This document shows, piece after piece, positions 1 through 64,000 of a stretch of DNA of 64,000 bases; position 1 is the first letter of the stretch, and the number at the start of each line of letters is the position of its first letter. The stretch is taken from assembly GCA_009692005.1 (NCBI GenBank), contig SHZZ01000001.1, positions 62,001-126,000 on the forward strand. Direction: 5' to 3'. Below the pieces are notes generated by a model that had not been told where the DNA came from, did no database searches, and was given only the letters and a program-made list of their open reading frames with translations. Source of the stretch: Gemmataceae bacterium. GTDB lineage: Bacteria; Planctomycetota; Planctomycetia; Gemmatales; Gemmataceae. A program made the translations under genes and the position numbers.

Positions 1-549
1 ATGTTTATTATGCCGGATTTGCAAACCCGTTTGCTGAAGGCGCCCGGCGATTTGGTCAAGAACCTGGCCCAGGTTGCTGGAAGAGATTCGAACAAAATGG
101 TCAAGTATGGCGCTATCCGGTCCTTGAAACGCATTGCACCCTTAAAATACGAGACGGTTATTCAGAGCTTGGGTTTGGCGCTTTACGATGAGGACCTGGA
201 TGTCCGCATCGAGGCGGCAAAAGCTTTGGGCCATTACGGTGACAAGGCCCTTCCCGTTTTGCATACCTTCCAGGAAATGGTTGGTCGGGGCGACCCCGAT
301 GCCCGGATGGCACTCATGCAAACCCTGGAAAAAATGGGCACGGGAGCCCAAAAAGCCCTTGGCGCTGTCAGCAAAAACTTGAAGTCTCATGACCCGCGGG
401 TTCGGGTGCAAGCTGCGGATACTCTGGGCGCCTTTGGAAAATTATCCCAGGCCCAGGTTCCTGCTTTGAATGCCCGCTTGGACGACCCTGACTCGTCCGT
501 CCGCAATGCGGTCAGTTCGGCCTTGTTGAAAATTCGTTCGGAGCGTTAG
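1..549 (+). CDS. HEAT-repeat protein, possibly 5'-truncated by the window edge
   Basis: The 182-residue product is built of alpha-helical HEAT/PBS-lyase-type repeats of about 30-35 residues. Recurring patterns of the kind D-x-D-V-R-x-x-A-A-x-A-L-G appear near residues 64-77, 98-110, 130-145 and 162-175. Such repeats form a curved scaffold for protein-protein contacts and have no catalytic activity of their own. The reading frame is open to the first base of the window, so the ATG at position 1 may be internal and more repeats may lie upstream. It converges with the minus-strand clpS gene, with only about 20 bases between the stop codons. The partner and pathway cannot be told from sequence. 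Confidence 0.75.
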   Translation: MFIMPDLQTRLLKAPGDLVKNLAQVAGRDSNKMVKYGAIRSLKRIAPLKYETVIQSLGLALYDEDLDVRIEAAKALGHYGDKALPVLHTFQEMVGRGDPDARMALMQTLEKMGTGAQKALGAVSKNLKSHDPRVRVQAADTLGAFGKLSQAQVPALNARLDDPDSSVRNAVSSALLKIRSER

Positions 550-569
550 TTAATCCAGGATTCGGTGTT

Positions 570-884
570 TTACATTGAGGGTTCAATGACGGCGCTCATG
601 GAACCTGCGCAATTTTTGTTGCTCCAGGGATCTGGGCCAAAGGATTGGATTTGATCCCGCTTCAATTCCGCCAATTCCTTGCTGGTGGTCAAGACAATTG
701 CTCGACCGGCCTGGTCCACTTCCAAGGCAATTAAAAAAGCTTTCTCTTTCGGGTGCCCGAAAAGCGCCTGCATCATGTGGATCACATATTCATAGGTGTG
801 ATCGTCGTCATTCAAAAGAATGACATGATAAGGGGGAAGGATTTTGGTCTGGTTGAAAACTTCGGGTTCTACAGTCATTGTCAT
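570..884 (-). CDS. clpS: ATP-dependent Clp protease adaptor ClpS, variant form
   Basis: ClpS delivers proteins with destabilising N-terminal residues to the ClpA or ClpC unfoldase in the cytoplasm. The 104-residue product has the family core. Asn25-Asp26-Asp27 matches the N-D-D of the substrate pocket, and it is followed by the conserved helix pattern and A-x-L-K-R-D-Q-I. A gapless alignment recalled against Escherichia coli ClpS puts Asp57 at the position of the pocket His66, and Tyr31 at the gate residue Met40. The C-terminus is G-S-M-S-A-V-I-E-P instead of the proteobacterial tail. The gene lies 22 bases downstream of the FHA-GAF-phosphatase gene on the same strand, so the two are probably co-transcribed. 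Family assignment is firm; substrate specificity is open because of the His-to-Asp change. Confidence 0.88.
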   Translation of the reverse strand: MTMTVEPEVFNQTKILPPYHVILLNDDDHTYEYVIHMMQALFGHPKEKAFLIALEVDQAGRAIVLTTSKELAELKRDQIQSFGPDPWSNKNCAGSMSAVIEPSM

Positions 885-906
885 GGGCAGTCCCCGCCGA
901 CTATTC

Positions 907-2574
907 TTAGGAAACTCTGCTCACAGCCACAATGGTGATGTCATCGTGGGGGTATTGCCGCCCTACTGTGTGATTTCTAATGGCGTTGACGACGCAGTTC
1001 AAAACATTATGTGGGGAAGTATCCTTGCAACCGGTCAAACAATCCAGCAAGCCTTTGGTGCCAAAGGCGACATTGGCAACGCTCATGGCATCGGGCACGC
1101 CGTCAGAATACATTAAAATGGCTTCCCCTGGTTTCAAAATAAAATCAACAGACTCATAAGGGAAGCTGTCCATAATGCCCAGGGGCAGCCCCGCGGTTTC
1201 CATGGGAACCGAGTCCAATGGCGTGGAACCGTCTCCCTTGATGAGTAGCGGAGACATATGCCCGGCGTTCACCAAAGAAACCGTATTGCTTTCCGGGTTG
1301 AGAATCGCAGTGATCAAGGTCACAAACCGGTCCAGTTGACTGGTGTGGGGATAGAGGACTTCGTTTAATTTGATGATGGCATCTTTTGGGGTTGGTTCCG
1401 TGATAAGCGCAAGGCGGGTTTCCGAGGAGAGCTTGGCCATGAATAAAGCGGCGGCAACCCCTTTCCCTGCCACATCGCCCACGGTTACCGCCATGCAATT
1501 GTCCTTCAAAGGCACAAAGCCATAGTAATCCCCGCCAACCTGCTGAGCGGGTTGGTAATGCGCGGCAAATTCGAAATGGGGAATTTTCGGAAAGCTGGTT
1601 GGCAGAAAACTGAGTTGCACCTGATTGGCCAGTTCCAAATCTCTTTTGATTCTTTCCTGGGAAAGTGAGTTCTGGTGAAACTTGGCGTTTTCCAGGGCGG
1701 CCCCGGACTGGTTGGCCACACCCCACAACAATTTCAAATCATCCTGGGTAAATTTCTTGCTGCGGTCCTGCGTGTCTACTTGAATCACACCGAAGGGTTT
1801 CCCATCCACCGCGGTCAGGGGCACGCACATGACCGAACGGATGCGGAAATCAACCACGCTTTGGCTCGATTGCACGCGGCTATCCGAACTGGCGTCATCG
1901 CTCAGGAAGGCCTGATTTTCCTCCAGGCACTGGCGGACAATACTTTTACTGAAGCGGGCGTTGGCCTCGTCATTTTGCCTGCGCGTGCGAATGACCTTGG
2001 GAATAAATTTGTTGGTCGTGGCATCGGCGAGAATGATGAAGCAGCGGTCTGCTTGTTTGAATAATTGGAACATGCAATCGACGATGGTTGGAAGCAATTG
2101 GTCGAGTTGCAAAACCTTGGCCAAAGTGCTGGTGATTTCCAAAAGCAGGCGCAGTTTTTCCGCTGGCTGAGTTTCCAGCAATTGCTGATTGCTGGCGTTA
2201 ATGGTGGCCTGAACCGTGCTGGAAGGCACCTCGCCACCATCGTCCTCCTCGGAGGCGGGCTCCGGGTAATTCACGGTGGGGGCCAGGGGTTGGTTGAAGG
2301 CCAGAACGAAGTCACAGATCCTAATTTGATCGTTGTTTTTCAGCAAAACCTTGGAGGCAATTTGCTGGTTGTTAATGAAGGTGCCGTTCTTGCTTTTGTT
2401 ATCTTCGATAAAAAATTGCGCCTTGACCCGCGTAATATAGGCATGTTCTCGACTGACCGAAGTAACCGGGATAACAATTTGGCAATCCGGACTTCTCCCG
2501 AGGCTGAATTTTTCACCTTCCAGGGGGTATTCCCGCCCTTCGTTGTATCCTTTAACGACTTTCAATGAAACCAT
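907..2574 (-). CDS. FHA-GAF-PP2C (SpoIIE/RsbU-type) serine phosphatase
   Basis: This is a 555-residue cytoplasmic signalling protein with three modules. An FHA phosphothreonine-binding domain occupies about residues 1-95 (L-G-R-S, S-R-E-H and N-G-T-F-I-N motifs). A GAF sensor domain lies at about 140-300 and a linker helix at 305-330. The C-terminal PP2C-type phosphatase spans about 335-553. Metal-binding acidic motifs are visible as V-G-D-V-A-G-K-G, D-G-V-P-D-A and H-D-D-I-T-I-V. Family members dephosphorylate anti-sigma antagonists or other Ser/Thr-phosphorylated regulators. The FHA domain suggests recruitment to a kinase target. No transmembrane segment is seen. ClpS follows directly downstream. 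The partner switch or sigma factor is not in the window. Confidence 0.88.
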   Translation of the reverse strand: MVSLKVVKGYNEGREYPLEGEKFSLGRSPDCQIVIPVTSVSREHAYITRVKAQFFIEDNKSKNGTFINNQQIASKVLLKNNDQIRICDFVLAFNQPLAPTVNYPEPASEEDDGGEVPSSTVQATINASNQQLLETQPAEKLRLLLEITSTLAKVLQLDQLLPTIVDCMFQLFKQADRCFIILADATTNKFIPKVIRTRRQNDEANARFSKSIVRQCLEENQAFLSDDASSDSRVQSSQSVVDFRIRSVMCVPLTAVDGKPFGVIQVDTQDRSKKFTQDDLKLLWGVANQSGAALENAKFHQNSLSQERIKRDLELANQVQLSFLPTSFPKIPHFEFAAHYQPAQQVGGDYYGFVPLKDNCMAVTVGDVAGKGVAAALFMAKLSSETRLALITEPTPKDAIIKLNEVLYPHTSQLDRFVTLITAILNPESNTVSLVNAGHMSPLLIKGDGSTPLDSVPMETAGLPLGIMDSFPYESVDFILKPGEAILMYSDGVPDAMSVANVAFGTKGLLDCLTGCKDTSPHNVLNCVVNAIRNHTVGRQYPHDDITIVAVSRVS

Positions 2575-2666
2575 TCGAGACCTACGCTTGTTGGATTTTT
2601 ATTGCCAATCACAAATTACTTGGGAACGCAGTGAATAGCAATAAGGTAATCTGCCGTGAGGGGGAA

Positions 2667-5600
2667 TCAAACCGCACTTAGGCGGACTATTAAATCTCCG
2701 CCTTCCACATGGGTGCCTGCGCTAACCGTGATTTCGCTTACAATTCCGGGTTTTTCCGCGTAAACGGTAGTTTCCATCTTCATGGCTTCCAGAACGAATA
2801 ATTTTTGTCCTGTGGAAATCTCTTCCCCCGAAGCCACCAAAATTTTGGAAATCACTCCGGGCATAGGGGCGCCGGCTTCTAGCGGGTTGCTGGCATTGGT
2901 TTTGGGCCGGCTTGGGGATTTCCCCGCCAGAGACTTGTCCATTGTCACGACTTCCCTCGGTTGGCCGTTCAGTTCAAAAAACACGGTCCGGGTTCCATCC
3001 GCGTGCGGATCTCCAACAGTCAGGAATTTCAAAATGAGCACTTTCCCCTTTTCAATTTCGATACTTGTTTCCATACCAGGCTGAAGGCCAAAGAAAAACA
3101 CCGGAGTGGGGAGGACACTGGTATCGGAAAACTTTTTTTGATGGTCAACCAAATTGGTAAACACTTTGGAATAAAGGAGGTAACTAAGCACGGATTGATC
3201 ATCAGCCTGGATGCCTGTGGTTTGCTCCAGTTGCTTCTTGGTGGCGGGAAAATCGGCCGGGGCAAGCGCCGCTCCAGGCCTTCCTTGCACCTGTTTTTTT
3301 CCGCGCAAGACCCTTTGTTGCAGTTTTTCCGGAAAGCCTCCCGGGGGTTCTCCCAGACGCCCCTCGAAAAATTCCACCACCGATTCTGGAAACGACAGTT
3401 CCCTGCCTGCTTCTTCAACTTCTCGCCGACTTAAATTGTTCCCGACCATGAAGAGCGCCAGATCCCCCACTACCTTGGAGGTCGGCGTTACTTTGATGAT
3501 GTCTCCGAACATTTGGTTCACTTCGGAATACATGGCGCAGACATCGCGCCAGCGGTCCGCCAAGCCAAGCGCCTTGGCTTGCTGGAAAAGATTGGTGTAT
3601 TGTCCGCCCGGCATTTCATTGACATAGACATCCGCGGTTGGGGCAAGTTGGCCGCTTTCAAAGGGGGCGTACATGGGCCGGACCGATTCCCAATAGTTGG
3701 CTGCTTCTACAAGGGATTTCGGGTCCAATCCCGGGTCACGGGGATGGAACCGCAGGGCCTCGGCCAGGGCATGCAAGCTGGGCTGGCTATTCATTCCTGC
3801 AAAAGGCGCCATGGCTACATCGACTACATCAACCCCTTCTTGCGTGGCAAAAAGCAGCGAGGCTATTTGTCCGCCGGCGCAATCATGGGTGTGGAAATGA
3901 ACCGGCAAGGAAACTTCCTCGCGCAGCGCCTTGACCAGGCGTGCCGCCGCCCACGGCTTGCACAAGCCCGCCATGTCCTTGATGGCCAAAATGTTGGCGC
4001 CACGCTTTTCCAGCTCCTTGGCCAATTGCACATAATAGCGCAGGTCATATTTCTTGCGCGCGGGATCCAGGATGTCTCCGGTGTAACAAATGGCCGCTTC
4101 GCAGAGCATGCCTGTGTTGCGAACCGCCTCAATGGCCAACCCCAGGTTGGGGAGTCCGTTGAGGGAATCGAAAACCCGAAAAAGGTCGATCCCTGCCTGC
4201 GCTGATTCCTTGACAAAACCATGGACGACATTGTCAGGGTAACTGGTATATCCGACGGCGTTGGCCGAACGCAGCAACATTTGAAATAATATGTTGGGAA
4301 TGCTGGCTCTGAGGTCGGCGAGGCGGTCCCAGGGGGACTCCTTGAGAAAGCGCATGGCTGTATCGAAAGTGGCTCCGCCCCACATTTCCAAAGAAAACAA
4401 ATGGGAAAGCCGGGAGGCGTAAAAGGGGGCGACCCGCGCCATGTCACGGCTGCGCATCCTGGTGGCCAGCAGGGATTGGTGGGCGTCGCGGAAAGTGGTA
4501 TCGGTAAGGTAAAGGATTTTTTCAGAGCGCAACCACTTGCTGAATTGTTCTGGCCCCAGCCGCTGCAAAAGGTTTCGGGTGCCCTCCGGAGGAGTTTCTA
4601 ACAACGCGGCCTGAACAGAGTGGGACAATTCGGGTTCAGGCGCTACTGGCGGATCCCATTGCGGAATATCCGGGTGGCCATTGACAATAATGTCGGCGAT
4701 GTAACGCAAGAGGCGCGTGGCCCGATCTTGTCTTACCGGAAGGTCGAGCAATTCCGGCGTTTCATCAATAAACCGGGTAGTGCAAGTACCCGCCAGGAAC
4801 CCGGGATGATTGACCAAGTTGATCAGGAAGGGAATGTTCGTTTTTACGCCTCGTATGCGAAATTCCTGCAGAGTTCGCAACATCCTTTTAGCGGAGTTTT
4901 CAAAGCGCAAGCCCGAAGCCGTTACCTTCACCAGCAGGGAATCGTAAAAAGGATTGATCACTGCCCCGGTAAAAGCGGAGCCCGCGTCCAGGCGGATGCC
5001 CATGCCGCTGGCCGAACGGTAGTTGCTCAGCTTGCCATAATCGGGAAGGAAATTATTAAGGGGGTCTTCGGTGGTAACCCGACATTGAATAGCATAGCCG
5101 CGAAGGGAAATATCGCTTTGTTTACCCAAGCCCAATTCCGCGTGGCTGAGTGGCATTCCCTGAGCCACCAAAATCTGGGCTTTGATCAGATCCACTCCGG
5201 TGACCTGCTCGGTAACCGTGTGCTCCACCTGGATACGCGGGTTGACCTCAATGAAAAAAAAGCCGTTGGTATCGGCATCGACAAGGAATTCTACAGTGGC
5301 GACGTTGTCAATGCCGGCTGTCCTGCCAATCGCAAGGGCGGCTTCGAGAATTTCATTCCTTAGCTTGGGGGCCAAGTTGGGCGCGGGAGCGATTTCCACC
5401 ACCTTTTGGTGACGCCTTTGCACCGAGCAATCCCGTTCAAATAAATGAACCATGCCGCCATGGGAATCTCCCAGCAATTGCACTTCTATATGGCGGGCTT
5501 TGCGGATGAATTTCTCGATGAAAACATCGGGAATGCCAAAGGCGTTTCCCGCTTCGCGCTGTGCTTGCTCGAGGGCTTCCGCGAGGCGGTCGGGCGACTC

Positions 5601-6131
5601 GACTACACGCATCCCACGGCCGCCGCCCCCCATCGAGGCCTTAATGATTACGGGGTACCCCAGGGCGGTTGCAATGGCTTGTGCTTCTTGGACCTGCTTG
5701 ATCGGTCCCTCACTGCCCGAAAGAATTGGCACCTTGGCCGCCTTGGCCAACTTTCTGGCTTGTACTTTGTCTCCCAGCTTTTCCAACACTTCCGGCCTGG
5801 GGCCGACAAATGCAATTCCCACCTTTTGTACCGCTTGGGCAAAATTCGCGTTCTCTGAAAGGAACCCGTATCCCGGGTGGATGGCATCCACTTGATGGCT
5901 TTTGGCCAAGGCGACAATTTCTTCAATGCCCAAGTAAGACCGAATCGGTTCCCCCGGTTTGCCGATCCGGTAGGCCTCGTCGGCCTTGAAGCGGTGCAGG
6001 GCAAACCGGTCCTCATGGGAATAGACTGCCACGGTACGGATGTCTAATTCGCTGGCCGTGCGGAAAACGCGGATGGCGATTTCACTTCGATTGGCCACCA
6101 GGATTTTCTTGAACTTGCGAAAATTTGCCAT
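2667..6131 (-). CDS. pyc: Pyruvate carboxylase
   Basis: The enzyme carboxylates pyruvate to oxaloacetate with ATP and bicarbonate, replenishing the TCA cycle and feeding gluconeogenesis. The 1154-residue protein has the full single-chain architecture. The biotin carboxylase/ATP-grasp part spans about residues 1-460, with a glycine-rich G-G-G-G-R-G-M loop and an E-V-N-P-R-I-Q-V-E-H motif. The carboxyltransferase TIM barrel covers about 550-820 (T-D-T-F-R-D-A-H-Q-S). The biotinyl carrier domain is at the C-terminus, with E-A-M-K-M-E-T carrying the lysine that is biotinylated. The length matches the family. The gene stands alone, with about 140 bases to the upstream DUF1573 gene's stop side and about 90 bases to the phosphatase gene downstream. 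Confidence 0.97.
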   Translation of the reverse strand: MANFRKFKKILVANRSEIAIRVFRTASELDIRTVAVYSHEDRFALHRFKADEAYRIGKPGEPIRSYLGIEEIVALAKSHQVDAIHPGYGFLSENANFAQAVQKVGIAFVGPRPEVLEKLGDKVQARKLAKAAKVPILSGSEGPIKQVQEAQAIATALGYPVIIKASMGGGGRGMRVVESPDRLAEALEQAQREAGNAFGIPDVFIEKFIRKARHIEVQLLGDSHGGMVHLFERDCSVQRRHQKVVEIAPAPNLAPKLRNEILEAALAIGRTAGIDNVATVEFLVDADTNGFFFIEVNPRIQVEHTVTEQVTGVDLIKAQILVAQGMPLSHAELGLGKQSDISLRGYAIQCRVTTEDPLNNFLPDYGKLSNYRSASGMGIRLDAGSAFTGAVINPFYDSLLVKVTASGLRFENSAKRMLRTLQEFRIRGVKTNIPFLINLVNHPGFLAGTCTTRFIDETPELLDLPVRQDRATRLLRYIADIIVNGHPDIPQWDPPVAPEPELSHSVQAALLETPPEGTRNLLQRLGPEQFSKWLRSEKILYLTDTTFRDAHQSLLATRMRSRDMARVAPFYASRLSHLFSLEMWGGATFDTAMRFLKESPWDRLADLRASIPNILFQMLLRSANAVGYTSYPDNVVHGFVKESAQAGIDLFRVFDSLNGLPNLGLAIEAVRNTGMLCEAAICYTGDILDPARKKYDLRYYVQLAKELEKRGANILAIKDMAGLCKPWAAARLVKALREEVSLPVHFHTHDCAGGQIASLLFATQEGVDVVDVAMAPFAGMNSQPSLHALAEALRFHPRDPGLDPKSLVEAANYWESVRPMYAPFESGQLAPTADVYVNEMPGGQYTNLFQQAKALGLADRWRDVCAMYSEVNQMFGDIIKVTPTSKVVGDLALFMVGNNLSRREVEEAGRELSFPESVVEFFEGRLGEPPGGFPEKLQQRVLRGKKQVQGRPGAALAPADFPATKKQLEQTTGIQADDQSVLSYLLYSKVFTNLVDHQKKFSDTSVLPTPVFFFGLQPGMETSIEIEKGKVLILKFLTVGDPHADGTRTVFFELNGQPREVVTMDKSLAGKSPSRPKTNASNPLEAGAPMPGVISKILVASGEEISTGQKLFVLEAMKMETTVYAEKPGIVSEITVSAGTHVEGGDLIVRLSAV

Positions 6132-6271
6132 GAATTCAGGTCCAGGGTGAAAACTACCGGGTTCAACGGCCGAAAGTCCTGTCCCTGAAAATGTACAAAA
6201 AACAAAAACCGGTTCGAGGCCGTCCCTTGTGATTTGAGACTTCCTGAACCGATTCGAGTGCTGTAGCGGGT

Positions 6272-7252
6272 TTAGGGGACCACTTTCGCGCTGGCGCTCA
6301 AGTCAATAGATCCCCCGGCGCCGAGATCGGTCCGAATGGTCAGCTTATGCCGGGCTTCCCCCTCTTTGGCCGGTTTGAAGGTGACCGTCAAAACATGGAC
6401 TTCCTTTTTATCCCCAGGGATTTCCTTGACTTGCCATTGGTCATTCAGCCCATCCAGGCCAACGATTTTAAAGGGAACCGCCCCGCGAACAATGACCTTT
6501 TTCTCCACCGCTTCGCCCATTTTCGGCTCACCCAGGGAAAGGGTGGCAGGAGTCAGGGTTAAGGGCGCTTCCACCTCAATGTTCAGAGGAATTCGGATTT
6601 GCCCAATGCTGGCGCTGTTGCCTTTTATCCAAACTTCACTGAACCATTTCCCTACAGGTATGTCCTCACGAACGCGGGCCGTGGCCTGGAAAGTAACCTC
6701 ATTTCCTTCCCGCTTGATTTCTTTTGTGGTGACCTTGATGAAATTGCTTTCGGTTTTTGCTTCCGTGATTTGCGCGTTAGGGAAACCATAAAAACGAATT
6801 TGCACGGTCGCTTCAGCTGTAGTTCCTTGCTTCACCTGGAGAAAATTGAAAGACTCCGGGCTCACGGCGAAATCATTCCGGCCATAGGCTTGCACCTGCA
6901 AGCGGACCTCCTCGTAGCGAGGCCGATCGAAAATGACATAAATCGTTACGCTTTTGGATCCGTTAAAACGGGTGGTGTCCATGCGCGCCACAATGGCGGT
7001 TTCTTCTTTGGGTTGTAGCGTGTTTTTGATAGCAGTGGCGCTGACGCATCCACACGATACGCGAATGTTGGAAATGCTGACTTGGGAATCCGTGGTGTTT
7101 TTAACGATAAAGTGGTGGATCAAGGTTGGCCCCCGTGGGACGGAGCCAAAATCCTTGCCGACTTCGGTAAATAGAGAGTCTCCCAAGCCAGCCGCTTGCG
7201 CGGATTGCCCGGCCAGTAACGCCAAAAAAACAACCAAAGATCGATTGATCAT
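6272..7252 (-). CDS. DUF1573-containing secreted protein
   Basis: The 326-residue product starts with a signal peptide of about 20 residues ending in A-Q-A-A. An Ig-like/ASPM-SPD-2-like DUF1573 domain follows, with F-G-S-V-P-R-G, F-x-V-K-N-T-T and the hallmark S-C-G-C-V (about residues 65-69). The remainder is beta-rich and probably forms further Ig-like modules. DUF1573 proteins are common in Planctomycetota and Bacteroidota and are thought to act in the periplasm or at the surface. No catalytic residues are known. It lies upstream of pyc on the same strand but 140 bases away, so a shared transcript is uncertain. Confidence 0.85.
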   Translation of the reverse strand: MINRSLVVFLALLAGQSAQAAGLGDSLFTEVGKDFGSVPRGPTLIHHFIVKNTTDSQVSISNIRVSCGCVSATAIKNTLQPKEETAIVARMDTTRFNGSKSVTIYVIFDRPRYEEVRLQVQAYGRNDFAVSPESFNFLQVKQGTTAEATVQIRFYGFPNAQITEAKTESNFIKVTTKEIKREGNEVTFQATARVREDIPVGKWFSEVWIKGNSASIGQIRIPLNIEVEAPLTLTPATLSLGEPKMGEAVEKKVIVRGAVPFKIVGLDGLNDQWQVKEIPGDKKEVHVLTVTFKPAKEGEARHKLTIRTDLGAGGSIDLSASAKVVP

Positions 7253-7450
7253 GGTGCGACCTTAACGAGCATCCAATGGCGAATTGTCCTCTTTTCCCAC
7301 CTAATAATCTTATTCCCCCGAATTATCCTTCCGTCAATGAAAACCTGAATAAATTCCGTTACTTTCCCCTATTGCCAACCCTTTCTCTTTACAACTGCAC
7401 TCCTTTATCCTGTGGCAGGGCCAGTATTCAAGGAAAAAAACACAAAGGCG

Positions 7451-8215
7451 TTAAATATTCCCACCCGTGGCACGGGCCAATACACCCGCTGAAACTTCAG
7501 CCGCCCCACTGCGCAGAAGTTCCCGGAATGCCTCAGTGCAGGTTGAGCCGGTGGTCAACACATCATCTACCAGGAGAATGTGCTTTCCCCTCACCGGCGC
7601 CTTGGGGTGCACTGCAAAACAGCCTTTTAAATTGGCTTTCCTTCTCGTGGAGGGCAAGCCGCGTTGGGGAAGCGTGGCGACCTTTTTCATTATCGCCCAA
7701 GAAACCATGGGGATTCTCAAAACCCTGGCCACCATCCGGCCGATCGTTTCTGCCTGGTTGTATCCCCGTTGCAGCCATCTCCGCCAATGCTGTGGAATGG
7801 GGGCGACAAGATCGGGCGAAAGCCTGGTTTTTTTGATTCGCTCCCCTAGCTGAATGCCAAGGCATTCAGCCAACCCCTCGTGTTGCAAAAACTTGATTTT
7901 CCTGATCGCTTGCTCCATCAACCCCTTGTAGGCCCCCAGGGAAATCACCTTTTTCAAAGGCAGCTCGCCCTGGTTGCAGTGAACGCACCCCTGGTTGGAA
8001 TCCAGGTTGGGGCCGATTTCCGCCCCGCATTGAATGCACTGGTTTTCCATGGCAGTGGGTAATTTCAATTGGCATGCCATGCAGAAATGATTCTCGTCTG
8101 GTTGCAGAATGTCTTCGCAAAAATGGCAAAGGGAAGGAAGCGCCACATGCCTTAGCCCACGGCCCAAGGTCACCCAAAATGGGCTCCAGATTGAAATTTG
8201 GTTGGATGCTCCCAT
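7451..8215 (-). CDS. ComF-family phosphoribosyltransferase-like protein
   Basis: This 254-residue protein has the ComF/GntX layout. An N-terminal zinc-ribbon-like part carries paired cysteines (C-H-F-C, C-M-A-C, C-I-Q-C, C-V-H-C within residues 30-80). The C-terminal type I phosphoribosyltransferase fold has the PRPP-binding loop L-L-V-D-D-V-L-T-T-G-S-T near residue 217. ComF is needed for DNA uptake in naturally competent bacteria, while the GntX branch is of uncertain role. Nothing else for DNA uptake is nearby. It is the last gene of a minus-strand group with the response regulator and histidine kinase, about 60 bases downstream of the kinase. The family is clear; a role in competence is not shown. 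Confidence 0.88.
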   Translation of the reverse strand: MGASNQISIWSPFWVTLGRGLRHVALPSLCHFCEDILQPDENHFCMACQLKLPTAMENQCIQCGAEIGPNLDSNQGCVHCNQGELPLKKVISLGAYKGLMEQAIRKIKFLQHEGLAECLGIQLGERIKKTRLSPDLVAPIPQHWRRWLQRGYNQAETIGRMVARVLRIPMVSWAIMKKVATLPQRGLPSTRRKANLKGCFAVHPKAPVRGKHILLVDDVLTTGSTCTEAFRELLRSGAAEVSAGVLARATGGNI

Positions 8216-8274
8216 GGATCGATCCCGGGGGACCAGGCGAAGCCACTTGCATCATACCAGGGAATAAAACGAAA

Positions 8275-9879
8275 TCAGGCTGCTTGAGAAGGGGATTCAC
8301 CCGTGCAGGTGGTTTTTTCCTGGACCCACTGGGGAATTACCAGAGAAAAAGTGTTGGGAGAATTGGCGGAGGGGAGTGTGAATTCAATTCGGCCCTTATT
8401 CAGTGCGGCCAGTTTCCAGGCGATTGAAAGCCCCAACCCTTTGCCCCGACCTGCTGCGCGGCCCGAATAAAAGGGATCGAAAAGGTGTTGCAGGTCCTCC
8501 GGCCCAGGCCCGGGGCCGCTGTCTTGCACTGTAATGTGCACAAACTCATCCTTGTTTAGCCGGGTGGATAGCTTGACCCAGCCATCAGGGGCCGCCGCCT
8601 CAATGCCATTTTGCACCAGGCACTCGATCACGGTCTTAATCTGCCCGGGGTCGGCCAAAACCATGTGGCTGGCGTTTTCCAATTGCAGTTCCAAAGACAC
8701 CCGTTTTTCCAAGGCCCAATCTTCCATGCGGAAAGCGGCGCCTTTTAAAAGCTCAAGGGGTTCGAATGGGGTGGGTTCGGGAAGCGCCGGCCGGGCGTAG
8801 GTCATGAGTTGCCGCAATATCCCATGGATTCGCTTGGCTTGCCGAACAATGCTCTCTAATGAGGGGGCAAGTTTATCGTGAAAGTCAGCCAGTTCCAGGT
8901 CTTCCAGACGGCCCAAAAGAAATTGCGCGTGCCCTTGAATGACGGCCAGCGGGTTATTGATTTCATGTCCAGCCCCAGCCGCGAACTCGGCCATGGCCTT
9001 CAACTTCATTTCCAGCAGCCGGCTGGCTTCTTCAGTAATTCGGTTTTGCAAGGCCAAACGGTAGCGTCCGAGTTCTTCCTGGTCAAGGGATCGGGCGGCC
9101 TGTTGCCTCTGCGCCCCTTCCCCGTGGTGAGCGCGGATTAATTCCCCCACCAGGGTTTCCATATTCGAGCCAAGGGGTTTTTCTTTCTCCGAAGCAGGTC
9201 CAGGGATAGCTCCTGCCAAAGGGATTTGGCTTTCGTCGATCCCAAGTTCCTTGGCGCATTGTTTTCCCAAAGCACTCAAGGGGCCCTGGGTGCAATTTTG
9301 CCTTTCCTTGGCCAAGACGATTACCAGGCCCAGGTTTCGGTTTAAGCCGGCTTGAAAGGATGCTTCCATCCCCCCCGGTTCGTGAAGGCGGCCGCACAAG
9401 CGAACCCACACGGGCAAATTCCAGTCTCGAACCAGACCGGAAATGTTTTGAGACGATTCGCCGAGGCAAAATGGCCGGGAATCGGAAAACAAAGCCCCAA
9501 TCCAGGCCGTTATGGGAGAGATTTTTCCGGACAGGCTTGCCAGCCGTTCAGATGCAACAGCCAAGGGATAATCTTTAGAATTTGAAAATCCTGGATTTGG
9601 GTCGAGCGTTTTCCCTTGTTCCAGGTTGAGCAGAACCTTTTGGAAAAATAATCCCAAGTGGTTTTGAAACGAAGCAAGCAGGCAATCGCTATCTTGGGGT
9701 TTGGCTGCCTGAAGCATCAGGACTAAAGCCCCCAAGTCAGCCTTTAGCCTGCCCCAGGCCTGTTCAGCGCTGAGGGAAAGCAAATCCATGAGAGTGGAAA
9801 TCTTGGGAGGCACCCAAAATTCGCCACTTGGGGAATTGCCCTCACTGGCCGAACTTCCATGCCCGGCAAAAGGAGCCAA
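8275..9879 (-). CDS. Soluble sensor histidine kinase
   Basis: The 534-residue kinase has no transmembrane segment. Residues 1-240 form a region I cannot assign to a named sensor domain. A helical dimerisation domain carries the phospho-acceptor His305 in A-G-H-E-I-N-N-P-L-A, and the HATPase domain spans about 380-525. Its ATP-binding boxes are E-C-L-V-Q-N-G-I-E-A-A, D-S-G-P-G-P-G and G-K-G-L-G-L-S-I-A. The H-E-I-N-N-P-L box is typical of NtrB/HPK4-like kinases. The start may instead be the ATG at residue 31 (position 9789), since the first 30 residues are low in complexity. It lies 87 bases downstream of the response regulator gene, its likely partner. Confidence 0.9.
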   Translation of the reverse strand: MAPFAGHGSSASEGNSPSGEFWVPPKISTLMDLLSLSAEQAWGRLKADLGALVLMLQAAKPQDSDCLLASFQNHLGLFFQKVLLNLEQGKTLDPNPGFSNSKDYPLAVASERLASLSGKISPITAWIGALFSDSRPFCLGESSQNISGLVRDWNLPVWVRLCGRLHEPGGMEASFQAGLNRNLGLVIVLAKERQNCTQGPLSALGKQCAKELGIDESQIPLAGAIPGPASEKEKPLGSNMETLVGELIRAHHGEGAQRQQAARSLDQEELGRYRLALQNRITEEASRLLEMKLKAMAEFAAGAGHEINNPLAVIQGHAQFLLGRLEDLELADFHDKLAPSLESIVRQAKRIHGILRQLMTYARPALPEPTPFEPLELLKGAAFRMEDWALEKRVSLELQLENASHMVLADPGQIKTVIECLVQNGIEAAAPDGWVKLSTRLNKDEFVHITVQDSGPGPGPEDLQHLFDPFYSGRAAGRGKGLGLSIAWKLAALNKGRIEFTLPSANSPNTFSLVIPQWVQEKTTCTGESPSQAA

Positions 9880-9966
9880 TTCATTCTCCCTTGAAAATTA
9901 CGATTGTCTTAATTCAGGGGAGGAAGCAGGCTCCCTCCCGCAGGGTTAACTTGAGAAAACAGGTGG

Positions 9967-10554
9967 TTAGGAGCGGGTCGACGAGGCCACTTCCATTTCC
10001 AGCAACTGGCACATCCGGTCGATCATCTCTTCGATTTCGAATGGCTTGTTGAGGAAATCATCGGCGCCAGCAACCCGTAATTCCTGAATTTTATCTTCTT
10101 CGATCATGCCGCTGATGCATAAAATACGCACTTCTTCGAGGGATTTGTCGGCACGAACGCGATGGCAGACTTCCTTGCCGTTGATGTCTGGGAGCATGAC
10201 ATCCAAGACAATGATGTCTGGACGGTATTCCTTGACCATCATGCCGGCGTCAAATCCATTGGTGGCCACGCGAACTTCAAAACGACCGTCCTCGTCTAGG
10301 ACCTTGGTCATCAGTTCAACCAATTCCACATCATCATCCACCAATAAAACTTTACGCTTCCCACTTTCCAAAGCATCGGTGGGGATTCCGTTGTCTTTCA
10401 TAAAGCGGTAGAGAGATTCGCGAGGAATTCTACGGAACCGGGAACCCGGAACCCTAAATCCCTTGAGTTGCCCATTGTCGAAACAACGGATGATTGTTTG
10501 CTGGCTGACCTTGCAAACCTTGGCCGCCTCGCCGGTCGTAAAAACAGTTTTCAT
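9967..10554 (-). CDS. Response regulator with N-terminal excisionase/BldC-type HTH and C-terminal receiver
   Basis: The 195-residue protein begins with a MerR/excisionase-like helix-turn-helix at residues 1-55 (T-T-G-E-A-A-K-V, T-I-I-R-C-F-D-N-G and R-R-I-P-R-E-S-L). A full receiver domain follows at about 67-187. Receiver residues are intact: acidic pocket Asp73/Asp74, phospho-acceptor Asp118, the Ser148/Gly149 switch region, and Lys170 in N-K-P-F. The order DNA-binding domain then receiver is the reverse of OmpR or NarL regulators. It is upstream of the histidine kinase on the same strand, so it is probably the first gene of the operon. The long upstream gap gives room for its own promoter. 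Target genes are unknown. Confidence 0.9.
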   Translation of the reverse strand: MKTVFTTGEAAKVCKVSQQTIIRCFDNGQLKGFRVPGSRFRRIPRESLYRFMKDNGIPTDALESGKRKVLLVDDDVELVELMTKVLDEDGRFEVRVATNGFDAGMMVKEYRPDIIVLDVMLPDINGKEVCHRVRADKSLEEVRILCISGMIEEDKIQELRVAGADDFLNKPFEIEEMIDRMCQLLEMEVASSTRS

Positions 10555-11021
10555 GGTTCATCCTGTCCTTTCAGCCGTTTGAATTCTGGCTGAGTCTTGA
10601 GGCGCCAAGCATCTCCACGCAAGATGTTCGACCACCCCGAAATCTTCCTTGATCTGCCTCTTAAACTGGTTCCTCTTGTTTCCAAGCGTCACCCAAACTC
10701 CGGGTCGCCCAACTCACCATGAATTACCATGGATAGCCAAATTGGCGCAAGGCAACTTTCCCGATACGGAGTTCGCAAGTCACCCAAGAGAACAAAGCCA
10801 AACCAGAGGCCAAAGTGAAAATGAGGAGTATAGGTCGACTTTGTTGACCAGGAGGCCTTTGCTGATTTTACTCATTCTACGGATTTTGTCAAATGGAAAA
10901 ATGGGAAAACTTGTACTGTAAGGTATTAGTATAAAACATCTTACGGACCGACTCGGATTATTATGCCCAGGTGGTTTTGTTTTACTTTTGTTAGTATTTT
11001 TACTTTGTTAAGTAATTGAGC
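10555..11021 (-). other. Intergenic region, 467 bases, no gene seen
   Basis: This stretch lies between the response regulator start and the mnmG stop, both on the minus strand. Short open frames here show no family features. The half near mnmG (about 10860-11020) is strongly A/T-rich compared with its neighbours. It holds an imperfect 17-base direct repeat at 10980-10996 and 10998-11014. The half near 10555 should contain the promoter and leader of the response regulator gene, but I could not pick a convincing -35/-10 pair. No clear rho-independent terminator for mnmG was found. Confidence 0.55.
10980..11014. repeat. Imperfect 17-base tandem direct repeat
   Basis: Two copies of an A/T-rich 17-mer of the form TTTTACTTT(T)GTTA(A)GTA lie at 10980-10996 and 10998-11014, separated by one base. 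They sit just past the mnmG stop codon. Function is unknown; this could be a protein-binding site or chance in A/T-rich DNA. Confidence 0.45.
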
Positions 11022-12863
11022 CTATTTCAAATAAAGTAATAATACTGCAATATCGGCGGGACTAATTCCGCTTATCCGGCCTGCTTGCCCAACATTGCTT
11101 GGGCGCACCCGAGTTAGTTTTTCACGCGCCTCTTTCCTTAACTGCGTGATTTTTTCAAAGTCAAAACGGAGTGGTATTGTTTTTGATTCCAGCTTTTGAA
11201 ATTTGATCACCTGTTCCGCTTGCCTGCCTATGTACCCTTGGTATTTGATTTCAATTTCCACCTGCGACGCGATTTCTCCCTCGCAATCCAGGGAAATTCC
11301 GAGTCTTTCTTGGGCTATTGTGGCCAGATGATTCCAGTTCACATCGTGCCGACGGAGAATTTGCTCCAGCGTGTTTCCTTCGCTCCTTTGCGAGGTGAGT
11401 AACGAGCGCATTTGCCCAATGGCATATTCTTTTTTCTGAAGCTGGCTCCAGGTTTCCTCCCCCACCAGGCCCATTTCCCTGCCGAGGGGCGTTAACCTCC
11501 TGTCGGCGTTGTCGTGCCGCAATTGCAAGCGGTACTCTGCCCGACTGGTGAACATGCGGTAGGGCTCATCCACACCCTTCGTGACCAGGTCGTCGATCAT
11601 CACGCCGATATAGGCAGCGCCCCGTTCGATGACGAAAGAGGATTTCCCTTGCACTTTCCTGGCAGCATTTACGCCGGCAACCAATCCCTGGGCGGCGGCT
11701 TCTTCATACCCCGTGGTGCCGTTGAGTTGTCCCGCGAAAAAGAGGTTTTCAATCGCCTTGGATTCCAGGGTGAGGTGCAATTGAGTGGGTTGGGCGAAAT
11801 CATATTCGACTGCGTAGCCCCAGCGGAGGATTTCCGCTTTTTCCAGCCCTGGGATATGTTGCAGCATTTTTTGCTGCACATCCTTGGGAAGGCTGGTGCT
11901 GATGCCATTGCAGTAATATTCTTGGGTGTTTCGCCCCTCCGGTTCCAGGAAAACCTGGTGGCGGTCCTTATCGGCGAACCGCACGACTTTGTCTTCAATG
12001 GATGGGCAATACCTTGGCCCCTGGCAGCGTATTTGCCCGGAATACATGGGGGCCCGGTGCAAGTTGGCCCGAATCAAGTCGTGCACTTGCTGGTTGGTGT
12101 AGGTGATGTGGCAAGGTAGTTGGGGTCGTTCAATTTTCCTGGTGCTGAAGCTGAAAGGGACGGGTTGGTCATCGCCCGGTTGGATTTCCAACTGAGAAAA
12201 GTCGATGGTCCGGCCATTGATCCTGCAAGGGGTGCCGGTTTTGAAGCGCGCCAGTTCAATTCCGGAAGCCAGGAGCGATTCCCCCAGGGATTCGGAAGAA
12301 GCATCCCCTGCCCTGCCGCCCACGGTTTTGGCCTCTCCCGTGTGCATCAGGGCTTTGAGAAAAGTGCCGGTTGTCAGGATAACCATTTTCGCCCGGTAAA
12401 GAGTATCTCCCCTGCAAATTACCCCCATAACTTTTCGCCCTGGCCCTGTGGCCGAGCAAGCCTTTTCAAGAAGCAAGTTCTCTACCAGTTCTTGCCGCAG
12501 GGTCAGGTTAGCTTGCCGTTCTACCGTGTCCTTGGCCAAGGTTTGATAATGTTTTTTATCAGCCTGGGCCCGCGGCGAATGCATGGCCGGGCCCTTGGTT
12601 TTGTTCAACATGCGGAACTGAATGGCGGTGGCGTCGATGAGTTTGCCCATCTCACCGCCCAAGGCGTCGATCTCCCTGACAATTTGCCCTTTGGCAATCC
12701 CGCCTATGGCCGGGTTACAGCTCATCATGCCAACGGTGTCAGCGCTCATGGTGAGAAGAGCGGTGCGGCAGCCCATGCGGGCGCAGGCCAGGCTGGCTTC
12801 AATGCCGGCGTGCCCGCCGCCAACTACGACCACATCGAATTCGAATTCCAGCGAAAAAGGCAT
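11022..12863 (-). CDS. mnmG: tRNA uridine-5-carboxymethylaminomethyl modification enzyme MnmG (GidA)
   Basis: MnmG acts with MnmE, using FAD, NADH and methylene-tetrahydrofolate, to install carboxymethylaminomethyl groups on wobble uridine 34 of certain tRNAs. The 613-residue protein has the N-terminal FAD dinucleotide-binding motif G-G-G-H-A-G-I-E-A, the S-C-N-P-A-I-G-G-I-A-K-G motif, and the helical C-terminal region ending in I-S-P-A-D-I-A-V-L-L. Length and motifs are normal. The partner MnmE in this window (51879-53024) is degenerate, which makes the pathway unusual here. mnmG diverges from the phosphohexomutase gene, with about 130 bases between their starts. Confidence 0.97.
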   Translation of the reverse strand: MPFSLEFEFDVVVVGGGHAGIEASLACARMGCRTALLTMSADTVGMMSCNPAIGGIAKGQIVREIDALGGEMGKLIDATAIQFRMLNKTKGPAMHSPRAQADKKHYQTLAKDTVERQANLTLRQELVENLLLEKACSATGPGRKVMGVICRGDTLYRAKMVILTTGTFLKALMHTGEAKTVGGRAGDASSESLGESLLASGIELARFKTGTPCRINGRTIDFSQLEIQPGDDQPVPFSFSTRKIERPQLPCHITYTNQQVHDLIRANLHRAPMYSGQIRCQGPRYCPSIEDKVVRFADKDRHQVFLEPEGRNTQEYYCNGISTSLPKDVQQKMLQHIPGLEKAEILRWGYAVEYDFAQPTQLHLTLESKAIENLFFAGQLNGTTGYEEAAAQGLVAGVNAARKVQGKSSFVIERGAAYIGVMIDDLVTKGVDEPYRMFTSRAEYRLQLRHDNADRRLTPLGREMGLVGEETWSQLQKKEYAIGQMRSLLTSQRSEGNTLEQILRRHDVNWNHLATIAQERLGISLDCEGEIASQVEIEIKYQGYIGRQAEQVIKFQKLESKTIPLRFDFEKITQLRKEAREKLTRVRPSNVGQAGRISGISPADIAVLLLYLK

Positions 12864-12992
12864 GTTGCCCCGGAATGACGCTTAAAAAAGGCAGTCCAAA
12901 GTCGCGATTGAATCAACAGCGCGCGCCGCCTAGATTAACAATCTTGCTCACGGAAAATTCAATGGCCCTCAGATAATTGTAGGAATTGCGCC

Positions 12993-14936
12993 ATGAGATT
13001 AGAGGAAAACGCGCGTAAATCCCTGCTGGCGCTCGAGGTTCCTGAAGAGGCCAAAACGGGCGCCATCCGCAACCTGGAATTGTGGTTGAGTTCACCCGAA
13101 TTCAAGCCTTATTGTCCACAAATTGAATGGCTGCTTTCTCTGGGCGCCTGGGCCGGATTGTTGGACCGCTTTTGCCAGATCCTTCCTTTTGGCACCGGTG
13201 GCCGCCGCGGCCCCGTCGGTGTTGGTCCCAATCGTATGAACCTGTGGACGCTCGGGGCTTCGGTCCAGGGACATTGCACCTACCTGCGCCAGAATTTTCC
13301 ACTTGAAAAAGAAATTCGCGTCGCCCTGGCTTTTGATGTCCGCTGCTTTCAAGATAAACGAGGAAATTACAATCCAAATCTGCCCAATCCTTCTTTGGGC
13401 ATTTCTTCCAAGGACATGGCCCAGTACGCCGCCAGGGTTTACGCCGCCAATGACATTGTGGCTTCAATCCTTCCCCCCGAAAGCACTCGCTACTTGGCCA
13501 CTCCCGAACTGTCTTTCACCATTCGCAATATGCGAGCCCATGGTGGACTGAATATTTCCGCTTCACATAACCCGCCAGATGACAATGGCGGAAAATTTTA
13601 TGACGAGCGTGGAGCGCAGCCTGTTCCACCTGACGACCAGATCATGGCTGACCTGGTTGATCAGGTGAAGGGTATCTCCCTGATCTCTTGGCAGGATGGC
13701 GTGCGAGCGGGGACAATCCGCTACCTCGAGGAACACCATCATGACGATTATCTTTCCGTCTGCTGTGCTCAAAGCCTCATTCCACCTCCGCGCCAAGAAG
13801 CGTTCAAAGTAGTCTTTACCCCATTACATGGCGTGGGGTCGCAGACCGTGCTGGAAATCTTGCAAACGAAGGGATTCCATGTGATTCCAGTGGCGGAGCA
13901 AATGGCGCCGGATGGCCAGTTTCCACATGTCACGAAAACCCCCAACCCGGAAGTGCCGGAGTCGATGGACCGTGCCGAGGCCGTGGCCGTAGCCAACCAG
14001 GCGCATTTGGTCCTGGCGACCGACCCAGATGCCGACCGCCTCGGTGTATTGATTCCCAATGACATGGGCGGCTGGCGCTTTGTTAATGGAAATGAAGTGG
14101 CGGCGATGGCCACGGCGTTCAAGCTGGATATGTTGGCCCAATCCGGCAGAATGCCAGGTTCACCTTTGGTGATTAAAACTGAGGTGACCACCGGTTTGAT
14201 CACGCGCATTGCCCGTCACTACCAGGTTCAAATACTCGAGGATTTACTGGTCGGGTTCAAATATGTCGCCGAGGTGTTGTGGAAGCTGGAAAGCACTGGT
14301 TCTTTTGGTGATGTCGTGGGCACGCCTGCGGACTTCTTGATCGCTAGCGAGGAAAGCCATGGTCTTCTCTTAACGGATAAGATTCGCGACAAAGACGCTG
14401 GCGCCGCCGCCCTGCTTTTCGCCGAACTCGGCTTGTATCTCTTCCGCAAGAACCAAACCCTCCTGCAGTACCTGAAAGGCTTGTTTGAAAAGTTTGGGTA
14501 TTTCAAAAACGCCGGCGTTCCCATTTCTTTGCCCGGGGTGGAGGGGAAATCGCAAATGAACCGGATGATGGATGCTTTGAGAAAATCGCCTCCCGTTGAA
14601 ATCTGCGGCCAACCGGTGACCGGGGTCAAGGATTTCCGCGATCCGCTGGGGAAACTCGGGCCCCTCAAGGGCATCACCGACGCTTCCTCCCGAAATGTTT
14701 TGGTGTTTCACTTGGGTCCAAAGGGAAAAATTGCCCTGCGGCCGAGCGGGACTGAACCCAAGGCAAAAATATACCTGGAGGTTGCCACCCCGCCGAGGAG
14801 TCCTGGCATTGCCGATGGCCTTTGGCAAGAGGAAATGGCCCAAGCCGATGCCTGGCTGGGGAAACTCAGCGCCGAGTTTCTCGCCCTGGCTTTGAAAACC
14901 ATCGGGCTGACTCCCGAGGCGTTAAAAGGGAAATAA
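12993..14936 (+). CDS. Phosphoglucomutase/phosphomannomutase family protein
   Basis: This enzyme of the alpha-D-phosphohexomutase superfamily moves phosphate between C1 and C6 of a hexose. The 647-residue protein has F-G-T-G-G-R-R-G near residue 66. The active-site serine loop S-A-S-H-N-P-P lies near residue 190, the magnesium loop is D-P-D-A-D-R-L-G, and the C-terminal phosphate-binding motif R-P-S-G-T-E-P-K is present. It is longer than many members (450-580 residues), with an extra helical stretch before the first motif, as in PgmA/PgcA-type two-sugar mutases. Substrate preference cannot be read from sequence. It is the first of a plus-strand group, 21 bases before the flavoprotein gene. 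Confidence 0.92.
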   Translation: MRLEENARKSLLALEVPEEAKTGAIRNLELWLSSPEFKPYCPQIEWLLSLGAWAGLLDRFCQILPFGTGGRRGPVGVGPNRMNLWTLGASVQGHCTYLRQNFPLEKEIRVALAFDVRCFQDKRGNYNPNLPNPSLGISSKDMAQYAARVYAANDIVASILPPESTRYLATPELSFTIRNMRAHGGLNISASHNPPDDNGGKFYDERGAQPVPPDDQIMADLVDQVKGISLISWQDGVRAGTIRYLEEHHHDDYLSVCCAQSLIPPPRQEAFKVVFTPLHGVGSQTVLEILQTKGFHVIPVAEQMAPDGQFPHVTKTPNPEVPESMDRAEAVAVANQAHLVLATDPDADRLGVLIPNDMGGWRFVNGNEVAAMATAFKLDMLAQSGRMPGSPLVIKTEVTTGLITRIARHYQVQILEDLLVGFKYVAEVLWKLESTGSFGDVVGTPADFLIASEESHGLLLTDKIRDKDAGAAALLFAELGLYLFRKNQTLLQYLKGLFEKFGYFKNAGVPISLPGVEGKSQMNRMMDALRKSPPVEICGQPVTGVKDFRDPLGKLGPLKGITDASSRNVLVFHLGPKGKIALRPSGTEPKAKIYLEVATPPRSPGIADGLWQEEMAQADAWLGKLSAEFLALALKTIGLTPEALKGK

Positions 14937-14957
14937 CCAACCAACGGTGCACCGGAA

Positions 14958-16196
14958 TTGGAAGACATTTGGGATGTTGTGGTAATTGGCGCCGGGGCGG
15001 CGGGCTTGATGGCGGGAATTGCCGCCGCCCGGGCCGGCGCACGAGTCTTGCTCCTGGAGAAAAACCGCAAGGCCGGGGTCAAGATCCTCATGTCTGGCGG
15101 CACGCGCTGCAATATCACGCAAAACACCGACAATCGCGGTATCATTCAGGCCTTTGGCGCCAACGGAAAGTTTCTCCACTCTAGCCTGGCGGCATTTGGC
15201 GTGGAAGAAACCCTGGTTTTTTTCAACTCCGCGGGAGTTGCCACCAAGGTCGAACCGACTGGGAAAATTTTCCCTCAAAGCGACAAAGCCCTGGATGTGC
15301 TCAACGCATTGCTGGGCGAATTCCTCCGGGCTGGCGGCGTGTTGTCTCTGGCAGAATCACTGCAGAATTTGGATTCCTGGGGCGAAGGTTTTTCCCTGGC
15401 AACCGCCAACCGCAGGCTGCACGCCAAAAAAATCATCATCACCACCGGCGGGCTTTCCTTCCCCGGGTGCGGCACAACAGGCGATGGCTACCGTTTTGCC
15501 ACCCAATTTGGCCATGGCCTCATACCCACCTTCCCAGCCTTGGCCCCGTTGCAGACTAATCTCCCTTGGGTGTCGGGGCTGCGTGGCGTCACCATTCCCG
15601 ATGTGGAGGTTACGGCTTGTTCCAATGGCGCTCCCAAGGGGAAAAATCGCGGCTCTCTCTTGTTTGCCCATTTCGGCTTGTCCGGGCCGGTCATTCTCAA
15701 TGTCAGCAAGAATTTGACCACCCTGGGGGATTACCCGGGTGCAACCCTGAGCCTGGACTTTCTTCCGGGTATTCCCGAACCTCAATTGGAAGAAAGAATT
15801 ATGGAGTCCACCCGTGTGGATGGGAAAAAGATGATCGCTAATTCGCTGGGGGATTTGCTACCCAAGAGCCTGGTGGAGGCGGTGTTGGCGCAAGGAGGGT
15901 TTGCCCTTGAAAAGAAATGCGCTGGCCTTACTAAGGAGGAAAGGCGGCGCATGGTGCAAGGATTTAAGCGCTGTCGGATTCCAATTAGCGGATCCCTGGG
16001 CTATGCCAAGGCGGAAGTCACTACCGGCGGAATACCCTTGTCCGAGGTGGATTCCCGCAACCTACAAAGCAAAATTCGCCAAAGATTGTACTTTGCCGGT
16101 GAAATTCTCGATCTGGATGGGCTGATTGGGGGTTATAATTTCCAGGCTGCCTGGAGTACCGGGTACTTGGCGGGCGTTAGCGCCGCACGGGATTGA
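14958..16196 (+). CDS. BaiN/HI0933-family FAD-dependent oxidoreductase
   Basis: The 412-residue flavoprotein has an N-terminal dinucleotide-binding motif (G-A-G-A-A-G-L-M-A-G) and the family motif S-G-G-T-R-C-N-I-T near residue 50. T-T-G-G-L-S-F-P and the C-terminal G-G-Y-N-F-Q-A-A-W-S-T-G are also present. Members are cytoplasmic NAD(P)/FAD oxidoreductases of mostly unknown substrate; one is placed in bile-acid reduction. The start is TTG at 14958, as no in-frame ATG precedes the FAD motif. It follows the phosphohexomutase by 21 bases and is followed closely by a small exported protein, suggesting one transcript. Substrate cannot be inferred. Confidence 0.9.
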   Translation: MEDIWDVVVIGAGAAGLMAGIAAARAGARVLLLEKNRKAGVKILMSGGTRCNITQNTDNRGIIQAFGANGKFLHSSLAAFGVEETLVFFNSAGVATKVEPTGKIFPQSDKALDVLNALLGEFLRAGGVLSLAESLQNLDSWGEGFSLATANRRLHAKKIIITTGGLSFPGCGTTGDGYRFATQFGHGLIPTFPALAPLQTNLPWVSGLRGVTIPDVEVTACSNGAPKGKNRGSLLFAHFGLSGPVILNVSKNLTTLGDYPGATLSLDFLPGIPEPQLEERIMESTRVDGKKMIANSLGDLLPKSLVEAVLAQGGFALEKKCAGLTKEERRRMVQGFKRCRIPISGSLGYAKAEVTTGGIPLSEVDSRNLQSKIRQRLYFAGEILDLDGLIGGYNFQAAWSTGYLAGVSAARD

Positions 16197-16222
16197 CCTC
16201 TTCTCTTAACGAGGAAATGGCC

Positions 16223-16825
16223 ATGGTACGGTTGATTCTTCCCTGGGTTTTTATCGTCGGGTTGTTTTGCTCCCCGGCTATTGGCCAGGATGGAAAAGTG
16301 AAAGACGGCAAAAAGTCGCCATCGGCGGGTTCCATCGACATTAAGTCGCTCTCTCCCGGGCCGGTTTATGGCAAAGTGACCAGCCCTCCAAACGATAAAT
16401 CTCTGGTTATCCAGATTCCTTTTAAAACCCCGGCCAATAATGCTGGGGGGAATGGACAGAATCCCCGGGGGGGAATGAGAAAAGGCAACCCCGCCCAGGG
16501 GTTGGTAACCCGGTGGAAAGACCTGGAGGTGCCGGTCACTCCCTTGACCAAATACCGTTTTTTTGAACCTCCTCAGGCCTTCGATGAAAAGGGAAATATC
16601 ATCAGGTACTCGACTGAGGAATTGAAAAAAATTAAGGGAGATCCCAAGCTGCCTGGATTTGAAGGCAAGCCGGAAAATGTAAAATCTGGGGACCTCGTGG
16701 AAGTCCGGCTGAATAGGGTCAAGGGTGAAGAGGGGAAGGAAACTCGGCTTGCCGCCACTTTGGTCCTGGTCAAGGGGACCTACAATTTGCCGGGAAATAT
16801 GCCCATGGGAAAGAAAAAGAAATAA
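16223..16825 (+). CDS. Small exported protein of unknown function
   Basis: I do not recognise this 200-residue protein. It has a clear signal peptide of about 20 residues ending P-A-I-G-Q. A basic, low-complexity segment rich in Gly, Asn, Pro and Lys follows (residues 30-100). The rest is mostly beta and ends with a run of lysines (G-K-K-K-K). The ATG at 16223 is chosen because a GAGGA ribosome-binding site lies 7 bases before it and the signal peptide starts there. Upstream in-frame starts at 16193 and 16217 would overlap the preceding stop or sit on the binding site. It is likely periplasmic or surface-located. Confidence 0.7.
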   Translation: MVRLILPWVFIVGLFCSPAIGQDGKVKDGKKSPSAGSIDIKSLSPGPVYGKVTSPPNDKSLVIQIPFKTPANNAGGNGQNPRGGMRKGNPAQGLVTRWKDLEVPVTPLTKYRFFEPPQAFDEKGNIIRYSTEELKKIKGDPKLPGFEGKPENVKSGDLVEVRLNRVKGEEGKETRLAATLVLVKGTYNLPGNMPMGKKKK

Positions 16826-17077
16826 TGTCCCTGTTTATTGAAAGCGGCAGACTTCAACCGGCTTGGATACAACCTCTTGCGGCAAGGTCTGGGTAGGGCT
16901 TTTGCGTAATTACTCAATCGCTCCCGATAATCGGAAAAACTCATCAGCTTTGTTAGTGCCAACAAAAACCGGCGATTAAGTCACCAAATAATTCCAGCCA
17001 AACCAGGTGATTCCTGTTTCCCCGCGCGGGTGAGGATGACATAATTTCCCCATCGTTATTTCCAAGGAGGATGGTCG

Positions 17078-18355
17078 ATGAGAAGTATTCTTTGTTCCAT
17101 GGGGATGGTGTTGGTTTTTTCCGCGGGGAGCTTGGGCCAGGAGAAATCGATTCCCGGCGACTGGCCGCAATTCCGCGGGCCCAACCGCGACGCCGTTTCC
17201 AGCGAAAAAGGATTATTGAAAACCTGGCCCAAGGGCGGGCCTGCACTCCTGTGGAAATCGGATGCCTTGGGAAATGGCTTTTCCAGCGTCAGCATTACCG
17301 GCAACAAAATTTTCACCATGGGGGACATCGCCGACTCTTCCCACCTTACCGCCATGGAAAGGGAAACAGGCAAAACCCTTTGGCAAACCAGGGTCGGCAA
17401 GGCCGGCGGGAATTATGCCGGCACGAGATGCACCCCCACCGTTAGTGGCAGCATGGTCTACGGTCTGGGGCAATTTGGCGATCTTGTTTGCCTGGATATT
17501 GAAACCGGCAAAGAAGTCTGGAGGAAAAGCCTGCCCAAGGACTTTGGCGGGCAATCAGGCGGGTGGAATTACACGGAATCCCCCCTGGTGGACGGCGACA
17601 AGCTGATTTGTACTCCAGGCGGAAAAACCAATACTATCGTGGCCCTTAACAAGACAACCGGGGATTTGCTTTGGTCCGCGGCCTTGGAGCAGTCGGCGGG
17701 ATACTCTTCCTCTATCCCAGTGCAGATCGGAAAAATCAAGCAATATGTGCAGTTGCTTTCCAATGAACTGGCCGGAGTGGATGCTGCCACGGGCAAAGTT
17801 CTGTGGCGCTATGGCAACGCGCGGGAGAAGTTCCAAGGGAACACTGCCAACATTCCGACCCCGATATTCTGGATGGGCCGGATTTACTCTGCCGCCGGAT
17901 ATGGCCGTGGCGCCGGCCTGGTTCAGCTTCAACCGACCGCCGCTGGCGTTTCCGCCAAAGAAGTCTATTTCAACAAGGAATTGACCAACAAGCATGGCGG
18001 GGCTGTGCGGGTGGGAACCTTGGTGTTCAGCGACCGGGATGACTCGGGCAACCCGCAATGCGCGGATATTGCCACGGGGAAAATCCTTTGGCGCCGGCCC
18101 AGGCCCGAAAGCCGGGAGTCCGGCAGCGGGTCCGCTTCCCTGATGTTTGCCGATGGGCAGCTTTATATCCGTTACGCCAACGGTTATGTCGCGCTGGTGG
18201 ATGCCAGCTCAAAGGGCTATGTGGAAAAGGGATCGTTCAAAATTCCCAATTCCGACAGCAATAGCTGGAACCATCCGGTGGTGGCCGGGGGAAAACTTTA
18301 TTTGCGGGAAAAGGGAGTTCTTTGGTGCTACAATGTCTCCTCCAGCGCCAATTAA
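17078..18355 (+). CDS. Secreted PQQ-type beta-propeller protein
   Basis: The 425-residue protein has a signal peptide (about residues 1-20, ending S-L-G-Q-E). It is followed by W-P-Q-F-R-G-P-N-R-D, the opening typical of planctomycete PQQ-binding-like propellers. Repeated blades of the pattern D-x-x-T-G-K-x-x-W are present (for example E-T-G-K-T-L-W, E-T-G-K-E-V-W, A-T-G-K-V-L-W and A-T-G-K-I-L-W). The fold is shared by quinoprotein dehydrogenases and the scaffold protein BamB. No dehydrogenase metal or PQQ residues are obvious, so a binding or structural role in the periplasm is more likely. GGAGG lies about 10 bases before the ATG. The M16 peptidase gene follows about 60 bases downstream. 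Confidence 0.87.
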   Translation: MRSILCSMGMVLVFSAGSLGQEKSIPGDWPQFRGPNRDAVSSEKGLLKTWPKGGPALLWKSDALGNGFSSVSITGNKIFTMGDIADSSHLTAMERETGKTLWQTRVGKAGGNYAGTRCTPTVSGSMVYGLGQFGDLVCLDIETGKEVWRKSLPKDFGGQSGGWNYTESPLVDGDKLICTPGGKTNTIVALNKTTGDLLWSAALEQSAGYSSSIPVQIGKIKQYVQLLSNELAGVDAATGKVLWRYGNAREKFQGNTANIPTPIFWMGRIYSAAGYGRGAGLVQLQPTAAGVSAKEVYFNKELTNKHGGAVRVGTLVFSDRDDSGNPQCADIATGKILWRRPRPESRESGSGSASLMFADGQLYIRYANGYVALVDASSKGYVEKGSFKIPNSDSNSWNHPVVAGGKLYLREKGVLWCYNVSSSAN

Positions 18356-18414
18356 CCAGGCAATCAGGCGGTTTGTTTTCTTGCCAGGATTCTAATCGAA
18401 GGAGTGTGTTTCCC

Positions 18415-21150
18415 ATGAGAACCATGGCCGTGGTGTTTGTTTCCTTGGTAGTTTCCGTTTTCTGCCCTCCCCTGGTGTTGGCTCAGGAGAAAAATTCTCC
18501 TCCCATTCGCGAAATTATCACCATCGAGAATATTTCCGAATATAGCCTGGCTAATGGCATGAAGGCGCTTCTCTACCCCGACCCATCCACTTCCAAGGTA
18601 ACCGTTAACGCCACCGTCTTTGTTGGTTCCCGCCATGAAGGCTATGGCGAGGCCGGCATGGCGCACCTATTGGAGCACATGGTGTTCAAGGGCACGCGCT
18701 TGCATCCCGATATTCCCAAGGTGTTCAAGGATCGGGGCGCCATGATTAATGGCACCACCTGGCTTGACCGCACCAATTATTTTGAAATCCTTCCCGCCGA
18801 GGGCGACAACCTGGAATTTGCCATTCGCTTGGAAGCGGATCGCCTTTTCAACAGCCTGATCCGTCGGGAGGACTTGGCTTCGGAAATGACCGTGGTGCGC
18901 AATGAATTTGAACGGGGAGAAAACGATCCCGAGCGAGTGCTTTCACAAAGAATGATGTCGGCGGCGTTTGAATGGCACAATTATGGCAAATCTACCATTG
19001 GCAACCGCGCCGACATCGAGCGCGTTCCCATCGAAAAACTTCAGGCCTTTTACAAAAAATATTACCGCGTGGACAACCTCATGTTGATCCTGGCAGGTAA
19101 CTTTAAAAGGGATCAGGCTCTGCAACTCATCGTGAAATATTTTGGGGATATTAAACCCCCAGCCACGCCTTTGGAAAACACTTATACCGAGGAACCCGCT
19201 CAGGACGGGCCCAGGCAGGTGGGCCTGCGCCGGGTGGGAAAAGCGGGCGCCGTTGGTGTCCTTTACCACATTCCTTCCGGTTCTCATCCCGATTTCCCCG
19301 CCCTGGAAATCCTGGGCGATATCCTGGCCAGCCAACCTTCTGGGCCCTTGTATAAGGCGCTGGTTGAGGGGAAACTCGCCTCCAGCGTCTCCGCTGGCGC
19401 CTATGGATGGCACGATCCGGGCGTACTCGAGGTCATGGCTTCCGTGGAATCTATTGTCAGCCCAGAAAAGGCCCGCGATGTCCTTTTGCAATCGATGGAA
19501 CAGGTCAGGAGTTCTCCCATTTTGGCGGCCGATGTCGAGCGGGCCAAGCTCCGCTTCACCAGGGCCAGGGGAAATCAAATGGCCGACAGTAACCGAATTG
19601 GCATCGCTTTGAGTGATTGGGCCGCAAAGGGAGACTGGCGATTGTTCTTTTACCATCGAGACCAGATGGCGAAAGTCACGCCCGGCCAGGTGGAGCAAGT
19701 GGCGAAAAAATACCTGGTTTCCAATAACAGCACGGTGGGTGTTTATTACCCCACTACCGCTGCTGAGCGCACCCCCGTTCCTCCCTCTCCCGATTTGGCC
19801 AGCCTGCTCAAGGATTACAAAGGTGGCCAGGCCCTGGCCCAGGGAGAGTTCTTTGACCCGGCCATAGACAATTGCATCCAGCGTAATGTCATTGGCGAAG
19901 TGGGTCCTGGTATCCGTTATTCCTTTCTGCCAAAGAAAACTCGAAATGAAATGGTTGCGCTGCAAATTGCCTGGCGGTATGGCAACGAGCAAAGTTTGGC
20001 GGGAAAGAACTCTGCCGCAGCGCTACTGCCAAGTTTGATGACACGCGGGACCAAGGAGAAAAATCGCCAGCAAATCGAAGACGCGCAAACCCGCTTGCAG
20101 GCCATGGTGCGAGGCCAGGGCAGCGCGGGAGAAATGCGTTTTTCTGTCATGTGCAAGCGGGATGCTGTTGGCCCGGTTCTCGATCTTTTGCACGAAATGG
20201 TCCGCGCCCCATCATTTCCCCTGGAGGAATTTGAAACCCTGAAACGCCAGACGAAAGACATGGTTGAAAGGGGCTTAACCGACCCGGGCACGCTTGCCAG
20301 CCGGATGTTATTCAGGAAATTGCACCCCTACCCGGCTTCCGATGTCCGCTACATTCCCACGGCAGAAGAGCATTTGAAGCGGGTGGAATCGGCAACCCTG
20401 GAAGATGTCAAGAGTCTTTACGCCGACCAGGCCGGGCTTGGGGAAGTGGAAATTATTTCCGTTGGAGATTTTGAACCAGCGGTGGTTTTGGCAAAGATGG
20501 AAAAAACTTTTGGCGGCTGGAAAGCCAAGGCTTCCTATCAGAGGATCGCACGCCCCGCCTCTTTTCCCTCCAAAGGGGAAAAACTGGTGATTGAAACCCC
20601 GGACAAAGAGAACGCGGTTTTCCTGGCTGGGCTTTCTTTCCCCGTGATGGATAACAACCCCGATTTTGCCGCCTTACAATTGGCGGATTTCATTCTCGGC
20701 AGCGGCAGCCTCAGTTCCCGCCTGGGCAACCGGGTCCGTCAGAAGGAAGGTCTGGCCTATGGCGTCCGCTCTGGTCTTTCCGCTTCTTCATTGGATCCTG
20801 CCGCCGTGTTTCAGATTTCTGTCAGTTGCAATCCGAAAAAAGTCCGCGAGGTCGATGTGGCTGTGTTTGACGAGATCGGTCAATTCCTGGAAAAAGGCCT
20901 GAGCGAAAAGGAATTCCAGGAAAGCCAGAAGGCATTGCTGGCACAGATGAAAGTGGAAAGGTCCTCGGACTTGCGTTTGGCCGCGCTGATGGGGGAGAAC
21001 CTTTCCGCCGGGCGCAACATGGCTTTTTACAAAAACCTGGAGAAGGAAATTCAGGATTTGACGAAGGAAAAAGTGGTGGCTTCGTTTAAAAAACAAATCG
21101 ATCCCAAGAAGCTAATAGTGATTTGGGCCGGTGATTTCTCGAAAAAGTAG
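18415..21150 (+). CDS. Secreted M16 family zinc metallopeptidase (double-domain)
   Basis: The 911-residue protein has a signal peptide ending near L-V-L-A-Q, then two tandem M16/insulinase-type halves. The N-terminal half carries the inverted zinc motif H84-L-L-E-H88, with the third ligand in the downstream R-N-E-F-E-R-G-E-N-D region. The second half lacks H-x-x-E-H and keeps the R/Y type C-terminal motif region (L-G-N-R-V-R-Q-K-E-G-L-A-Y-G-V). This is the usual arrangement of PqqL-like clamshell peptidases. The ATG at 18415 has AAGGAG about 10 bases upstream; the longer frame starting at 18322 overlaps the propeller gene and lacks a signal. It probably degrades peptides in the periplasm. Confidence 0.92.
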   Translation: MRTMAVVFVSLVVSVFCPPLVLAQEKNSPPIREIITIENISEYSLANGMKALLYPDPSTSKVTVNATVFVGSRHEGYGEAGMAHLLEHMVFKGTRLHPDIPKVFKDRGAMINGTTWLDRTNYFEILPAEGDNLEFAIRLEADRLFNSLIRREDLASEMTVVRNEFERGENDPERVLSQRMMSAAFEWHNYGKSTIGNRADIERVPIEKLQAFYKKYYRVDNLMLILAGNFKRDQALQLIVKYFGDIKPPATPLENTYTEEPAQDGPRQVGLRRVGKAGAVGVLYHIPSGSHPDFPALEILGDILASQPSGPLYKALVEGKLASSVSAGAYGWHDPGVLEVMASVESIVSPEKARDVLLQSMEQVRSSPILAADVERAKLRFTRARGNQMADSNRIGIALSDWAAKGDWRLFFYHRDQMAKVTPGQVEQVAKKYLVSNNSTVGVYYPTTAAERTPVPPSPDLASLLKDYKGGQALAQGEFFDPAIDNCIQRNVIGEVGPGIRYSFLPKKTRNEMVALQIAWRYGNEQSLAGKNSAAALLPSLMTRGTKEKNRQQIEDAQTRLQAMVRGQGSAGEMRFSVMCKRDAVGPVLDLLHEMVRAPSFPLEEFETLKRQTKDMVERGLTDPGTLASRMLFRKLHPYPASDVRYIPTAEEHLKRVESATLEDVKSLYADQAGLGEVEIISVGDFEPAVVLAKMEKTFGGWKAKASYQRIARPASFPSKGEKLVIETPDKENAVFLAGLSFPVMDNNPDFAALQLADFILGSGSLSSRLGNRVRQKEGLAYGVRSGLSASSLDPAAVFQISVSCNPKKVREVDVAVFDEIGQFLEKGLSEKEFQESQKALLAQMKVERSSDLRLAALMGENLSAGRNMAFYKNLEKEIQDLTKEKVVASFKKQIDPKKLIVIWAGDFSKK

Positions 21151-21153
21151 GAT

Positions 21154-21190
21154 AAAAAAATCAAGGGAGGGGCTTTTACCCCCTCCCTTG
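21154..21190 (-). terminator. Rho-independent terminator of the guaB-secreted protein unit
   Basis: An 11-base-pair perfect stem (21162-21172 with 21180-21190, CAAGGGAGGGG type) with a 7-base loop is followed on the minus strand by seven T residues. It lies between the convergent M16 and secreted-protein genes. On the plus strand there is no T tract, so it mainly serves the minus-strand unit. Confidence 0.85.
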
Positions 21191-21207
21191 CGCAATTTCA
21201 CCTTCGC

Positions 21208-21912
21208 TTATGGGAAAACCGCGATCAGCAGCGCGATGGTGCACAGTTCCGACACTGTGCCGGTGATTGACACATTGGGCGGATACCACATGTAAGGGAC
21301 CGGGTCGCCTGGCAAGGCATAACCGGCGTTGCTGTCATACCGGCGGAACGGGTCAGTCGCCATGTGGTAAGGCAAGAAGACAAAGTCGAAGTAGAAAGCA
21401 GCGGTGGAAACGAAGGGCTGAACAGCGCCAAGGTCCCAGCCATACCGTTCACTGTTGATTTCCTGGAAATACAGGCGGTCGAAGGTCAGGTAGGAAGGCT
21501 CTACCTTGCGGTCATGGCGTTCCCATTCCTTGGTACGCCATTGGGAGTCGTAGGATTTGGTGGAGAGGACCACATCGGAAGGAAAGGCGATCCTTTCCAA
21601 TTGATCCATCGACCTTTTTTCCTGACGCATCCTTTCACGCAAGGAGTCCTCGGACTCCAGGCGGAACAGGCGTTCTGCCCCAGGGGGGTCGAGTTGAATT
21701 TGATACGGGGTCAATAAATCCTGTGTCGGCCTCGGATCATTGATCAGGGGCAAAGGCTGGCCGACAACCTGCTTTGCCGCCGTGAACGGCGATTTGAACG
21801 AAGCGGCCAGGATTGGCCCGTTTTCCGGAAGAACCGGTTCTCCGGCGTTGGCTATTCCCACGGCCAGGGTTCCTCCCACGGCCAGGGTCTTAATTGCTGT
21901 CATGATTCGCAT
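21208..21912 (-). CDS. Secreted protein of unknown function overlapping guaB
   Basis: I do not recognise a named family. The 234-residue product has a signal peptide ([17 protein letters not shown]), a charged helical middle part (residues 85-130), and an aromatic-rich C-terminal half with [11 protein letters not shown] and P-Y-M-W-Y-P-P. The last residues form a hydrophobic segment. The ATG at 21912 is preferred because GAGGA lies 6 bases before it; the ATG at 21903 is the alternative. Either start lies inside the last codons of guaB, giving a 23- or 14-base overlap in another frame, so translation is probably coupled to guaB. A clear terminator follows. Confidence 0.72.
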
Positions 21913-23371
21913 GGTCCGTCCTCGAAGAGTAATTCGAAGCCTCCTGCGTGATGGAGATATCGTGGGGGTGACTCTCCACCACTGTGGCTCCACTTACTTG
22001 AATAAATCGGGTTTTCGTACGCAATTCTTCTATATTCTTGGTTCCGCAGTAACCCATTCCAGCCCGCAACCCACCCACAAGCTGGTAAATAAAGGGGGCC
22101 AAGGGGCCTTTGTAAGGAACTCGTCCTTCCACCCCTTCCGGCACCAGTTTATCTCGCGAAGTTTCTTCCCCCTGCTGATATCGGTCGCGTGAGCCGGACA
22201 TCATCGCTCCTTGCGACCCCATGCCCCGGTAGGTTTTGAAACTCCGCCCTTTGTAAAGGATGATCTGCCCTGGCGACTCTGCCAGCCCAGCCAGCAAACT
22301 CCCCAACATGACACAGTTTGCCCCAGCCGCCACGGCCTTGGTGATATCGCCGGAATAGCGAATACCGCCATCCGCAATAACGGGAACCTTTAAATCCTTC
22401 AAACTCAGGGCCACCTGGTAAATGGCGGTGATCTGAGGAACCCCCACCCCGGAGATAATCCGCGTGGTGCAGATCGATCCCGGACCGATGCCAACTTTCA
22501 CAGCGTCCGCTCCAGCTTGCACCAGGGCCAATGCTCCTTCTTTCGTTGCCACATTGCCCGCGATGACATCGATGGCAAATTGTTTTTTCACTTTGGCCAC
22601 GGTCTCTATGACATTGCGGCTATGGCCGTGCGCCGAATCCACTACCAAGACGTCCACGCCTGCTTTAATCAGGGACTCTGCCCTTTCCAGGTCGTGAACG
22701 CCAATGGCCGCGCCCACTCTTAGCCTGCCTCGCTTATCTTTACAGGCATTGGGAAAACTGGTTAGTTTATCAATGTCCTTGATGGTTATGAGGCCTTTCA
22801 GTAGGTACTTATCGTCAACCAGCAAAAGTTTCTCGACCTTATTTTCCGTTAAAATCCTTTCAGCTTCCTCCAAGGTCGTATTTTCTGAGGCGGTCACCAG
22901 GTTTTCCTTGGTCATGACCTCGGCGATTTGCTGATGATAGTTGGCTAAAAAACGCAAATCCCGCCGCGTTAGAATCCCTTTCAACTTCCCCTGCACCGTA
23001 ATAGGCACACCGCTGATCTTGTTCTGTTCCATGATTTTCTTGGCATTGCCCACGGTTTCCTCGGGCGGCAAGGTGATTGGGTCGGTGATGATTCCGTTTT
23101 CACTTCGCTTTACCTTGTCAACTTCTCGGGTTTGCTCCGCAATTGACAGGTTCTTGTGGATGATTCCCAGACCCCCTTCCTGGGCCAGGGCAATGGCCAA
23201 GTCGCTCTCCGTCACTGTGTCCATTGGTGAGGAAAGAACAGGGATGTTCAGCGTGATATTGCGGGTGAGGGTAGTCCGCAAGTCGACTTCTTTAGGCACC
23301 ACTTCGCTGTAACCCGGTTCCAATAAAACATCGTCGAAGGTGATTCCCTGGTAAATGATGCGGTCTTGCAT
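21890..23371 (-). CDS. guaB: Inosine-5'-monophosphate dehydrogenase
   Basis: The enzyme oxidises IMP to XMP with NAD, the committed step of GMP synthesis. The 493-residue protein shows the TIM barrel split by a tandem CBS pair (about residues 95-205). The catalytic cysteine loop is [11 protein letters not shown], followed by D-G-G-I-R-Y-S-G-D and G-S-L-L-A-G (the IMP phosphate site). The flap contains Y-R-G-M-G-S and the catalytic R-Y area. The ATG at 23371 is taken because AAGGAG precedes it and the protein then starts at the usual place; the longer frame to 23428 has no support. The CBS pair suggests purine nucleotide control. The secreted-protein gene overlaps its 3' end. Confidence 0.97.
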
Positions 23372-23955
23372 GGAGATCTCCTTGGGATTTATCTGGCAAT
23401 TATAGAACCATTGCCCTGGGAAAACCAATTACCGCGAATTACCTTCCTTCACTACCGAGCGTAAACTCTGAAAGCATTTCAAACTCAATAACCGGGCTAA
23501 GCCCAATGGGGCTTCTCTCCCCCTTTACAAGAATATTACCAGGCTGCCAAGAACCGGTGCCGTGTGTACTTTTGGGTTGATTCCGAGTGATGGCAAACGG
23601 GGCCAGATTCTCCACTTCAAAGTAGTTTTTGTCTTGCCCGATATTCGAAAGCAACCCAAGAAAAAGGGCCTATTCAATGTTGCTCAGAAACTTGCAGAAC
23701 TGCTACTCCACGAACACGGATGGGGATTTGACGATAAGTCGTGAGTGGAATTTCGATTAATTCTGCTTGAAATTGTTTCAAAAAAAAACTGGGCACCGGG
23801 ATTTTCTTTCCCAAGCTTTGCAAACTTCCCAAAAAGGTTGCCAGGCATTACCCTTAACCTTGGTAAATGCGGAATTGCTTTACTATCTTCCCAAGAATTG
23901 CCGAAGGATAGATGTAGCGGCTTTTAAAGTTCCAAAAACATGGTTTGATAACACC
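23372..23955. other. Intergenic region, 584 bases, no confirmed gene
   Basis: This region lies between the divergent guaB and export-operon starts. Two short overlapping frames look mildly protein-like: a 71-residue minus-strand frame (23439-23654) and a 60-residue plus-strand frame (23562-23744). Neither has a recognised family, and they cannot both be real. The frame of the HlyD gene is open back to 23767, but that extension has no membrane-anchor logic and I exclude it. The region should hold the promoters of guaB and of the efflux operon. I found no repeat, tRNA or insertion sequence. Confidence 0.5.
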
Positions 23956-25284
23956 ATGCCAGCCAACCCGAAAGAAAACCCAGGGCCAGCCCCCAAGCCA
24001 AAGCCTATCGCTTGGTGGTTCCTCCCTTGGTTCCTTTTGTTTTTAGTTGCGGGGGGTTTGCTTGGCTGGTGGTGGGTCCGCCTTTCCTCGGTGAGTACGG
24101 AAAACGCCTATGTGATTGGGAATGTAACCCCAATTTCTTCGGAAGTTAGCGGCCCGGTGGTAGCCATGTATGTGGACGACAACATGGAGGTCAAGCCAGG
24201 GGATCCGTTGATTCAGATTGACCCGATTCCCTTCCAGTTGGAAGTTGAGCAGGCGCTTTCGGATTACAAGCAGGCGAAAGCCGAGGCAGAAGCGGCTCGC
24301 TTGAATATTCGCCTGACTCGCGAGGACCGTTTAGCCCTGCTGGAAGGGGCCAAGGCTCGCGAAAAAGACCAAGAGCACGGGGTTGACGCCGCCGAGTTTG
24401 AAGTGAAAACCCGCGACCAAATCCACCAGAAGGAGAAGGATACTTTGGCTTCGGCCAAAGCGCAATTGCCAGGTTTGGAGGCGTTGCGCGTTAACGCCTG
24501 GGAGTACCTCGACCGTTTCACCCGCCTGGCGAATTCCGGCGATATTCCCGTGCAGGAGATGGATAATAAAAACGCCATCTACCGTGAGGCGAGCGCCAAA
24601 GTGGAAGCCCTGGCTCGCCAGATCGCTTCCCTGGAAAAACAAGTTCTGGCGAGCGGGTTTCAATTTCAGCAATCCAGGGAAATCGCTCTGCAAGCCAGGC
24701 GCAAACTGGACGACACAAAAGCAGAAGTGGCCAAGGCGCAAGCAGCCCAGATACAGCCCGATATTGCCGTGGCTGTCAGCAAAAGCCTCGACAGCAAGGT
24801 GGAGCAAGGAATAGCCAAGCTGGCTTTGGCTCGGTTAAAGCTTTCCAACACACTGGTTCGTGCGCCCCAGGGCGGAATTATCAGCAAGCGCACGGTGCAA
24901 CTGGGTTTGACGGTTACCGCCCGGCAAACATTCCTCAGCATCACACCGTTGGACCTGGGCAATGTTTGGGTAGTGGCCAACCTCAGGGAAGATCAGCTTG
25001 CTCAAACGCGGGTGGGACAGACAGTTCATGTGAGCATCGACGCCATTCCCGACCGGACATTCCCCTGCTGGGTAGAAAGCCTTTCGGGTGGAACTGGGTC
25101 AGCTTTTTCGCTGTTTCCCCCGGACAACGCCACTGGCAACTTTACCCGGATTGTGCAGCGCTTGCCGATCAGGCTGCGATTTTTGGAAAAGGAAAATCCC
25201 GAGGGAAGAATTCGTCCAGGCATGTCCTGCAAGGTGCATTTGGATTCTCAAGCAAGCCCCTTGCCAACCCAAAAAAACTGGTGA
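23956..25284 (+). CDS. HlyD/EmrA-type periplasmic adaptor of an export pump
   Basis: The 442-residue membrane-fusion protein has a short Pro-rich cytoplasmic N-terminus and one transmembrane anchor (about residues 18-40, W-W-F-L-P-W-F-L-L-F-L-V). A split lipoyl/barrel-sandwich domain follows (V-S-G-P-V-V-A-M-Y-V-D-D-N and V-R-A-P-Q-G-G-I-I-S-K-R). Between its halves is a long alpha-helical hairpin of about 200 residues with heptad-like character. A beta-barrel domain comes near the C-terminus (V-V-A-N-L-R-E-D-Q-L). Together with the EmrB-like MFS pump and TolC-like protein downstream it would form a channel across the envelope. The ATG at 23956 places the anchor correctly. The next gene begins 7 bases after its stop. 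Confidence 0.92.
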   Translation: MPANPKENPGPAPKPKPIAWWFLPWFLLFLVAGGLLGWWWVRLSSVSTENAYVIGNVTPISSEVSGPVVAMYVDDNMEVKPGDPLIQIDPIPFQLEVEQALSDYKQAKAEAEAARLNIRLTREDRLALLEGAKAREKDQEHGVDAAEFEVKTRDQIHQKEKDTLASAKAQLPGLEALRVNAWEYLDRFTRLANSGDIPVQEMDNKNAIYREASAKVEALARQIASLEKQVLASGFQFQQSREIALQARRKLDDTKAEVAKAQAAQIQPDIAVAVSKSLDSKVEQGIAKLALARLKLSNTLVRAPQGGIISKRTVQLGLTVTARQTFLSITPLDLGNVWVVANLREDQLAQTRVGQTVHVSIDAIPDRTFPCWVESLSGGTGSAFSLFPPDNATGNFTRIVQRLPIRLRFLEKENPEGRIRPGMSCKVHLDSQASPLPTQKNW

Positions 25285-25291
25285 GGCTTCG

Positions 25292-26812
25292 ATGACATCA
25301 ATCCTAACCATGGTTTTATGCCTGTCAGTATTGGGACAGGAAAAAAGCGTCCCCGGGGTCCCCTTGGAGGAGGCAGCTCCCCAAACCAAAACTTCTCTGG
25401 CCAGCGCCATTGCCAAGAGTCTGGAAAATGTGCAAAGCATTCAGGCCAATGTTTCCCTGAGAACCGCTTCGGTGGCGAAGTTTGAGGCCCTCAAGCATTT
25501 CTTCCCGGTGGCCAATTTGCCGCAACTTTTTGTTGGTCTTCGGACGATTGCCGGCCGCGAAGGGAGCAGTATTATTTATCCGGATGTGACCGGGGGCACG
25601 CCTTTTGCCGGCGTTCCCGGCCTCGACCGGGCAGAGTTGAACCGGGTCAACCTGTTCTTCCCCTTGGATCCGTCGGGTCATGTGACCAGCCTGCCCATTG
25701 CCGAGGAAGGCATTCGCGCCAAGTTGATCATGGAGCAGTTGATTCGCCGTTCGCAAATTGAACTGGCAGCCCAGCAATACTTTGAAACCAAGCAACTGCT
25801 CTATGGGGTGCGAACCGCAACCATTGGCCTGGAGTACGCGCAAAAAGCGGAACAAAACATCGAGAACAAGCTGCGTGAAAAGCAGGCGCATGATGTTGAA
25901 CTTACCGAAGCCAAGACTGCCAACCACCGGGCCGGTGTGCTCCTCAGCGACCTGGAAAAGAATGTCCGCATTGCCCAAAGAAAATTGGCCCTGACCCTGC
26001 ATACCAGCCGGCTGCTGGTTCCCCAGGAAGGCCAGCCCATCCGCGTCACCTTAAAAGACGAGTTCCTTTTTGACTTGGCGGACCCGGACCTTGTCGACCT
26101 GTCACTGATTCCCGATTTCCCGCAAACAAGGGAAGAGGCAATCGAACGCGCCAAGAAACAGCGACTTGAAGTTCGCCTGCTGGTGACCGGATTGAAAATA
26201 GCCCAGATTCAAGAAAGGCGCGATTGGTTACGGTTGCTGGGGTTGGGCAACTTCCCTTTTTCCATGTCGTTTAAAAGAACCAGTCCTGGGTATGATGGCG
26301 GCCCTGCCACCCTGGGTGTCATTTTTGGAACTCTCTACGACATCCCGGCCTTGGACATCGGGCTGTGGTCAAATGTCCGTCGGGCCAAACTGGATATCGT
26401 AAAGTCGCAACTGGATTTGGAAAAGTCCTTGCTGGAAGTCGAGCAAGACGCGGGAAATTCCTGGGACCGTTGGGAACAAACGGTGAAGGAATACCGGCAA
26501 AAAACCCGCGAGGAAGCTTTGCAAAAGGAATTGCTGGAACGCCAGGAGCGGTTGCTGGCGCAAAAACAAGCCATTCCATTGGATGTGCTGGCAGCTCGGG
26601 TGGGGTATTACCAGGCTCAAGCAAATCGCTGGGGCGCCTGGTACAACCTGCAACTGGCGCGCTTGGATATTTTGCGGGCGGCGGAATTGCTCCTGGATTA
26701 TGTGGAAAAGGCCGGCATCGCTGACATGGAAAAGAACCGTTCGTTAACCGACCCGGGGTTGTGGACGCGGATGTTGCACGGTGTCTTCGGGAAAAAGGAA
26801 CCCCTGGAATGA
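25292..26812 (+). CDS. TolC-like outer-membrane efflux protein
   Basis: The 506-residue protein has a short signal peptide (M-T-S-I-L-T-M-V-L-C-L-S-V-L-G-Q). Two long helical hairpins with coiled-coil character follow, a pattern of the OEP/TolC family. One spans about residues 145-240 (R-S-Q-I-E-L-A-A-Q-Q-Y-F), the other about residues 370-465. A beta-strand segment lies between them (G-T-L-Y-D-I-P-A-L-D-I-G-L-W-S-N). Such proteins form the trimeric outer-membrane exit duct of tripartite pumps. The ATG at 25292 is chosen because it begins the signal peptide; the frame from 25088 lies inside the HlyD gene. Its stop overlaps the next gene by four bases (ATGA). Confidence 0.85.
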   Translation: MTSILTMVLCLSVLGQEKSVPGVPLEEAAPQTKTSLASAIAKSLENVQSIQANVSLRTASVAKFEALKHFFPVANLPQLFVGLRTIAGREGSSIIYPDVTGGTPFAGVPGLDRAELNRVNLFFPLDPSGHVTSLPIAEEGIRAKLIMEQLIRRSQIELAAQQYFETKQLLYGVRTATIGLEYAQKAEQNIENKLREKQAHDVELTEAKTANHRAGVLLSDLEKNVRIAQRKLALTLHTSRLLVPQEGQPIRVTLKDEFLFDLADPDLVDLSLIPDFPQTREEAIERAKKQRLEVRLLVTGLKIAQIQERRDWLRLLGLGNFPFSMSFKRTSPGYDGGPATLGVIFGTLYDIPALDIGLWSNVRRAKLDIVKSQLDLEKSLLEVEQDAGNSWDRWEQTVKEYRQKTREEALQKELLERQERLLAQKQAIPLDVLAARVGYYQAQANRWGAWYNLQLARLDILRAAELLLDYVEKAGIADMEKNRSLTDPGLWTRMLHGVFGKKEPLE

Positions 26813-27525
26813 AGTACTGCCTTGCCTGGCTAATGTTTTTGCCCAACCTGGCCCCTGCCGCCGATCCGTTGCCCTTGCCAAAGGCGGAGGTGCCCGCCAA
26901 GGTCGAAGAATCGGTGCTGCTTCCCGGTCAGGCAGTGCGACTGAAAATTCGGCAAATTCTGCCCAAGGATGGACTGAGCCCAGGCGAGCGGCTGCTCAAC
27001 AGCTTGCCAGCAATCCAGCCTGGCGATCGCTTTCTTGCCGAGGTCATTGAAAAAGGCTCACCCGGGGCTCCCCCGGCGCTGGTCGGTGGGACCATCAAGC
27101 GGATTGATCCCCCCGGGCATTTTCGCAAACATGGCAAAATGGAGATTGAGTTAAGTCAACTGGTCAGTTCGGAAAACAACGAGATTTCTCCATTCAGGAT
27201 CCATATGGAAGACAATCGCTTCACCACCCGAATGCGCAGAAACATGCTGAACTCTTTGTTTATTCTGGAAGGAGCGGGCATTGGCGCCAGTATTGGCACA
27301 CAGTACACGCAGGGAAACATCGGCATCATTGGCATTGGCGCCGGCGCCGGGTTGATTATCGGCCTCGGTTACGCGGGAATCCAGAAAGGCTCCGAGGCTT
27401 CCCTGGATCCGGGTGATGTTTTTGAAATTCAAGTAGGCGGCTTGCACTACAAACCGGTCGCGCAAACCACGGAAACCCTGGTTTACCCCGCCTTGAACCC
27501 AAGCAAAAGAAAACCCCAGCCATGA
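26809..27525 (+). CDS. Exported glycine-zipper protein of an efflux operon, unknown function
   Basis: I do not recognise a named family for this 238-residue protein. A signal peptide (residues 1-18, ending A-P-A-A) leads into a beta-rich domain. That domain has G-D-R-F-L-A-E-V-I, G-G-T-I-K-R-I-D-P-P-G and K-M-E-I-E-L-S-Q-L, a pattern resembling envelope beta domains such as the TrbI/VirB10-like fold (inference only). Residues 155-191 form a glycine zipper (G-A-G-I-G-A-S-I-G and G-I-G-A-G-A-G-L-I-I-G-L-G), likely a membrane-inserting or oligomerising helix. The C-terminus ends with L-D-P-G-D-V-F-E-I-Q-V. It overlaps both neighbours by four bases, so translation is coupled across the operon. 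A structural part of the pump is plausible but unproven. Confidence 0.75.
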   Translation: MKYCLAWLMFLPNLAPAADPLPLPKAEVPAKVEESVLLPGQAVRLKIRQILPKDGLSPGERLLNSLPAIQPGDRFLAEVIEKGSPGAPPALVGGTIKRIDPPGHFRKHGKMEIELSQLVSSENNEISPFRIHMEDNRFTTRMRRNMLNSLFILEGAGIGASIGTQYTQGNIGIIGIGAGAGLIIGLGYAGIQKGSEASLDPGDVFEIQVGGLHYKPVAQTTETLVYPALNPSKRKPQP

Positions 27526-28025
27526 GAAGAGCCATTTCTATTTCCTGGATGCTGGCCGTGATTGCCGGGTGTGACTGGCAGCCTCGGGGAAAAATTCCCC
27601 AGGTCCCGCTCGTGGAGATTCAGACGCCTTTCCTAAGGGCTGGAACCATGGAGGCGGACCTCAAGGAAGCTTGCAAATCTATCCAGGTCGAAATGGAAGC
27701 CAGGAAAAATGGTGATGGCAAACCCTTGTTTGGCAAAGTGGAAATCCTGGCCCCCGCCAGCATTGTTCTTCCCTATGGGGTTGGGGTCTTCCAGCAGGAA
27801 ATTCGCGTACCCATTATTTTGACCACCGCTGAAGGGTGGATCTCTTTGAGTCTGATGGAGAAAGAAAAGGAAGTCGCCTGGGCCTTCACGGACAGCATGG
27901 CAACTCTGCAAAAATGCGCCCATGCCAAAAAGCCCAGCCTGACCCTCCAGACTCCACGCGGGTTGGAAATTTCCTGGGTCAATGACATACAGAAAGGGCA
28001 AAAACTTGTCTTTGGCGACGAGTAG
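27522..28025 (+). CDS. Putative lipoprotein encoded within the efflux operon
   Basis: This 167-residue product starts with a lipoprotein signal (hydrophobic stretch then A-V-I-A-G-C, with Cys17 as the lipidation site). The mature part, about 150 residues, is mixed alpha/beta and unfamiliar to me. It includes E-I-Q-T-P-F-L-R-A-G, V-E-I-L-A-P-A-S-I-V-L-P-Y-G-V-G-V and I-L-T-T-A-E-G-W-I-S-L. It overlaps the upstream glycine-zipper gene by ATGA and the MFS gene downstream by up to 44 bases. Co-expression with the pump is therefore very likely. Possible roles are an accessory of the pump or an envelope stabiliser; no evidence separates these. Confidence 0.72.
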   Translation: MRRAISISWMLAVIAGCDWQPRGKIPQVPLVEIQTPFLRAGTMEADLKEACKSIQVEMEARKNGDGKPLFGKVEILAPASIVLPYGVGVFQQEIRVPIILTTAEGWISLSLMEKEKEVAWAFTDSMATLQKCAHAKKPSLTLQTPRGLEISWVNDIQKGQKLVFGDE

Positions 28026-29595
28026 CCTGGATTATGCCGGCGCGCTGGGGGAACGAGTTCTCCGCGTCAGGCCCCTTTTCGCTTTGGCAGTGGTCTGGAT
28101 CACTACCGCCGGCCACACCATGAATTTCCGAGAAATGGACGCGGCGCGGGGTTGGGTCCCGGCGCAAGGATATGGATTGCACAGCGCCCTCCTCTTTGCC
28201 ATTGCTGTGGGTTTCCTCCTGGCCCGCATGCTCCCCTCAGTTTGCTCCGCCCTCCAAGGGACTCGGCTTGCCTTGCTCGGCTTGACCGTTGGGTCCTTGG
28301 TCAATGGAATTTGCTTGCTTGCTCCTTACGAGGTCCTCTTGGCATCCCGGGTCGGCGCCGGTTTGTGCGCGGGCGCCATCCTGCGCCTGGCGCCCGGGTT
28401 GCTTCCCCCTTCCTACCAAGGGGTTTCCGTTTTTCTGGGAATTCTTTTGCCTGCCATGGCGCCTGGATTGGTGGGCGGGGCAACTTTCCTTTATGGCTGG
28501 TCGAATTGGGAAGGTGGTTTTCTCTTTGAAGGAGGTTTGGCCCTGCTGGCCTTGGCCCTGTTCCTACCTTCTCTAGGGGAGGAAGCGATTCCCCACAGGG
28601 GAGAATTCTCCCTGCGCAAGTTTGTGGCGCTGATTTTTTTCTCTCTCGTTTTGGGGTGTTTTTGGTACATCGGCCACCGGGGCCAATTGGATGGCTGGCT
28701 TGAAAGCCAAGCCATTTTCTTGAGTTCGACTCTGGCCGCATTTGGTCTGCTGACAGCCATGGTCCTTAGTGGCAGTGGCGTGCTAACCCAAATTGGAGCC
28801 AACCTATTTCCTCGCCTGGTCCTGATTTTTTTCGCCGGGGTGGTGCAGTTCTTTAATGTGTCCGATATGGGGGTTTATGGCGGGTTGATCCTCAATTTCA
28901 GCACTTGGGAGCGAGCCTGGCTGGTCGGGTCACTTTCTTTTGGCGCGGCAGCGGCCCTGATTTCTGCGCCGTACCTCCGGCGATTCGGCCCGCTGCATTT
29001 GGCCGGTCTTTTGACTTTGGCTTTTGGCATGTACCTGGCCCATGAACAAACCCTGGGGTGGAACTACTGGAACCCTTTGAACCAAATTGAATTCAACTGG
29101 TTTCCCGCCCCCCAGCATTGGCAACTGGCGCTGGCCAGGTTTTGCATGGGCCTTGGGGTTGGCTGGATTCTCTTTTCCATGCAGCAATTCCACGCCATGC
29201 ACCCAGGTGATGAAGAGGAAGCTCAAACGCAGGTCATTGCCTGTCAATTTTTGGGCGGCGCTTGTTCGGTCGGCTTCCTCGTGACCTACCTTCTAATTGG
29301 ACACCAGGCCCAATATTCTTTCACTTCCGAGCGCGGTTTCATTCAGATTCAAGCCGTGGAGGAGTACCGGGTAATCCTTCAGGGGGAACTAGACCGGCGA
29401 GGGTTTATTTCGCCCGAAGCGGGATCGCATAGCCTGATGTTCCGTGCGATGAACTATGAGGCGGATAACCTGGTATTCGCGCACTTTTACAACATGTTTC
29501 TGTGGTCTGCCATGGCCTTGGCTGTGGTCTGCGCTCTGGCCTGGATTTTTTCCTGGTGGAAAACCCGGCTAACAGACCCGGGGCCCATTCCTTAG
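27982..29595 (+). CDS. EmrB-like MFS transporter (DHA2-type)
   Basis: The 537-residue integral membrane protein has about 12-14 hydrophobic segments starting near residue 30 (L-F-A-L-A-V-V-W-I-T-T-A). It carries the MFS-like G-L-C-A-G-A-I-L-R motif after helix 4 and a long periplasmic loop near the C-terminus (about residues 445-495). The layout matches the EmrB/QacA branch, which uses proton motive force and pairs with an EmrA-type adaptor, as encoded upstream. The ATG at 27982 overlaps the lipoprotein gene; TTG codons at 28006 and 28012 are alternative starts. Substrate is unknown. It is the last gene of the operon. Confidence 0.87.
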   Translation: MTYRKGKNLSLATSSLDYAGALGERVLRVRPLFALAVVWITTAGHTMNFREMDAARGWVPAQGYGLHSALLFAIAVGFLLARMLPSVCSALQGTRLALLGLTVGSLVNGICLLAPYEVLLASRVGAGLCAGAILRLAPGLLPPSYQGVSVFLGILLPAMAPGLVGGATFLYGWSNWEGGFLFEGGLALLALALFLPSLGEEAIPHRGEFSLRKFVALIFFSLVLGCFWYIGHRGQLDGWLESQAIFLSSTLAAFGLLTAMVLSGSGVLTQIGANLFPRLVLIFFAGVVQFFNVSDMGVYGGLILNFSTWERAWLVGSLSFGAAAALISAPYLRRFGPLHLAGLLTLAFGMYLAHEQTLGWNYWNPLNQIEFNWFPAPQHWQLALARFCMGLGVGWILFSMQQFHAMHPGDEEEAQTQVIACQFLGGACSVGFLVTYLLIGHQAQYSFTSERGFIQIQAVEEYRVILQGELDRRGFISPEAGSHSLMFRAMNYEADNLVFAHFYNMFLWSAMALAVVCALAWIFSWWKTRLTDPGPIP

Positions 29596-29737
29596 CTCGA
29601 AGCGCAAGCAAGAGTTTGGAAATCAATTGAAAAACGCTAATGCGGAAGGTAAAAGATGCCAACAAGGCATTGTCATCGCCGATTATTCGGCCGGAATGCC
29701 ATGATCCGGAGTCTGTGCCACATCAGGAAGGTGATGA

Positions 29738-30568
29738 TTAACCGACGGTTGCGCCGGCGTGGAGCAGGATTTCCTTGAAAGTCTTCACGGCCTTGGGAAA
29801 GAGTTCTGGTCCTGTGGTGCCGCCGGTGGGGCCCCCGCCCAGCAAGTGCGGTTCCAGAGTAGCGAACCCGTGGTAATTCCTGGCTACCATGTCGTTGATA
29901 ATCGCCGGGAATTTCCCCCCGCCAGTCCCGGCCAGGCAACCGTGTTTTTCGCCGGCCACCCAGTCCTTTGCGTGGAAGTGCGCTGTGTAATCCCGGGCCT
30001 TCAACCAGCCTTCCCACGGATCGAAACCGCAGAAGACATAATTGGCCGGGTCGAATGCGGCCTTGAAGCACGGTCCGTTGAAACGGACGAGCAATTCATT
30101 GACGCGGTCTGGCGAGTCGCCATAAATGCCATGCTCATTTTCATGAAAGAGCATGAGCCCGCGCTTTTGCGCCAAGGCCACCTTGGTTTCCATCCGCTTA
30201 AAAACCTCGTCCTTCCATTGGCTCCACTGCGAGCCTTCGGGGAGATAGTAGCTGAAAATGCGTATGTTGCGCGTGCCAAACACTTCGCAAAGGTCCATCG
30301 CCCGGTTGAACCTTGTCAAGTGAGGCTCAAAAGGCTGGTCTGCTTTGATTTTGCCAATTGGGGAACCGATGGCGCTGAGCCCGCAGTCGTGGTTCTTCAA
30401 GACAATTTTAAATTCCTGAATCTGGGCGTCGGACAAGTCGAGGACATTGGTCTTGTGAATGGAGCGGAACTCAATGTTCTTTACGCCGCATTGAGCCAGA
30501 ACGCTAACCTGCTCCAATGGGTCCGGGGAGATTTCATCAGCAAAGGCGCTCAAGGTGAATTGGCTCAT
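29738..30568 (-). CDS. Sugar phosphate isomerase/epimerase family protein
   Basis: The 276-residue TIM-barrel protein belongs to the xylose isomerase-like/AP endonuclease 2 superfamily. Likely metal ligands are visible in order: Glu in F-H-E-N-E-H-G, Asp in F-D-P-A-N-Y, His in H-F-H-A-K-D, and Glu in T-L-E-P-H. Members interconvert keto sugars, inositols or related polyols and are abundant in Planctomycetota. No signal peptide is seen, so it is cytoplasmic. It lies 22 bases downstream of the cobalamin adenosyltransferase gene on the same strand and may share its transcript, though no functional link is evident. The exact substrate cannot be told. Confidence 0.88.
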   Translation of the reverse strand: MSQFTLSAFADEISPDPLEQVSVLAQCGVKNIEFRSIHKTNVLDLSDAQIQEFKIVLKNHDCGLSAIGSPIGKIKADQPFEPHLTRFNRAMDLCEVFGTRNIRIFSYYLPEGSQWSQWKDEVFKRMETKVALAQKRGLMLFHENEHGIYGDSPDRVNELLVRFNGPCFKAAFDPANYVFCGFDPWEGWLKARDYTAHFHAKDWVAGEKHGCLAGTGGGKFPAIINDMVARNYHGFATLEPHLLGGGPTGGTTGPELFPKAVKTFKEILLHAGATVG

Positions 30569-30590
30569 CGTTTCCTCTTTCCCAATTGGT

Positions 30591-31160
30591 TCACGAACTG
30601 GTTTTTCCTGGAACCCAAAGTATGTCGTTCCTGCCTTGATTGTTGTAGATCCTAGCCATGACGAAGAAAAGATCAGACAGGCGATTCAAAAAGATGAGTG
30701 AATCGGGGTTGATGGCTTCCTGAGAGGCAAGGGTGACGAGATCGCGCTCGGCCCTTCTGCAAACGGCTCTGGCCAAATGGGTCCAGCATGAGACCTGTGA
30801 TCCGCCGGGAAGAATAAAGCTCGTGAGCGGCTGGAGTTTTTCATTCCACTGGTCAATTTTTTTCTCCAGCTTTTCCCAAAGGGCTTTGCCAATGCGAAGG
30901 CTTTCCCCAGCTTTTGCGGTATCAATGGGCAGACAAAGATCGGCGCCCAAGTCGAAAAGGTTGTTCTGAACTTCGCGCAAAAATTCGTGATCGGGTCCGG
31001 GTGGCAACTGGCTCGCCAGGACTCCCAAAAGTGAGTTGAGTTCATCCACCGACCCCATGGCGGTTACCCTGGGATGGTTTTTGGGGACCATGTCGCCACT
31101 CCCCAGAGCGGTTTTTCCCTGATCCCCTACGCGGGTGTAAATGCGGGATAGGTAAACCAT
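30591..31160 (-). CDS. Cob(I)alamin adenosyltransferase, PduO type
   Basis: The enzyme transfers the adenosyl group of ATP to cob(I)alamin, making adenosylcobalamin. The 189-residue protein has all PduO/MMAB signatures: Y-T-R-V-G-D-Q-G-K-T at the N-terminus, G-S-V-D-E-L-N-S near residue 36, F-I-L-P-G-G-S, A-R-A-V-C-R-R-A-E-R, and L-N-R-L-S-D-L-F-F near the C-terminus. It sits about 110 bases downstream of the B12-dependent ribonucleotide reductase gene on the same strand, although a strong terminator separates them, so it probably has its own promoter. Its product is the cofactor of that reductase, which explains the neighbourhood. Confidence 0.95.
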   Translation of the reverse strand: MVYLSRIYTRVGDQGKTALGSGDMVPKNHPRVTAMGSVDELNSLLGVLASQLPPGPDHEFLREVQNNLFDLGADLCLPIDTAKAGESLRIGKALWEKLEKKIDQWNEKLQPLTSFILPGGSQVSCWTHLARAVCRRAERDLVTLASQEAINPDSLIFLNRLSDLFFVMARIYNNQGRNDILWVPGKTSS

Positions 31161-31222
31161 ATCGCCTCCTGAAAGAGCAGGACTTGTGAGTGGATGGTAA
31201 TCCTGGCGTGGGTAAAGCCAAG

Positions 31223-31250
31223 AAAAAAAGCCGGGGCAGGCCCGGCTTTT
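31223..31250 (-). terminator. Rho-independent terminator downstream of nrdJ
   Basis: A 10-base-pair perfect stem (31226-31235 with 31241-31250) has a 5-base loop and a run of seven T residues on the minus strand. It lies just past the nrdJ stop and before the adenosyltransferase gene. Confidence 0.88.
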
Positions 31251-31268
31251 AGGAAAAATACCCGCTGG

Positions 31269-34200
31269 TTACCCGCAGCCAGTGGTTGCGCCGCAGGTAT
31301 CGCACTTGCAACAGGACCCGTTGCGGACCAGAGTCAGTTGGCCGCATTCATTGCAGGGGTCGCCTTCATAGCCCTTCAATCGGGCCTGACGGATTCGCTC
31401 GTCGTTGGTTTTTACGGAAGCCATTTTGGCGGCCACGCCGGCTTTGACGGGTTCAGGCGCGGCTCTTTTGGTTGAAGGGTTGCCGTGCCCGTTGCTGTAC
31501 CCTCCGGAGTTTTCTTGGAGAGGTCGCATGTGTTCCGTGCGAGGCACGACAAACGCTTTGGGTTGCGAAGGAGTTGGCTCCGCTAAGCCCTCGCCTTCGT
31601 CTTCGGACAAATCCGCTTCGTAATCGGGCGCTTTCGGGTCGCGATCCAAGGCATCGGCGCGCAGGTCTTCAGGTTGCACATGCGCCAGATCGTGCCTGCC
31701 CAGGTAGGTGATGGCCAGCTCCCGGAAGATATAGTCGATTATGGAAGTGGTCATCTTGATGTGGGGGTTCCCCTGCACCGGCCCGTTGGGTTCAAAACGG
31801 GTGAAGAGGAAGGCATCGATGTATTCTTCCAGTGGCACGCCATGCTGCAAGCCGAGTGAGACGGCGATGGCGAAACAGTTGGTCATGGAGCGAAATGCGG
31901 CTCCTTCCTTGTGCATATCGATGAAGATTTCGCCCAGGGAATTGTCTTCGTATTCGCCGGTGCGGACATAGATCTTGTGATTGCCGATCCGAGCCTTTTG
32001 CGTGTAGCCAGCCCTGCGGTCCGGGAGGCGCCTGCGGTTGGCAATGTAGCGGTAAATCACTTTTTGTGCCAGTTTCATGGGTGAACTGGGGTTTTCTTCT
32101 CCGCCATTGCCTTCAATGGCCAAATCGGGGGCGTCCGCCACACTGTTCAATGGCTGGCTGAGTTTGGAGCCATCGCGATACAAAGCGTTGGCTTTCAGCA
32201 TCAGTTTCCAACTGAGCATGTAGGCGTCATTAACATCGTCGACGGTGGCGGAATGGGGCATGTTGATGGTTTTGGAAATGGCGCCTGATACAAACGGCTG
32301 GGCGGCTGCCATCATGCGGATGTGGGATTGTGCGGAAAGGAATCGTTTCCCATTTTTGCCGCAGCGGTTGGCGCAATCGAAAACCTGCAAATGCTCTTCC
32401 TTCAATTGGGGAGCGCCTTCGATCATCATGGTGCCGCACACGAACTGGCCGGCCTCGGCGATTTGTTCCTTGGTAAAACCGAGCGCCTGCAGCAAATCGA
32501 ATCCAGGGCTTTCGAGTTTCTCCTTGGGAATGCCGAGCTTTTTCACGAGGAAATCATCGTCCAAAGTCCAGCGGTTGAAGGCAAATCCAAGTTCGAAAAC
32601 CGAGGGCAACTGGCTTTCGATTTTGTCGATGGCCTGAGCGTTGAAACCTTTGGCCTTGAGGGAATTGCCGTTGATGTGGGGGCAATTTTTCAGTGTTCCC
32701 GTGCCGCAGCAGTAGCGCACGATTCCCTCGATTTGCTCGGGTGAATAGCCGAGTCGCTGCAGGGCGGGGGGAATGGAGGCATTGATGATTTTGAAGTACC
32801 CGCCGCCGGCGAGCTTCTTGAATTTCACCAGGGCGAAGTCGGGTTCCACCCCGGTGGTGTCACAATCCATCACCAATCCAATGGTACCCGTGGGGGCGAT
32901 GCAAGTGACTTGGGCGTTACGGAACCCAAATTTCTCTCCGAGTTCCACCATGAGTTCGCTTTCCCGTCGGGCAGCGTCCACCAGGTAGGCAGGGCACTTT
33001 TTGGCATCGAGGCCGACGGGGGGAATGGTCAGCCCTTCGTATTCGCTTACCGGGGTGCTGAAGGCGCCGCGCCGATGGTTCCTGATCACCCGCATCATGG
33101 CTTGGCGGTTTGGAGCATAGCGGGAAAATGGCCCGACTTCCCCAGCCATTCGCGCGGACATGACATAAGAAGCCGAATGCATGACGGCAGAGATGGCGGC
33201 GCACCAGGCTCGACCTTCCTCGGAATCGTAAGGAATGCCCTGCACCATGAGCAAGGTTCCCATGTTGGCGTAACCTAAACCCAGTGTGCGGAAATCGTAC
33301 GACTTCCTGGCCACCGACTTGCTGGGGAATTGCGCCATGTAAACGGAAATTTCCAAGACCATTGTCCACAAGTAAGTGGCGTGGCGGAATGATTCCACAT
33401 CGAACATGCCGGTGGAGGGATCGAAGAATTTCAAAAGGTTCAGTGACGCCAGGTTGCAGGCGGTGTCGTCCAGGAACATATACTCGCTGCAAGGGTTTGA
33501 TGCGTTGATTCGCCCATCCACGGGGCAAGTGTGCCATTCATTGATGGTGGTATCAAACTGAAGGCCCGGGTCTGCGCACATCCAGGCTGCATTACAGATT
33601 TGCTCCCACAAATCCTTGGCCTTGAGTGTTTTGCACGGCTTTGCCGTTCGACCTTCCTTGCGCGCTTTTTCTTTTTCCGTGCGCCAGAAGAGGTTCCAAT
33701 CGCCATCCTTTTCTACCGCGTCCATGAAATGCGAATCAATGCGGACAGAATTGTTGCTGTTCTGCCCCGAGACCGTGCCATAGGCTTTCGAGTTCCAGTC
33801 GGTGTCGTATTCCTCGAAGGCGATGGACTTGGCGCCTTGCGAAGCGAGTTGAATCGATCTTTCGATGTAATTGACGGGAACCATCCACTTGGCTGCGTTA
33901 GCAATCGCTTTTCGCAGAATGCCATTGTGCTTGGGATCAAAGCGTTCCCCTTCCTTCGGCCAGGCGTGACAGGCTTTAATAATGGAGTTCAGTTCGCGGG
34001 AAAGGATTTTCGAGCCGCTGACCAGCGCGGCAACTTTTTGCTCCTCAACCACTTTCCAGTTGATGAAGTCTTGTATGTCGGGGTGATCAAGGTCGAGTAC
34101 GACCATTTTGGCTGCCCTGCGTGTGGTGCCGCCAGACTTGATGGCGCCAGCCGCGCGGTCACCAATGCGCAGGAAGCTCATCAGGCCGCTCGATTTGCCC

Positions 34201-34922
34201 CCGCCGGAAAGGGGTTCGCCTTCACCCCGCAGGTTGGAAAAGTTGCTGCCAGTCCCGGAGCCGTATTTGAAAATTCGCGCTTCACGGACCCACAAGTCCA
34301 TGATGCCGCCCTCGTTCACCAAATCATCTTCGAGGGATTGGATAAAACAGGCATGAGGGGCGGGATGCTCGTATGCGGAAGTGGAACGCACCATGTTGCC
34401 GCTGTTGGGATCGACGCGGAAATGCCCTTGTGGCGGTCCATCGATGCCATAGGCCCAGTTTAACCCGGTGTTGAACCATTGGGGAGAGTTGGGCGCGGCC
34501 ATTTGATGGGCCAGCATGTAGGAGATTTCGTCCTGGAAGGCGAGAGCGTCTTGCGGGGAGGAAAAATAGCCGCCCTTCCAACCCCAATAGGCCCAACAAC
34601 CTGCCAGGCGGTGAAACACTTGCCTGGAATCGGTTTCCTGGCCGTCTTTGGGGGACCCTTCGGCCGCCCGGGATTTTTGTAGCGGCTCTGGAACTCCGTC
34701 TTCCTGCACCTTAAGGGTTTGCTTGGGAAGTCCCGCTTTTCGGAAATATTTCTGTGCCAGGATGTCGGTAGCCACCTGCGACCACTTCTCCGGGACCAGA
34801 ACATCTTTCATCTCGAAAACGGCCTTGCCGTCCGGATTGACGATCTTTGAGGCCCGGTTGGCAAACTTGATTGCTTGGTAAGGGCTTTGGCCATCAACGG
34901 TGAAATGCCGGCTAATCCGCAT
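31269..34922 (-). CDS. nrdJ: Adenosylcobalamin-dependent (class II) ribonucleotide reductase
   Basis: The enzyme reduces ribonucleotides to deoxyribonucleotides using adenosylcobalamin as radical source and works with or without oxygen. The 1217-residue protein has the ten-stranded barrel signatures of Nrd[27 protein letters not shown], the active-site N-P-C-S-E-Y loop (Asn, Cys and Glu), and [15 protein letters not shown]. The C-terminus ends with paired cysteines (C-N-E-C ... C-C-K-C-D-T-C-G ... G-C-G), a zinc-ribbon-like tail that also supplies redox thiols. The ATG at 34922 follows AAGGA; the frame to 34967 adds nothing conserved. No cobalamin riboswitch was recognised upstream. Confidence 0.97.
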
Positions 34923-35100
34923 GGATATCCTTAACTTTCCATCATAAACACTCAGGCGTTGCCACAATCCATAATAGCATTACTTGCAGAGGGGGATGGC
35001 CTGATGTTAGTTCTTCAAGAGGGGTTTATATTAATCAGGGAAGTCCAAAAGTACACAAGAAATTTCTTCAAAAAAACAAAAAGGACGGAACTCATTTCCG

Positions 35101-35661
35101 CTATTGGGTTTGGGGCCCAAGGACAAAGGGCAAAGTGAGACCTTTTTGATCCTGGTACTTTCCTTTTTTGTCGCCGTAGCTGGTTTGGCAGACAGCGGCG
35201 CCTTTGAGGAAAAGGATTTGCGCGATTCCTTCACCAGCGTAGATTTTCGCTGGTAAAGGCGTGGTATTGCTGATTTCAATGGTGACTCGGCCGCGCCATT
35301 CCGGTTCCAAAGGCGTGACATTGACAATGATGCCGCAGCGGGCGTAGGTGCTTTTTCCCACGCAAACCGCGATAATATCCCGGGGAATTTCCAAATACTC
35401 CACGGTTTCAGCCAGGGCAAAGCTGTTTGGGGGGATCAGGCAATGATCCGCGACAATATCCACAAAAGAGGAGGGGTCGAAATTCTTGGGGTCGACGACC
35501 CCGCAATGGGCATTGGTGAACACTTTAAAATGCCGATCTACACGCACATCGTAGCCGTAACTGGTTACACCGTAAGAAATCACGCCTTGCCTGGCGGCGC
35601 ATTCTGCAAAGGGTTCAATTTTGATTTTTTCCTTGATCATCCAATCCGGAAGGACTGCCAT
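35101..35661 (-). CDS. dcd: dCTP deaminase
   Basis: The enzyme converts dCTP to dUTP, feeding dTTP synthesis through dUTPase and thymidylate synthase. The 186-residue protein has the trimeric dUTPase-like fold. Motifs are [11 protein letters not shown] near residue 31, G-K-S-T-Y-A-R-C-G (nucleotide phosphate site), the catalytic glutamate in [14 protein letters not shown], and the C-terminal [10 protein letters not shown]. Length is typical. It is immediately upstream of nrdJ on the same strand, about 180 bases from the reductase start, so the two lie together as a deoxynucleotide-supply pair. Confidence 0.95.
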
Positions 35662-36009
35662 GTCGTTTTTCCTCGCGTCCGGTAAGTCCGGTTAAACTGC
35701 TAAAGAGGCATCTTGGGGTAGAGAGGAATGCCTAGGTGAAAAATTCCTAGTAAGGATTACTATTCTTTTTACTTGGGAAAGCAACAAGGAAATTGCAGAT
35801 AAAGCGAAGGGAAAAGCCGCGAAGAAAACGCCGGGGTGAGGATGATTTTATTTGAAAGAAGGCGCAACAAAGAATAATTCCTTGGCAAATACTTGGAAAA
35901 CCGGCATGATAAACAAACGAAGCCTGCCTTGGCATCCTTGATGCCCATCAAGGAATAAAAAAAGCGAGCCATTCGGAAAGAATATCCATGAGGGAGAATT
36001 GGACGGACC
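35662..36009. other. Divergent intergenic region, 348 bases
   Basis: The stretch separates dcd (minus) from the thioredoxin-NHL gene (plus) and should contain both promoters. Short frames here have no protein character. An inverted repeat of CTAGG with CCTAG (35732-35736 and 35746-35750, 9 bases apart) sits about 80 bases upstream of dcd and might be an operator. I could not assign promoter boxes with confidence. No RNA gene or repeat family was seen. Confidence 0.5.
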
Positions 36010-37695
36010 ATGGAACACACCATCACGCCAGCTGAAAAATCCCCGGTGATGCTGCCTCCGCGCAAAGATGGGAAAACGCTTTCCGGCGTTCTGTTAACCC
36101 TTTTGCTTGCCGCGGGAGTATTTGCTGCGGCCTGGTGGTTTACCCGCGCAAACCCAAAGAACGCGCTGGCCGCCATTGAAACGCAAAAACCTGCGGTAAA
36201 AGGAAAAGAGGAAGAAGATAAAGCTGGCCCCAAGGCCCCCGAACTTGATGGAGGCGTGGCTTGGCTCAACACATCTAAACCCATTCGCATGGCTGACTTG
36301 AAGGGCAAAGTCGTTGTCCTGGATTTCTGGACCCTCTGCTGCATCAATTGCATCCACACCCTGCCCGGCCTGGCGAAATTGGAGAAAAAATACCCCAACG
36401 AACTGGTCGTTATTGGCGTTCATTCCGCCAAGTTCGACAACGAGCGGGACACAGAGAGCATTCGCAAAGCCATTCTCCGCTATGAAATCAAACACCCGGT
36501 GGTCAACGATGCCAACATGGAGATTTGGCGAAACTACGGGGTAAGATCATGGCCGAGCCTGTATTTGATCGACCCGGAAGGAGTGCTGGTGGCGCGGGGA
36601 TCAGGAGAAGGGCTGCACGAAGCGCTGGATGATGCCATCGGCAAGCTTATCGTGACCCACAGGGAGAAAAAGACCCTGATTTCCAAACCGGTGGATTTTG
36701 GCCTGGCCGCTGAGAAAACCCAATCGCCGCTTTTCTTCCCCGGGAAGGTTCTCGCAGATGCCAAATCCAACCGCCTCTTTATTGCCGACAGCACCAACCA
36801 TCGCCTGGTGATTACCGACCTGGGCGGAAACAAGTTGGCCATTGTTGGCCAAGTCGGCAAACCAGGCTTCAAAGATGGTTCCTTCGACCAGGCTCTCTTC
36901 GATGACCCCCAGGGCATGGCCTTGGATGGGGAATTTTTGTATGTCGCTGACCGCAAAAATCACTCGATCCGACTTTTGGATTTGCAAAAGAAAACCGTGT
37001 CCACTCTGGCCGGCACCGGGCAGCAAGGCCACGACCGCGACCGAGGTGGCCCTGCCGACAAAGTCAGTTTAAACAGCCCGTGGGATCTTTTTCTTCAAGG
37101 GGAAAAGCTCTTTATCGCGCTCGCCGGGCACCACCAGATCTGGACCCTTGACTTGAAAAAGAAAATACTCACCCCCTTTGCCGGCGATGGCCGGGAAACT
37201 CTCCGTGATGGGCCGCTGCCCAATTCCTGTTTTGCTCAACCCAGCGGTCTGGCCAGCGACGGGAAAAACTTGTTCGTCGCCGACAGCGAAGTCAGCGCCA
37301 TCCGCTCGGTTCCCTTGGATGGGGAAGGAAAGGTCAGTACGATCGTCGGTTTGGATTTGTTTGAGTTTGGCGATGTCGATGGCATCGGAGACAAGGTCCG
37401 ATTGCAACACGCGCTTGGCGTGGCCTGGCACGAAGGCCTTATTTATGTAGCGGATACTTATAATAGCAAGATTAAGACGCTTGATCCTAAAACCCGTGAA
37501 AGCAAAACTTTCCTGGGCGGCAGCAAGGATGGCTGGGTGGGTGGCGGATTATTCAACGAGCCAGCCGGCATCAGTATTTCCGGCGGAAAAATCTTTGTCG
37601 CCGACACCAATGCTCACCGCATTCAGGTAATTGATCTGAAAACAAAATCAGTTAGCACTTTGAGCTTAAAGGGTGTTCCACAGGTGACGCGGTAA
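36010..37695 (+). CDS. Membrane-anchored thioredoxin-like and NHL-repeat protein (NHLRC2-like)
   Basis: The 561-residue protein has one N-terminal transmembrane helix (about residues 27-46, L-L-T-L-L-L-A-A-G-V-F). A thioredoxin/TlpA-like domain at about 75-205 carries the redox motif W107-T-L-C-C-I-N-C114, so the C-x-x-C pair is Cys111/Cys114. An NHL beta-propeller fills about 225-555, with repeats such as L-F-I-A-D-S-T-N-H-R, L-Y-V-A-D-R-K-N-H-S, I-Y-V-A-D-T-Y-N-S-K and I-F-V-A-D-T-N-A-H-R. The same architecture is known from animal NHLRC2. It should face the periplasm. The DsbD-like reductase follows 37 bases downstream and is a likely electron donor. Confidence 0.9.
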   Translation: MEHTITPAEKSPVMLPPRKDGKTLSGVLLTLLLAAGVFAAAWWFTRANPKNALAAIETQKPAVKGKEEEDKAGPKAPELDGGVAWLNTSKPIRMADLKGKVVVLDFWTLCCINCIHTLPGLAKLEKKYPNELVVIGVHSAKFDNERDTESIRKAILRYEIKHPVVNDANMEIWRNYGVRSWPSLYLIDPEGVLVARGSGEGLHEALDDAIGKLIVTHREKKTLISKPVDFGLAAEKTQSPLFFPGKVLADAKSNRLFIADSTNHRLVITDLGGNKLAIVGQVGKPGFKDGSFDQALFDDPQGMALDGEFLYVADRKNHSIRLLDLQKKTVSTLAGTGQQGHDRDRGGPADKVSLNSPWDLFLQGEKLFIALAGHHQIWTLDLKKKILTPFAGDGRETLRDGPLPNSCFAQPSGLASDGKNLFVADSEVSAIRSVPLDGEGKVSTIVGLDLFEFGDVDGIGDKVRLQHALGVAWHEGLIYVADTYNSKIKTLDPKTRESKTFLGGSKDGWVGGGLFNEPAGISISGGKIFVADTNAHRIQVIDLKTKSVSTLSLKGVPQVTR

Positions 37696-37732
37696 GGGTT
37701 TCTTCGAGGTAAGAATTTTACGGAAATTTGGC

Positions 37733-39820
37733 ATGGCAAAAAGGAACCTGACCCGCGTTACTCATTGGATAGCCCTGGGGATTCTTTTTTTACTTTTTGC
37801 TTCTGGCAGGGCGTTTTCCCAGGAATTCGCTCCACCTGCCCTTGCTGACCGCGTCGATATCAAAATTACTCTCCAGCCTGCCGACCCGTTTTCCGATGGG
37901 AACAAAAGCAATGCCAAGGAACTCCAGGTCAGGCGGGGGGAGATTTTTTCCCTGGTCGTCCAAGGGGCTCCCAAACCAGGGTTTCACACCTACCCCATTA
38001 CCCAGCGCGGCGAAGAACAAGACGAAGCCGGGCTTTCGATTCTGGAAATCAAGGCGAATGCTTACTTCAAGCCCTTATTCCCCATTCAGGAAAGCCAACC
38101 GGAATGGAAGGACGGGGGGAAAGGTGTTGGCTTTTACCTGGAACACGAAAAACCATTCACCTGGGTGCAGGAGGTTTTTGTTAAAGAAGACGCCAAGCCA
38201 GGCAAGGAAAATTTGAAATTACACATCAGGTTGCAAGCGTGCGATAGCAAGTGTGTCTGGGGCGAATTGAATCTGGATATTCCGGTTGAAATCACCAAAG
38301 CCGACGCCATTCAACCTTCGGCGGAAGAATTGGCCCGGGTTAATAAGCCAGCTTCCAAGGCGAAAGTGTTACCCGTGCCCGGAAGTCAGGTAGGGAAGCC
38401 GCAGGAGCCTGGCGCCAAGGGAAAGTCCGGCGCCGCCGATGGCTATCTTGCCTTTGCTTTGCAAGGAATGTTTTGGGGCGCCATTTCCCTGGTCACTCCT
38501 TGCGTGTTCCCCATGATCCCTATCACCGTGAGTTATTTCCTCAAGCAATCGGAAAAAACTCACCACCGGCCGGTGGCCATGGCCCTGATCTACAGTTTCA
38601 CGATTATTGTTGTTTTGACTTTTTCCGCCGTGGCTTTGCTTTCGTTCTTTAGGTTGCTAAGCGTTCACCCGGCGATGAACTTTGGCCTGGGCCTGCTGTT
38701 TGTCTTTTTTGCCCTGAGTCTGTTGGGAATGTACGACATTGAATTGCCCAGCGGGCTGGCACATTTTACCTCATCTCACCAAGGCCAGGGCGGGGTCCTG
38801 GGCACCATCTTTATGGCGCTCACTTTCACGGTAGTCAGTTTTGCCTGCGTGGCGCCTTTCCTGGGAGGGTTTGGCGGGACCGCCGCAGATAACAACCTTT
38901 CCTTCCTCCACCGCGTTATTGGGGGATTTGCCTTTTCCATCACTTTCGCCTCCCCGTTCTTTTTCCTGGCGCTGTTTCCTGGATTGTTAAAAAAGCTGCC
39001 CAAAAGCGGCAACTGGTTGAATAGTGTCAAAGTCGTAATGGGTTTCCTGGAACTTGCCGCAGCCGTTAAGTTCTTTCGCGCCGGTGAACTCGTCCTTTTG
39101 CCTGACCCCGTTTTGTTCACTTATGATTTCTCCATGGCCCTGACCGTGGTCTTGTCGGTCCTGTGCGGCATTTACCTCCTGGGATTCTTGCAACTACCCC
39201 ACGACACTCCACGGGAGCATGTCGGCGTGCCCAGCGTGGTGTTAGGGTGCCTTTTCATCTCCCTGGCTTTGTACTTGGCGCCTTCCCTGGTGCGCTTGAA
39301 TGAACATGGGCAGCGGGTTCGCCCGGCCGGCGCCGTCTTTGCCTGGGTCGATTCGTTCCTTTTACCCGAAGATACTGATGAACTTCCCTTCACGGGTAAT
39401 TTGAAAGAGGCGTTGGAAAAAGCCCGCAAACTTAACCAAATGGTCTTTATCGACTTCACCGGTGTCACTTGCACCAACTGCAAAATTAACGAGGCCAATG
39501 TCTTTCCTCTCCAGGGTGTGCAGGAATTGCTGAAAAAATATCTCCTGGTGCAGCTCTACACCGACCGAGTGCCTGATAAGTTCTATTCCGCCGAGGAGAG
39601 AGAGTCCTTTCGAGGTTCCGTAACCCGCCAGCGTGAGGATGCAGACAAAAACTTAAAGTTTCAAAAAGACAATTTCGACACGGAACAGTTGCCGCTTTAT
39701 GTCATTGTCCGCCCCGATGCGAGCCCCAAGGGCTTTGTGGAATTGAGCCGATACGAGGAAGGCAAAATTAACGATGTGTCGGCATTTGAACGGTTCCTTC
39801 GCCAGCCCCTGAAAAAGTAG
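37733..39820 (+). CDS. dsbD: DsbD-like thiol:disulfide interchange protein
   Basis: The protein carries electrons from cytoplasmic thioredoxin across the inner membrane to periplasmic disulfides. The 695-residue product has a signal peptide, then an N-terminal periplasmic domain with a cysteine pair Cys170/Cys174 (A-C-D-S-K-C). About eight membrane segments follow, with the CcdA-type cysteines in V-T-P-C-V-F-P-M-I-P and S-F-A-C-V-A-P-F-L. The C-terminal thioredoxin-like domain has Cys580-T-N-Cys583 (F-T-G-V-T-C-T-N-C). All three redox pairs are therefore present. It is likely co-transcribed with the thioredoxin-NHL gene upstream and the DUF2007 gene downstream. Confidence 0.92.
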   Translation: MAKRNLTRVTHWIALGILFLLFASGRAFSQEFAPPALADRVDIKITLQPADPFSDGNKSNAKELQVRRGEIFSLVVQGAPKPGFHTYPITQRGEEQDEAGLSILEIKANAYFKPLFPIQESQPEWKDGGKGVGFYLEHEKPFTWVQEVFVKEDAKPGKENLKLHIRLQACDSKCVWGELNLDIPVEITKADAIQPSAEELARVNKPASKAKVLPVPGSQVGKPQEPGAKGKSGAADGYLAFALQGMFWGAISLVTPCVFPMIPITVSYFLKQSEKTHHRPVAMALIYSFTIIVVLTFSAVALLSFFRLLSVHPAMNFGLGLLFVFFALSLLGMYDIELPSGLAHFTSSHQGQGGVLGTIFMALTFTVVSFACVAPFLGGFGGTAADNNLSFLHRVIGGFAFSITFASPFFFLALFPGLLKKLPKSGNWLNSVKVVMGFLELAAAVKFFRAGELVLLPDPVLFTYDFSMALTVVLSVLCGIYLLGFLQLPHDTPREHVGVPSVVLGCLFISLALYLAPSLVRLNEHGQRVRPAGAVFAWVDSFLLPEDTDELPFTGNLKEALEKARKLNQMVFIDFTGVTCTNCKINEANVFPLQGVQELLKKYLLVQLYTDRVPDKFYSAEERESFRGSVTRQREDADKNLKFQKDNFDTEQLPLYVIVRPDASPKGFVELSRYEEGKINDVSAFERFLRQPLKK

Positions 39821-39836
39821 CGGCCGGAGGGCGGTC

Positions 39837-40079
39837 TTGGAAAAAAGGTTCGTCAAAGTTTGTCATCATCCTAACCAGTCTTTCGCAGGCATGGTTTGCA
39901 GTCTGTTGGAAGAGAATGAATTTCACCCCTTGAAGCTGGAATACTCATCGCATATTTCGCTGGCCGGAGGTCGCCAGGGGTATTTCATTGAATTGCCGGT
40001 GGAGGAAGCCGCCCTGGCCCGGAAAATGCTAGAGGAAAATGACTTGGGAAAATTTGTCGTGCCTGATGAAACGGCTTAA
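39837..40079 (+). CDS. DUF2007 family small protein
   Basis: The 80-residue protein matches the DUF2007 (putative signal-transducing) pattern. An N-terminal strand (K-V-C-H-H-P-N) is followed by a helix (A-G-M-V-C-S-L-L-E-E-N-E-F), then V-E-E-A-A-L-A-R-K-M-L-E-E-N. These small ferredoxin-like-fold proteins have no established biochemical role. The start is TTG at 39837, with GGAGG six bases before it. It is 16 bases downstream of the dsbD stop and thus probably the last gene of the redox group. Confidence 0.8.
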   Translation: MEKRFVKVCHHPNQSFAGMVCSLLEENEFHPLKLEYSSHISLAGGRQGYFIELPVEEAALARKMLEENDLGKFVVPDETA

Positions 40080-40263
40080 CCCATTTGGGAAAATCAATCG
40101 GGACTCCGCCTGATCTTATTTAGGGTGGTGAGCGACGGTGAAAACCAAGTAGGCGCTGTCGCTGCGGCTTGGCTAGTTTTCAATTATTTCTTTCAGTTAA
40201 TGCAAAACACCATTATGCTTGAAGAAGTTTTGGTTCAGGCAATCTTGTTCAAAGGGGAAAACC

Positions 40264-41205
40264 ATGCGGAGGTTTGCCTTTACATTAATTGAACTCCTGG
40301 TGGTGATTGCCATTCTCATTGGGCTGTTGTTGCCAACCTTTTAAAAGGTTCGCGAAGCCGCTTCTCGGGCCAAATGCGCCAATAACCTCAAACAGTGGGG
40401 GGTTGGCGTTTCACAATTTCCACGACACGAACAAGATGTTCCCGTTTTTCACCCAGGTCATTCCCAACCGCCAAAATTGGGCCCCTTTTGTCATGCCCTA
40501 CCTCGAACAGGGGAATCTCGTAAGAGGTTACGACTTGAATACCCACTGGTACAACGCCCCAACTCTGGCTGTCACCCAGAATTCCCTGCCGATTTTTTCC
40601 TGCCCCAGCGATCGGCCACGGGCGATGTGGACCGACCAGGCCGGTTATGTTTCGGCGCGGGCCAATTATCTGGTCTGCTATGGCAATGTAACATTTGGCA
40701 ACAATTTGATCGGCCCGGGTCGGGGGGGGTTTGGCTGTTCTGAAATCAGCAACGCCGCTGGCAACCAGTTTAAACCCTACCAAACCCAAATGAATCACAT
40801 CACCGACGGATTGTCCAATACCCTGTTGCTTTCGGAAGTTATCGTGGCCAGGCTCGACAACAACCAGAACGGCGCAGGCACTTGGCAAAATGGCGATTTT
40901 CGCGGGCACATTTGGCACGATGCCACCATGTCCTCCCCCAGCCATTGCCCTAACATTTTCATGACCATCAACGGGCCCAACAGTTCCGTGCCCGATAACG
41001 CCCTTTGCGGTATTATGCCGAACAACGATCCGCTAATGCCCTGTGTCAACAGCGGCGCCACCAACCGGGTCAACACAGCACGCATTCTGGCGGTGTTAAT
41101 GGCATTAATGCCGACGGTTCCACTCGCTTCTTTTCCAATGGCATCAACCTGGCCGCCTGGCGAGCCATGGGAACAATGGATAGCGGCGAGGTTTTCTCGG
41201 AGTAA
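40264..41205 (+). pseudogene. Broken DUF1559 prepilin-like protein gene
   Basis: The reading frame starts with a type IV pilin-like N-terminus (F-A-F-T-L-I-E-L-L-V-V-I-A-I), the methylation and helix motif of DUF1559 proteins. A stop (TAA, 40342-40344) then falls where Gln is expected before K-V-R-E-A-A-S-R-A-K. The frame next shifts by +1 in a run of six G residues (40397-40402) to give L-A-F-H-N-F-H-D-T-N. A second shift near 41065-41085 restores the family C-terminus H-S-G-G-V-N, D-G-S-T-R-F and W-R-A-M-G-T, ending at 41205. Three separate lesions make expression of a full product impossible. Sequencing error at the G run cannot be excluded for one of them. DUF1559 genes are highly multiplied in Planctomycetota. 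A lipoprotein gene follows two bases later. Confidence 0.85.
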
Positions 41206-41207
41206 CA

Positions 41208-41612
41208 ATGAAAAGCCAGTTTTATGGGCTCTCACTCGTGTTTCTCACTGCATTCCTGGGCGGGTGTGTCGATGGGTTTGGACCCGTGAATGGAACTATT
41301 CATTTCGATGGCCAGCCAGTAAAAGCAGGAAGCATCACCTTTGTCAAAACCGAAGGGGGTTTGGCGCGAGAAGGCGCGGTTATCGAGAATGGGATTTTTC
41401 GGGCTCGCCTGCAGCCGGGCAAGTATTTGGTTGGCAAAAGGAAACAGAAGGGGTTCGATGGAAAAGGCGAAGAGGTGGATCTCACGGAGGAGCTGTTCCC
41501 GGACCGGTTCAATAGCAAAACGGAATTAACCCAGGTAATCATTTCTGGATTGAATACCATCAATTTGAAATTGGAAAGCAAAAGTAAGAACCAAAAGGTT
41601 TCAGGACCTTAA
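41208..41612 (+). CDS. Small lipoprotein paired with the DUF1559 gene
   Basis: The 134-residue protein has a lipoprotein signal with the lipobox L-G-G-C (Cys21). A compact beta-sandwich domain follows, with G-T-I-H-F-D-G-Q-P-V-K-A-G-S-I-T-F and G-I-F-R-A-R-L-Q-P-G-K-Y-L-V. This resembles carboxypeptidase-regulatory-like domains that follow DUF1559 genes in planctomycete genomes. Its ATG is two bases after the DUF1559 stop, so it was once translationally coupled to a gene that is now broken. Its own frame is intact. Function is unknown; it is probably attached to a membrane on the periplasmic or outer side. Confidence 0.82.
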   Translation: MKSQFYGLSLVFLTAFLGGCVDGFGPVNGTIHFDGQPVKAGSITFVKTEGGLAREGAVIENGIFRARLQPGKYLVGKRKQKGFDGKGEEVDLTEELFPDRFNSKTELTQVIISGLNTINLKLESKSKNQKVSGP

Positions 41613-41738
41613 TTCGCAGTCTAAATAGGGCCTGCAATTTTTTTGCCTATCGAATCGGTTTTTTGCTCCTTGACTCCATCCCTTTCCCACCCCAGAATCT
41701 GAACCAGATTATCTCATCCCTTTCAACGGAGTCCCGTC

Positions 41739-43223
41739 ATGGCCACCGAAGCCGCAAGCAAACCCAGGGTTCAAGCTCCCAAAGTTCAGAACCAGAAAAT
41801 GTGGATCGGTGGCAAGTGGGTTCCCAGCGCCTCGGGAAAAACCTTTGCCACTTTGAATCCCGCCACGGGCCAGGAAATTTGCCAGGTGGCCGAGGGAGAC
41901 AAAGTCGATGTCGACATGGCAGTTTTGGCGGCTCGAAAGGCGTTTGAGGAAGGACCCTGGAAAAAGATGTCCGCTGCTGAACGCGGCCGTCTTTTGAACA
42001 AGTTGGCCGACCTGATGGAAAAAAACCTTCATGAATTGGCTGCATTGGAATCGTTGGACAATGGCAAGCCCTTGAATGATGCCATTAATGCGGACCTGCC
42101 ATTAAGCATCAAGGCCTACCGTTATTACGCTGGCTGGTGCGACAAAAACCATGGCAAAACCATTCCCGTGGAAGGGGATTATTTCTGCTACACGAAACAT
42201 GAACCCGTTGGCGTTGTGGGTCAGATCATTCCCTGGAATTTTCCCCTGCTGATGGTGGCTTGGAAATGGGCCCCTGCCCTGGCCATGGGTTGCACCGTGG
42301 TTTTGAAGCCCGCGGAACAAACGCCCCTGACCGCCTTGCGCATGGGCGAGTTGGCCCTGGAGGCGGGAATCCCGGAAGGAGTGGTCAATATAGTGCCTGG
42401 GTTTGGCCCCACCGCCGGAGCAGCGATCAGTTCGCACATGGATATCGACAAGGTGGCTTTCACGGGTGAGGGCAAGACGGGGCAGTTGGTGATGGAATCT
42501 GCGGCGAAGAGTAATTTGAAACGGGTGAGCCTGGAACTTGGGGGAAAAAGCCCGAATGTGGTATTTGCTGACGCCGACATTGATGCCGCGGTGAATGGCG
42601 CTTACTTCGGCCTGTTTTTCAATCAGGGGCAGTGTTGTTGTGCTGGCAGCAGGTTGTTTGTTGAAGAGAAAATCCACGATGCTTTTGTGGAGAAATTAGT
42701 GGCCCGGGCGAAAATACAACAAGTAGGCGATCCGTTTGATCCCGCTACGACGCAAGGACCGCAAATATCGCAGGAGCAAATGGAGCGTATTTTAAGCTAC
42801 ATCGACGCCGGGAATTCCGAAGGGGCCAAAATGCTCACCGGGGGAAAACGAGTAGGCGACAAGGGCTATTTCGTCCAGCCAACGATTTTTTCAGGAGTGC
42901 AAGACGGGATGAAAATCGCCCGGGAAGAAATCTTTGGCCCCGTGATGAATATTTTGAAGTTCAAAAATATTGATGAGGTTATTCAGCGGGGGAACAAAAC
43001 CTTTTACGGACTTGCTGCCGCGGTTTGGACCCGGGACATCAACAAAGCTCACCGGATGGCGAACAGTTTGCGCGCCGGGACGGTCTGGATCAATTGTTAT
43101 GATGTCTTTGACGCGGCGGCTCCCTTTGGCGGCTTCAAGATGAGTGGGATCGGGCGCGAGTTGGGCGAGTACGCCCTGTCCATGTATTCGGAAGTCAAAA
43201 CGGTCTATATCAACTTGGGGTAA
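41739..43223 (+). CDS. Aldehyde dehydrogenase (NAD-dependent family)
   Basis: The 494-residue enzyme oxidises an aldehyde to the acid with NAD(P). All family landmarks are present: the substrate/cofactor loop P-W-N-F-P-L-L near residue 167, the cofactor-site [17 protein letters not shown], the general base Glu in L-E-L-G-G-K-S-P-N, and the catalytic Cys in [11 protein letters not shown]. It resembles the ALDH1/2 and betaine-aldehyde type, but the substrate cannot be set from sequence. The ATG is preceded by an ACGGAG-like site. It is cytoplasmic and transcribed alone. Confidence 0.95.
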
Positions 43224-43336
43224 CTGGGTGAGCCCAGGCTGCGGATTCGGCCTTTTCTCTTTTTTAATTGCCATGCTATAAATGCATCGGATTGGGCATG
43301 GGTATTGTTTTCACCCGATTCTCAGAGAAATGGGCC

Positions 43337-44134
43337 ATGGCACGATTATTTTGCATTATCCTGGTGTTCCTGTCGCCAGGGGCCGTGGCCTGGGGGCAAG
43401 GGGCGGCCCAGCCACCAGTGGCGAACACGCCTCCTTCGGCCAACAATTCCAATGCCCAGTTAATGCAATACCTTCTCCGCTGGGAGCAGGAAATGCACAA
43501 AATCCAAACCTTGGTGGCTCAGCTCAAGTATGTCGAGAAGGATAAAACTTTCGAGACTACCAAAACTTTACTCGGGATGGCGCGCTTCAAGAAAGCTGGG
43601 GTTGGCGCCAATGCGGTCAGCCTGGCAAGTTTGGAATTGCGTAAAGAAGGCAGAAGCGAGTTGGAAAAGCGGTTTGTCGCCACGGGAAACTATCTTTACC
43701 AGGTTCTTTTTGAAAGCAAAGAAATCCGCGCGTTTGAATTGCCCAAACCGAAGCCCGGGCAGGTCGCCGAGGATAGTTTCATGTCGTTCCTTTTCGGCAT
43801 GAAAGCGGAGGAAGCGATGAAGCGGTATAATATGCGTCTGGTTAAGGAAGACCAATACTATTTTTATGTGGAGATTTTTCCGCGCAACCCTGCCGACCGG
43901 GCCGATTTTCAACGGGCCCGGGTGGTATTCAACAAGCATAATTACCTGCCGCGGCAGCTATGGTTCGAGCAACCCAACGGCTCCGAGGTGACTTGGGATA
44001 TTCCCAAGATCGAACCCAATGTTCAAATCGATCGGGCGGAATTCGATCCGCCCCGCGCACCCCAGGGATGGAAGTTCATTCAAGAACCGCTGGCGCAGCA
44101 GGGGCAGCCTCGAATCGTGCGGCCGAATAATTAA
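43337..44134 (+). CDS. TIGR03009-type secreted protein
   Basis: The 265-residue product has a signal peptide (A-R-L-F-C-I-I-L-V-F-L-S-P-G-A-V-A-W-G). A Pro/Asn-rich linker follows, then an outer-membrane-lipoprotein-sorting-like (LolA-like) beta domain with L-L-R-W-E-Q-E-M-H-K-I-Q-T-L near residue 45. F-E-L-P-K-P-K-P, F-L-F-G-M-K-A-E-E-A and R-V-V-F-N-K-H-N-Y-L-P-R-Q-L-W match the planctomycete family TIGR03009. Its role is not established. The ATG at 43337 starts the signal peptide; upstream ATGs at 43268 and 43298 add a segment without signal logic. It stands alone between aldehyde dehydrogenase and the NYN gene. Confidence 0.8.
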   Translation: MARLFCIILVFLSPGAVAWGQGAAQPPVANTPPSANNSNAQLMQYLLRWEQEMHKIQTLVAQLKYVEKDKTFETTKTLLGMARFKKAGVGANAVSLASLELRKEGRSELEKRFVATGNYLYQVLFESKEIRAFELPKPKPGQVAEDSFMSFLFGMKAEEAMKRYNMRLVKEDQYYFYVEIFPRNPADRADFQRARVVFNKHNYLPRQLWFEQPNGSEVTWDIPKIEPNVQIDRAEFDPPRAPQGWKFIQEPLAQQGQPRIVRPNN

Positions 44135-44275
44135 TTCTCGCTGACCATTTTTATGTTTTGGGTTTGGCCATTTTTTAGGTCGGGGAATTCTTTGAACTAT
44201 CCTTTCTTCCCAGGGCGGGGTTGGCTAAGCTGAAGCATAGATTGGTGAGTTAGACCCTTTGGTGTTCATGAGGAA

Positions 44276-45274
44276 ATGCAAGTGGTAGTAGACGGCGAAA
44301 GATCGTTGGCGGTGTTTATTGATTTTGAAAACTTGGCCTTGGGGTTCCCGGACCGCAGGGAAAAGTTTGATATTTCCCGTGTCCTGCGGCGTTTGGTGGA
44401 AAAAGGGAAAATCGTCTGCAAAAAAGCCTACGCTGATTGGAATCGTTTTGGCAATTACACTGCCATGCTGCATGAGTCGGCGATTGAGTTGACGGAAATC
44501 CCCCGGCGGGCCATGACGGGGAAAAACTCGGCTGATATCCGCTTGTGCGTCGATGCCATGGACCTGGCCTATTCCAAGGAACACATCGACACATTTGTCG
44601 TAGTTTCCGGCGACAGCGATTTTTCTCCCTTGGTTTCCAAATTGAAGGAATTGGGGAAGCATGTCATTGGTCTGGGCATGCAAGGATCGACATCGGAGTT
44701 GCTACGGGATAATTGCGACGAGTTTATTTATTACGAGGACCTGGAAACTCCCCAAGGGCAAATCCCGGACCTCGATCCGGCGCTTCCCGAAACCAGCAAA
44801 AAAGCTTTTGGACTCTTGCTGGACTCCTTACTGGCTTTGCGCCGTGAAAACAAGGAGATTTTGTGGTCCTCCATGGTGAAAGACACCATGAAACGCAAGA
44901 AACCCTCCTTCAACGAAACTTATCATGGTTACCGGACCTTTAGCGCCATGCTGGAAGACGCGGAGAAGAATGGGCTTTTGGAATTGGAAATGGACAGTCG
45001 TGGGCGAAGTTATATTGTTACGCGTTTTGGCGAAGAGTTGAAGGCGCCCCGGGTGTCGGCGAAAAGTAAAGTGGAAAACACACCCAGGCGCAGACGACTA
45101 ACCAAAACCACGGCAAGCTCGAAAGTTCCTGCAATCCAGGAAGTTGCTCTTGGCGCGCCAGCCGAGGGGCAGGACTTGAAAAAATCTCCTGTCCCAATCA
45201 CCTCTTTCACCCCTGCCGATGCCGAAATTCCCCCTCCAGGAGAATTGGACGACATCCTCTTTTCCAGGAAATAA
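44276..45274 (+). CDS. NYN-domain ribonuclease-like protein with OST-HTH/LOTUS domain
   Basis: The 332-residue protein joins a PIN-like NYN (DUF88/LabA-like) domain at about residues 8-155 to a LOTUS/OST-HTH winged helix at about 175-255. NYN acidic residues are in place: V-F-I-D-F-E-N-L, the D-I-R-L-C-V-D-A-M-D-L segment, and V-S-G-D-S-D-F-S-P-L. The LOTUS part shows W-S-S-M-V-K-D-T-M and F-N-E-T-Y-H-G-Y-R-T-F-S. A basic tail rich in Lys and Ser follows. NYN-LOTUS proteins are thought to bind and cleave RNA. It is 24 bases upstream of the protoporphyrinogen oxidase gene and may share its transcript. Confidence 0.87.
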   Translation: MQVVVDGERSLAVFIDFENLALGFPDRREKFDISRVLRRLVEKGKIVCKKAYADWNRFGNYTAMLHESAIELTEIPRRAMTGKNSADIRLCVDAMDLAYSKEHIDTFVVVSGDSDFSPLVSKLKELGKHVIGLGMQGSTSELLRDNCDEFIYYEDLETPQGQIPDLDPALPETSKKAFGLLLDSLLALRRENKEILWSSMVKDTMKRKKPSFNETYHGYRTFSAMLEDAEKNGLLELEMDSRGRSYIVTRFGEELKAPRVSAKSKVENTPRRRRLTKTTASSKVPAIQEVALGAPAEGQDLKKSPVPITSFTPADAEIPPPGELDDILFSRK

Positions 45275-45298
45275 AGTCAAAAGGAAAACTCTTCCACC

Positions 45299-46684
45299 AT
45301 GGTCCGAGTACTTATCATCGGCGGTGGTATTTCCGGGCTGGCGCTTGCACACCGAATTGGCCAATACCTGGCTGGGGCGAAAGTCACCATTTTGGAAAAG
45401 GAAAACCGGCCAGGGGGAACGATTGCAACGGTGTCCGAAGGGGGATTCCTTTTTGAAAAAGGCCCCAATGGCTTCTTGGATAATAACCCCGCCACCTTGA
45501 ACCTAAGCAGGGAACTGGGCCTTGAAGCCGAACTAATCCATGCCACCACTTACGCCGCGAAAAACCGTTTTCTCTTTCTGAACGGGAAATTGCAACTTCT
45601 TCCGGGAAGTCTCCTGGGATTTCTTGGAACTGGCATTCTTTCCTGGAAGGCCAAATTGTCACTCCTCATGGAGCGCTTCTGCCCTCCCCTTTTGGAGGAT
45701 CGCGATGAAACCGTGGCGGAATTTGCCAAAAGGCGAGTCGGCCAGGAAGTGGCTGATCGACTGGTGGGTCCTTTTGTCAGCGGAATTTTCGCTGGCGACC
45801 CAGACCGCCTCAGCATGAAAGCCAGCTTTCCCCGGATCACTGCCATGGAAAAAGAGCATGGCAGTGTGTTCAAGGGATTCGCGGTGCAACGCCACGATCA
45901 TTCCCGGAATGGGAAAACCGGGCCTAAATTATGGTCATACCGGGCTGGAATGGAACAGTTGATTGCGTCTTTGGTGGAAAGGACCGGCAAGGAGAATGTC
46001 AGAAAGTTTCACGCTTCAAGTTTGAAATTCGACAGCGCCACTCAATGTTGGAAAGTTTCCAGTTCGAATGGCGAGGAAGTCGAAGGGGATATTTGCGTCC
46101 TGGCTTGCCCAGCCCATGCCCAGGCAGAGTTGTTGAAACCACTCGACCTTGAGTTGGGAACGCTGGTTGGGACCATTCCCTACACCCGGTTGGCGGTCGT
46201 GGTGATGGCCTTCAGGTCGGGAGATGTCCCTATTTCCTTGAAAGGGTTTGGTTTTCTGGTTCCCTCCATAGAGAGAAGGCGAATCCTTGGGGCGCAATGG
46301 TGTTCTTCAATTTATCCTGGTCGGGCGCCAGCGGGAATGGTTTTGCTTCGGGCCATGATTGGCGGGGTTCAACAAGCAGAACTATTAAATCTGGATGATC
46401 AAACTTTGGCCAACCTGGTTTACCAGGAGTTGCGGGAAACCATGTCGGTGCAGTCACCGGCGGTTTTCACCAAAGTGATCCGGTGGGAGAAAGCCATTCC
46501 ACAATACCTCATCGGCCATTGCTCGTTGGTTGAAAAGATTGAGGAAAAGGCTGCCAGCCATGCGGGGCTTTTCCTGACCGGAAACGCCTACAAGGGAATT
46601 GCGTTAAATAGTTGTATTGAAAATGCCGAACCCCTGGCGGTGCGGATTTCTCGCTGGTGGTCGAGGGAAAGACTGCCCCAATAA
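45299..46684 (+). CDS. Protoporphyrinogen oxidase (HemY/HemG type)
   Basis: The 461-residue flavoenzyme oxidises protoporphyrinogen IX to protoporphyrin IX (or coproporphyrinogen in some lineages). It starts with the FAD motif G-G-G-I-S-G-L-A-L-A-H. Next come E-K-E-N-R-P-G-G-T, the family stretch F-L-F-E-K-G-P-N-G-F-L-D-N, and V-G-P-F-V-S-G-I-F-A-G-D-P-D-R-L-S-M near residue 160. It ends with the C-terminal FAD contact region F-L-T-G-N-A-Y-K-G-I-A-L. Length and motifs are normal. Ferrochelatase, the next step, is in the same window at 56.9 kb. It is a soluble or peripheral membrane protein. Confidence 0.93.
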   Translation: MVRVLIIGGGISGLALAHRIGQYLAGAKVTILEKENRPGGTIATVSEGGFLFEKGPNGFLDNNPATLNLSRELGLEAELIHATTYAAKNRFLFLNGKLQLLPGSLLGFLGTGILSWKAKLSLLMERFCPPLLEDRDETVAEFAKRRVGQEVADRLVGPFVSGIFAGDPDRLSMKASFPRITAMEKEHGSVFKGFAVQRHDHSRNGKTGPKLWSYRAGMEQLIASLVERTGKENVRKFHASSLKFDSATQCWKVSSSNGEEVEGDICVLACPAHAQAELLKPLDLELGTLVGTIPYTRLAVVVMAFRSGDVPISLKGFGFLVPSIERRRILGAQWCSSIYPGRAPAGMVLLRAMIGGVQQAELLNLDDQTLANLVYQELRETMSVQSPAVFTKVIRWEKAIPQYLIGHCSLVEKIEEKAASHAGLFLTGNAYKGIALNSCIENAEPLAVRISRWWSRERLPQ

Positions 46685-46769
46685 AAGGCACTTTGATGGG
46701 GATTGCCAGGAGGATATTTTACCGGCAATCCCGATCCATTGGATATTTTTCTTTTGCAATGGAATCACG

Positions 46770-48053
46770 ATGAATGTTTTAAGTTTGATACTGGGGGGTG
46801 GACACGGCACCCGGCTCTATCCACTTACGCAACTGCGCAGCAAGCCTGCGGTGCCGATCGCGGGAAAGTATCGCCTGATCGACATTCCCATTAGCAATTG
46901 CATCAATAGCGGGTTGAACCGCATCTATGTGTTGACGCAGTTTCTCAGTGTCAGCCTTCATCGGCACATAGCAAACAGCTACAAATTTGATCCATTTGGC
47001 AAGGGATTTGTGGAAGTATTGGCCGCCCAGCAAACCAATGAAGGCATGGATTGGTACCAGGGAACCGCGGACGCGGTGAGGCAGCAAATCCGGTATGTTG
47101 TGGAGGATCCTTGCCAAGACATCCTGATCCTATCCGGCGATCAGCTTTATCGCATGGATTACAGGGAGTTGTTGCGGACCCACCATGAAACCTGCGCGGA
47201 TGTTACCATCGCGGTTCTGCCAGTGAGTCAAAAGGACGCCGCGGGATTCGGGATTGTCCAAGTAGGTGATTCCGGAAGGGTTGTGGCTTTCAACGAAAAA
47301 CCGAAGACTGAGGCGGAGATCAAACCCTTTGCGGTGAAGGAAGATTGGCTGGCTGGAAAGGGAATTCATGCCAAGGACCGGCCGTATTTGGCCAGCATGG
47401 GGATTTATGTTTTTAAAAGGAAAACGCTTCTCGACTTGTTGAACGCTAGGCCTTTGGCCACTGATTTTGGCAAAGAAGTGTTTCCTCGCAGCTTCAAATC
47501 CCACCAAGTGCAAGCATTCCTTTTTGATGGTTTTTGGGAGGATCTGGGCACTATCAAGGCTTACCACGAAGCCAACTTGGCCTTGGCAAGTGAAACGCCG
47601 CCCTTCAATTTTCATGGCCCTGGCGGGGTTATTTACACGCGCATGCGCTTTTTGCCCGCGTCGAGAATTCATGGCGCTCTTTTGCGAGGCACCCTGGTTA
47701 GCGATGGCTGCATTATTGAAGCCGGAACCGTGATCGACCGGAGTGTCATCGGTATTCGCAGCCGCATTGGCAAAAATGTGGTGATCAAGGACACGGTGAT
47801 GATTGGCGCCGACCGCTTTGAAACCGACGGGGAAAGAGAGGACAACCGCCTGAAAGGGATTCCCAATTTGAATATTGGCGACAATACCGTAGTTGAACGA
47901 GCCATTTTAGACAAGGATTGCCGCATCGGCCGGGGGGTCAAACTGGTCAATTCCAAAAACCGCCAGCATGATGAAGGCCCAAATTATGTCATCCGTGAAG
48001 GGATCATCGTGATTCCCCGGGGAAGCGTCATTCCCGATGGGACGGAAATTTGA
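46770..48053 (+). CDS. glgC: Glucose-1-phosphate adenylyltransferase
   Basis: The enzyme makes ADP-glucose from glucose-1-phosphate and ATP, the control step of bacterial glycogen synthesis. The 427-residue protein starts with the nucleotidyltransferase motif L-G-G-G-H-G-T-R-L-Y-P-L-T. It has the K-P-A-V-P-I-A-G-K-Y-R-L-I-D activator region and Q-G-T-A-D-A-V-R, and ends in a left-handed beta-helix (V-I-D-R-S-V-I-G, I-G-K-N-V-V-I-K-D). It resembles the cyanobacterial/plant branch more than the E. coli enzyme. The ATG at 46770 is chosen because the conserved core begins there; the frame to 46617 lies within the hemY-like gene. Convergent with the isomerase gene. Confidence 0.95.
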   Translation: MNVLSLILGGGHGTRLYPLTQLRSKPAVPIAGKYRLIDIPISNCINSGLNRIYVLTQFLSVSLHRHIANSYKFDPFGKGFVEVLAAQQTNEGMDWYQGTADAVRQQIRYVVEDPCQDILILSGDQLYRMDYRELLRTHHETCADVTIAVLPVSQKDAAGFGIVQVGDSGRVVAFNEKPKTEAEIKPFAVKEDWLAGKGIHAKDRPYLASMGIYVFKRKTLLDLLNARPLATDFGKEVFPRSFKSHQVQAFLFDGFWEDLGTIKAYHEANLALASETPPFNFHGPGGVIYTRMRFLPASRIHGALLRGTLVSDGCIIEAGTVIDRSVIGIRSRIGKNVVIKDTVMIGADRFETDGEREDNRLKGIPNLNIGDNTVVERAILDKDCRIGRGVKLVNSKNRQHDEGPNYVIREGIIVIPRGSVIPDGTEI

Positions 48054-48106
48054 TTTTGCAAACTTGATTCAACAAGAGTTAAAAGGCGGTTGATAGCGGC
48101 TGAACT

Positions 48107-48922
48107 TCATTTGGGTTTTTCCAGAGATTTGGGAAAAACACCCTTCAAGAATTTCAACTCTTCCCGAGCCAGGGCTTTTCTGTCGGAAAGGTCTTTGGCG
48201 CCATATTCCCCGTGCAGGACGATGGTGCCACGGAATTGGCAATCTTCCAACCCTTGGCCCACATCTTTCCACCGCACGACCCCCTTTCCAGCGGGAACTA
48301 CTTTGTTTTCCCAACCCGTCTTTCCTGGGGCCCAGGAAATATCCTTTATGGCCAAAAGAGAAAGCCAGGGTTTGATTAACTCCAATTCCATGCGGATCGG
48401 CCCGCCGTTGAGGGCGAGGTGCCCGGTGTCGGCAAAGGCGCCTACATGATGAGGATCGAAATCTTGCAAGAGCATCAAAAGCGAGGCGGCGTTATTGCCA
48501 ATATTGCTGCCTGAATGCGTGTGGTAGCAGGCTTTCACCCCAGTGGACTTGGCCAGTTGGGCAAAACCCTCCATGCTTTTTCTTGCCTGGGTTAGTTGTT
48601 CGCGAAAATTCCCCTGGTAGGGAAAATAACCAATCTTGATTCTTCCAACCCCGGCCTTGCTGCATGCCTCAAACATCCCCTTGGATTCCAAAGTGCTGGC
48701 ACTGGTGAGGGAAGTGGGCGCGGTTACCAACCCAATGGCCAGGTTTTCACTTTTCAACTGCGAGGAGAGCTTTGGCAATTCCACCAGGGCATTTTGCGGA
48801 TCCACCAGGTAGCCCGGCCGGACCGCAAGGTCAAACCCCTCCAGGCCTGTTTCCTGGCAAAATTGCACAAGGCCCTTGGCATCCAATTCTTTCAGGCTCT
48901 TGGTGAAATAATGAAACGGCAT
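48107..48922 (-). CDS. Sugar phosphate isomerase/epimerase family protein
   Basis: This 271-residue TIM-barrel protein belongs to the same broad superfamily as the product at 29738-30568 but is only distantly related to it. Visible metal-site-like motifs are C-Y-H-T-H-S-G, F-A-D-T-G-H-L, A-I-K-D and V-L-H-G-E-Y-G. The ATG at 48922 is preferred because conserved sequence begins there (P-F-H-Y-F-T-K-S-L); the start at 48970 would add 16 residues. No signal peptide is seen at the chosen start. It converges with glgC, 53 bases between the stop codons. Substrate unknown. Confidence 0.85.
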   Translation of the reverse strand: MPFHYFTKSLKELDAKGLVQFCQETGLEGFDLAVRPGYLVDPQNALVELPKLSSQLKSENLAIGLVTAPTSLTSASTLESKGMFEACSKAGVGRIKIGYFPYQGNFREQLTQARKSMEGFAQLAKSTGVKACYHTHSGSNIGNNAASLLMLLQDFDPHHVGAFADTGHLALNGGPIRMELELIKPWLSLLAIKDISWAPGKTGWENKVVPAGKGVVRWKDVGQGLEDCQFRGTIVLHGEYGAKDLSDRKALAREELKFLKGVFPKSLEKPK

Positions 48923-49154
48923 GGCCTTGTCCCCACAAACCTCTGGAATCCAGCCTCCATTAAACCTCAAAGCTAATTCGAATCAACCGTTAAGCCAAGG
49001 CAGGAGAATTATTCTTGAAGAAACTGTTTTGCTCCTCTGGCAACGGTTGTGCGTTCATGCGCGGTTGGGTGAAAATAAAACGGGTGGATTTTTATTTGAC
49101 TTTCACCCCAAGCACTTTGGTATAGTCTAATAGGTGGGCTTAATGGAGGGTTTT

Positions 49155-50986
49155 ATGAAAAAGAAAAGAAAAGTGGTCCCCTGGTTGGAAACTCTTGAGG
49201 ATCGCAGAGTACTCGCCGCAGGGTTCTCCTTGGGATTGCCGGCAATTCAAACAATTGCCACTGTAAATGGCAAAATCACGGACATTGTTCGAACATTCGA
49301 TTCCGTGGTTTTAAGCCAAGGACAACAAAACGAGGCCGACTAGGTCGATTTAATTTCCAACCCTTTTGAGGGTTATGTCGGCGATTTGGAAATCGCCGAA
49401 GGGGATGTGAATGGGGATGGAGTGACCGACAAGATCATTGGCGCTGGCAAATGGGGAGGTCCGCGGGCTCAAGTTCGCAGTGGAATCAATGACCAAGTTC
49501 TGAGTGATATTTTTGTTTTTGATCCTGCCTTGAGGACCGGAATCAACCTTGCCGCCGGGGATGCGAACGGCGACGGCTTTGCTGATATTTTGGTCGGACC
49601 AAAGGAAGGAGGGGGTCCCCATGTCAAACTGTTTAGCGGAAAGGATGGCTCGATACTTTTCCAAACATTTGTTTTCGAGGAAGGATTTCTGGGCGGGGTC
49701 AATGTGGCGTTGGGAGATTTGGATGGCAACGGGAGGGCGGAACTAATCTTGTCCGCGGGTGTGGGCGGCGGGCCCAGGGTGAAAGTTCTGGCCGATTCCA
49801 CCTGGGAAACAATTCATGACTTTTTTGCCTTTGATCCGGAATTGCGCACCGGTATCCAGGCGGTGGGAGGAGATACTCAAACTGGTGGAGATGGCGTGGC
49901 AGAAATATTTGTTTCTCCCATGGCAGGTGGCTCTCCCCTAATTCAGCGTTTTGAAACCTCCTCTTCTTCCTGTGTCCTGGTTGGCCAGTTTTTTGCGTTT
50001 AACCCCGATTCTCGGGATGGCGCGGAAATCGGCATTACGGATTTTAATGGGGATGGCGAGGATGAACTTCTTGTTGTGAAACCAGGAGGTTTGAATGAAG
50101 GCGCGGTGCTTGTATTTAAAGGATCAACCCAGGTCCAAGAATATAAGCCAGGCGTAATTTCGCCAGGCACTTCGATTTCCTCCCGCAGCCAGTATTTGCC
50201 AGATATTTCTGGGGTTGCCTCCCCTTATAAAGTTTTGGCAGAAGTAGCTGCCAATTTTGGGAGATTGATCCTTGAATTTGGTGCAAATCCCCCTGCTAAT
50301 TCTTTCCAAAACCTGACCCTGGTTACCCAGGCGGAACTGCAACCTGGGGATATTCTTGTGGCCATTGCCGATAATAGTTATACCTCCGGGGTCATTCGGT
50401 TAGGAACTTGGTCGGCATTCAGCCACTCGGCCCTTTACCTGGGCAATGGTGAAATCATTGAAAGCGTGGCAGCAGGGGTTCGTAAATCCACTTTGGCGGC
50501 ATTGCAGGCTGAAGAATCAAGAATTGGGGTAATCCGGTATCCGGGCCTGACATTCTCGCAGGCCGCCCAGGTAATAAGCGAAGGGTCAAAGTTAATTGGG
50601 TCGGACTATAATTTTCCCGGCATCGTCCTGATGGCCTTCGATAAACTCGGAATCCTGGCCAATCCCACATTTTTTCCACTTCGGATTTTGTTTCTTAACT
50701 TTCCCAGCCGGTGAACAGTTTAATTAATGCCGTTGCATTCAATAATAAATTTCATTGTTCCCAGTTTGTTAGGGCAGCCTTTGTCAACGCTGGAATTCCC
50801 CTCATCCTGGAAAACCTGGATTCGCCTGGTGATCTGGTCCGCCTAGGCCAGCAAGGTCTGCTTAGTCTGATTGGCCCTTTACAATATACGGCCAGTGCCA
50901 GTCCCAATTCCCAGGGGCTTTACCCAAAGGACTTGGAGGATTTTTCCCGGACAATCCTGTTGGGATTTCCCCCCTTGCCAAATTAA
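49155..50986 (+). pseudogene. Broken gene for a secreted FG-GAP/permuted-papain-fold protein
   Basis: Three consecutive open frames form one gene. The first (49155-49343) carries the planctomycete secreted-protein motif L-E-D-R-R-V-L-A, then ends at an in-frame TAG (49341-49343). The second (to 50714) continues in the same frame with FG-GAP-like calcium-binding repeats (G-D-V-N-G-D-G, G-D-A-N-G-D-G and F-N-G-D-G). It then starts a YiiX-like permuted NlpC/P60 domain (P-G-D-I-L-V-A, S-H-S-A-L-Y-L-G). The frame then shifts near 50700. The last piece (50711-50986) holds the probable catalytic cysteine in H-C-S-Q-F-V-R-A-A-F. GGAGGG lies 5 bases before the ATG. Two lesions suggest a pseudogene; sequencing error is possible for either. 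Confidence 0.8.
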
Positions 50987-51024
50987 TTGCAGAGGGATCT
51001 TGGGTAAGGCAATTACTAGTGGGG

Positions 51025-51876
51025 TTATTGGACAGGATTTTCCAGTCCGCCAATGCCATCAATTTCAATTTTCACATGGTCACCACTCTGAAGATTGAAA
51101 TGATCGGGGGGGACAATCCCCGTGCCGGTTAGAAGAAAAACTCCATCGGGGAAATGGTTCTCTTTGAACAGCCATTGGGCCAAGTCCTCAAACCCGCGGG
51201 CCATGGATGCCAGAGTGGTTTTGCCTTGAAAGATGGCCTTTTCTAGTCGGGAAATGGTCAAGTGGATGCCGCACTGATCCAGCGGGGTTAGATCGCCATG
51301 CAGGGTAATCCATGGCCCGATGGCGCAAGCACCCGTGTAAATTTTCGCCTGAGGCAGGTAAAGGGGGTTCTCCCCTTCAATATCTCGGGAACTCATGTCG
51401 TTGCCGATCGTGTAGCCCACGATATTCCCCTTGGGGGAAATCACCAGGGTGAGTTCCGGTTCCGGAACATTCCATTTGCTGTCTTTGCGGACTCGCACTG
51501 GCATGCCGGGGCCCACCACCTTGCTGGCCATTGATTTCATGAATAGCTCGGGGCGTTCGGCTTTGTACACCAAGTCGTAAAACCGGGCGGCTCCTTCGGA
51601 TTCCCTTTCCCTGGCTTCCCGGCTGCGAAGATAAGTGACTCCGGCGGCCCAAACTTCTTGCAGGTCGATTGGGGCCAAAACCTTGCAATTTTTTAGAAGG
51701 AGAGCCGGGGCATTGCCTTTTGCTTTGGCAATTTCACCGCGTGGATCGTCGGCATGAAGGATTTGCGTCAGCAAGGACGGTTGCGTTTCTAAGGAACCCA
51801 AGGGAAAGACAAATTCCCCTTCCAAAAGTCCCGTAAATGCATCGCCAGAAGGAAGTTGAAATTTTCCAATTTGCAT
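51025..51876 (-). CDS. Fumarylacetoacetate hydrolase-family protein
   Basis: The 283-residue protein has the C-terminal FAH fold with the metal-binding acidic motif in W-N-V-P-E-P-E-L-T-L-V, then G-Y-T-I-G-N-D-M-S-S-R-D-I-E-G. The N-terminal half includes V-T-Y-L-R-S-R-E-A-R. The family contains hydrolases, isomerases, decarboxylases and the AraD-type 2-keto-3-deoxy sugar-acid dehydratases, and the S-R-E-A-R region recalls the last group (inference). It begins two bases after the mnmE-like stop and is the final gene of the minus-strand run. The ATG at 51876 has no in-frame competitor nearby. Substrate uncertain. Confidence 0.87.
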   Translation of the reverse strand: MQIGKFQLPSGDAFTGLLEGEFVFPLGSLETQPSLLTQILHADDPRGEIAKAKGNAPALLLKNCKVLAPIDLQEVWAAGVTYLRSREARERESEGAARFYDLVYKAERPELFMKSMASKVVGPGMPVRVRKDSKWNVPEPELTLVISPKGNIVGYTIGNDMSSRDIEGENPLYLPQAKIYTGACAIGPWITLHGDLTPLDQCGIHLTISRLEKAIFQGKTTLASMARGFEDLAQWLFKENHFPDGVFLLTGTGIVPPDHFNLQSGDHVKIEIDGIGGLENPVQ

Positions 51877-51878
51877 GA

Positions 51879-53024
51879 TTAACCCATGATCCAGGGTGAA
51901 AGATGGTTGACAGCGTCGTTATTACGCATGGCCAATAAATCCTCTCGGGCTATTTGCAAAGCAATCACGAAGGCTTCTTCGTGAGGTATGGGCTGATCCG
52001 CGGGAGGATCTTGGGGAACCAGCCGTTTGGCAATGGCCTTGACCAGGGCATCTACTCCTTCTCCTTTGAGTGCGGAAACCAGCCAGGCATCCTGGGGCCA
52101 GTTGCGGTGCAAGGGAAGGAGGTCTATTTTATTGACAACGAATTGCAATTTCTCCGTGGGGATGGATTTTGGCGGGAATACCAGCGGCCGGGTCGGGTCG
52201 AGCAGCCAAAGGCACAAGTCGGCTTGTTCGCTTTGTTCCAGGCCGATTTGAAGCCCTTCTGCTTCCAGTTCGGTTGGGTTATCGCGGAACCCCGCCATGT
52301 CCGCCAAGTTAACCGGCCAGCCTTCCATGGCGGTTTCCCACCAAAGGACATCCCGGGTCGTTCCCTCTATTTCAGAAACCAGGCACCTTTGAAATCCAAC
52401 CAGAGCATTTACCAGGCTGCTTTTGCCGGCGTTGCTGGCCCCTGCGACGAGAACTTTCCAGGAATGGATTAAATGCGAGCCGAGGTGGCTCCAGTTTTGA
52501 ATTTGGTTGATTGTTTCAACAGCCTTTGTGTTCTCCTTGGCCCGAATGGTTTGAACCAAGGAATCAAACCACTCGCGGAGAAGCCCGCTGGCCTGGTTGG
52601 TCAAAACTGCGGCGGCTTTTCTGGTGCGGGCCTGCGCCACGGCGATACGGGAGTCCGCTTGAATCCTGCAAGGAATTTCCACGCGGGTGAATTCTTGCCA
52701 GGCGCACCGCCTGGCCCCTGCCTTTTCCAGTTGGCTCAGAGCCATCTTCACCACCTGGGTTCCCCCATGACAGTGCAGGCGTGCGTGAAAGGGATTAACG
52801 GATTGAATGCCCAGGACAATTTCGTCCCCTCTGCCCATTCCCAATCGGCCCAGACGAGTTTCCAGCGCCGTGGGAATGAGTGGAAGTTTTTCTCCGCCCC
52901 GAGGCAAGAAAACGCCTTTCAGGATTTCCCAGCCCTTGGGCCCAGACAGGCCAATGCTGGCGAGCGCGCTTTTTCCAGGCGCGGAAAGCAAGGCAACCCA
53001 GGTTTCCTGGCTGGCTACAGTCAT
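51879..53024 (-). CDS. Degenerate MnmE/TrmE-like GTPase without C-terminal C-x-G-K
   Basis: The 381-residue protein follows the MnmE order: a divergent N-terminal domain, a helical part, and a G domain. The GTPase motifs are intact: P-loop G-A-S-N-A-G-K-S (195-202), G-T-T-R-D (221-225), D-M-A-G (242-245, usually D-T-A-G), N-K-I-D (298-301) and S-A-L (317-319). In contrast the N-terminal T-G-E-D motif is missing, although E-F-T-R near residue 111 survives. The C-terminus ends in P-W-I-M-G instead of the catalytic C-x-G-K, and the protein is about 70 residues shorter than usual. The coaX stop and FAH gene start fit tightly around it, so truncation by frameshift is unlikely. It may be a modified MnmE or a GTPase with another role. 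Confidence 0.82.
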   Translation of the reverse strand: MTVASQETWVALLSAPGKSALASIGLSGPKGWEILKGVFLPRGGEKLPLIPTALETRLGRLGMGRGDEIVLGIQSVNPFHARLHCHGGTQVVKMALSQLEKAGARRCAWQEFTRVEIPCRIQADSRIAVAQARTRKAAAVLTNQASGLLREWFDSLVQTIRAKENTKAVETINQIQNWSHLGSHLIHSWKVLVAGASNAGKSSLVNALVGFQRCLVSEIEGTTRDVLWWETAMEGWPVNLADMAGFRDNPTELEAEGLQIGLEQSEQADLCLWLLDPTRPLVFPPKSIPTEKLQFVVNKIDLLPLHRNWPQDAWLVSALKGEGVDALVKAIAKRLVPQDPPADQPIPHEEAFVIALQIAREDLLAMRNNDAVNHLSPWIMG

Positions 53025-53027
53025 GAG

Positions 53028-53780
53028 TTAGTGGGAATCCAGAAAATTCAAGGCCCAAAGAACCATGTCGGGGTGGTAAGCGTTTTTTTGCATTAACGCT
53101 TCGGCCAGGAGCAGTCCATCGCCGCCAGTGAAAAAAATCTTGGTGTTTTCTCCGGCCAACAACTGGTAGTCAGCAATTAACCTGGCAACCCCGCCGATCC
53201 CTGCGGAGGAAATCCCCACCTGAATAGCTTCCAGGGAATTGGCGCCCGGTCCTTTTTGCACGGGAAACGGGCGTGCTGCAAGAGGTAAAAGCGCTGTGTG
53301 GTCATGAAGTGATTTTGCCATCAGGTGGAAGCCTGGCAATATGGCTCCACCCAGGAATCCTTTTTCCCTTGAAACCAAGTCCACGGTAATGGCAGTGCCG
53401 GCATCGATGGTGATGACATGACTGGCCCCCGGGGCCATTTTTAATCCTGCATAAGCAGCCAGCAGCCGGTCCATTCCCACCTGATTGGGTTCCTTCAGTG
53501 AAATGGGCATAGGAATTTGTGAGAACCGGTCGATGATCCCCAGGGGGATTCCCGAGGAGGCAAGCGCCAAAGCAATATGTTTACTCGTTTCCGGAACAAC
53601 GCTGGCCATCACGGCCCGGATTGGGCAATTCATCGGCTGGGGTAATAAGGTTTGTAAAAACGCGCTGTAACTTTGAGTATCCCTTGAAGTGTTTTCCTTC
53701 CTGACCAGGTTGCCTTTTTGAAAAACACCCCATTTGGATGAAGTGTTTCCAATGTCGATGGCCAGGGTGATGAGATTCAT
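53028..53780 (-). CDS. coaX: Type III pantothenate kinase
   Basis: The enzyme phosphorylates pantothenate, the first step of coenzyme A synthesis, and unlike CoaA is not inhibited by CoA. The 250-residue protein has the ASKHA-fold motifs: D-I-G-N-T-S-S-K near residue 9 (phosphate 1), G-M-D-R-L-L-A-A-Y-A (pantothenate region), D-A-G-T-A-I-T-V-D (phosphate 2), and G-G-A-I-L-P-G. Its ATG overlaps the obgE stop by four bases (ATGA), and the mnmE-like gene starts three bases after its stop. Length is typical. It is cytoplasmic and usually dimeric. Confidence 0.95.
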   Translation of the reverse strand: MNLITLAIDIGNTSSKWGVFQKGNLVRKENTSRDTQSYSAFLQTLLPQPMNCPIRAVMASVVPETSKHIALALASSGIPLGIIDRFSQIPMPISLKEPNQVGMDRLLAAYAGLKMAPGASHVITIDAGTAITVDLVSREKGFLGGAILPGFHLMAKSLHDHTALLPLAARPFPVQKGPGANSLEAIQVGISSAGIGGVARLIADYQLLAGENTKIFFTGGDGLLLAEALMQKNAYHPDMVLWALNFLDSH

Positions 53781-54781
53781 GATTGGGCGATCGGGATTTC
53801 ACGCAAGGTTTTGGTGACTTTCTGTACCAGGGTTGCGAGTCCCGCCCCTGTGACGGCGGAGATTTCAACCACCTCTTTGCCCAGGGCTTTTTCCAAGTCT
53901 TGTCGGACCTGAGAGGAATCGGTAAGTTCGCATTTGCTCAGCGCCACGATTTCCGGCTTTTGCGCGGTTTCCTTTCCATGCATTTCCAACTCTTTCCTTA
54001 TGACCAGGTAGTTGTCCAAAGGTTTTGATTGGTCCGTTGGGAAAGGTTCAATCATGTGAATGAGGACCTTGGTCCTTTCCACATGGCGGAGAAATTCCAG
54101 GCCCAGGCCGGTTCCTTGATGAGCGCCTTCGATCAATCCGGGCAGATCCGCCAGAACAAAAACATTTTCTCCGCCAATGAGAACCATCCCAAGGTTTGGG
54201 TGCCTGGTGGTAAAGGGATAAGAGGCGATCTCCGGGTTGGCGCGGGAAAGCCTGGAAAGCAATGTGGATTTTCCTGCGTTCGGTTTTCCAACCAGGCCGA
54301 CATCGGCGATTAACTTGAGTTCCAGCTTCACCCAGCGTTCTTCCCCCGGCGTGCCCGGCTGGAATTTTCTTGGGGCACGGTTGGTGGAGGTGGTGAAAGC
54401 TCTGTTGCCCCGGCCGCCTCGACCCCCTTCGGCCACGGTGACGCTGTCGCCAGCGGCTTTTAAATCTTTCAGGATGTTTTCCTTGTCGCGGTCCATGATG
54501 AGTGTGCCAGGGGGAACCCGGATGATCAAATCGGGTGCTTTTTTCCCATGGCAGTTGTCAGGCATGCCTGGCCCGCCTGCAACTGCACGCCAGTGTTTTT
54601 TATTAACAATGTCGGCCAGAGTGTCAGCGCCATCCTGCGCCAGGACAATGACATTGCCGCCATCGCCCCCGTCTCCGCCGTCCGGACCGCCACGGGGTAT
54701 ATATTTTTCCCTGCGGAAACTGCTGCAGCCTTTGCCGCCGTCGCCGCCTTTGACAAATAAGGTAACTCGATCCACGAACAT
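53777..54781 (-). CDS. obgE: Obg-family GTPase without the usual C-terminal extension
   Basis: The essential ribosome-associated GTPase ObgE helps 50S subunit assembly. The 334-residue protein starts with the glycine-rich Obg fold (residues 1-158, F-V-K-G-G-D-G-G-K-G). The G domain follows: G-K-P-N-A-G-K-S, D-L-P-G-L-I-E-G-A-H, S-K-C-E and S-A-V-T-G-A-G. It stops at the end of the G domain, so the variable OCT domain is absent; many bacteria also lack it. The ATG at 54781 is preceded by GGGAGGTGG, a strong ribosome-binding site, and the longer frame to 54940 is not supported. coaX is coupled downstream by ATGA. Confidence 0.95.
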   Translation of the reverse strand: MFVDRVTLFVKGGDGGKGCSSFRREKYIPRGGPDGGDGGDGGNVIVLAQDGADTLADIVNKKHWRAVAGGPGMPDNCHGKKAPDLIIRVPPGTLIMDRDKENILKDLKAAGDSVTVAEGGRGGRGNRAFTTSTNRAPRKFQPGTPGEERWVKLELKLIADVGLVGKPNAGKSTLLSRLSRANPEIASYPFTTRHPNLGMVLIGGENVFVLADLPGLIEGAHQGTGLGLEFLRHVERTKVLIHMIEPFPTDQSKPLDNYLVIRKELEMHGKETAQKPEIVALSKCELTDSSQVRQDLEKALGKEVVEISAVTGAGLATLVQKVTKTLREIPIAQS

Positions 54782-54864
54782 GAAAACCACCTCCCCTTCA
54801 GCAAATGAAATTTTAGGGAGGCAGTGGTTGCTTAAAAAGGGATGGGACAAAGAAAGAGGGGAAA

Positions 54865-56271
54865 TCAATAGGCGTTGCGGTGGATTATGCCCTTGAAAAC
54901 AGTCAGCCACAGGATGCGGATATCGAGCCAGGGCGACCAATGAGTGATGTAATACAGGTCAAATTGGAGCCGTTTTCGCAGGGAGGTGTTTCCTCGCCAG
55001 CCGTTTACTTGGGCCCAGCCGGTGATCCCGGCCTTTACCGCGTGGCGGACATTGTAATTGGGCAAATGTTTTTTGAATTGGTCAATAAAAACCGGCCTTT
55101 CCGGCCTTGGCCCCACCAGGCTCATCTCGCCGCGCAGGACATTAAATAGCTGCGGCAGTTCATCGATGCTGGTTTTCCTCAGAAAGGCGCCGAGCCAGGT
55201 TTTTCGATTATCGTCCTTACTGGCCCAGACCGCGCCGGTCTCCTTTTCCGCATCGACCTGCATACTGCGAAACTTCAGCATTTGAAAAACCGAGCCATTA
55301 AGTCCGCAGCGTTCTTGCCTGTAGAAAATTGGGCCCTTGCTGGTCCATTTGATTGATGCCGCCACCAAAAGAAACAGTGGGGAAATCAGAATCAGACCAA
55401 TCAGGGAAAGAACAATGTCAAGAGTTCTCTTGAATAAAACATTTATCCCGAAGTGAGGATTTTCCCGCAGGCTGACCAGGGGCATACCATCGACATCGCT
55501 GGTGGATAAAGCCAGGCCGGCAAGTTCTGGAATATCGGCCGCCAGGCGAACATCAACGAATGAATCCGCCAACAGGGAATAAACATTCCGCACATCGTCG
55601 TATCGGTTCATGGGTAAGGCTATGAAGACATGTTCCACATTGAGTTTTTTGATTAATTCCGGCAGTTCCTCAAAAGACCCCAGGCAGGAAAGGTCTTGGC
55701 TAAACCGGCTGCGTTGGTTTTCCACGAACCCCAGGTTTTTGATTCCCAGCCAAGAGTTCTTTTCCAGGGTCTTGGCCATTTTTCTGGCTACTCGCCCAAG
55801 CCCCACAATAATGGAGTTCGACTGGTCCATGCCATGGCTGCGGTAATAGCGGATTAATTTCCAGGTGAGTTGCCTGCCCACAAACAAGGCTATGGTGTTA
55901 AGAATCCCAAACAGGAGAAACATGGCGCGGGAACTGGAAAATTCTTTGCGGAAGAAATCGAAGGCAACCAAGAGCAGGACCAGGAGAAAACTTCCTTTTA
56001 CCGCGAACAGCGCCTCGTCGCGGAGTTTTCTCATGCGGTTGGCGCGGTACTGGCCGACAAAAGCGTAAGAAGCCAATGCCGCCAGTAAGATCCAGGGAAT
56101 TTGCCTGGTAACATATTCGAAATTGAGTGGAACGCCCCCTTGGGGAATCCAGTCCGTTTCGAACCTGAGGATGAAGGATCCGGCCCAGGCGAACGAAGTG
56201 ACCAACAAATCACAAAGGATAAACCAGGCGATGAGAAGCTGAATTCTGCTTTTGATCATGTTCGCGTCCAT
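54865..56271 (-). CDS. Polyprenyl-phosphate sugar phosphotransferase (WcaJ/WbaP type)
   Basis: The enzyme places the first sugar phosphate on undecaprenyl phosphate, starting exopolysaccharide or O-antigen-like repeat units at the inner membrane. The 468-residue protein has about four N-terminal membrane segments and a central CoA-binding-like nucleotide fold ([10 protein letters not shown]). A fifth hydrophobic segment ([16 protein letters not shown]) precedes the C-terminal sugar transferase domain with [17 protein letters not shown] and [21 protein letters not shown]. The start is ATG at 56271 (56259 also possible). The frame is open to 56712, but that part is antisense to the ferredoxin leader and gene and is not credible. 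No other polysaccharide genes are adjacent. Confidence 0.9.
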
Positions 56272-56465
56272 GCGAAAAAAGTCCGGGATTTCCGTTCCCA
56301 GAGGCGGAGCTAGGATAATGAAAAGTTGCTTAAGTGGTCCATACCAATTGGATTGACAAAATTGCCCAAGCCGCGCAAGGCGGCGGTTATGGACAGAATC
56401 GGCCCATATTGCTAAAAGATACTTGTCGGGATGGATTTGGCCGGGATGGTTGTGTTGACTTGAGT

Positions 56466-56488
56466 CCCTTCCCTTCCCTTCCCTTCCC
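56466..56488. repeat. Pentanucleotide tandem repeat (CCCTT)4-CCC, potential G-quadruplex on the minus strand
   Basis: Five runs of CCC, each separated by TT, are perfectly spaced at 56466-56488. On the minus strand this reads GGGAA repeats, fitting the G3-N2 pattern of a stable G-quadruplex. The array ends about 23 bases before the ferredoxin ATG, just upstream of its ribosome-binding site, and on the template strand. Confidence 0.8.
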
Positions 56489-56511
56489 GCCTTGCGAAAG
56501 GAATTTATTCC

Positions 56512-56820
56512 ATGTCTCATATTGTTACCCAGCCGTGTCATGATTGTCGCTACACCGATTGCGTTGCGGTTTGCCCGGTTGAGTGTTTCTACATGGACGA
56601 TAAGATGGTCTATATTGACCCGGCGGACTGCATTGATTGCGAGGCTTGCGTGCCCGAATGCCCCGTCGAGGCAATTTTCGCAGAGGCCAATGTCCCTACT
56701 CAATGGAAGCAATTTATTACCCTGAACCTTGACCGCGCCAAAGCATTGAAAACCTCAGGTGGGCAAATCACCGAAAAACAATCCCCGTTGGAAGGCCCGG
56801 ATTGCAAGAAAAAATCATAG
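56512..56820 (+). CDS. fdxA: FdxA-like 7Fe ferredoxin
   Basis: This small cytoplasmic electron carrier has 102 residues. The first cluster region carries Cys in P-C-H-D-C-R-Y-T-D-C-V-A-V-C-P-V-E-C, as in FdxA proteins that bind one 3Fe-4S and one 4Fe-4S cluster. The second is C-I-D-C-E-A-C-V-P-E-C-P-V-E-A. A C-terminal helix of about 40 residues follows, also usual for FdxA. AAAGGAA lies about 10 bases before the ATG. A strong terminator follows, so ferredoxin is a single transcription unit and hemH downstream has its own promoter or depends on read-through. Its redox partner cannot be named. Confidence 0.95.
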   Translation: MSHIVTQPCHDCRYTDCVAVCPVECFYMDDKMVYIDPADCIDCEACVPECPVEAIFAEANVPTQWKQFITLNLDRAKALKTSGGQITEKQSPLEGPDCKKKS

Positions 56821-56849
56821 CATGCTTTCCTTTCGGGAATAATTTTCTA

Positions 56850-56879
56850 AACCTCCCGGCCTTCCCGGGAGGTTTTTTT
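56850..56879 (+). terminator. Rho-independent terminator after ferredoxin
   Basis: A perfect 10-base-pair G/C-rich stem (56850-56859 with 56865-56874), a 5-base loop CCTTC and a following T tract lie 30 bases past the ferredoxin stop and 13 bases before the hemH ATG. Confidence 0.93.
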
Positions 56880-56892
56880 AGGTCCTGACCTT

Positions 56893-57888
56893 ATGAGTCA
56901 AACTGGCATCCTCCTGGTTCAGCTTGGCACCCCCGACGCGCCAACGGCCCCGGCATTGAAGAAATACCTCAAGCAATTTCTCTCCGACCCACGGTTAATC
57001 GAGATGCCCCGGTGGAAATGGTCGATCATCCTGAACCTGTTTATCCTGCCCCGCAGGCCGGCCCAGTCGGCCAAAAAATATGCAAGGATTTGGGACAAAG
57101 TTAAGGGATCGCCCTTGCTTCACTACACACGAATGCAGGCGGCGCTTCTTCAGGAAAAGTTCCCGGACATCGAGGTGGATTTCGGCATGCAGATTGGCAA
57201 TCCACCCCTGGTGGATTCCCTGCGGGGAATGGTGGCAAAAGGGGTCGAGAAGTTGCTCGTGTTTCCCATGTACCCGCAATATTCCGCAACCACGACCGGG
57301 TCGGCTATGGATTGTTTGGGTCATGCTTGCAAGCAAATCCGCAAGGTGCCGGCTTTGCGCGTGGTGCCCCCATACTTTGAACATCCCGGTTATATTCAAG
57401 CCTTGGCCGCCATTGTCCACGAACAAGTTTCCCGGTTGGAATGGCAACCCGACCATTTTTTGATTAGTTTTCATGGCATCCCTTTGGAATATTGCCAGAA
57501 AGGCGATCCCTACAATCTCCAGGTGGAAAAGACCACAAAAGCCCTGGTGAAAGAACTGGGATGGGAAAAAGTAAGCTGGTCGCAATCCTATCAATCCTTG
57601 TTTGGAAAAGGCGAGTGGCTTCGCCCTTATACAGAAGACCATTTGCGCGAGCTGGCGGGCCAGGGCAAGAAAAGGGTCTTTATCGTAACGCCGGGTTTCA
57701 CCTCTGATTGCCTGGAAACCCTGGACGAAATCGGCCATGAGGCCGCCGAAGTTTTTTTACAGGCGGGGGGTGAAAAGCTATTCCAGTGCCCTTGCCTGAA
57801 TGACCACCCGGTTTGGATTCAGGCCATGAGCCAAATCCTTAGGGAAGAAGGCGTTGGCTGGCTGGAAAATGGGGATAGCCAATCCTGA
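56893..57888 (+). CDS. hemH: Ferrochelatase
   Basis: The enzyme inserts ferrous iron into a porphyrin, the late step of heme synthesis. The 331-residue protein opens with I-L-L-V-Q-L-G-T-P-D-A-P. It has R-I-W-D-K-V-K-G-S-P-L, P-M-Y-P-Q-Y-S-A-T-T-T-G-S (substrate loop), the invariant His in I-S-F-H-G-I-P, and T-P-G-F-T-S-D-C-L-E-T-L-D-E-I near the C-terminus with the conserved Glu. Whether it acts on protoporphyrin or coproporphyrin is not decided here. The ATG at 56893 lies directly after the ferredoxin terminator. Protoporphyrinogen oxidase, the preceding step, is about 10 kb away. Confidence 0.96.
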   Translation: MSQTGILLVQLGTPDAPTAPALKKYLKQFLSDPRLIEMPRWKWSIILNLFILPRRPAQSAKKYARIWDKVKGSPLLHYTRMQAALLQEKFPDIEVDFGMQIGNPPLVDSLRGMVAKGVEKLLVFPMYPQYSATTTGSAMDCLGHACKQIRKVPALRVVPPYFEHPGYIQALAAIVHEQVSRLEWQPDHFLISFHGIPLEYCQKGDPYNLQVEKTTKALVKELGWEKVSWSQSYQSLFGKGEWLRPYTEDHLRELAGQGKKRVFIVTPGFTSDCLETLDEIGHEAAEVFLQAGGEKLFQCPCLNDHPVWIQAMSQILREEGVGWLENGDSQS

Positions 57889-58123
57889 TAAGAAAATCCG
57901 GTCCTAGGGGTTCAAGGGCCAGGCCATTCAGTTCAATTGGGAAAAAAGTCGTTAGGTAGGGGTGGTAACGGGAAGGGAATTCCCTGCTCCGAAAGAAAAA
58001 TAGTCCCTGGGTTCGAGGAACCATGGATTATGCCGATGTGATAAATGTCGGGGGGCGACCGAAGAGCACCTTGGAATGAACCTCACCCCACCTGCCTTTG
58101 ATTCGGAAAGGCTCCCGACAATG

Positions 58124-58163
58124 GACCGGTCGCGCAAGGTAGTGCGGCCGGTCTTATTTTTTT
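58124..58163 (+). terminator. Probable terminator of hemH
   Basis: A hairpin (GACCGG at 58124-58129 with CCGGTC at 58148-58153, extended by CGC/GCG pairing) is followed by a T-rich tract to 58163 on the plus strand. The tract overlaps the last codons of the convergent DUF1028 gene. It lies about 235 bases after the hemH stop. Confidence 0.6.
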
Positions 58164-58915
58164 ACCCCCGCTTTAAAGCGCGAAGTTAGTCCAGCGATCC
58201 GAATCAGCTCCGGAACCGGGTCGGCATGGTCGTCTACACGGAAATCAAGGAAGCGGTCGCCCATGCCGCTGGGCCCGCCATTTTTCTTGACCACCAATAA
58301 CGCCGCTGATTGCTTCCCCCTTTTATCCCCTCCCGCCTTATCTCCGGCGTCCAAGGATAGCGCCAGCCGATAGCCCAAAGGTCCTTTTGTTTCCTCGAAG
58401 GCTTTAACCATGGCATCGATCACTTGCGGCCCTGCCAAGAGATTGCCCTGGCAGGCAAAGTTCTTTCCTGTTTTTCCTCCGGCCCAGGGGTTGCATTTTT
58501 TCCCAGTGTAACTGCCGCCGTTTCCATCCTTGTCCACAAGTCCGACTTGTCGAAATTCCCTCCCCGGATCGGCTTGCAACATTTCCTCCAGCGCTTGCCC
58601 CGGCGATTTTCCCTTGGACATTAACTCCAAGCCCTGGTTGCCCAAAAGAACATTGACCATGCTTTGGGTGGCGACGGCGCCGGTTTCAGGTTTGGCCCAC
58701 GGGACTACGGCGCCCACGGCCAGGTATTTGGAGGCCACAGCCACCCCCCATTCCTGGGCCAGGGGGTCGTGTGCGGCAATGGAAAAGGTTGCCACAATAT
58801 CCCCCAACGGGGGTTCGTTTCCGACGATTCTCGGGCCACCCGGAAAAGGCCCGGCTAACATTAATAAGGGTAAGAGGATCACCGCCAAACTGTTCATTTT
58901 GAAAAAAGAGTTCAT
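58154..58915 (-). CDS. DUF1028 (Ntn-hydrolase-like) secreted protein
   Basis: The 253-residue protein has a signal peptide, then the DUF1028 pattern: A-T-F-S-I-A-A-H-D-P, E-W-G-V-A-V-A-S-K-Y-L-A-V-G, V-P-W-A, G-A-V-A-T-Q-S and N-L-L-A-G-P-Q-V. In the family this domain has an N-terminal-nucleophile hydrolase-like fold, with a Thr or Ser revealed by processing. The sequence T-F-S-I-A-A-H-D near residue 43 is the usual start of the mature domain. The biochemical reaction is not established. The signal peptide start may be residue 7 instead of residue 1. It diverges from the small gene at 58983. Confidence 0.85.
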   Translation of the reverse strand: MNSFFKMNSLAVILLPLLMLAGPFPGGPRIVGNEPPLGDIVATFSIAAHDPLAQEWGVAVASKYLAVGAVVPWAKPETGAVATQSMVNVLLGNQGLELMSKGKSPGQALEEMLQADPGREFRQVGLVDKDGNGGSYTGKKCNPWAGGKTGKNFACQGNLLAGPQVIDAMVKAFEETKGPLGYRLALSLDAGDKAGGDKRGKQSAALLVVKKNGGPSGMGDRFLDFRVDDHADPVPELIRIAGLTSRFKAGVKK

Positions 58916-58982
58916 GAGTCTGTCCTGCCAAGGCGCAATTGGATTCCTGGCAGGAAATTACCATGGGAAGTGGAAAACATCC

Positions 58983-59300
58983 ATGAAGGAATTTGTTTGT
59001 ATTGAAATTGCTTCGCTGCCGGAAGAAACCAAGGCCGCCTTTTCCCAAAGGCTAACTCTTTTTTGGTCCAACCTGTTACGGTCTGATGCGGTGTTTTTTG
59101 AAAAGGTCTACGCCGAATGCTCCCATTTTACTTCCCGTGATTCTCGGCTCCATCGAGGGTATGCCGTCGAACCGGAAATCGCCAATGACCTCCACGACCG
59201 TTTGCTGAACGCGGGCTTCTCTCTTCTCCGGCCGGATTTGCAGGATTTGTATTCCCAATTCGAGATTGTTCCTCCCGAGTGGATGCAAATTGAGCATTAA
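58983..59300 (+). CDS. Small protein of unknown function
   Basis: This 105-residue frame is a credible small gene but matches no family I know. It has no signal or membrane segment. It is rich in helix (S-L-P-E-E-T-K-A-A-F, P-D-L-Q-D-L-Y-S-Q-F) with a central R-G-Y-A-V-E-P-E-I-A. The ATG at 58983 is chosen because the long upstream frame is antisense to the DUF1028 gene. Only weak GGAAA-type ribosome-binding sequence precedes it. The lpxB gene begins about 100 bases downstream on the same strand. It could be a non-coding chance frame. Confidence 0.55.
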   Translation: MKEFVCIEIASLPEETKAAFSQRLTLFWSNLLRSDAVFFEKVYAECSHFTSRDSRLHRGYAVEPEIANDLHDRLLNAGFSLLRPDLQDLYSQFEIVPPEWMQIEH

Positions 59301-59398
59301 ACTCAGGTGATGAAAGCCATGATCTCTTGCGCCTTTCCTTGAAAAAGGGGTACTCTTTTCCTTTCTGGTAAGGACAATTGGCCGGGATTGGCTGAACG

Positions 59399-60544
59399 AT
59401 GAAATTTTTTCTCAGCGCTGGGGAACCGAGCGGGGATTTGCACGGCAGCAACCTGGCCAAGGCTTTGTCGCTATTAAGCCCAGGCCTTGAACTGGCGGGA
59501 TTCGGCGGGCCGAAAATGGCCGCCGTTGGATGCCGCCTCCTATTTCCCTTGGTCGATTATGCCATTGTGGGCATTCCCAAGGCCATTCAGGCCATTCCGC
59601 AATTACTGCGTCTGCTTGCGCAGGCGGAAGCTTTTTTTGAAAAAGAACGCCCCGACGCGCTGGTGATGATTGACTATCCCGGGTTTCACTGGTGGCTGGC
59701 GGCCCGTGCCCGGCGGCATGGAATCCCGGTGATTTATTATGTCCCGCCGCAGATTTGGGCCTGGGCCCGCTGGCGGGTGAGAAAAATGCGCCGTCTTGTG
59801 GATCTGACTCTATGCAATTTCCCTTTCGAGGAAAAATGGTTTAGTGAAAATGGCGTCAACGCGAAACTTATCGGCCACCCCTACTACGATGAAATCCTGC
59901 AGCAAAAACTTGACCTGCAATTCTTGGCGGAGCAAAAACAGCAGGGAGGAATTCCGGTCGGTTTGCTTCCCGGTTCGCGCAATCAGGAGGTGGAAAGAAA
60001 CACCCCTAGTTTGATTCGGGCCGCCGGGTTGATTTTTAATAAGCATCCCTCGGCGCGATTCCTCTTCGCTTGTTTTTCCCAGGCGCAGCAAAAAAAAGTG
60101 GATGCGCAATTGGCCGGCAGCGGTCTGCCGGTCCTGACCTTTACCGGAAAAACCCCCGAGATCATCTCCTTATCCACGGTTTGCGCCGCCGTTTCCGGTT
60201 CCGTCAGCCTGGAATTGCTGTGTGCGGAAAAACCCTCAACTATCATGTACCGGGCCAGCAAAATCGGGATCTTCTTGACCCAGTTACTCATGGCGGTCCC
60301 CTATATCACTCTGGTCAATCTCTTGGCCAGGAAGGAACTTTATCCGGAATCTTTTGGATCAGGATGCCCGGCCGAGTGGATCGCTGGGCATATCAACGGC
60401 TGGCTGGCGAAGCCGGATACCCGGCTGACCTTGGAAAAAGAATTGCGTGAACTAAAAAACCAGGTGGTTTTTCCCGGTGCCAGCCAACGGGGCGCCGAGG
60501 AGATTCTCCGCTGGATTAACCCGGCCAGACAGATTGCGGCCTAG
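59399..60544 (+). CDS. lpxB: Lipid-A-disaccharide synthase
   Basis: The glycosyltransferase joins lipid X and UDP-2,3-diacylglucosamine into the lipid A disaccharide at the inner membrane. The 381-residue protein starts S-A-G-E-P-S-G-D-L-H-G, the family signature. It continues with F-G-G-P-K-M, Y-Y-V-P-P-Q-I-W-A-W, I-G-H-P-Y-Y-D-E, L-P-G-S-R-N-Q-E-V and a C-terminal G-S-V-S-L-E-L. Length is typical. Presence of lpxB implies that the organism makes lipid A. No other lpx gene lies in the window. It converges with the outer-membrane protein gene, with 19 bases between the stop codons. Confidence 0.95.
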   Translation: MKFFLSAGEPSGDLHGSNLAKALSLLSPGLELAGFGGPKMAAVGCRLLFPLVDYAIVGIPKAIQAIPQLLRLLAQAEAFFEKERPDALVMIDYPGFHWWLAARARRHGIPVIYYVPPQIWAWARWRVRKMRRLVDLTLCNFPFEEKWFSENGVNAKLIGHPYYDEILQQKLDLQFLAEQKQQGGIPVGLLPGSRNQEVERNTPSLIRAAGLIFNKHPSARFLFACFSQAQQKKVDAQLAGSGLPVLTFTGKTPEIISLSTVCAAVSGSVSLELLCAEKPSTIMYRASKIGIFLTQLLMAVPYITLVNLLARKELYPESFGSGCPAEWIAGHINGWLAKPDTRLTLEKELRELKNQVVFPGASQRGAEEILRWINPARQIAA

Positions 60545-60563
60545 CCGCCCTTGCCCTCGAACT

Positions 60564-61430
60564 TTAGAATTGCAACCCGCCATTAAACAAGAGGCCAAAG
60601 GAGGCCAAGTCGGAATTATTCTGCCTTTGCAGAATATCGGACCAAGTGTAATCCCATTCCAACCGAACGCCGCCAAACAGATTGCATTTTCCCCATGGAA
60701 TAATCAGATCGGAATGCAGGGTCAAGAAAATGGCCCCGATGGTGTTGCTGATATTCGGGAAGCCAACGAATTCTCCCTTGCAAGTGCCGTAACGACCGCC
60801 CACATCTCCGCCAATGCGCCATTGCCTGTCCTGGCAAAAAGCGTCGCCCAAAAGGTAGTATTCCTTGCCGCCGGACATGTTGACGAAGGTCTGATTCAAG
60901 GAGATGAGTCCCAGGTCCAAGGCGGGAATGGTGATGGATCGGTTGACCCCGAAACCAAATTGCCCTGAGCGGTCCAGGTAGGGCAGATTGAAAAGGGAAA
61001 CCTGTGGGCTACGGTCGGAGCTGTTGTAGTGGACATTGGAAATACCCAGGTCGATCACCCAAGCTTTGGTGGCTTCGGGATTAAAAAACAGGGACCTGCC
61101 GCCGCCCCCCACATTCCAGCCGGCGTTTAAAACTTCATTGTAAATTCCTCCGCCGATGGGGAAATTCACGCCAGTGCGGAAATAAGTTTCCAGAACGATG
61201 GGTCCGTGCCGGCCCAGCGGGCCGCAACTTCCCTGGTCACGCGGATACAAAATCCACTGAGAGAGCGTGGCCTTGGAATAAGGGGTCACGCCATCTACGG
61301 CCTCGGAATCGTTTAATGCACTTCCTTGACCAGCCCCAGGAGCACTGGGCTGGGTTTCCTGGGAATAGGAGGATTCCCAGGTAAAGGAAGAAACGACTAA
61401 AACCGCTACCGCGAGCTTCAGGGCATTCAT
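60564..61430 (-). CDS. Probable outer-membrane beta-barrel protein
   Basis: The 288-residue protein has a signal peptide. The remainder is rich in amphipathic beta strands with alternating aromatic and small residues (L-F-F-N-P-E-A, V-I-D-L-G-I-S-N-V-H-Y, F-G-F-G-V-N-R-S, L-F-G-G-V-R-L-E-W-D-Y-T-W). It ends with a terminal Phe (L-Q-F), as outer-membrane barrels recognised by BamA do. It resembles the BBP7-like barrels of Planctomycetota (inference). No enzyme residues were seen. Its gene converges with lpxB. Confidence 0.7.
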   Translation of the reverse strand: MNALKLAVAVLVVSSFTWESSYSQETQPSAPGAGQGSALNDSEAVDGVTPYSKATLSQWILYPRDQGSCGPLGRHGPIVLETYFRTGVNFPIGGGIYNEVLNAGWNVGGGGRSLFFNPEATKAWVIDLGISNVHYNSSDRSPQVSLFNLPYLDRSGQFGFGVNRSITIPALDLGLISLNQTFVNMSGGKEYYLLGDAFCQDRQWRIGGDVGGRYGTCKGEFVGFPNISNTIGAIFLTLHSDLIIPWGKCNLFGGVRLEWDYTWSDILQRQNNSDLASFGLLFNGGLQF

Positions 61431-61636
61431 GCCGACCTCGCCAATATTTCATTGTGAATCCCACGGGATTGCACCGAGGGACTACGATTAAACACCACCC
61501 TTTTCCCTCGTGAAAAGAGAAAAGGTTCCAGTAATTCTTCGGAAAAGGAATGGGGGGATATTAACAAGAAAGCAAAATAAGCCGGAAAAGCGGGAAATAA
61601 GGCTTAAAAAACGGCAAAATGGGGTGTCTGGATTAG

Positions 61637-62758
61637 TTAAAAGGGGGAGGGTCCGATCCAGGGCAATAATAAAAACGGGTGGTTCAAAAAACCCGTTTCC
61701 GGGTGGTAGTTAATAAACTCCTTGAAATAAACCAAGAATATTGCGGCCAGCCAAAGCAACGGCGAAAAAATTGCAATCGACCAGAGCGTGCCCTTGGTGG
61801 TTTTGACGATCACTGATTGGGCTATCGCAACCAAGGATTTAGGCGCGATCAATTCCACTTTCAGCAACGGAATTGAAAACCCTTGTTCGGCCAACAGGGA
61901 ACGATTTTTTTCATCCAAATCCCCCTTTTTCACCATAACCCACAAGGACTTGGCATAAAGCTTGACTGCATGGTTCCTGACCCAAGAAACTGCCAGGAAT
62001 AACACCAGGCCATAAATATAAAAATAGGGTTGAACCTTTTTCTGAAATTCCTGGTCGGTTAATTCGGCCCAGGCCGGGTTGGCCAGTTCGAAAAACCTTG
62101 GGGCGCTATTCAGGATGGCGATGGGAAAGAAGGCAGATAAGAAAACCAGGGCCAGGGTGATTTTTGCCACGGGCCTTTGGTTCAGTAACCTGCGCAAAAA
62201 CCCAATGTCAAATGCGCTGGCAAACCGGCCCTGCACGGACTGATGCACTTGCCCGAGCAAAACCAGCGGCGCCATGATGAGAAATGCCAATATTCCCGCC
62301 AAACTTAAAAGAACGCCAAAGAGATAATCCTCAAATCCTTTGTTGAAGGAATTGTGCCAGCCGAATTTCCATCCCAGTTGCATGAGGAGAGTCGCCCAGG
62401 CGATCAGGAAAAAACAGGCGAAGATTTGCGCTAGCCCGGTTTGAAGGTTTTTCCAAGCGCCCTCGATGAGCCGCCAGGCCAAAAAGAAGGGGAATCGCCA
62501 ATGGTTTTTTTGCCAATCCGCTTGAATTTTCATGCGGAATTGACTGGCCAGCAGCCAGCCAGGTTGGGGCAATGCTGGAATGCTCGCGGCGGGGTTTTCT
62601 TTGGCATAAAGCTTGTGCCATAAAAGGCCAAAACGGTAATGAGCCCGCCGTCCCATAAATCCCGCAGCCAGAAGCGCGGTTACGGGAAATTGACAGAAAA
62701 ATCCCCCCAATAGGGTTTGAAATACCCAAAAGAGTATTCCCAAAAGGAATTTCACCAT
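61637..62758 (-). CDS. Multi-pass membrane protein of unknown function
   Basis: The 373-residue protein has about six hydrophobic segments: near residues 5-35, 110-132, 148-172, 200-220, 250-268 and 320-350. It contains no motif I recognise as a transporter or enzyme. Charged helical loops lie between helices 1 and 2 (residues 40-105) and between the last two helices. The ATG at 62758 lies 21 bases after the stop of the DUF1501 gene, so the two are probably co-transcribed and may share a role. Its downstream flank has no clear terminator. Confidence 0.75.
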   Translation of the reverse strand: MVKFLLGILFWVFQTLLGGFFCQFPVTALLAAGFMGRRAHYRFGLLWHKLYAKENPAASIPALPQPGWLLASQFRMKIQADWQKNHWRFPFFLAWRLIEGAWKNLQTGLAQIFACFFLIAWATLLMQLGWKFGWHNSFNKGFEDYLFGVLLSLAGILAFLIMAPLVLLGQVHQSVQGRFASAFDIGFLRRLLNQRPVAKITLALVFLSAFFPIAILNSAPRFFELANPAWAELTDQEFQKKVQPYFYIYGLVLFLAVSWVRNHAVKLYAKSLWVMVKKGDLDEKNRSLLAEQGFSIPLLKVELIAPKSLVAIAQSVIVKTTKGTLWSIAIFSPLLWLAAIFLVYFKEFINYHPETGFLNHPFLLLPWIGPSPF

Positions 62759-62779
62759 GATGCCCGCGCTTTCACTGGA

Positions 62780-63985
62780 TCAGGAGATTACGCCCGGTAT
62801 GGTTTTCCCTTGGACAAGGGATAGTGGGAATCCCATGAGCTTGCCCAAGGTGGGGGCCAGATCGATTTGATCATAGGGTTTGTCGATGCGGGCTCCCTTG
62901 GGAATGCCCGGGCCAGAAAGGATGGCGAAAATCTCTCGCGACGATTTTCCGCCAAAGTGATGTTGGAACGGAATGCTGCAGGCGCGGTTGTCATCCCGGC
63001 CGCAATCGGGAATGACGGCGAAAACCGTTTGGTTGCGGTATTCCTCGTTGGCTTGCGTCGACTGCCATAACCTTTTGACACAGTCGTCAATAATGGAAAT
63101 GGCGCGGGTGTAAAAGGCCGGCGGTCCCCAGTGAACATAATCCGGGTCGTTGTAATTGATCATGACGAGTTTCGGGTGCAGTTTGTTCATGGCCTGGATT
63201 GCCAGTTCAGTAATCAATCGGTCTCCCCTGGGGTTAATAAAGCCTGTGTTTCCATACTCTTTATGCCAGGATTCCCAAAAGGAATTCAGCGCCTGGGTTC
63301 CTGGGAGTTTGCCCTCGGGGTCGCGGTAGTTCTTTTCTTTTAATTCAGCCAGTTTCTTGGCTGCATTTTCCTGGTGGGTATTGCCTTTTGCCAAGTCCAG
63401 GTCGCGCTGGGCCAGCCAGAGTTTGAAGCGGTAAAGGCTCAAAACTTGGCAGCGGTAATCCACTCCGTACCCGGGAGTTTCACTAAAGGAGAAAAACTCT
63501 TCTTGCAACCTGTCCTCCCCGTTAATGAGCAAGGATTCATGGGATTCCACTTGAAAGTTTTTCCTGAAGTATTCAAACAGGGTCGGCGCCGGTGGGACGA
63601 ACCGCTCACCCAGGAACTTATTGCTGATGTCCTGATATTTGTCATAGCGGCCGGTCAGGATTTGCAAGGTTCCCTGGCCATGGCTGGTGATGATATCGGG
63701 GGAGGAAGCAATGCTGACATTGGGAAGAAAAGTGCCGTGGTTTCCTGCCATTTCATGAAGCAAAAAGGGGCAGAAGGTTTTATCCGGGTAGGAGATGGTC
63801 TCTTTTCTTCGCACGCCGCCACCGAAGCGGATCAAAAAAACTTTAGGTCCTTGGTAGCCCGCCTTGGCCGGGGGAGGAATCTCCTGGGCTTTCAAAATTG
63901 GTGTCCAGGCCAGGCCCAATCCCGCTGAACTGGCGGCCAGAAATTTTCTGCGGCTCCAATTTCCCAGGCTCGGTTGAGTTTTCAT
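62780..63985 (-). CDS. DUF1501 Tat-exported sulfatase-like protein
   Basis: The 401-residue protein has a twin-arginine signal, R-R-K-F-L-A-A-S-S-A-G-L-G, near residues 12-24. The alkaline phosphatase/sulfatase-like DUF1501 fold follows, with I-N-Y-N-D-P-D-Y-V-H-W-G, V-I-P-D-C-G-R-D-D, Q-H-H-F-G-G-K-S-S and S-G-P-G-I-P-K-G. Twin-arginine export implies folding with cofactor or metal in the cytoplasm before crossing the membrane. Planctomycetes carry many DUF1501 genes, usually beside a DUF1549/1553 cytochrome-like partner, which is not next to this one here. The multi-pass membrane protein gene lies 21 bases downstream. Confidence 0.88.
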   Translation of the reverse strand: MKTQPSLGNWSRRKFLAASSAGLGLAWTPILKAQEIPPPAKAGYQGPKVFLIRFGGGVRRKETISYPDKTFCPFLLHEMAGNHGTFLPNVSIASSPDIITSHGQGTLQILTGRYDKYQDISNKFLGERFVPPAPTLFEYFRKNFQVESHESLLINGEDRLQEEFFSFSETPGYGVDYRCQVLSLYRFKLWLAQRDLDLAKGNTHQENAAKKLAELKEKNYRDPEGKLPGTQALNSFWESWHKEYGNTGFINPRGDRLITELAIQAMNKLHPKLVMINYNDPDYVHWGPPAFYTRAISIIDDCVKRLWQSTQANEEYRNQTVFAVIPDCGRDDNRACSIPFQHHFGGKSSREIFAILSGPGIPKGARIDKPYDQIDLAPTLGKLMGFPLSLVQGKTIPGVIS

Positions 63986-64000
63986 TATTCGTGAATTCCG

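Follow-up and report, generated by a model that had tools for sequence, protein, structure and literature searches.

A conserved five-gene variant of the EmrAB-TolC-type pump in two planctomycete families carries an exported Gly-zipper protein and a lipoprotein of no known family

Introduction

Textbooks describe MFS tripartite pumps as machines of three parts. The window, as we call here the whole stretch of 64,000 nucleotides of Gemmataceae bacterium DNA that was analysed (contig SHZZ01000001.1, positions 62,001 to 126,000), contains an operon in which two further genes lie between those for the channel and the transporter of such a pump. This raises the question of whether the products of these two genes, an exported Gly-zipper protein (gene 3) and a lipoprotein (gene 4), belong to the pump and, if so, in what capacity. 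The original prediction, made from the sequence, had proposed that they could be new structural parts helping the pump to cross an unusual planctomycete envelope. The results presented below indicate that the operon encodes a real, conserved five-component variant of the EmrAB-TolC-type MFS tripartite pump, present in part of two planctomycete families. This variant is apparently new to the literature, since no paper describing a five-part operon was found among open-licence papers.

Results and discussion

A divergent EmrAB-like pump core

The five genes lie on the same strand (Table 1), with spacings of +7, -4 (ATGA), -4 (ATGA) and -44 bases according to the open reading frames and their translations, and the positions and overlaps originally given for the block proved correct to the base.

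Table 1. Features of the five-gene block (23956-29595; positions are those of the window)
Feature	Position	Strand	Length	Remark
Gene 1, HlyD/EmrA-type periplasmic adaptor	23956..25284	+	442 aa	
Gene 2, TolC-like outer membrane factor	25292..26812	+	506 aa	
Gene 3, exported beta-rich Gly-zipper protein	26809..27525	+	238 aa	no known family
Gene 4, lipoprotein	27522..28025	+	167 aa	no known family
Gene 5, 14-segment MFS transporter	27982..29595	+	537 aa	divergent DHA2/EmrB type

The assignment of the HlyD, TolC-like and MFS proteins to a tripartite pump set was confirmed by family scans, profile-profile comparison and the 14 hydrophobic segments of the transporter, a number also found in DHA2/EmrB proteins. 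In the Pfam/NCBIfam scan, the adaptor matched HlyD_D23 (2e-18) and the EmrA profile TIGR00998 (2.3e-59, 201 bits, below the cut-off of 390.8), and its own profile matched the EmrA structure 8zar at 1.4e-51. The protein has a single N-terminal TM segment (about residues 18-36) and a long helical hairpin. The channel passed the cut-off of 22 bits for OEP (PF02321; 9.6e-10, 39 bits). No clear lipobox is present in the window copy of the channel, and most channels of the other five-gene operons also lack one, those of loci L048 and L050 being apparent exceptions. Gene 5 has diverged too far to be matched in Pfam, and its match to EmrB (TIGR00711) is weak (4e-4, 19.2 bits, the curated cut-off of 230.2 not being reached). 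Nevertheless, 7 of the 20 members of its family match this profile (best 5.4e-13), and an HMM-HMM comparison of the gene 5 family with canonical planctomycete EmrB gave a probability of 98.6% (E 6.8e-16) over 436 columns. The same profile-profile comparison aligned a conserved Arg in segment 4 with that of EmrB, as well as a 66-residue loop located between the hydrophobic segments 420-438 and 505-523. In EmrB, the corresponding long loop, a periplasmic helix bundle flanked by the last two TM helices, docks the adaptor (PMC13139468).

The operon thus shares with EmrAB-TolC, VceCAB and EmrCAB an EmrA-type adaptor, a 14-segment DHA2-type MFS transporter with this long loop, and a TolC-family channel. 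As in VceCAB and EmrCAB, and unlike in E. coli EmrAB-TolC, the channel is encoded in the same operon. On the other hand, EmrAB-TolC has three components, whereas the five-gene operon adds two conserved genes in every locus, and both its transporter and its adaptor score well below the NCBIfam cut-offs. A further difference concerns the first segment of the transporter. EmrB uses the proton-linked segment-1 Asp D29 in its transport cycle, and the EmrB proteins of canonical relatives display the segment VLDT(T/S)IANVAL, whereas the LDTT-type Asp is absent from segment 1 in the alignment of 20 gene 5 family members. In its place, these transporters contain a GHT....RE segment in which H45, T46 and E51 are invariant (20 of 20). 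If the residues of this segment are equivalent in the two families, His45-Thr46 and Glu51 would be candidates to perform the job of D29.

The lack of the LDTT-type Asp and the invariant H45 and E51 in a divergent MFS protein would be consistent with an unusual substrate or an unusual coupling, and hence with the main rival to a structural role of genes 3 and 4, namely that they handle the substrate, with the lipoprotein (together with gene 3) extracting a hydrophobic molecule, for instance a lipid, or carrying it to the pump. A precedent exists in mycobacteria, where, according to a passage citing this system in PMC13139468, the lipoprotein paired with the DHA2 transporter Rv1410/MHAS2168 may work with it in this way. 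Against this, the predicted structure of gene 4 is a compact alpha/beta domain and not obviously a lipid-binding half-barrel. In addition, pairwise distances identify the adaptor and the channel as the most conserved of the five proteins, and a closed tube therefore seems to be kept. We consider substrate handling rather unlikely.

Conservation of the five-gene unit

Of 59 relatives, six contain gene 3, and exactly these six also contain gene 4 and the MFS gene; all of them show an identical five-gene order, the operon being cut inside the MFS gene by a contig end in two cases. When named genome contigs were searched with the alignment of the TolC-like protein, 23 loci were recovered, which partly overlap with the survey genomes described below, and the order HlyD-TolC-gene3-gene4-MFS was present in all 23 as far as the contigs reach; a single-sequence pattern scan of the same type of contigs with gene 3 found nothing. 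Aside from doubtful MAG labels, all these loci belong to Planctomycetota, and the isolate Singulisphaera sp. GP187 is among their sources. In the genome survey, gene 3 was detected in 19 of 95 genomes of its own family and in 7 of 45 of the sister family (that of genome G057), and in all 26 it was preceded by gene 2 and followed by genes 4 and 5, except at contig ends. A further 391 genomes of the phylum gave no more than a single marginal match, with internal stops, and the MFS profile yielded no match in 293. Plasmid pPL62-3 of Planctomyces sp. SH-PL62 carries one copy of the operon, its third and fourth genes being annotated as hypothetical and the others as HlyD, TolC and MFS. The survey of Planctomycetota thus recovered the predicted order in the named loci, the survey genomes and a plasmid. 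With 26 or more surveyed genomes and this plasmid keeping it, the arrangement is far beyond chance.

The genes themselves point in the same direction. In comparisons of close relatives, dN/dS ranged from 0.00 to 0.21 in gene 3 and from 0.05 to 0.27 in gene 4, similar to the values of the pump genes or slightly above them, and both genes are under strong purifying selection. Pairwise distances among the five genes correlate across 14 operons (r 0.66-0.95). The 4-base stop/start overlap between genes 3 and 4 is present in all operons examined, and most of them also keep the one joining genes 2 and 3. A separate envelope function of genes 3 and 4, merely travelling in the operon, is very improbable in view of these overlapping genes and of the constant association of the two genes with the pump while the neighbours change: across the 23 named loci and the 26 survey genomes, neither the two genes without this pump nor this pump without the two genes was encountered.

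The neighbours vary by locus, and neither a shared flanking gene nor a regulator hinting at the substrate was identified. Small clusters of neighbours common to 3-4 loci correspond to close relatives or to antisense shadow ORFs.

Canonical EmrAB pumps in relatives lack genes 3 and 4

Several relatives also encode EmrA-like adaptors that are more distant (25-42% identity), some of these adjoining EmrB proteins that score above the curated cut-off. In the four regions inspected (L158, L159, L162 and L163), the adaptor directly adjoins EmrB, and genes 3 and 4 are absent. In the adaptor tree, the proteins of the five-gene operons form one clade on a long branch beside canonical EmrA (support 0.947). 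The existence of canonical EmrA-EmrB pairs without genes 3 and 4, together with this separate adaptor clade, indicates that the two extra genes are specific to one clade of pumps.

These results divide the original prediction in two. The claim that both proteins lie outside the known EmrAB-TolC set holds, as they are absent from the inspected canonical pairs and constant in the five-gene loci. Within this operon clade, there was no sign of the two genes being dispensable or mostly absent, nor did they give strong matches to unrelated families. Being constant, under selection, free of family matches and absent from canonical EmrAB operons, they are best read as new pump parts, and a structural role in the pump is plausible. 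By contrast, the idea that they serve the planctomycete envelope in general was rejected because of their patchy distribution: the cassette is restricted to the 19 and 7 genomes mentioned above, most planctomycetes sampled do not have it, and canonical pairs occur in the same families. The extra genes are tied to one pump clade and not to planctomycete pumps generally, so the argument from envelope need fails.

Gene 3: a beta domain with a Gly-zipper hairpin

Gene 3 encodes, in this order, a signal peptide, a beta domain, two Gly-rich hydrophobic segments (146-164 and 173-191, with family averages of 1.3 and 1.7) and a conserved L-x-PGD strand, the Gly-zipper hairpin being inserted before the last strands. 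The HMM and structure searches proposed for both extra proteins found neither a known family nor a strong unrelated match. Indeed, no credible match was obtained for gene 3 or for gene 4 in Pfam, NCBIfam or PDB with the single sequence, or in Pfam or PDB with the family. Weak matches of the two proteins in these databases (pantothenate kinase, aldolase, L9 and Macro; E 0.003-1) were dismissed as chance, as they did not agree across the family.

The predicted model of gene 3 is weak (pLDDT 60), with the hairpin region among its least certain parts, and a Foldseek search with it returned no significant row. VirB10-type chains were 4 of the top 13 structural rows obtained with this weak model (Z 3.0-3.8, rmsd 3.4-8.7). 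In its predicted layout, gene 3 resembles the C-terminal domain of VirB10/TrbI, a beta domain with a helical hairpin before the last strands, and in known T4SS complexes the VirB10 hairpin crosses the outer membrane. Unlike VirB10, gene 3 has no T4SS genes near its locus, and the sequence profiles do not match: TrbI (PF03743) was not hit in Pfam, either singly or as a family, and hhalign comparisons with the MPF_T and MPF_F sets were insignificant, whereas the VirB10-TraB positive control was clear (E 7.5e-7). Homology to VirB10 was therefore not accepted, and the resemblance is kept as a low-probability possibility.

The other point of comparison is TraT, in which a ring of helices is anchored in the outer membrane (PMC11733297). 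The TraT profile (PF05818) matched 2 of 21 gene 3 members insignificantly (best E 0.39), and the PDB comparison with TraT was likewise insignificant (E 0.34) and restricted to the hairpin region. Among the sequence matches of the Gly-rich hairpin, TraT ranks first, though still without significance, whereas the beta domain of gene 3 is unmatched and the window copy has no lipobox.

Gene 4: a putative lipid-anchored partner of the channel

The lipobox Gly-Cys (G16 C17), read by eye, is invariant in the 22 members of the gene 4 family. In the AlphaFold2 model, an alpha/beta domain spanning about residues 41-160 is well folded. Its confident core, made up of a helix, three strands, a helix and two strands, comprises 96 residues with pLDDT >=90. 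A Foldseek search with this core placed the ring-building domains of PrgK and FliF first (PrgK with a probability of 0.99, E 4e-3). In terms of VIA Z, PrgK/EscJ/FliF reached 6.4-6.9, tied with the unrelated CamS, ribosomal S3, acyl-ligase and MamB domains, all rows falling between 6 and 9. As such values are common among small alpha/beta domains, gene 4 was assigned to no family, and a ring-building domain was not adopted, the rows showing only that an alpha/beta layout is in common. There is a small chance that gene 3 forms a VirB10-like ring with hairpins across the outer membrane and gene 4 a lipid-anchored ring, building a secretion-system-like core around or atop the channel. If true, an efflux pump would carry an outer membrane core complex of the secretion-system type at its TolC-like channel.

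A parallel is offered by YbjP, which binds TolC in a 3:3 complex and gives it the lipid anchor that TolC itself lacks (PMC13082787; PMC13095208). Like YbjP, gene 4 is a lipoprotein accompanying a TolC-type channel, one that in most cases is itself devoid of a lipid anchor, the link of gene 4 to the channel being predicted. This suggests that gene 4 may be a channel partner like YbjP. The two differ in that gene 4 is part of the pump operon and is strictly maintained along with it, and in that it does not match the YbjP family DUF3828 (PF12883), for which neither the window gene 4 nor the 22 family members gave a hit at E <=1. YbjP was not among the structural rows listed for gene 4, which excludes nothing. 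As loci L048 and L050 keep gene 4 despite the apparent lipobox of their channels, lipid replacement is not the whole story.

TolC chaperoning is among the functions proposed for YbjP (PMC13082787), and the data on co-occurrence and selection would equally suit genes 3 and 4 acting as assembly or targeting chaperones for the channel or the adaptor, outside the finished pump. We regard such a role as distinctly unlikely, given that no known chaperone family was matched and that the two genes are strictly paired with a single pump clade.

A proposed five-part pump

The reading that we favour, and consider moderately probable, is that of a proton-driven five-part pump in which gene 4 would be the lipid-anchored partner of the channel and gene 3 a membrane-embedded collar or assembly part. 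We infer the membrane assignment, contacts, oligomeric state, and the direction and energy of transport as follows. The MFS protein would move its substrate from the inner membrane or the cytoplasm into the tube formed by the EmrA-like adaptor, which would dock on the TolC-like channel. The lipid-anchored gene 4 product may bind the periplasmic surface of this channel, and the beta-domain protein encoded by gene 3 may bury its Gly-zipper helix hairpin in a membrane, most probably the outer membrane, where it would form a ring or collar. Together, both proteins would hold, insert or stabilise the channel. The apparent lipobox of the L048 and L050 channels and the low confidence of the gene 3 model speak against this reading.

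A pump clade with two constantly co-encoded unnamed families constitutes a natural and testable case of accessory subunits. It is also a timely one, as the lipoprotein YbjP has recently been identified as a partner of E. coli TolC. The dispensability of YbjP for efflux in E. coli under standard laboratory conditions (PMC13082787) is a further point against the reading favoured here; the two planctomycete proteins are strictly conserved, and their deletion may thus show a phenotype unlike that of a ybjP deletion.

Divergence of the transporter and record quality of operon copies

In the first segment of the MFS transporter of the five-gene operon, a GHT....RE-type motif was found to be invariant across the transporter alignment (A8). 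Whereas EmrB carries an LDTTIAN motif at this place, the GHT....RE-type motif possibly provides the operon transporter with a proton-coupling residue different from that of EmrB.

Three metagenome-assembled genome (MAG) records bearing the operon are titled as Candidatus Kuenenia (L035 and L040) or Bacteroidales (L050). Their operon proteins are close to the planctomycete copies from Gemmataceae, the family from which the window originates, and L040 and L050 match genomes assigned to this family in the present analysis; thus, the organism labels of the three records look wrong. In the record of Singulisphaera sp. GP187 (L054), the adaptor gene contains in-frame stop codons and the remaining four operon genes are open; either this copy is broken or the record contains a sequencing error. 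In the L048/L091 MAG, gene 3, which encodes the exported glycine-zipper protein, is divided between two frames and genes 1, 2, 4, and 5 are open, reflecting either a frameshift or an assembly error. The copy on plasmid pPL62-3 of Planctomyces sp. SH-PL62 (L066) lies near genes for nitrite/sulfite reductase and phosphoadenylyl-sulfate reductase.

Coordinates of the genes and operon copies
Feature	Record	Position	Strand
261-aa ORF	window	21208-21993	-
MFS transporter	window	27982-29595	+
Cobalamin adenosyltransferase	window	30591-31160	-
Class II ribonucleotide reductase	window	31269-34967	-
Operon copy	L066	2151-4722
Adaptor gene with stops	L054	6480-7800
Split gene 3	L048	9260-9965

Other genes of the window

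If its longest start is assumed, the 261-aa ORF shares approximately 100 bases with the end of the IMP dehydrogenase gene; a Pfam search with this ORF returned no match, and its product looks exported. The class II (B12-dependent) ribonucleotide reductase (1232 aa) is encoded directly beside the cobalamin adenosyltransferase, so that the maker and the user of the cofactor are adjacent genes.
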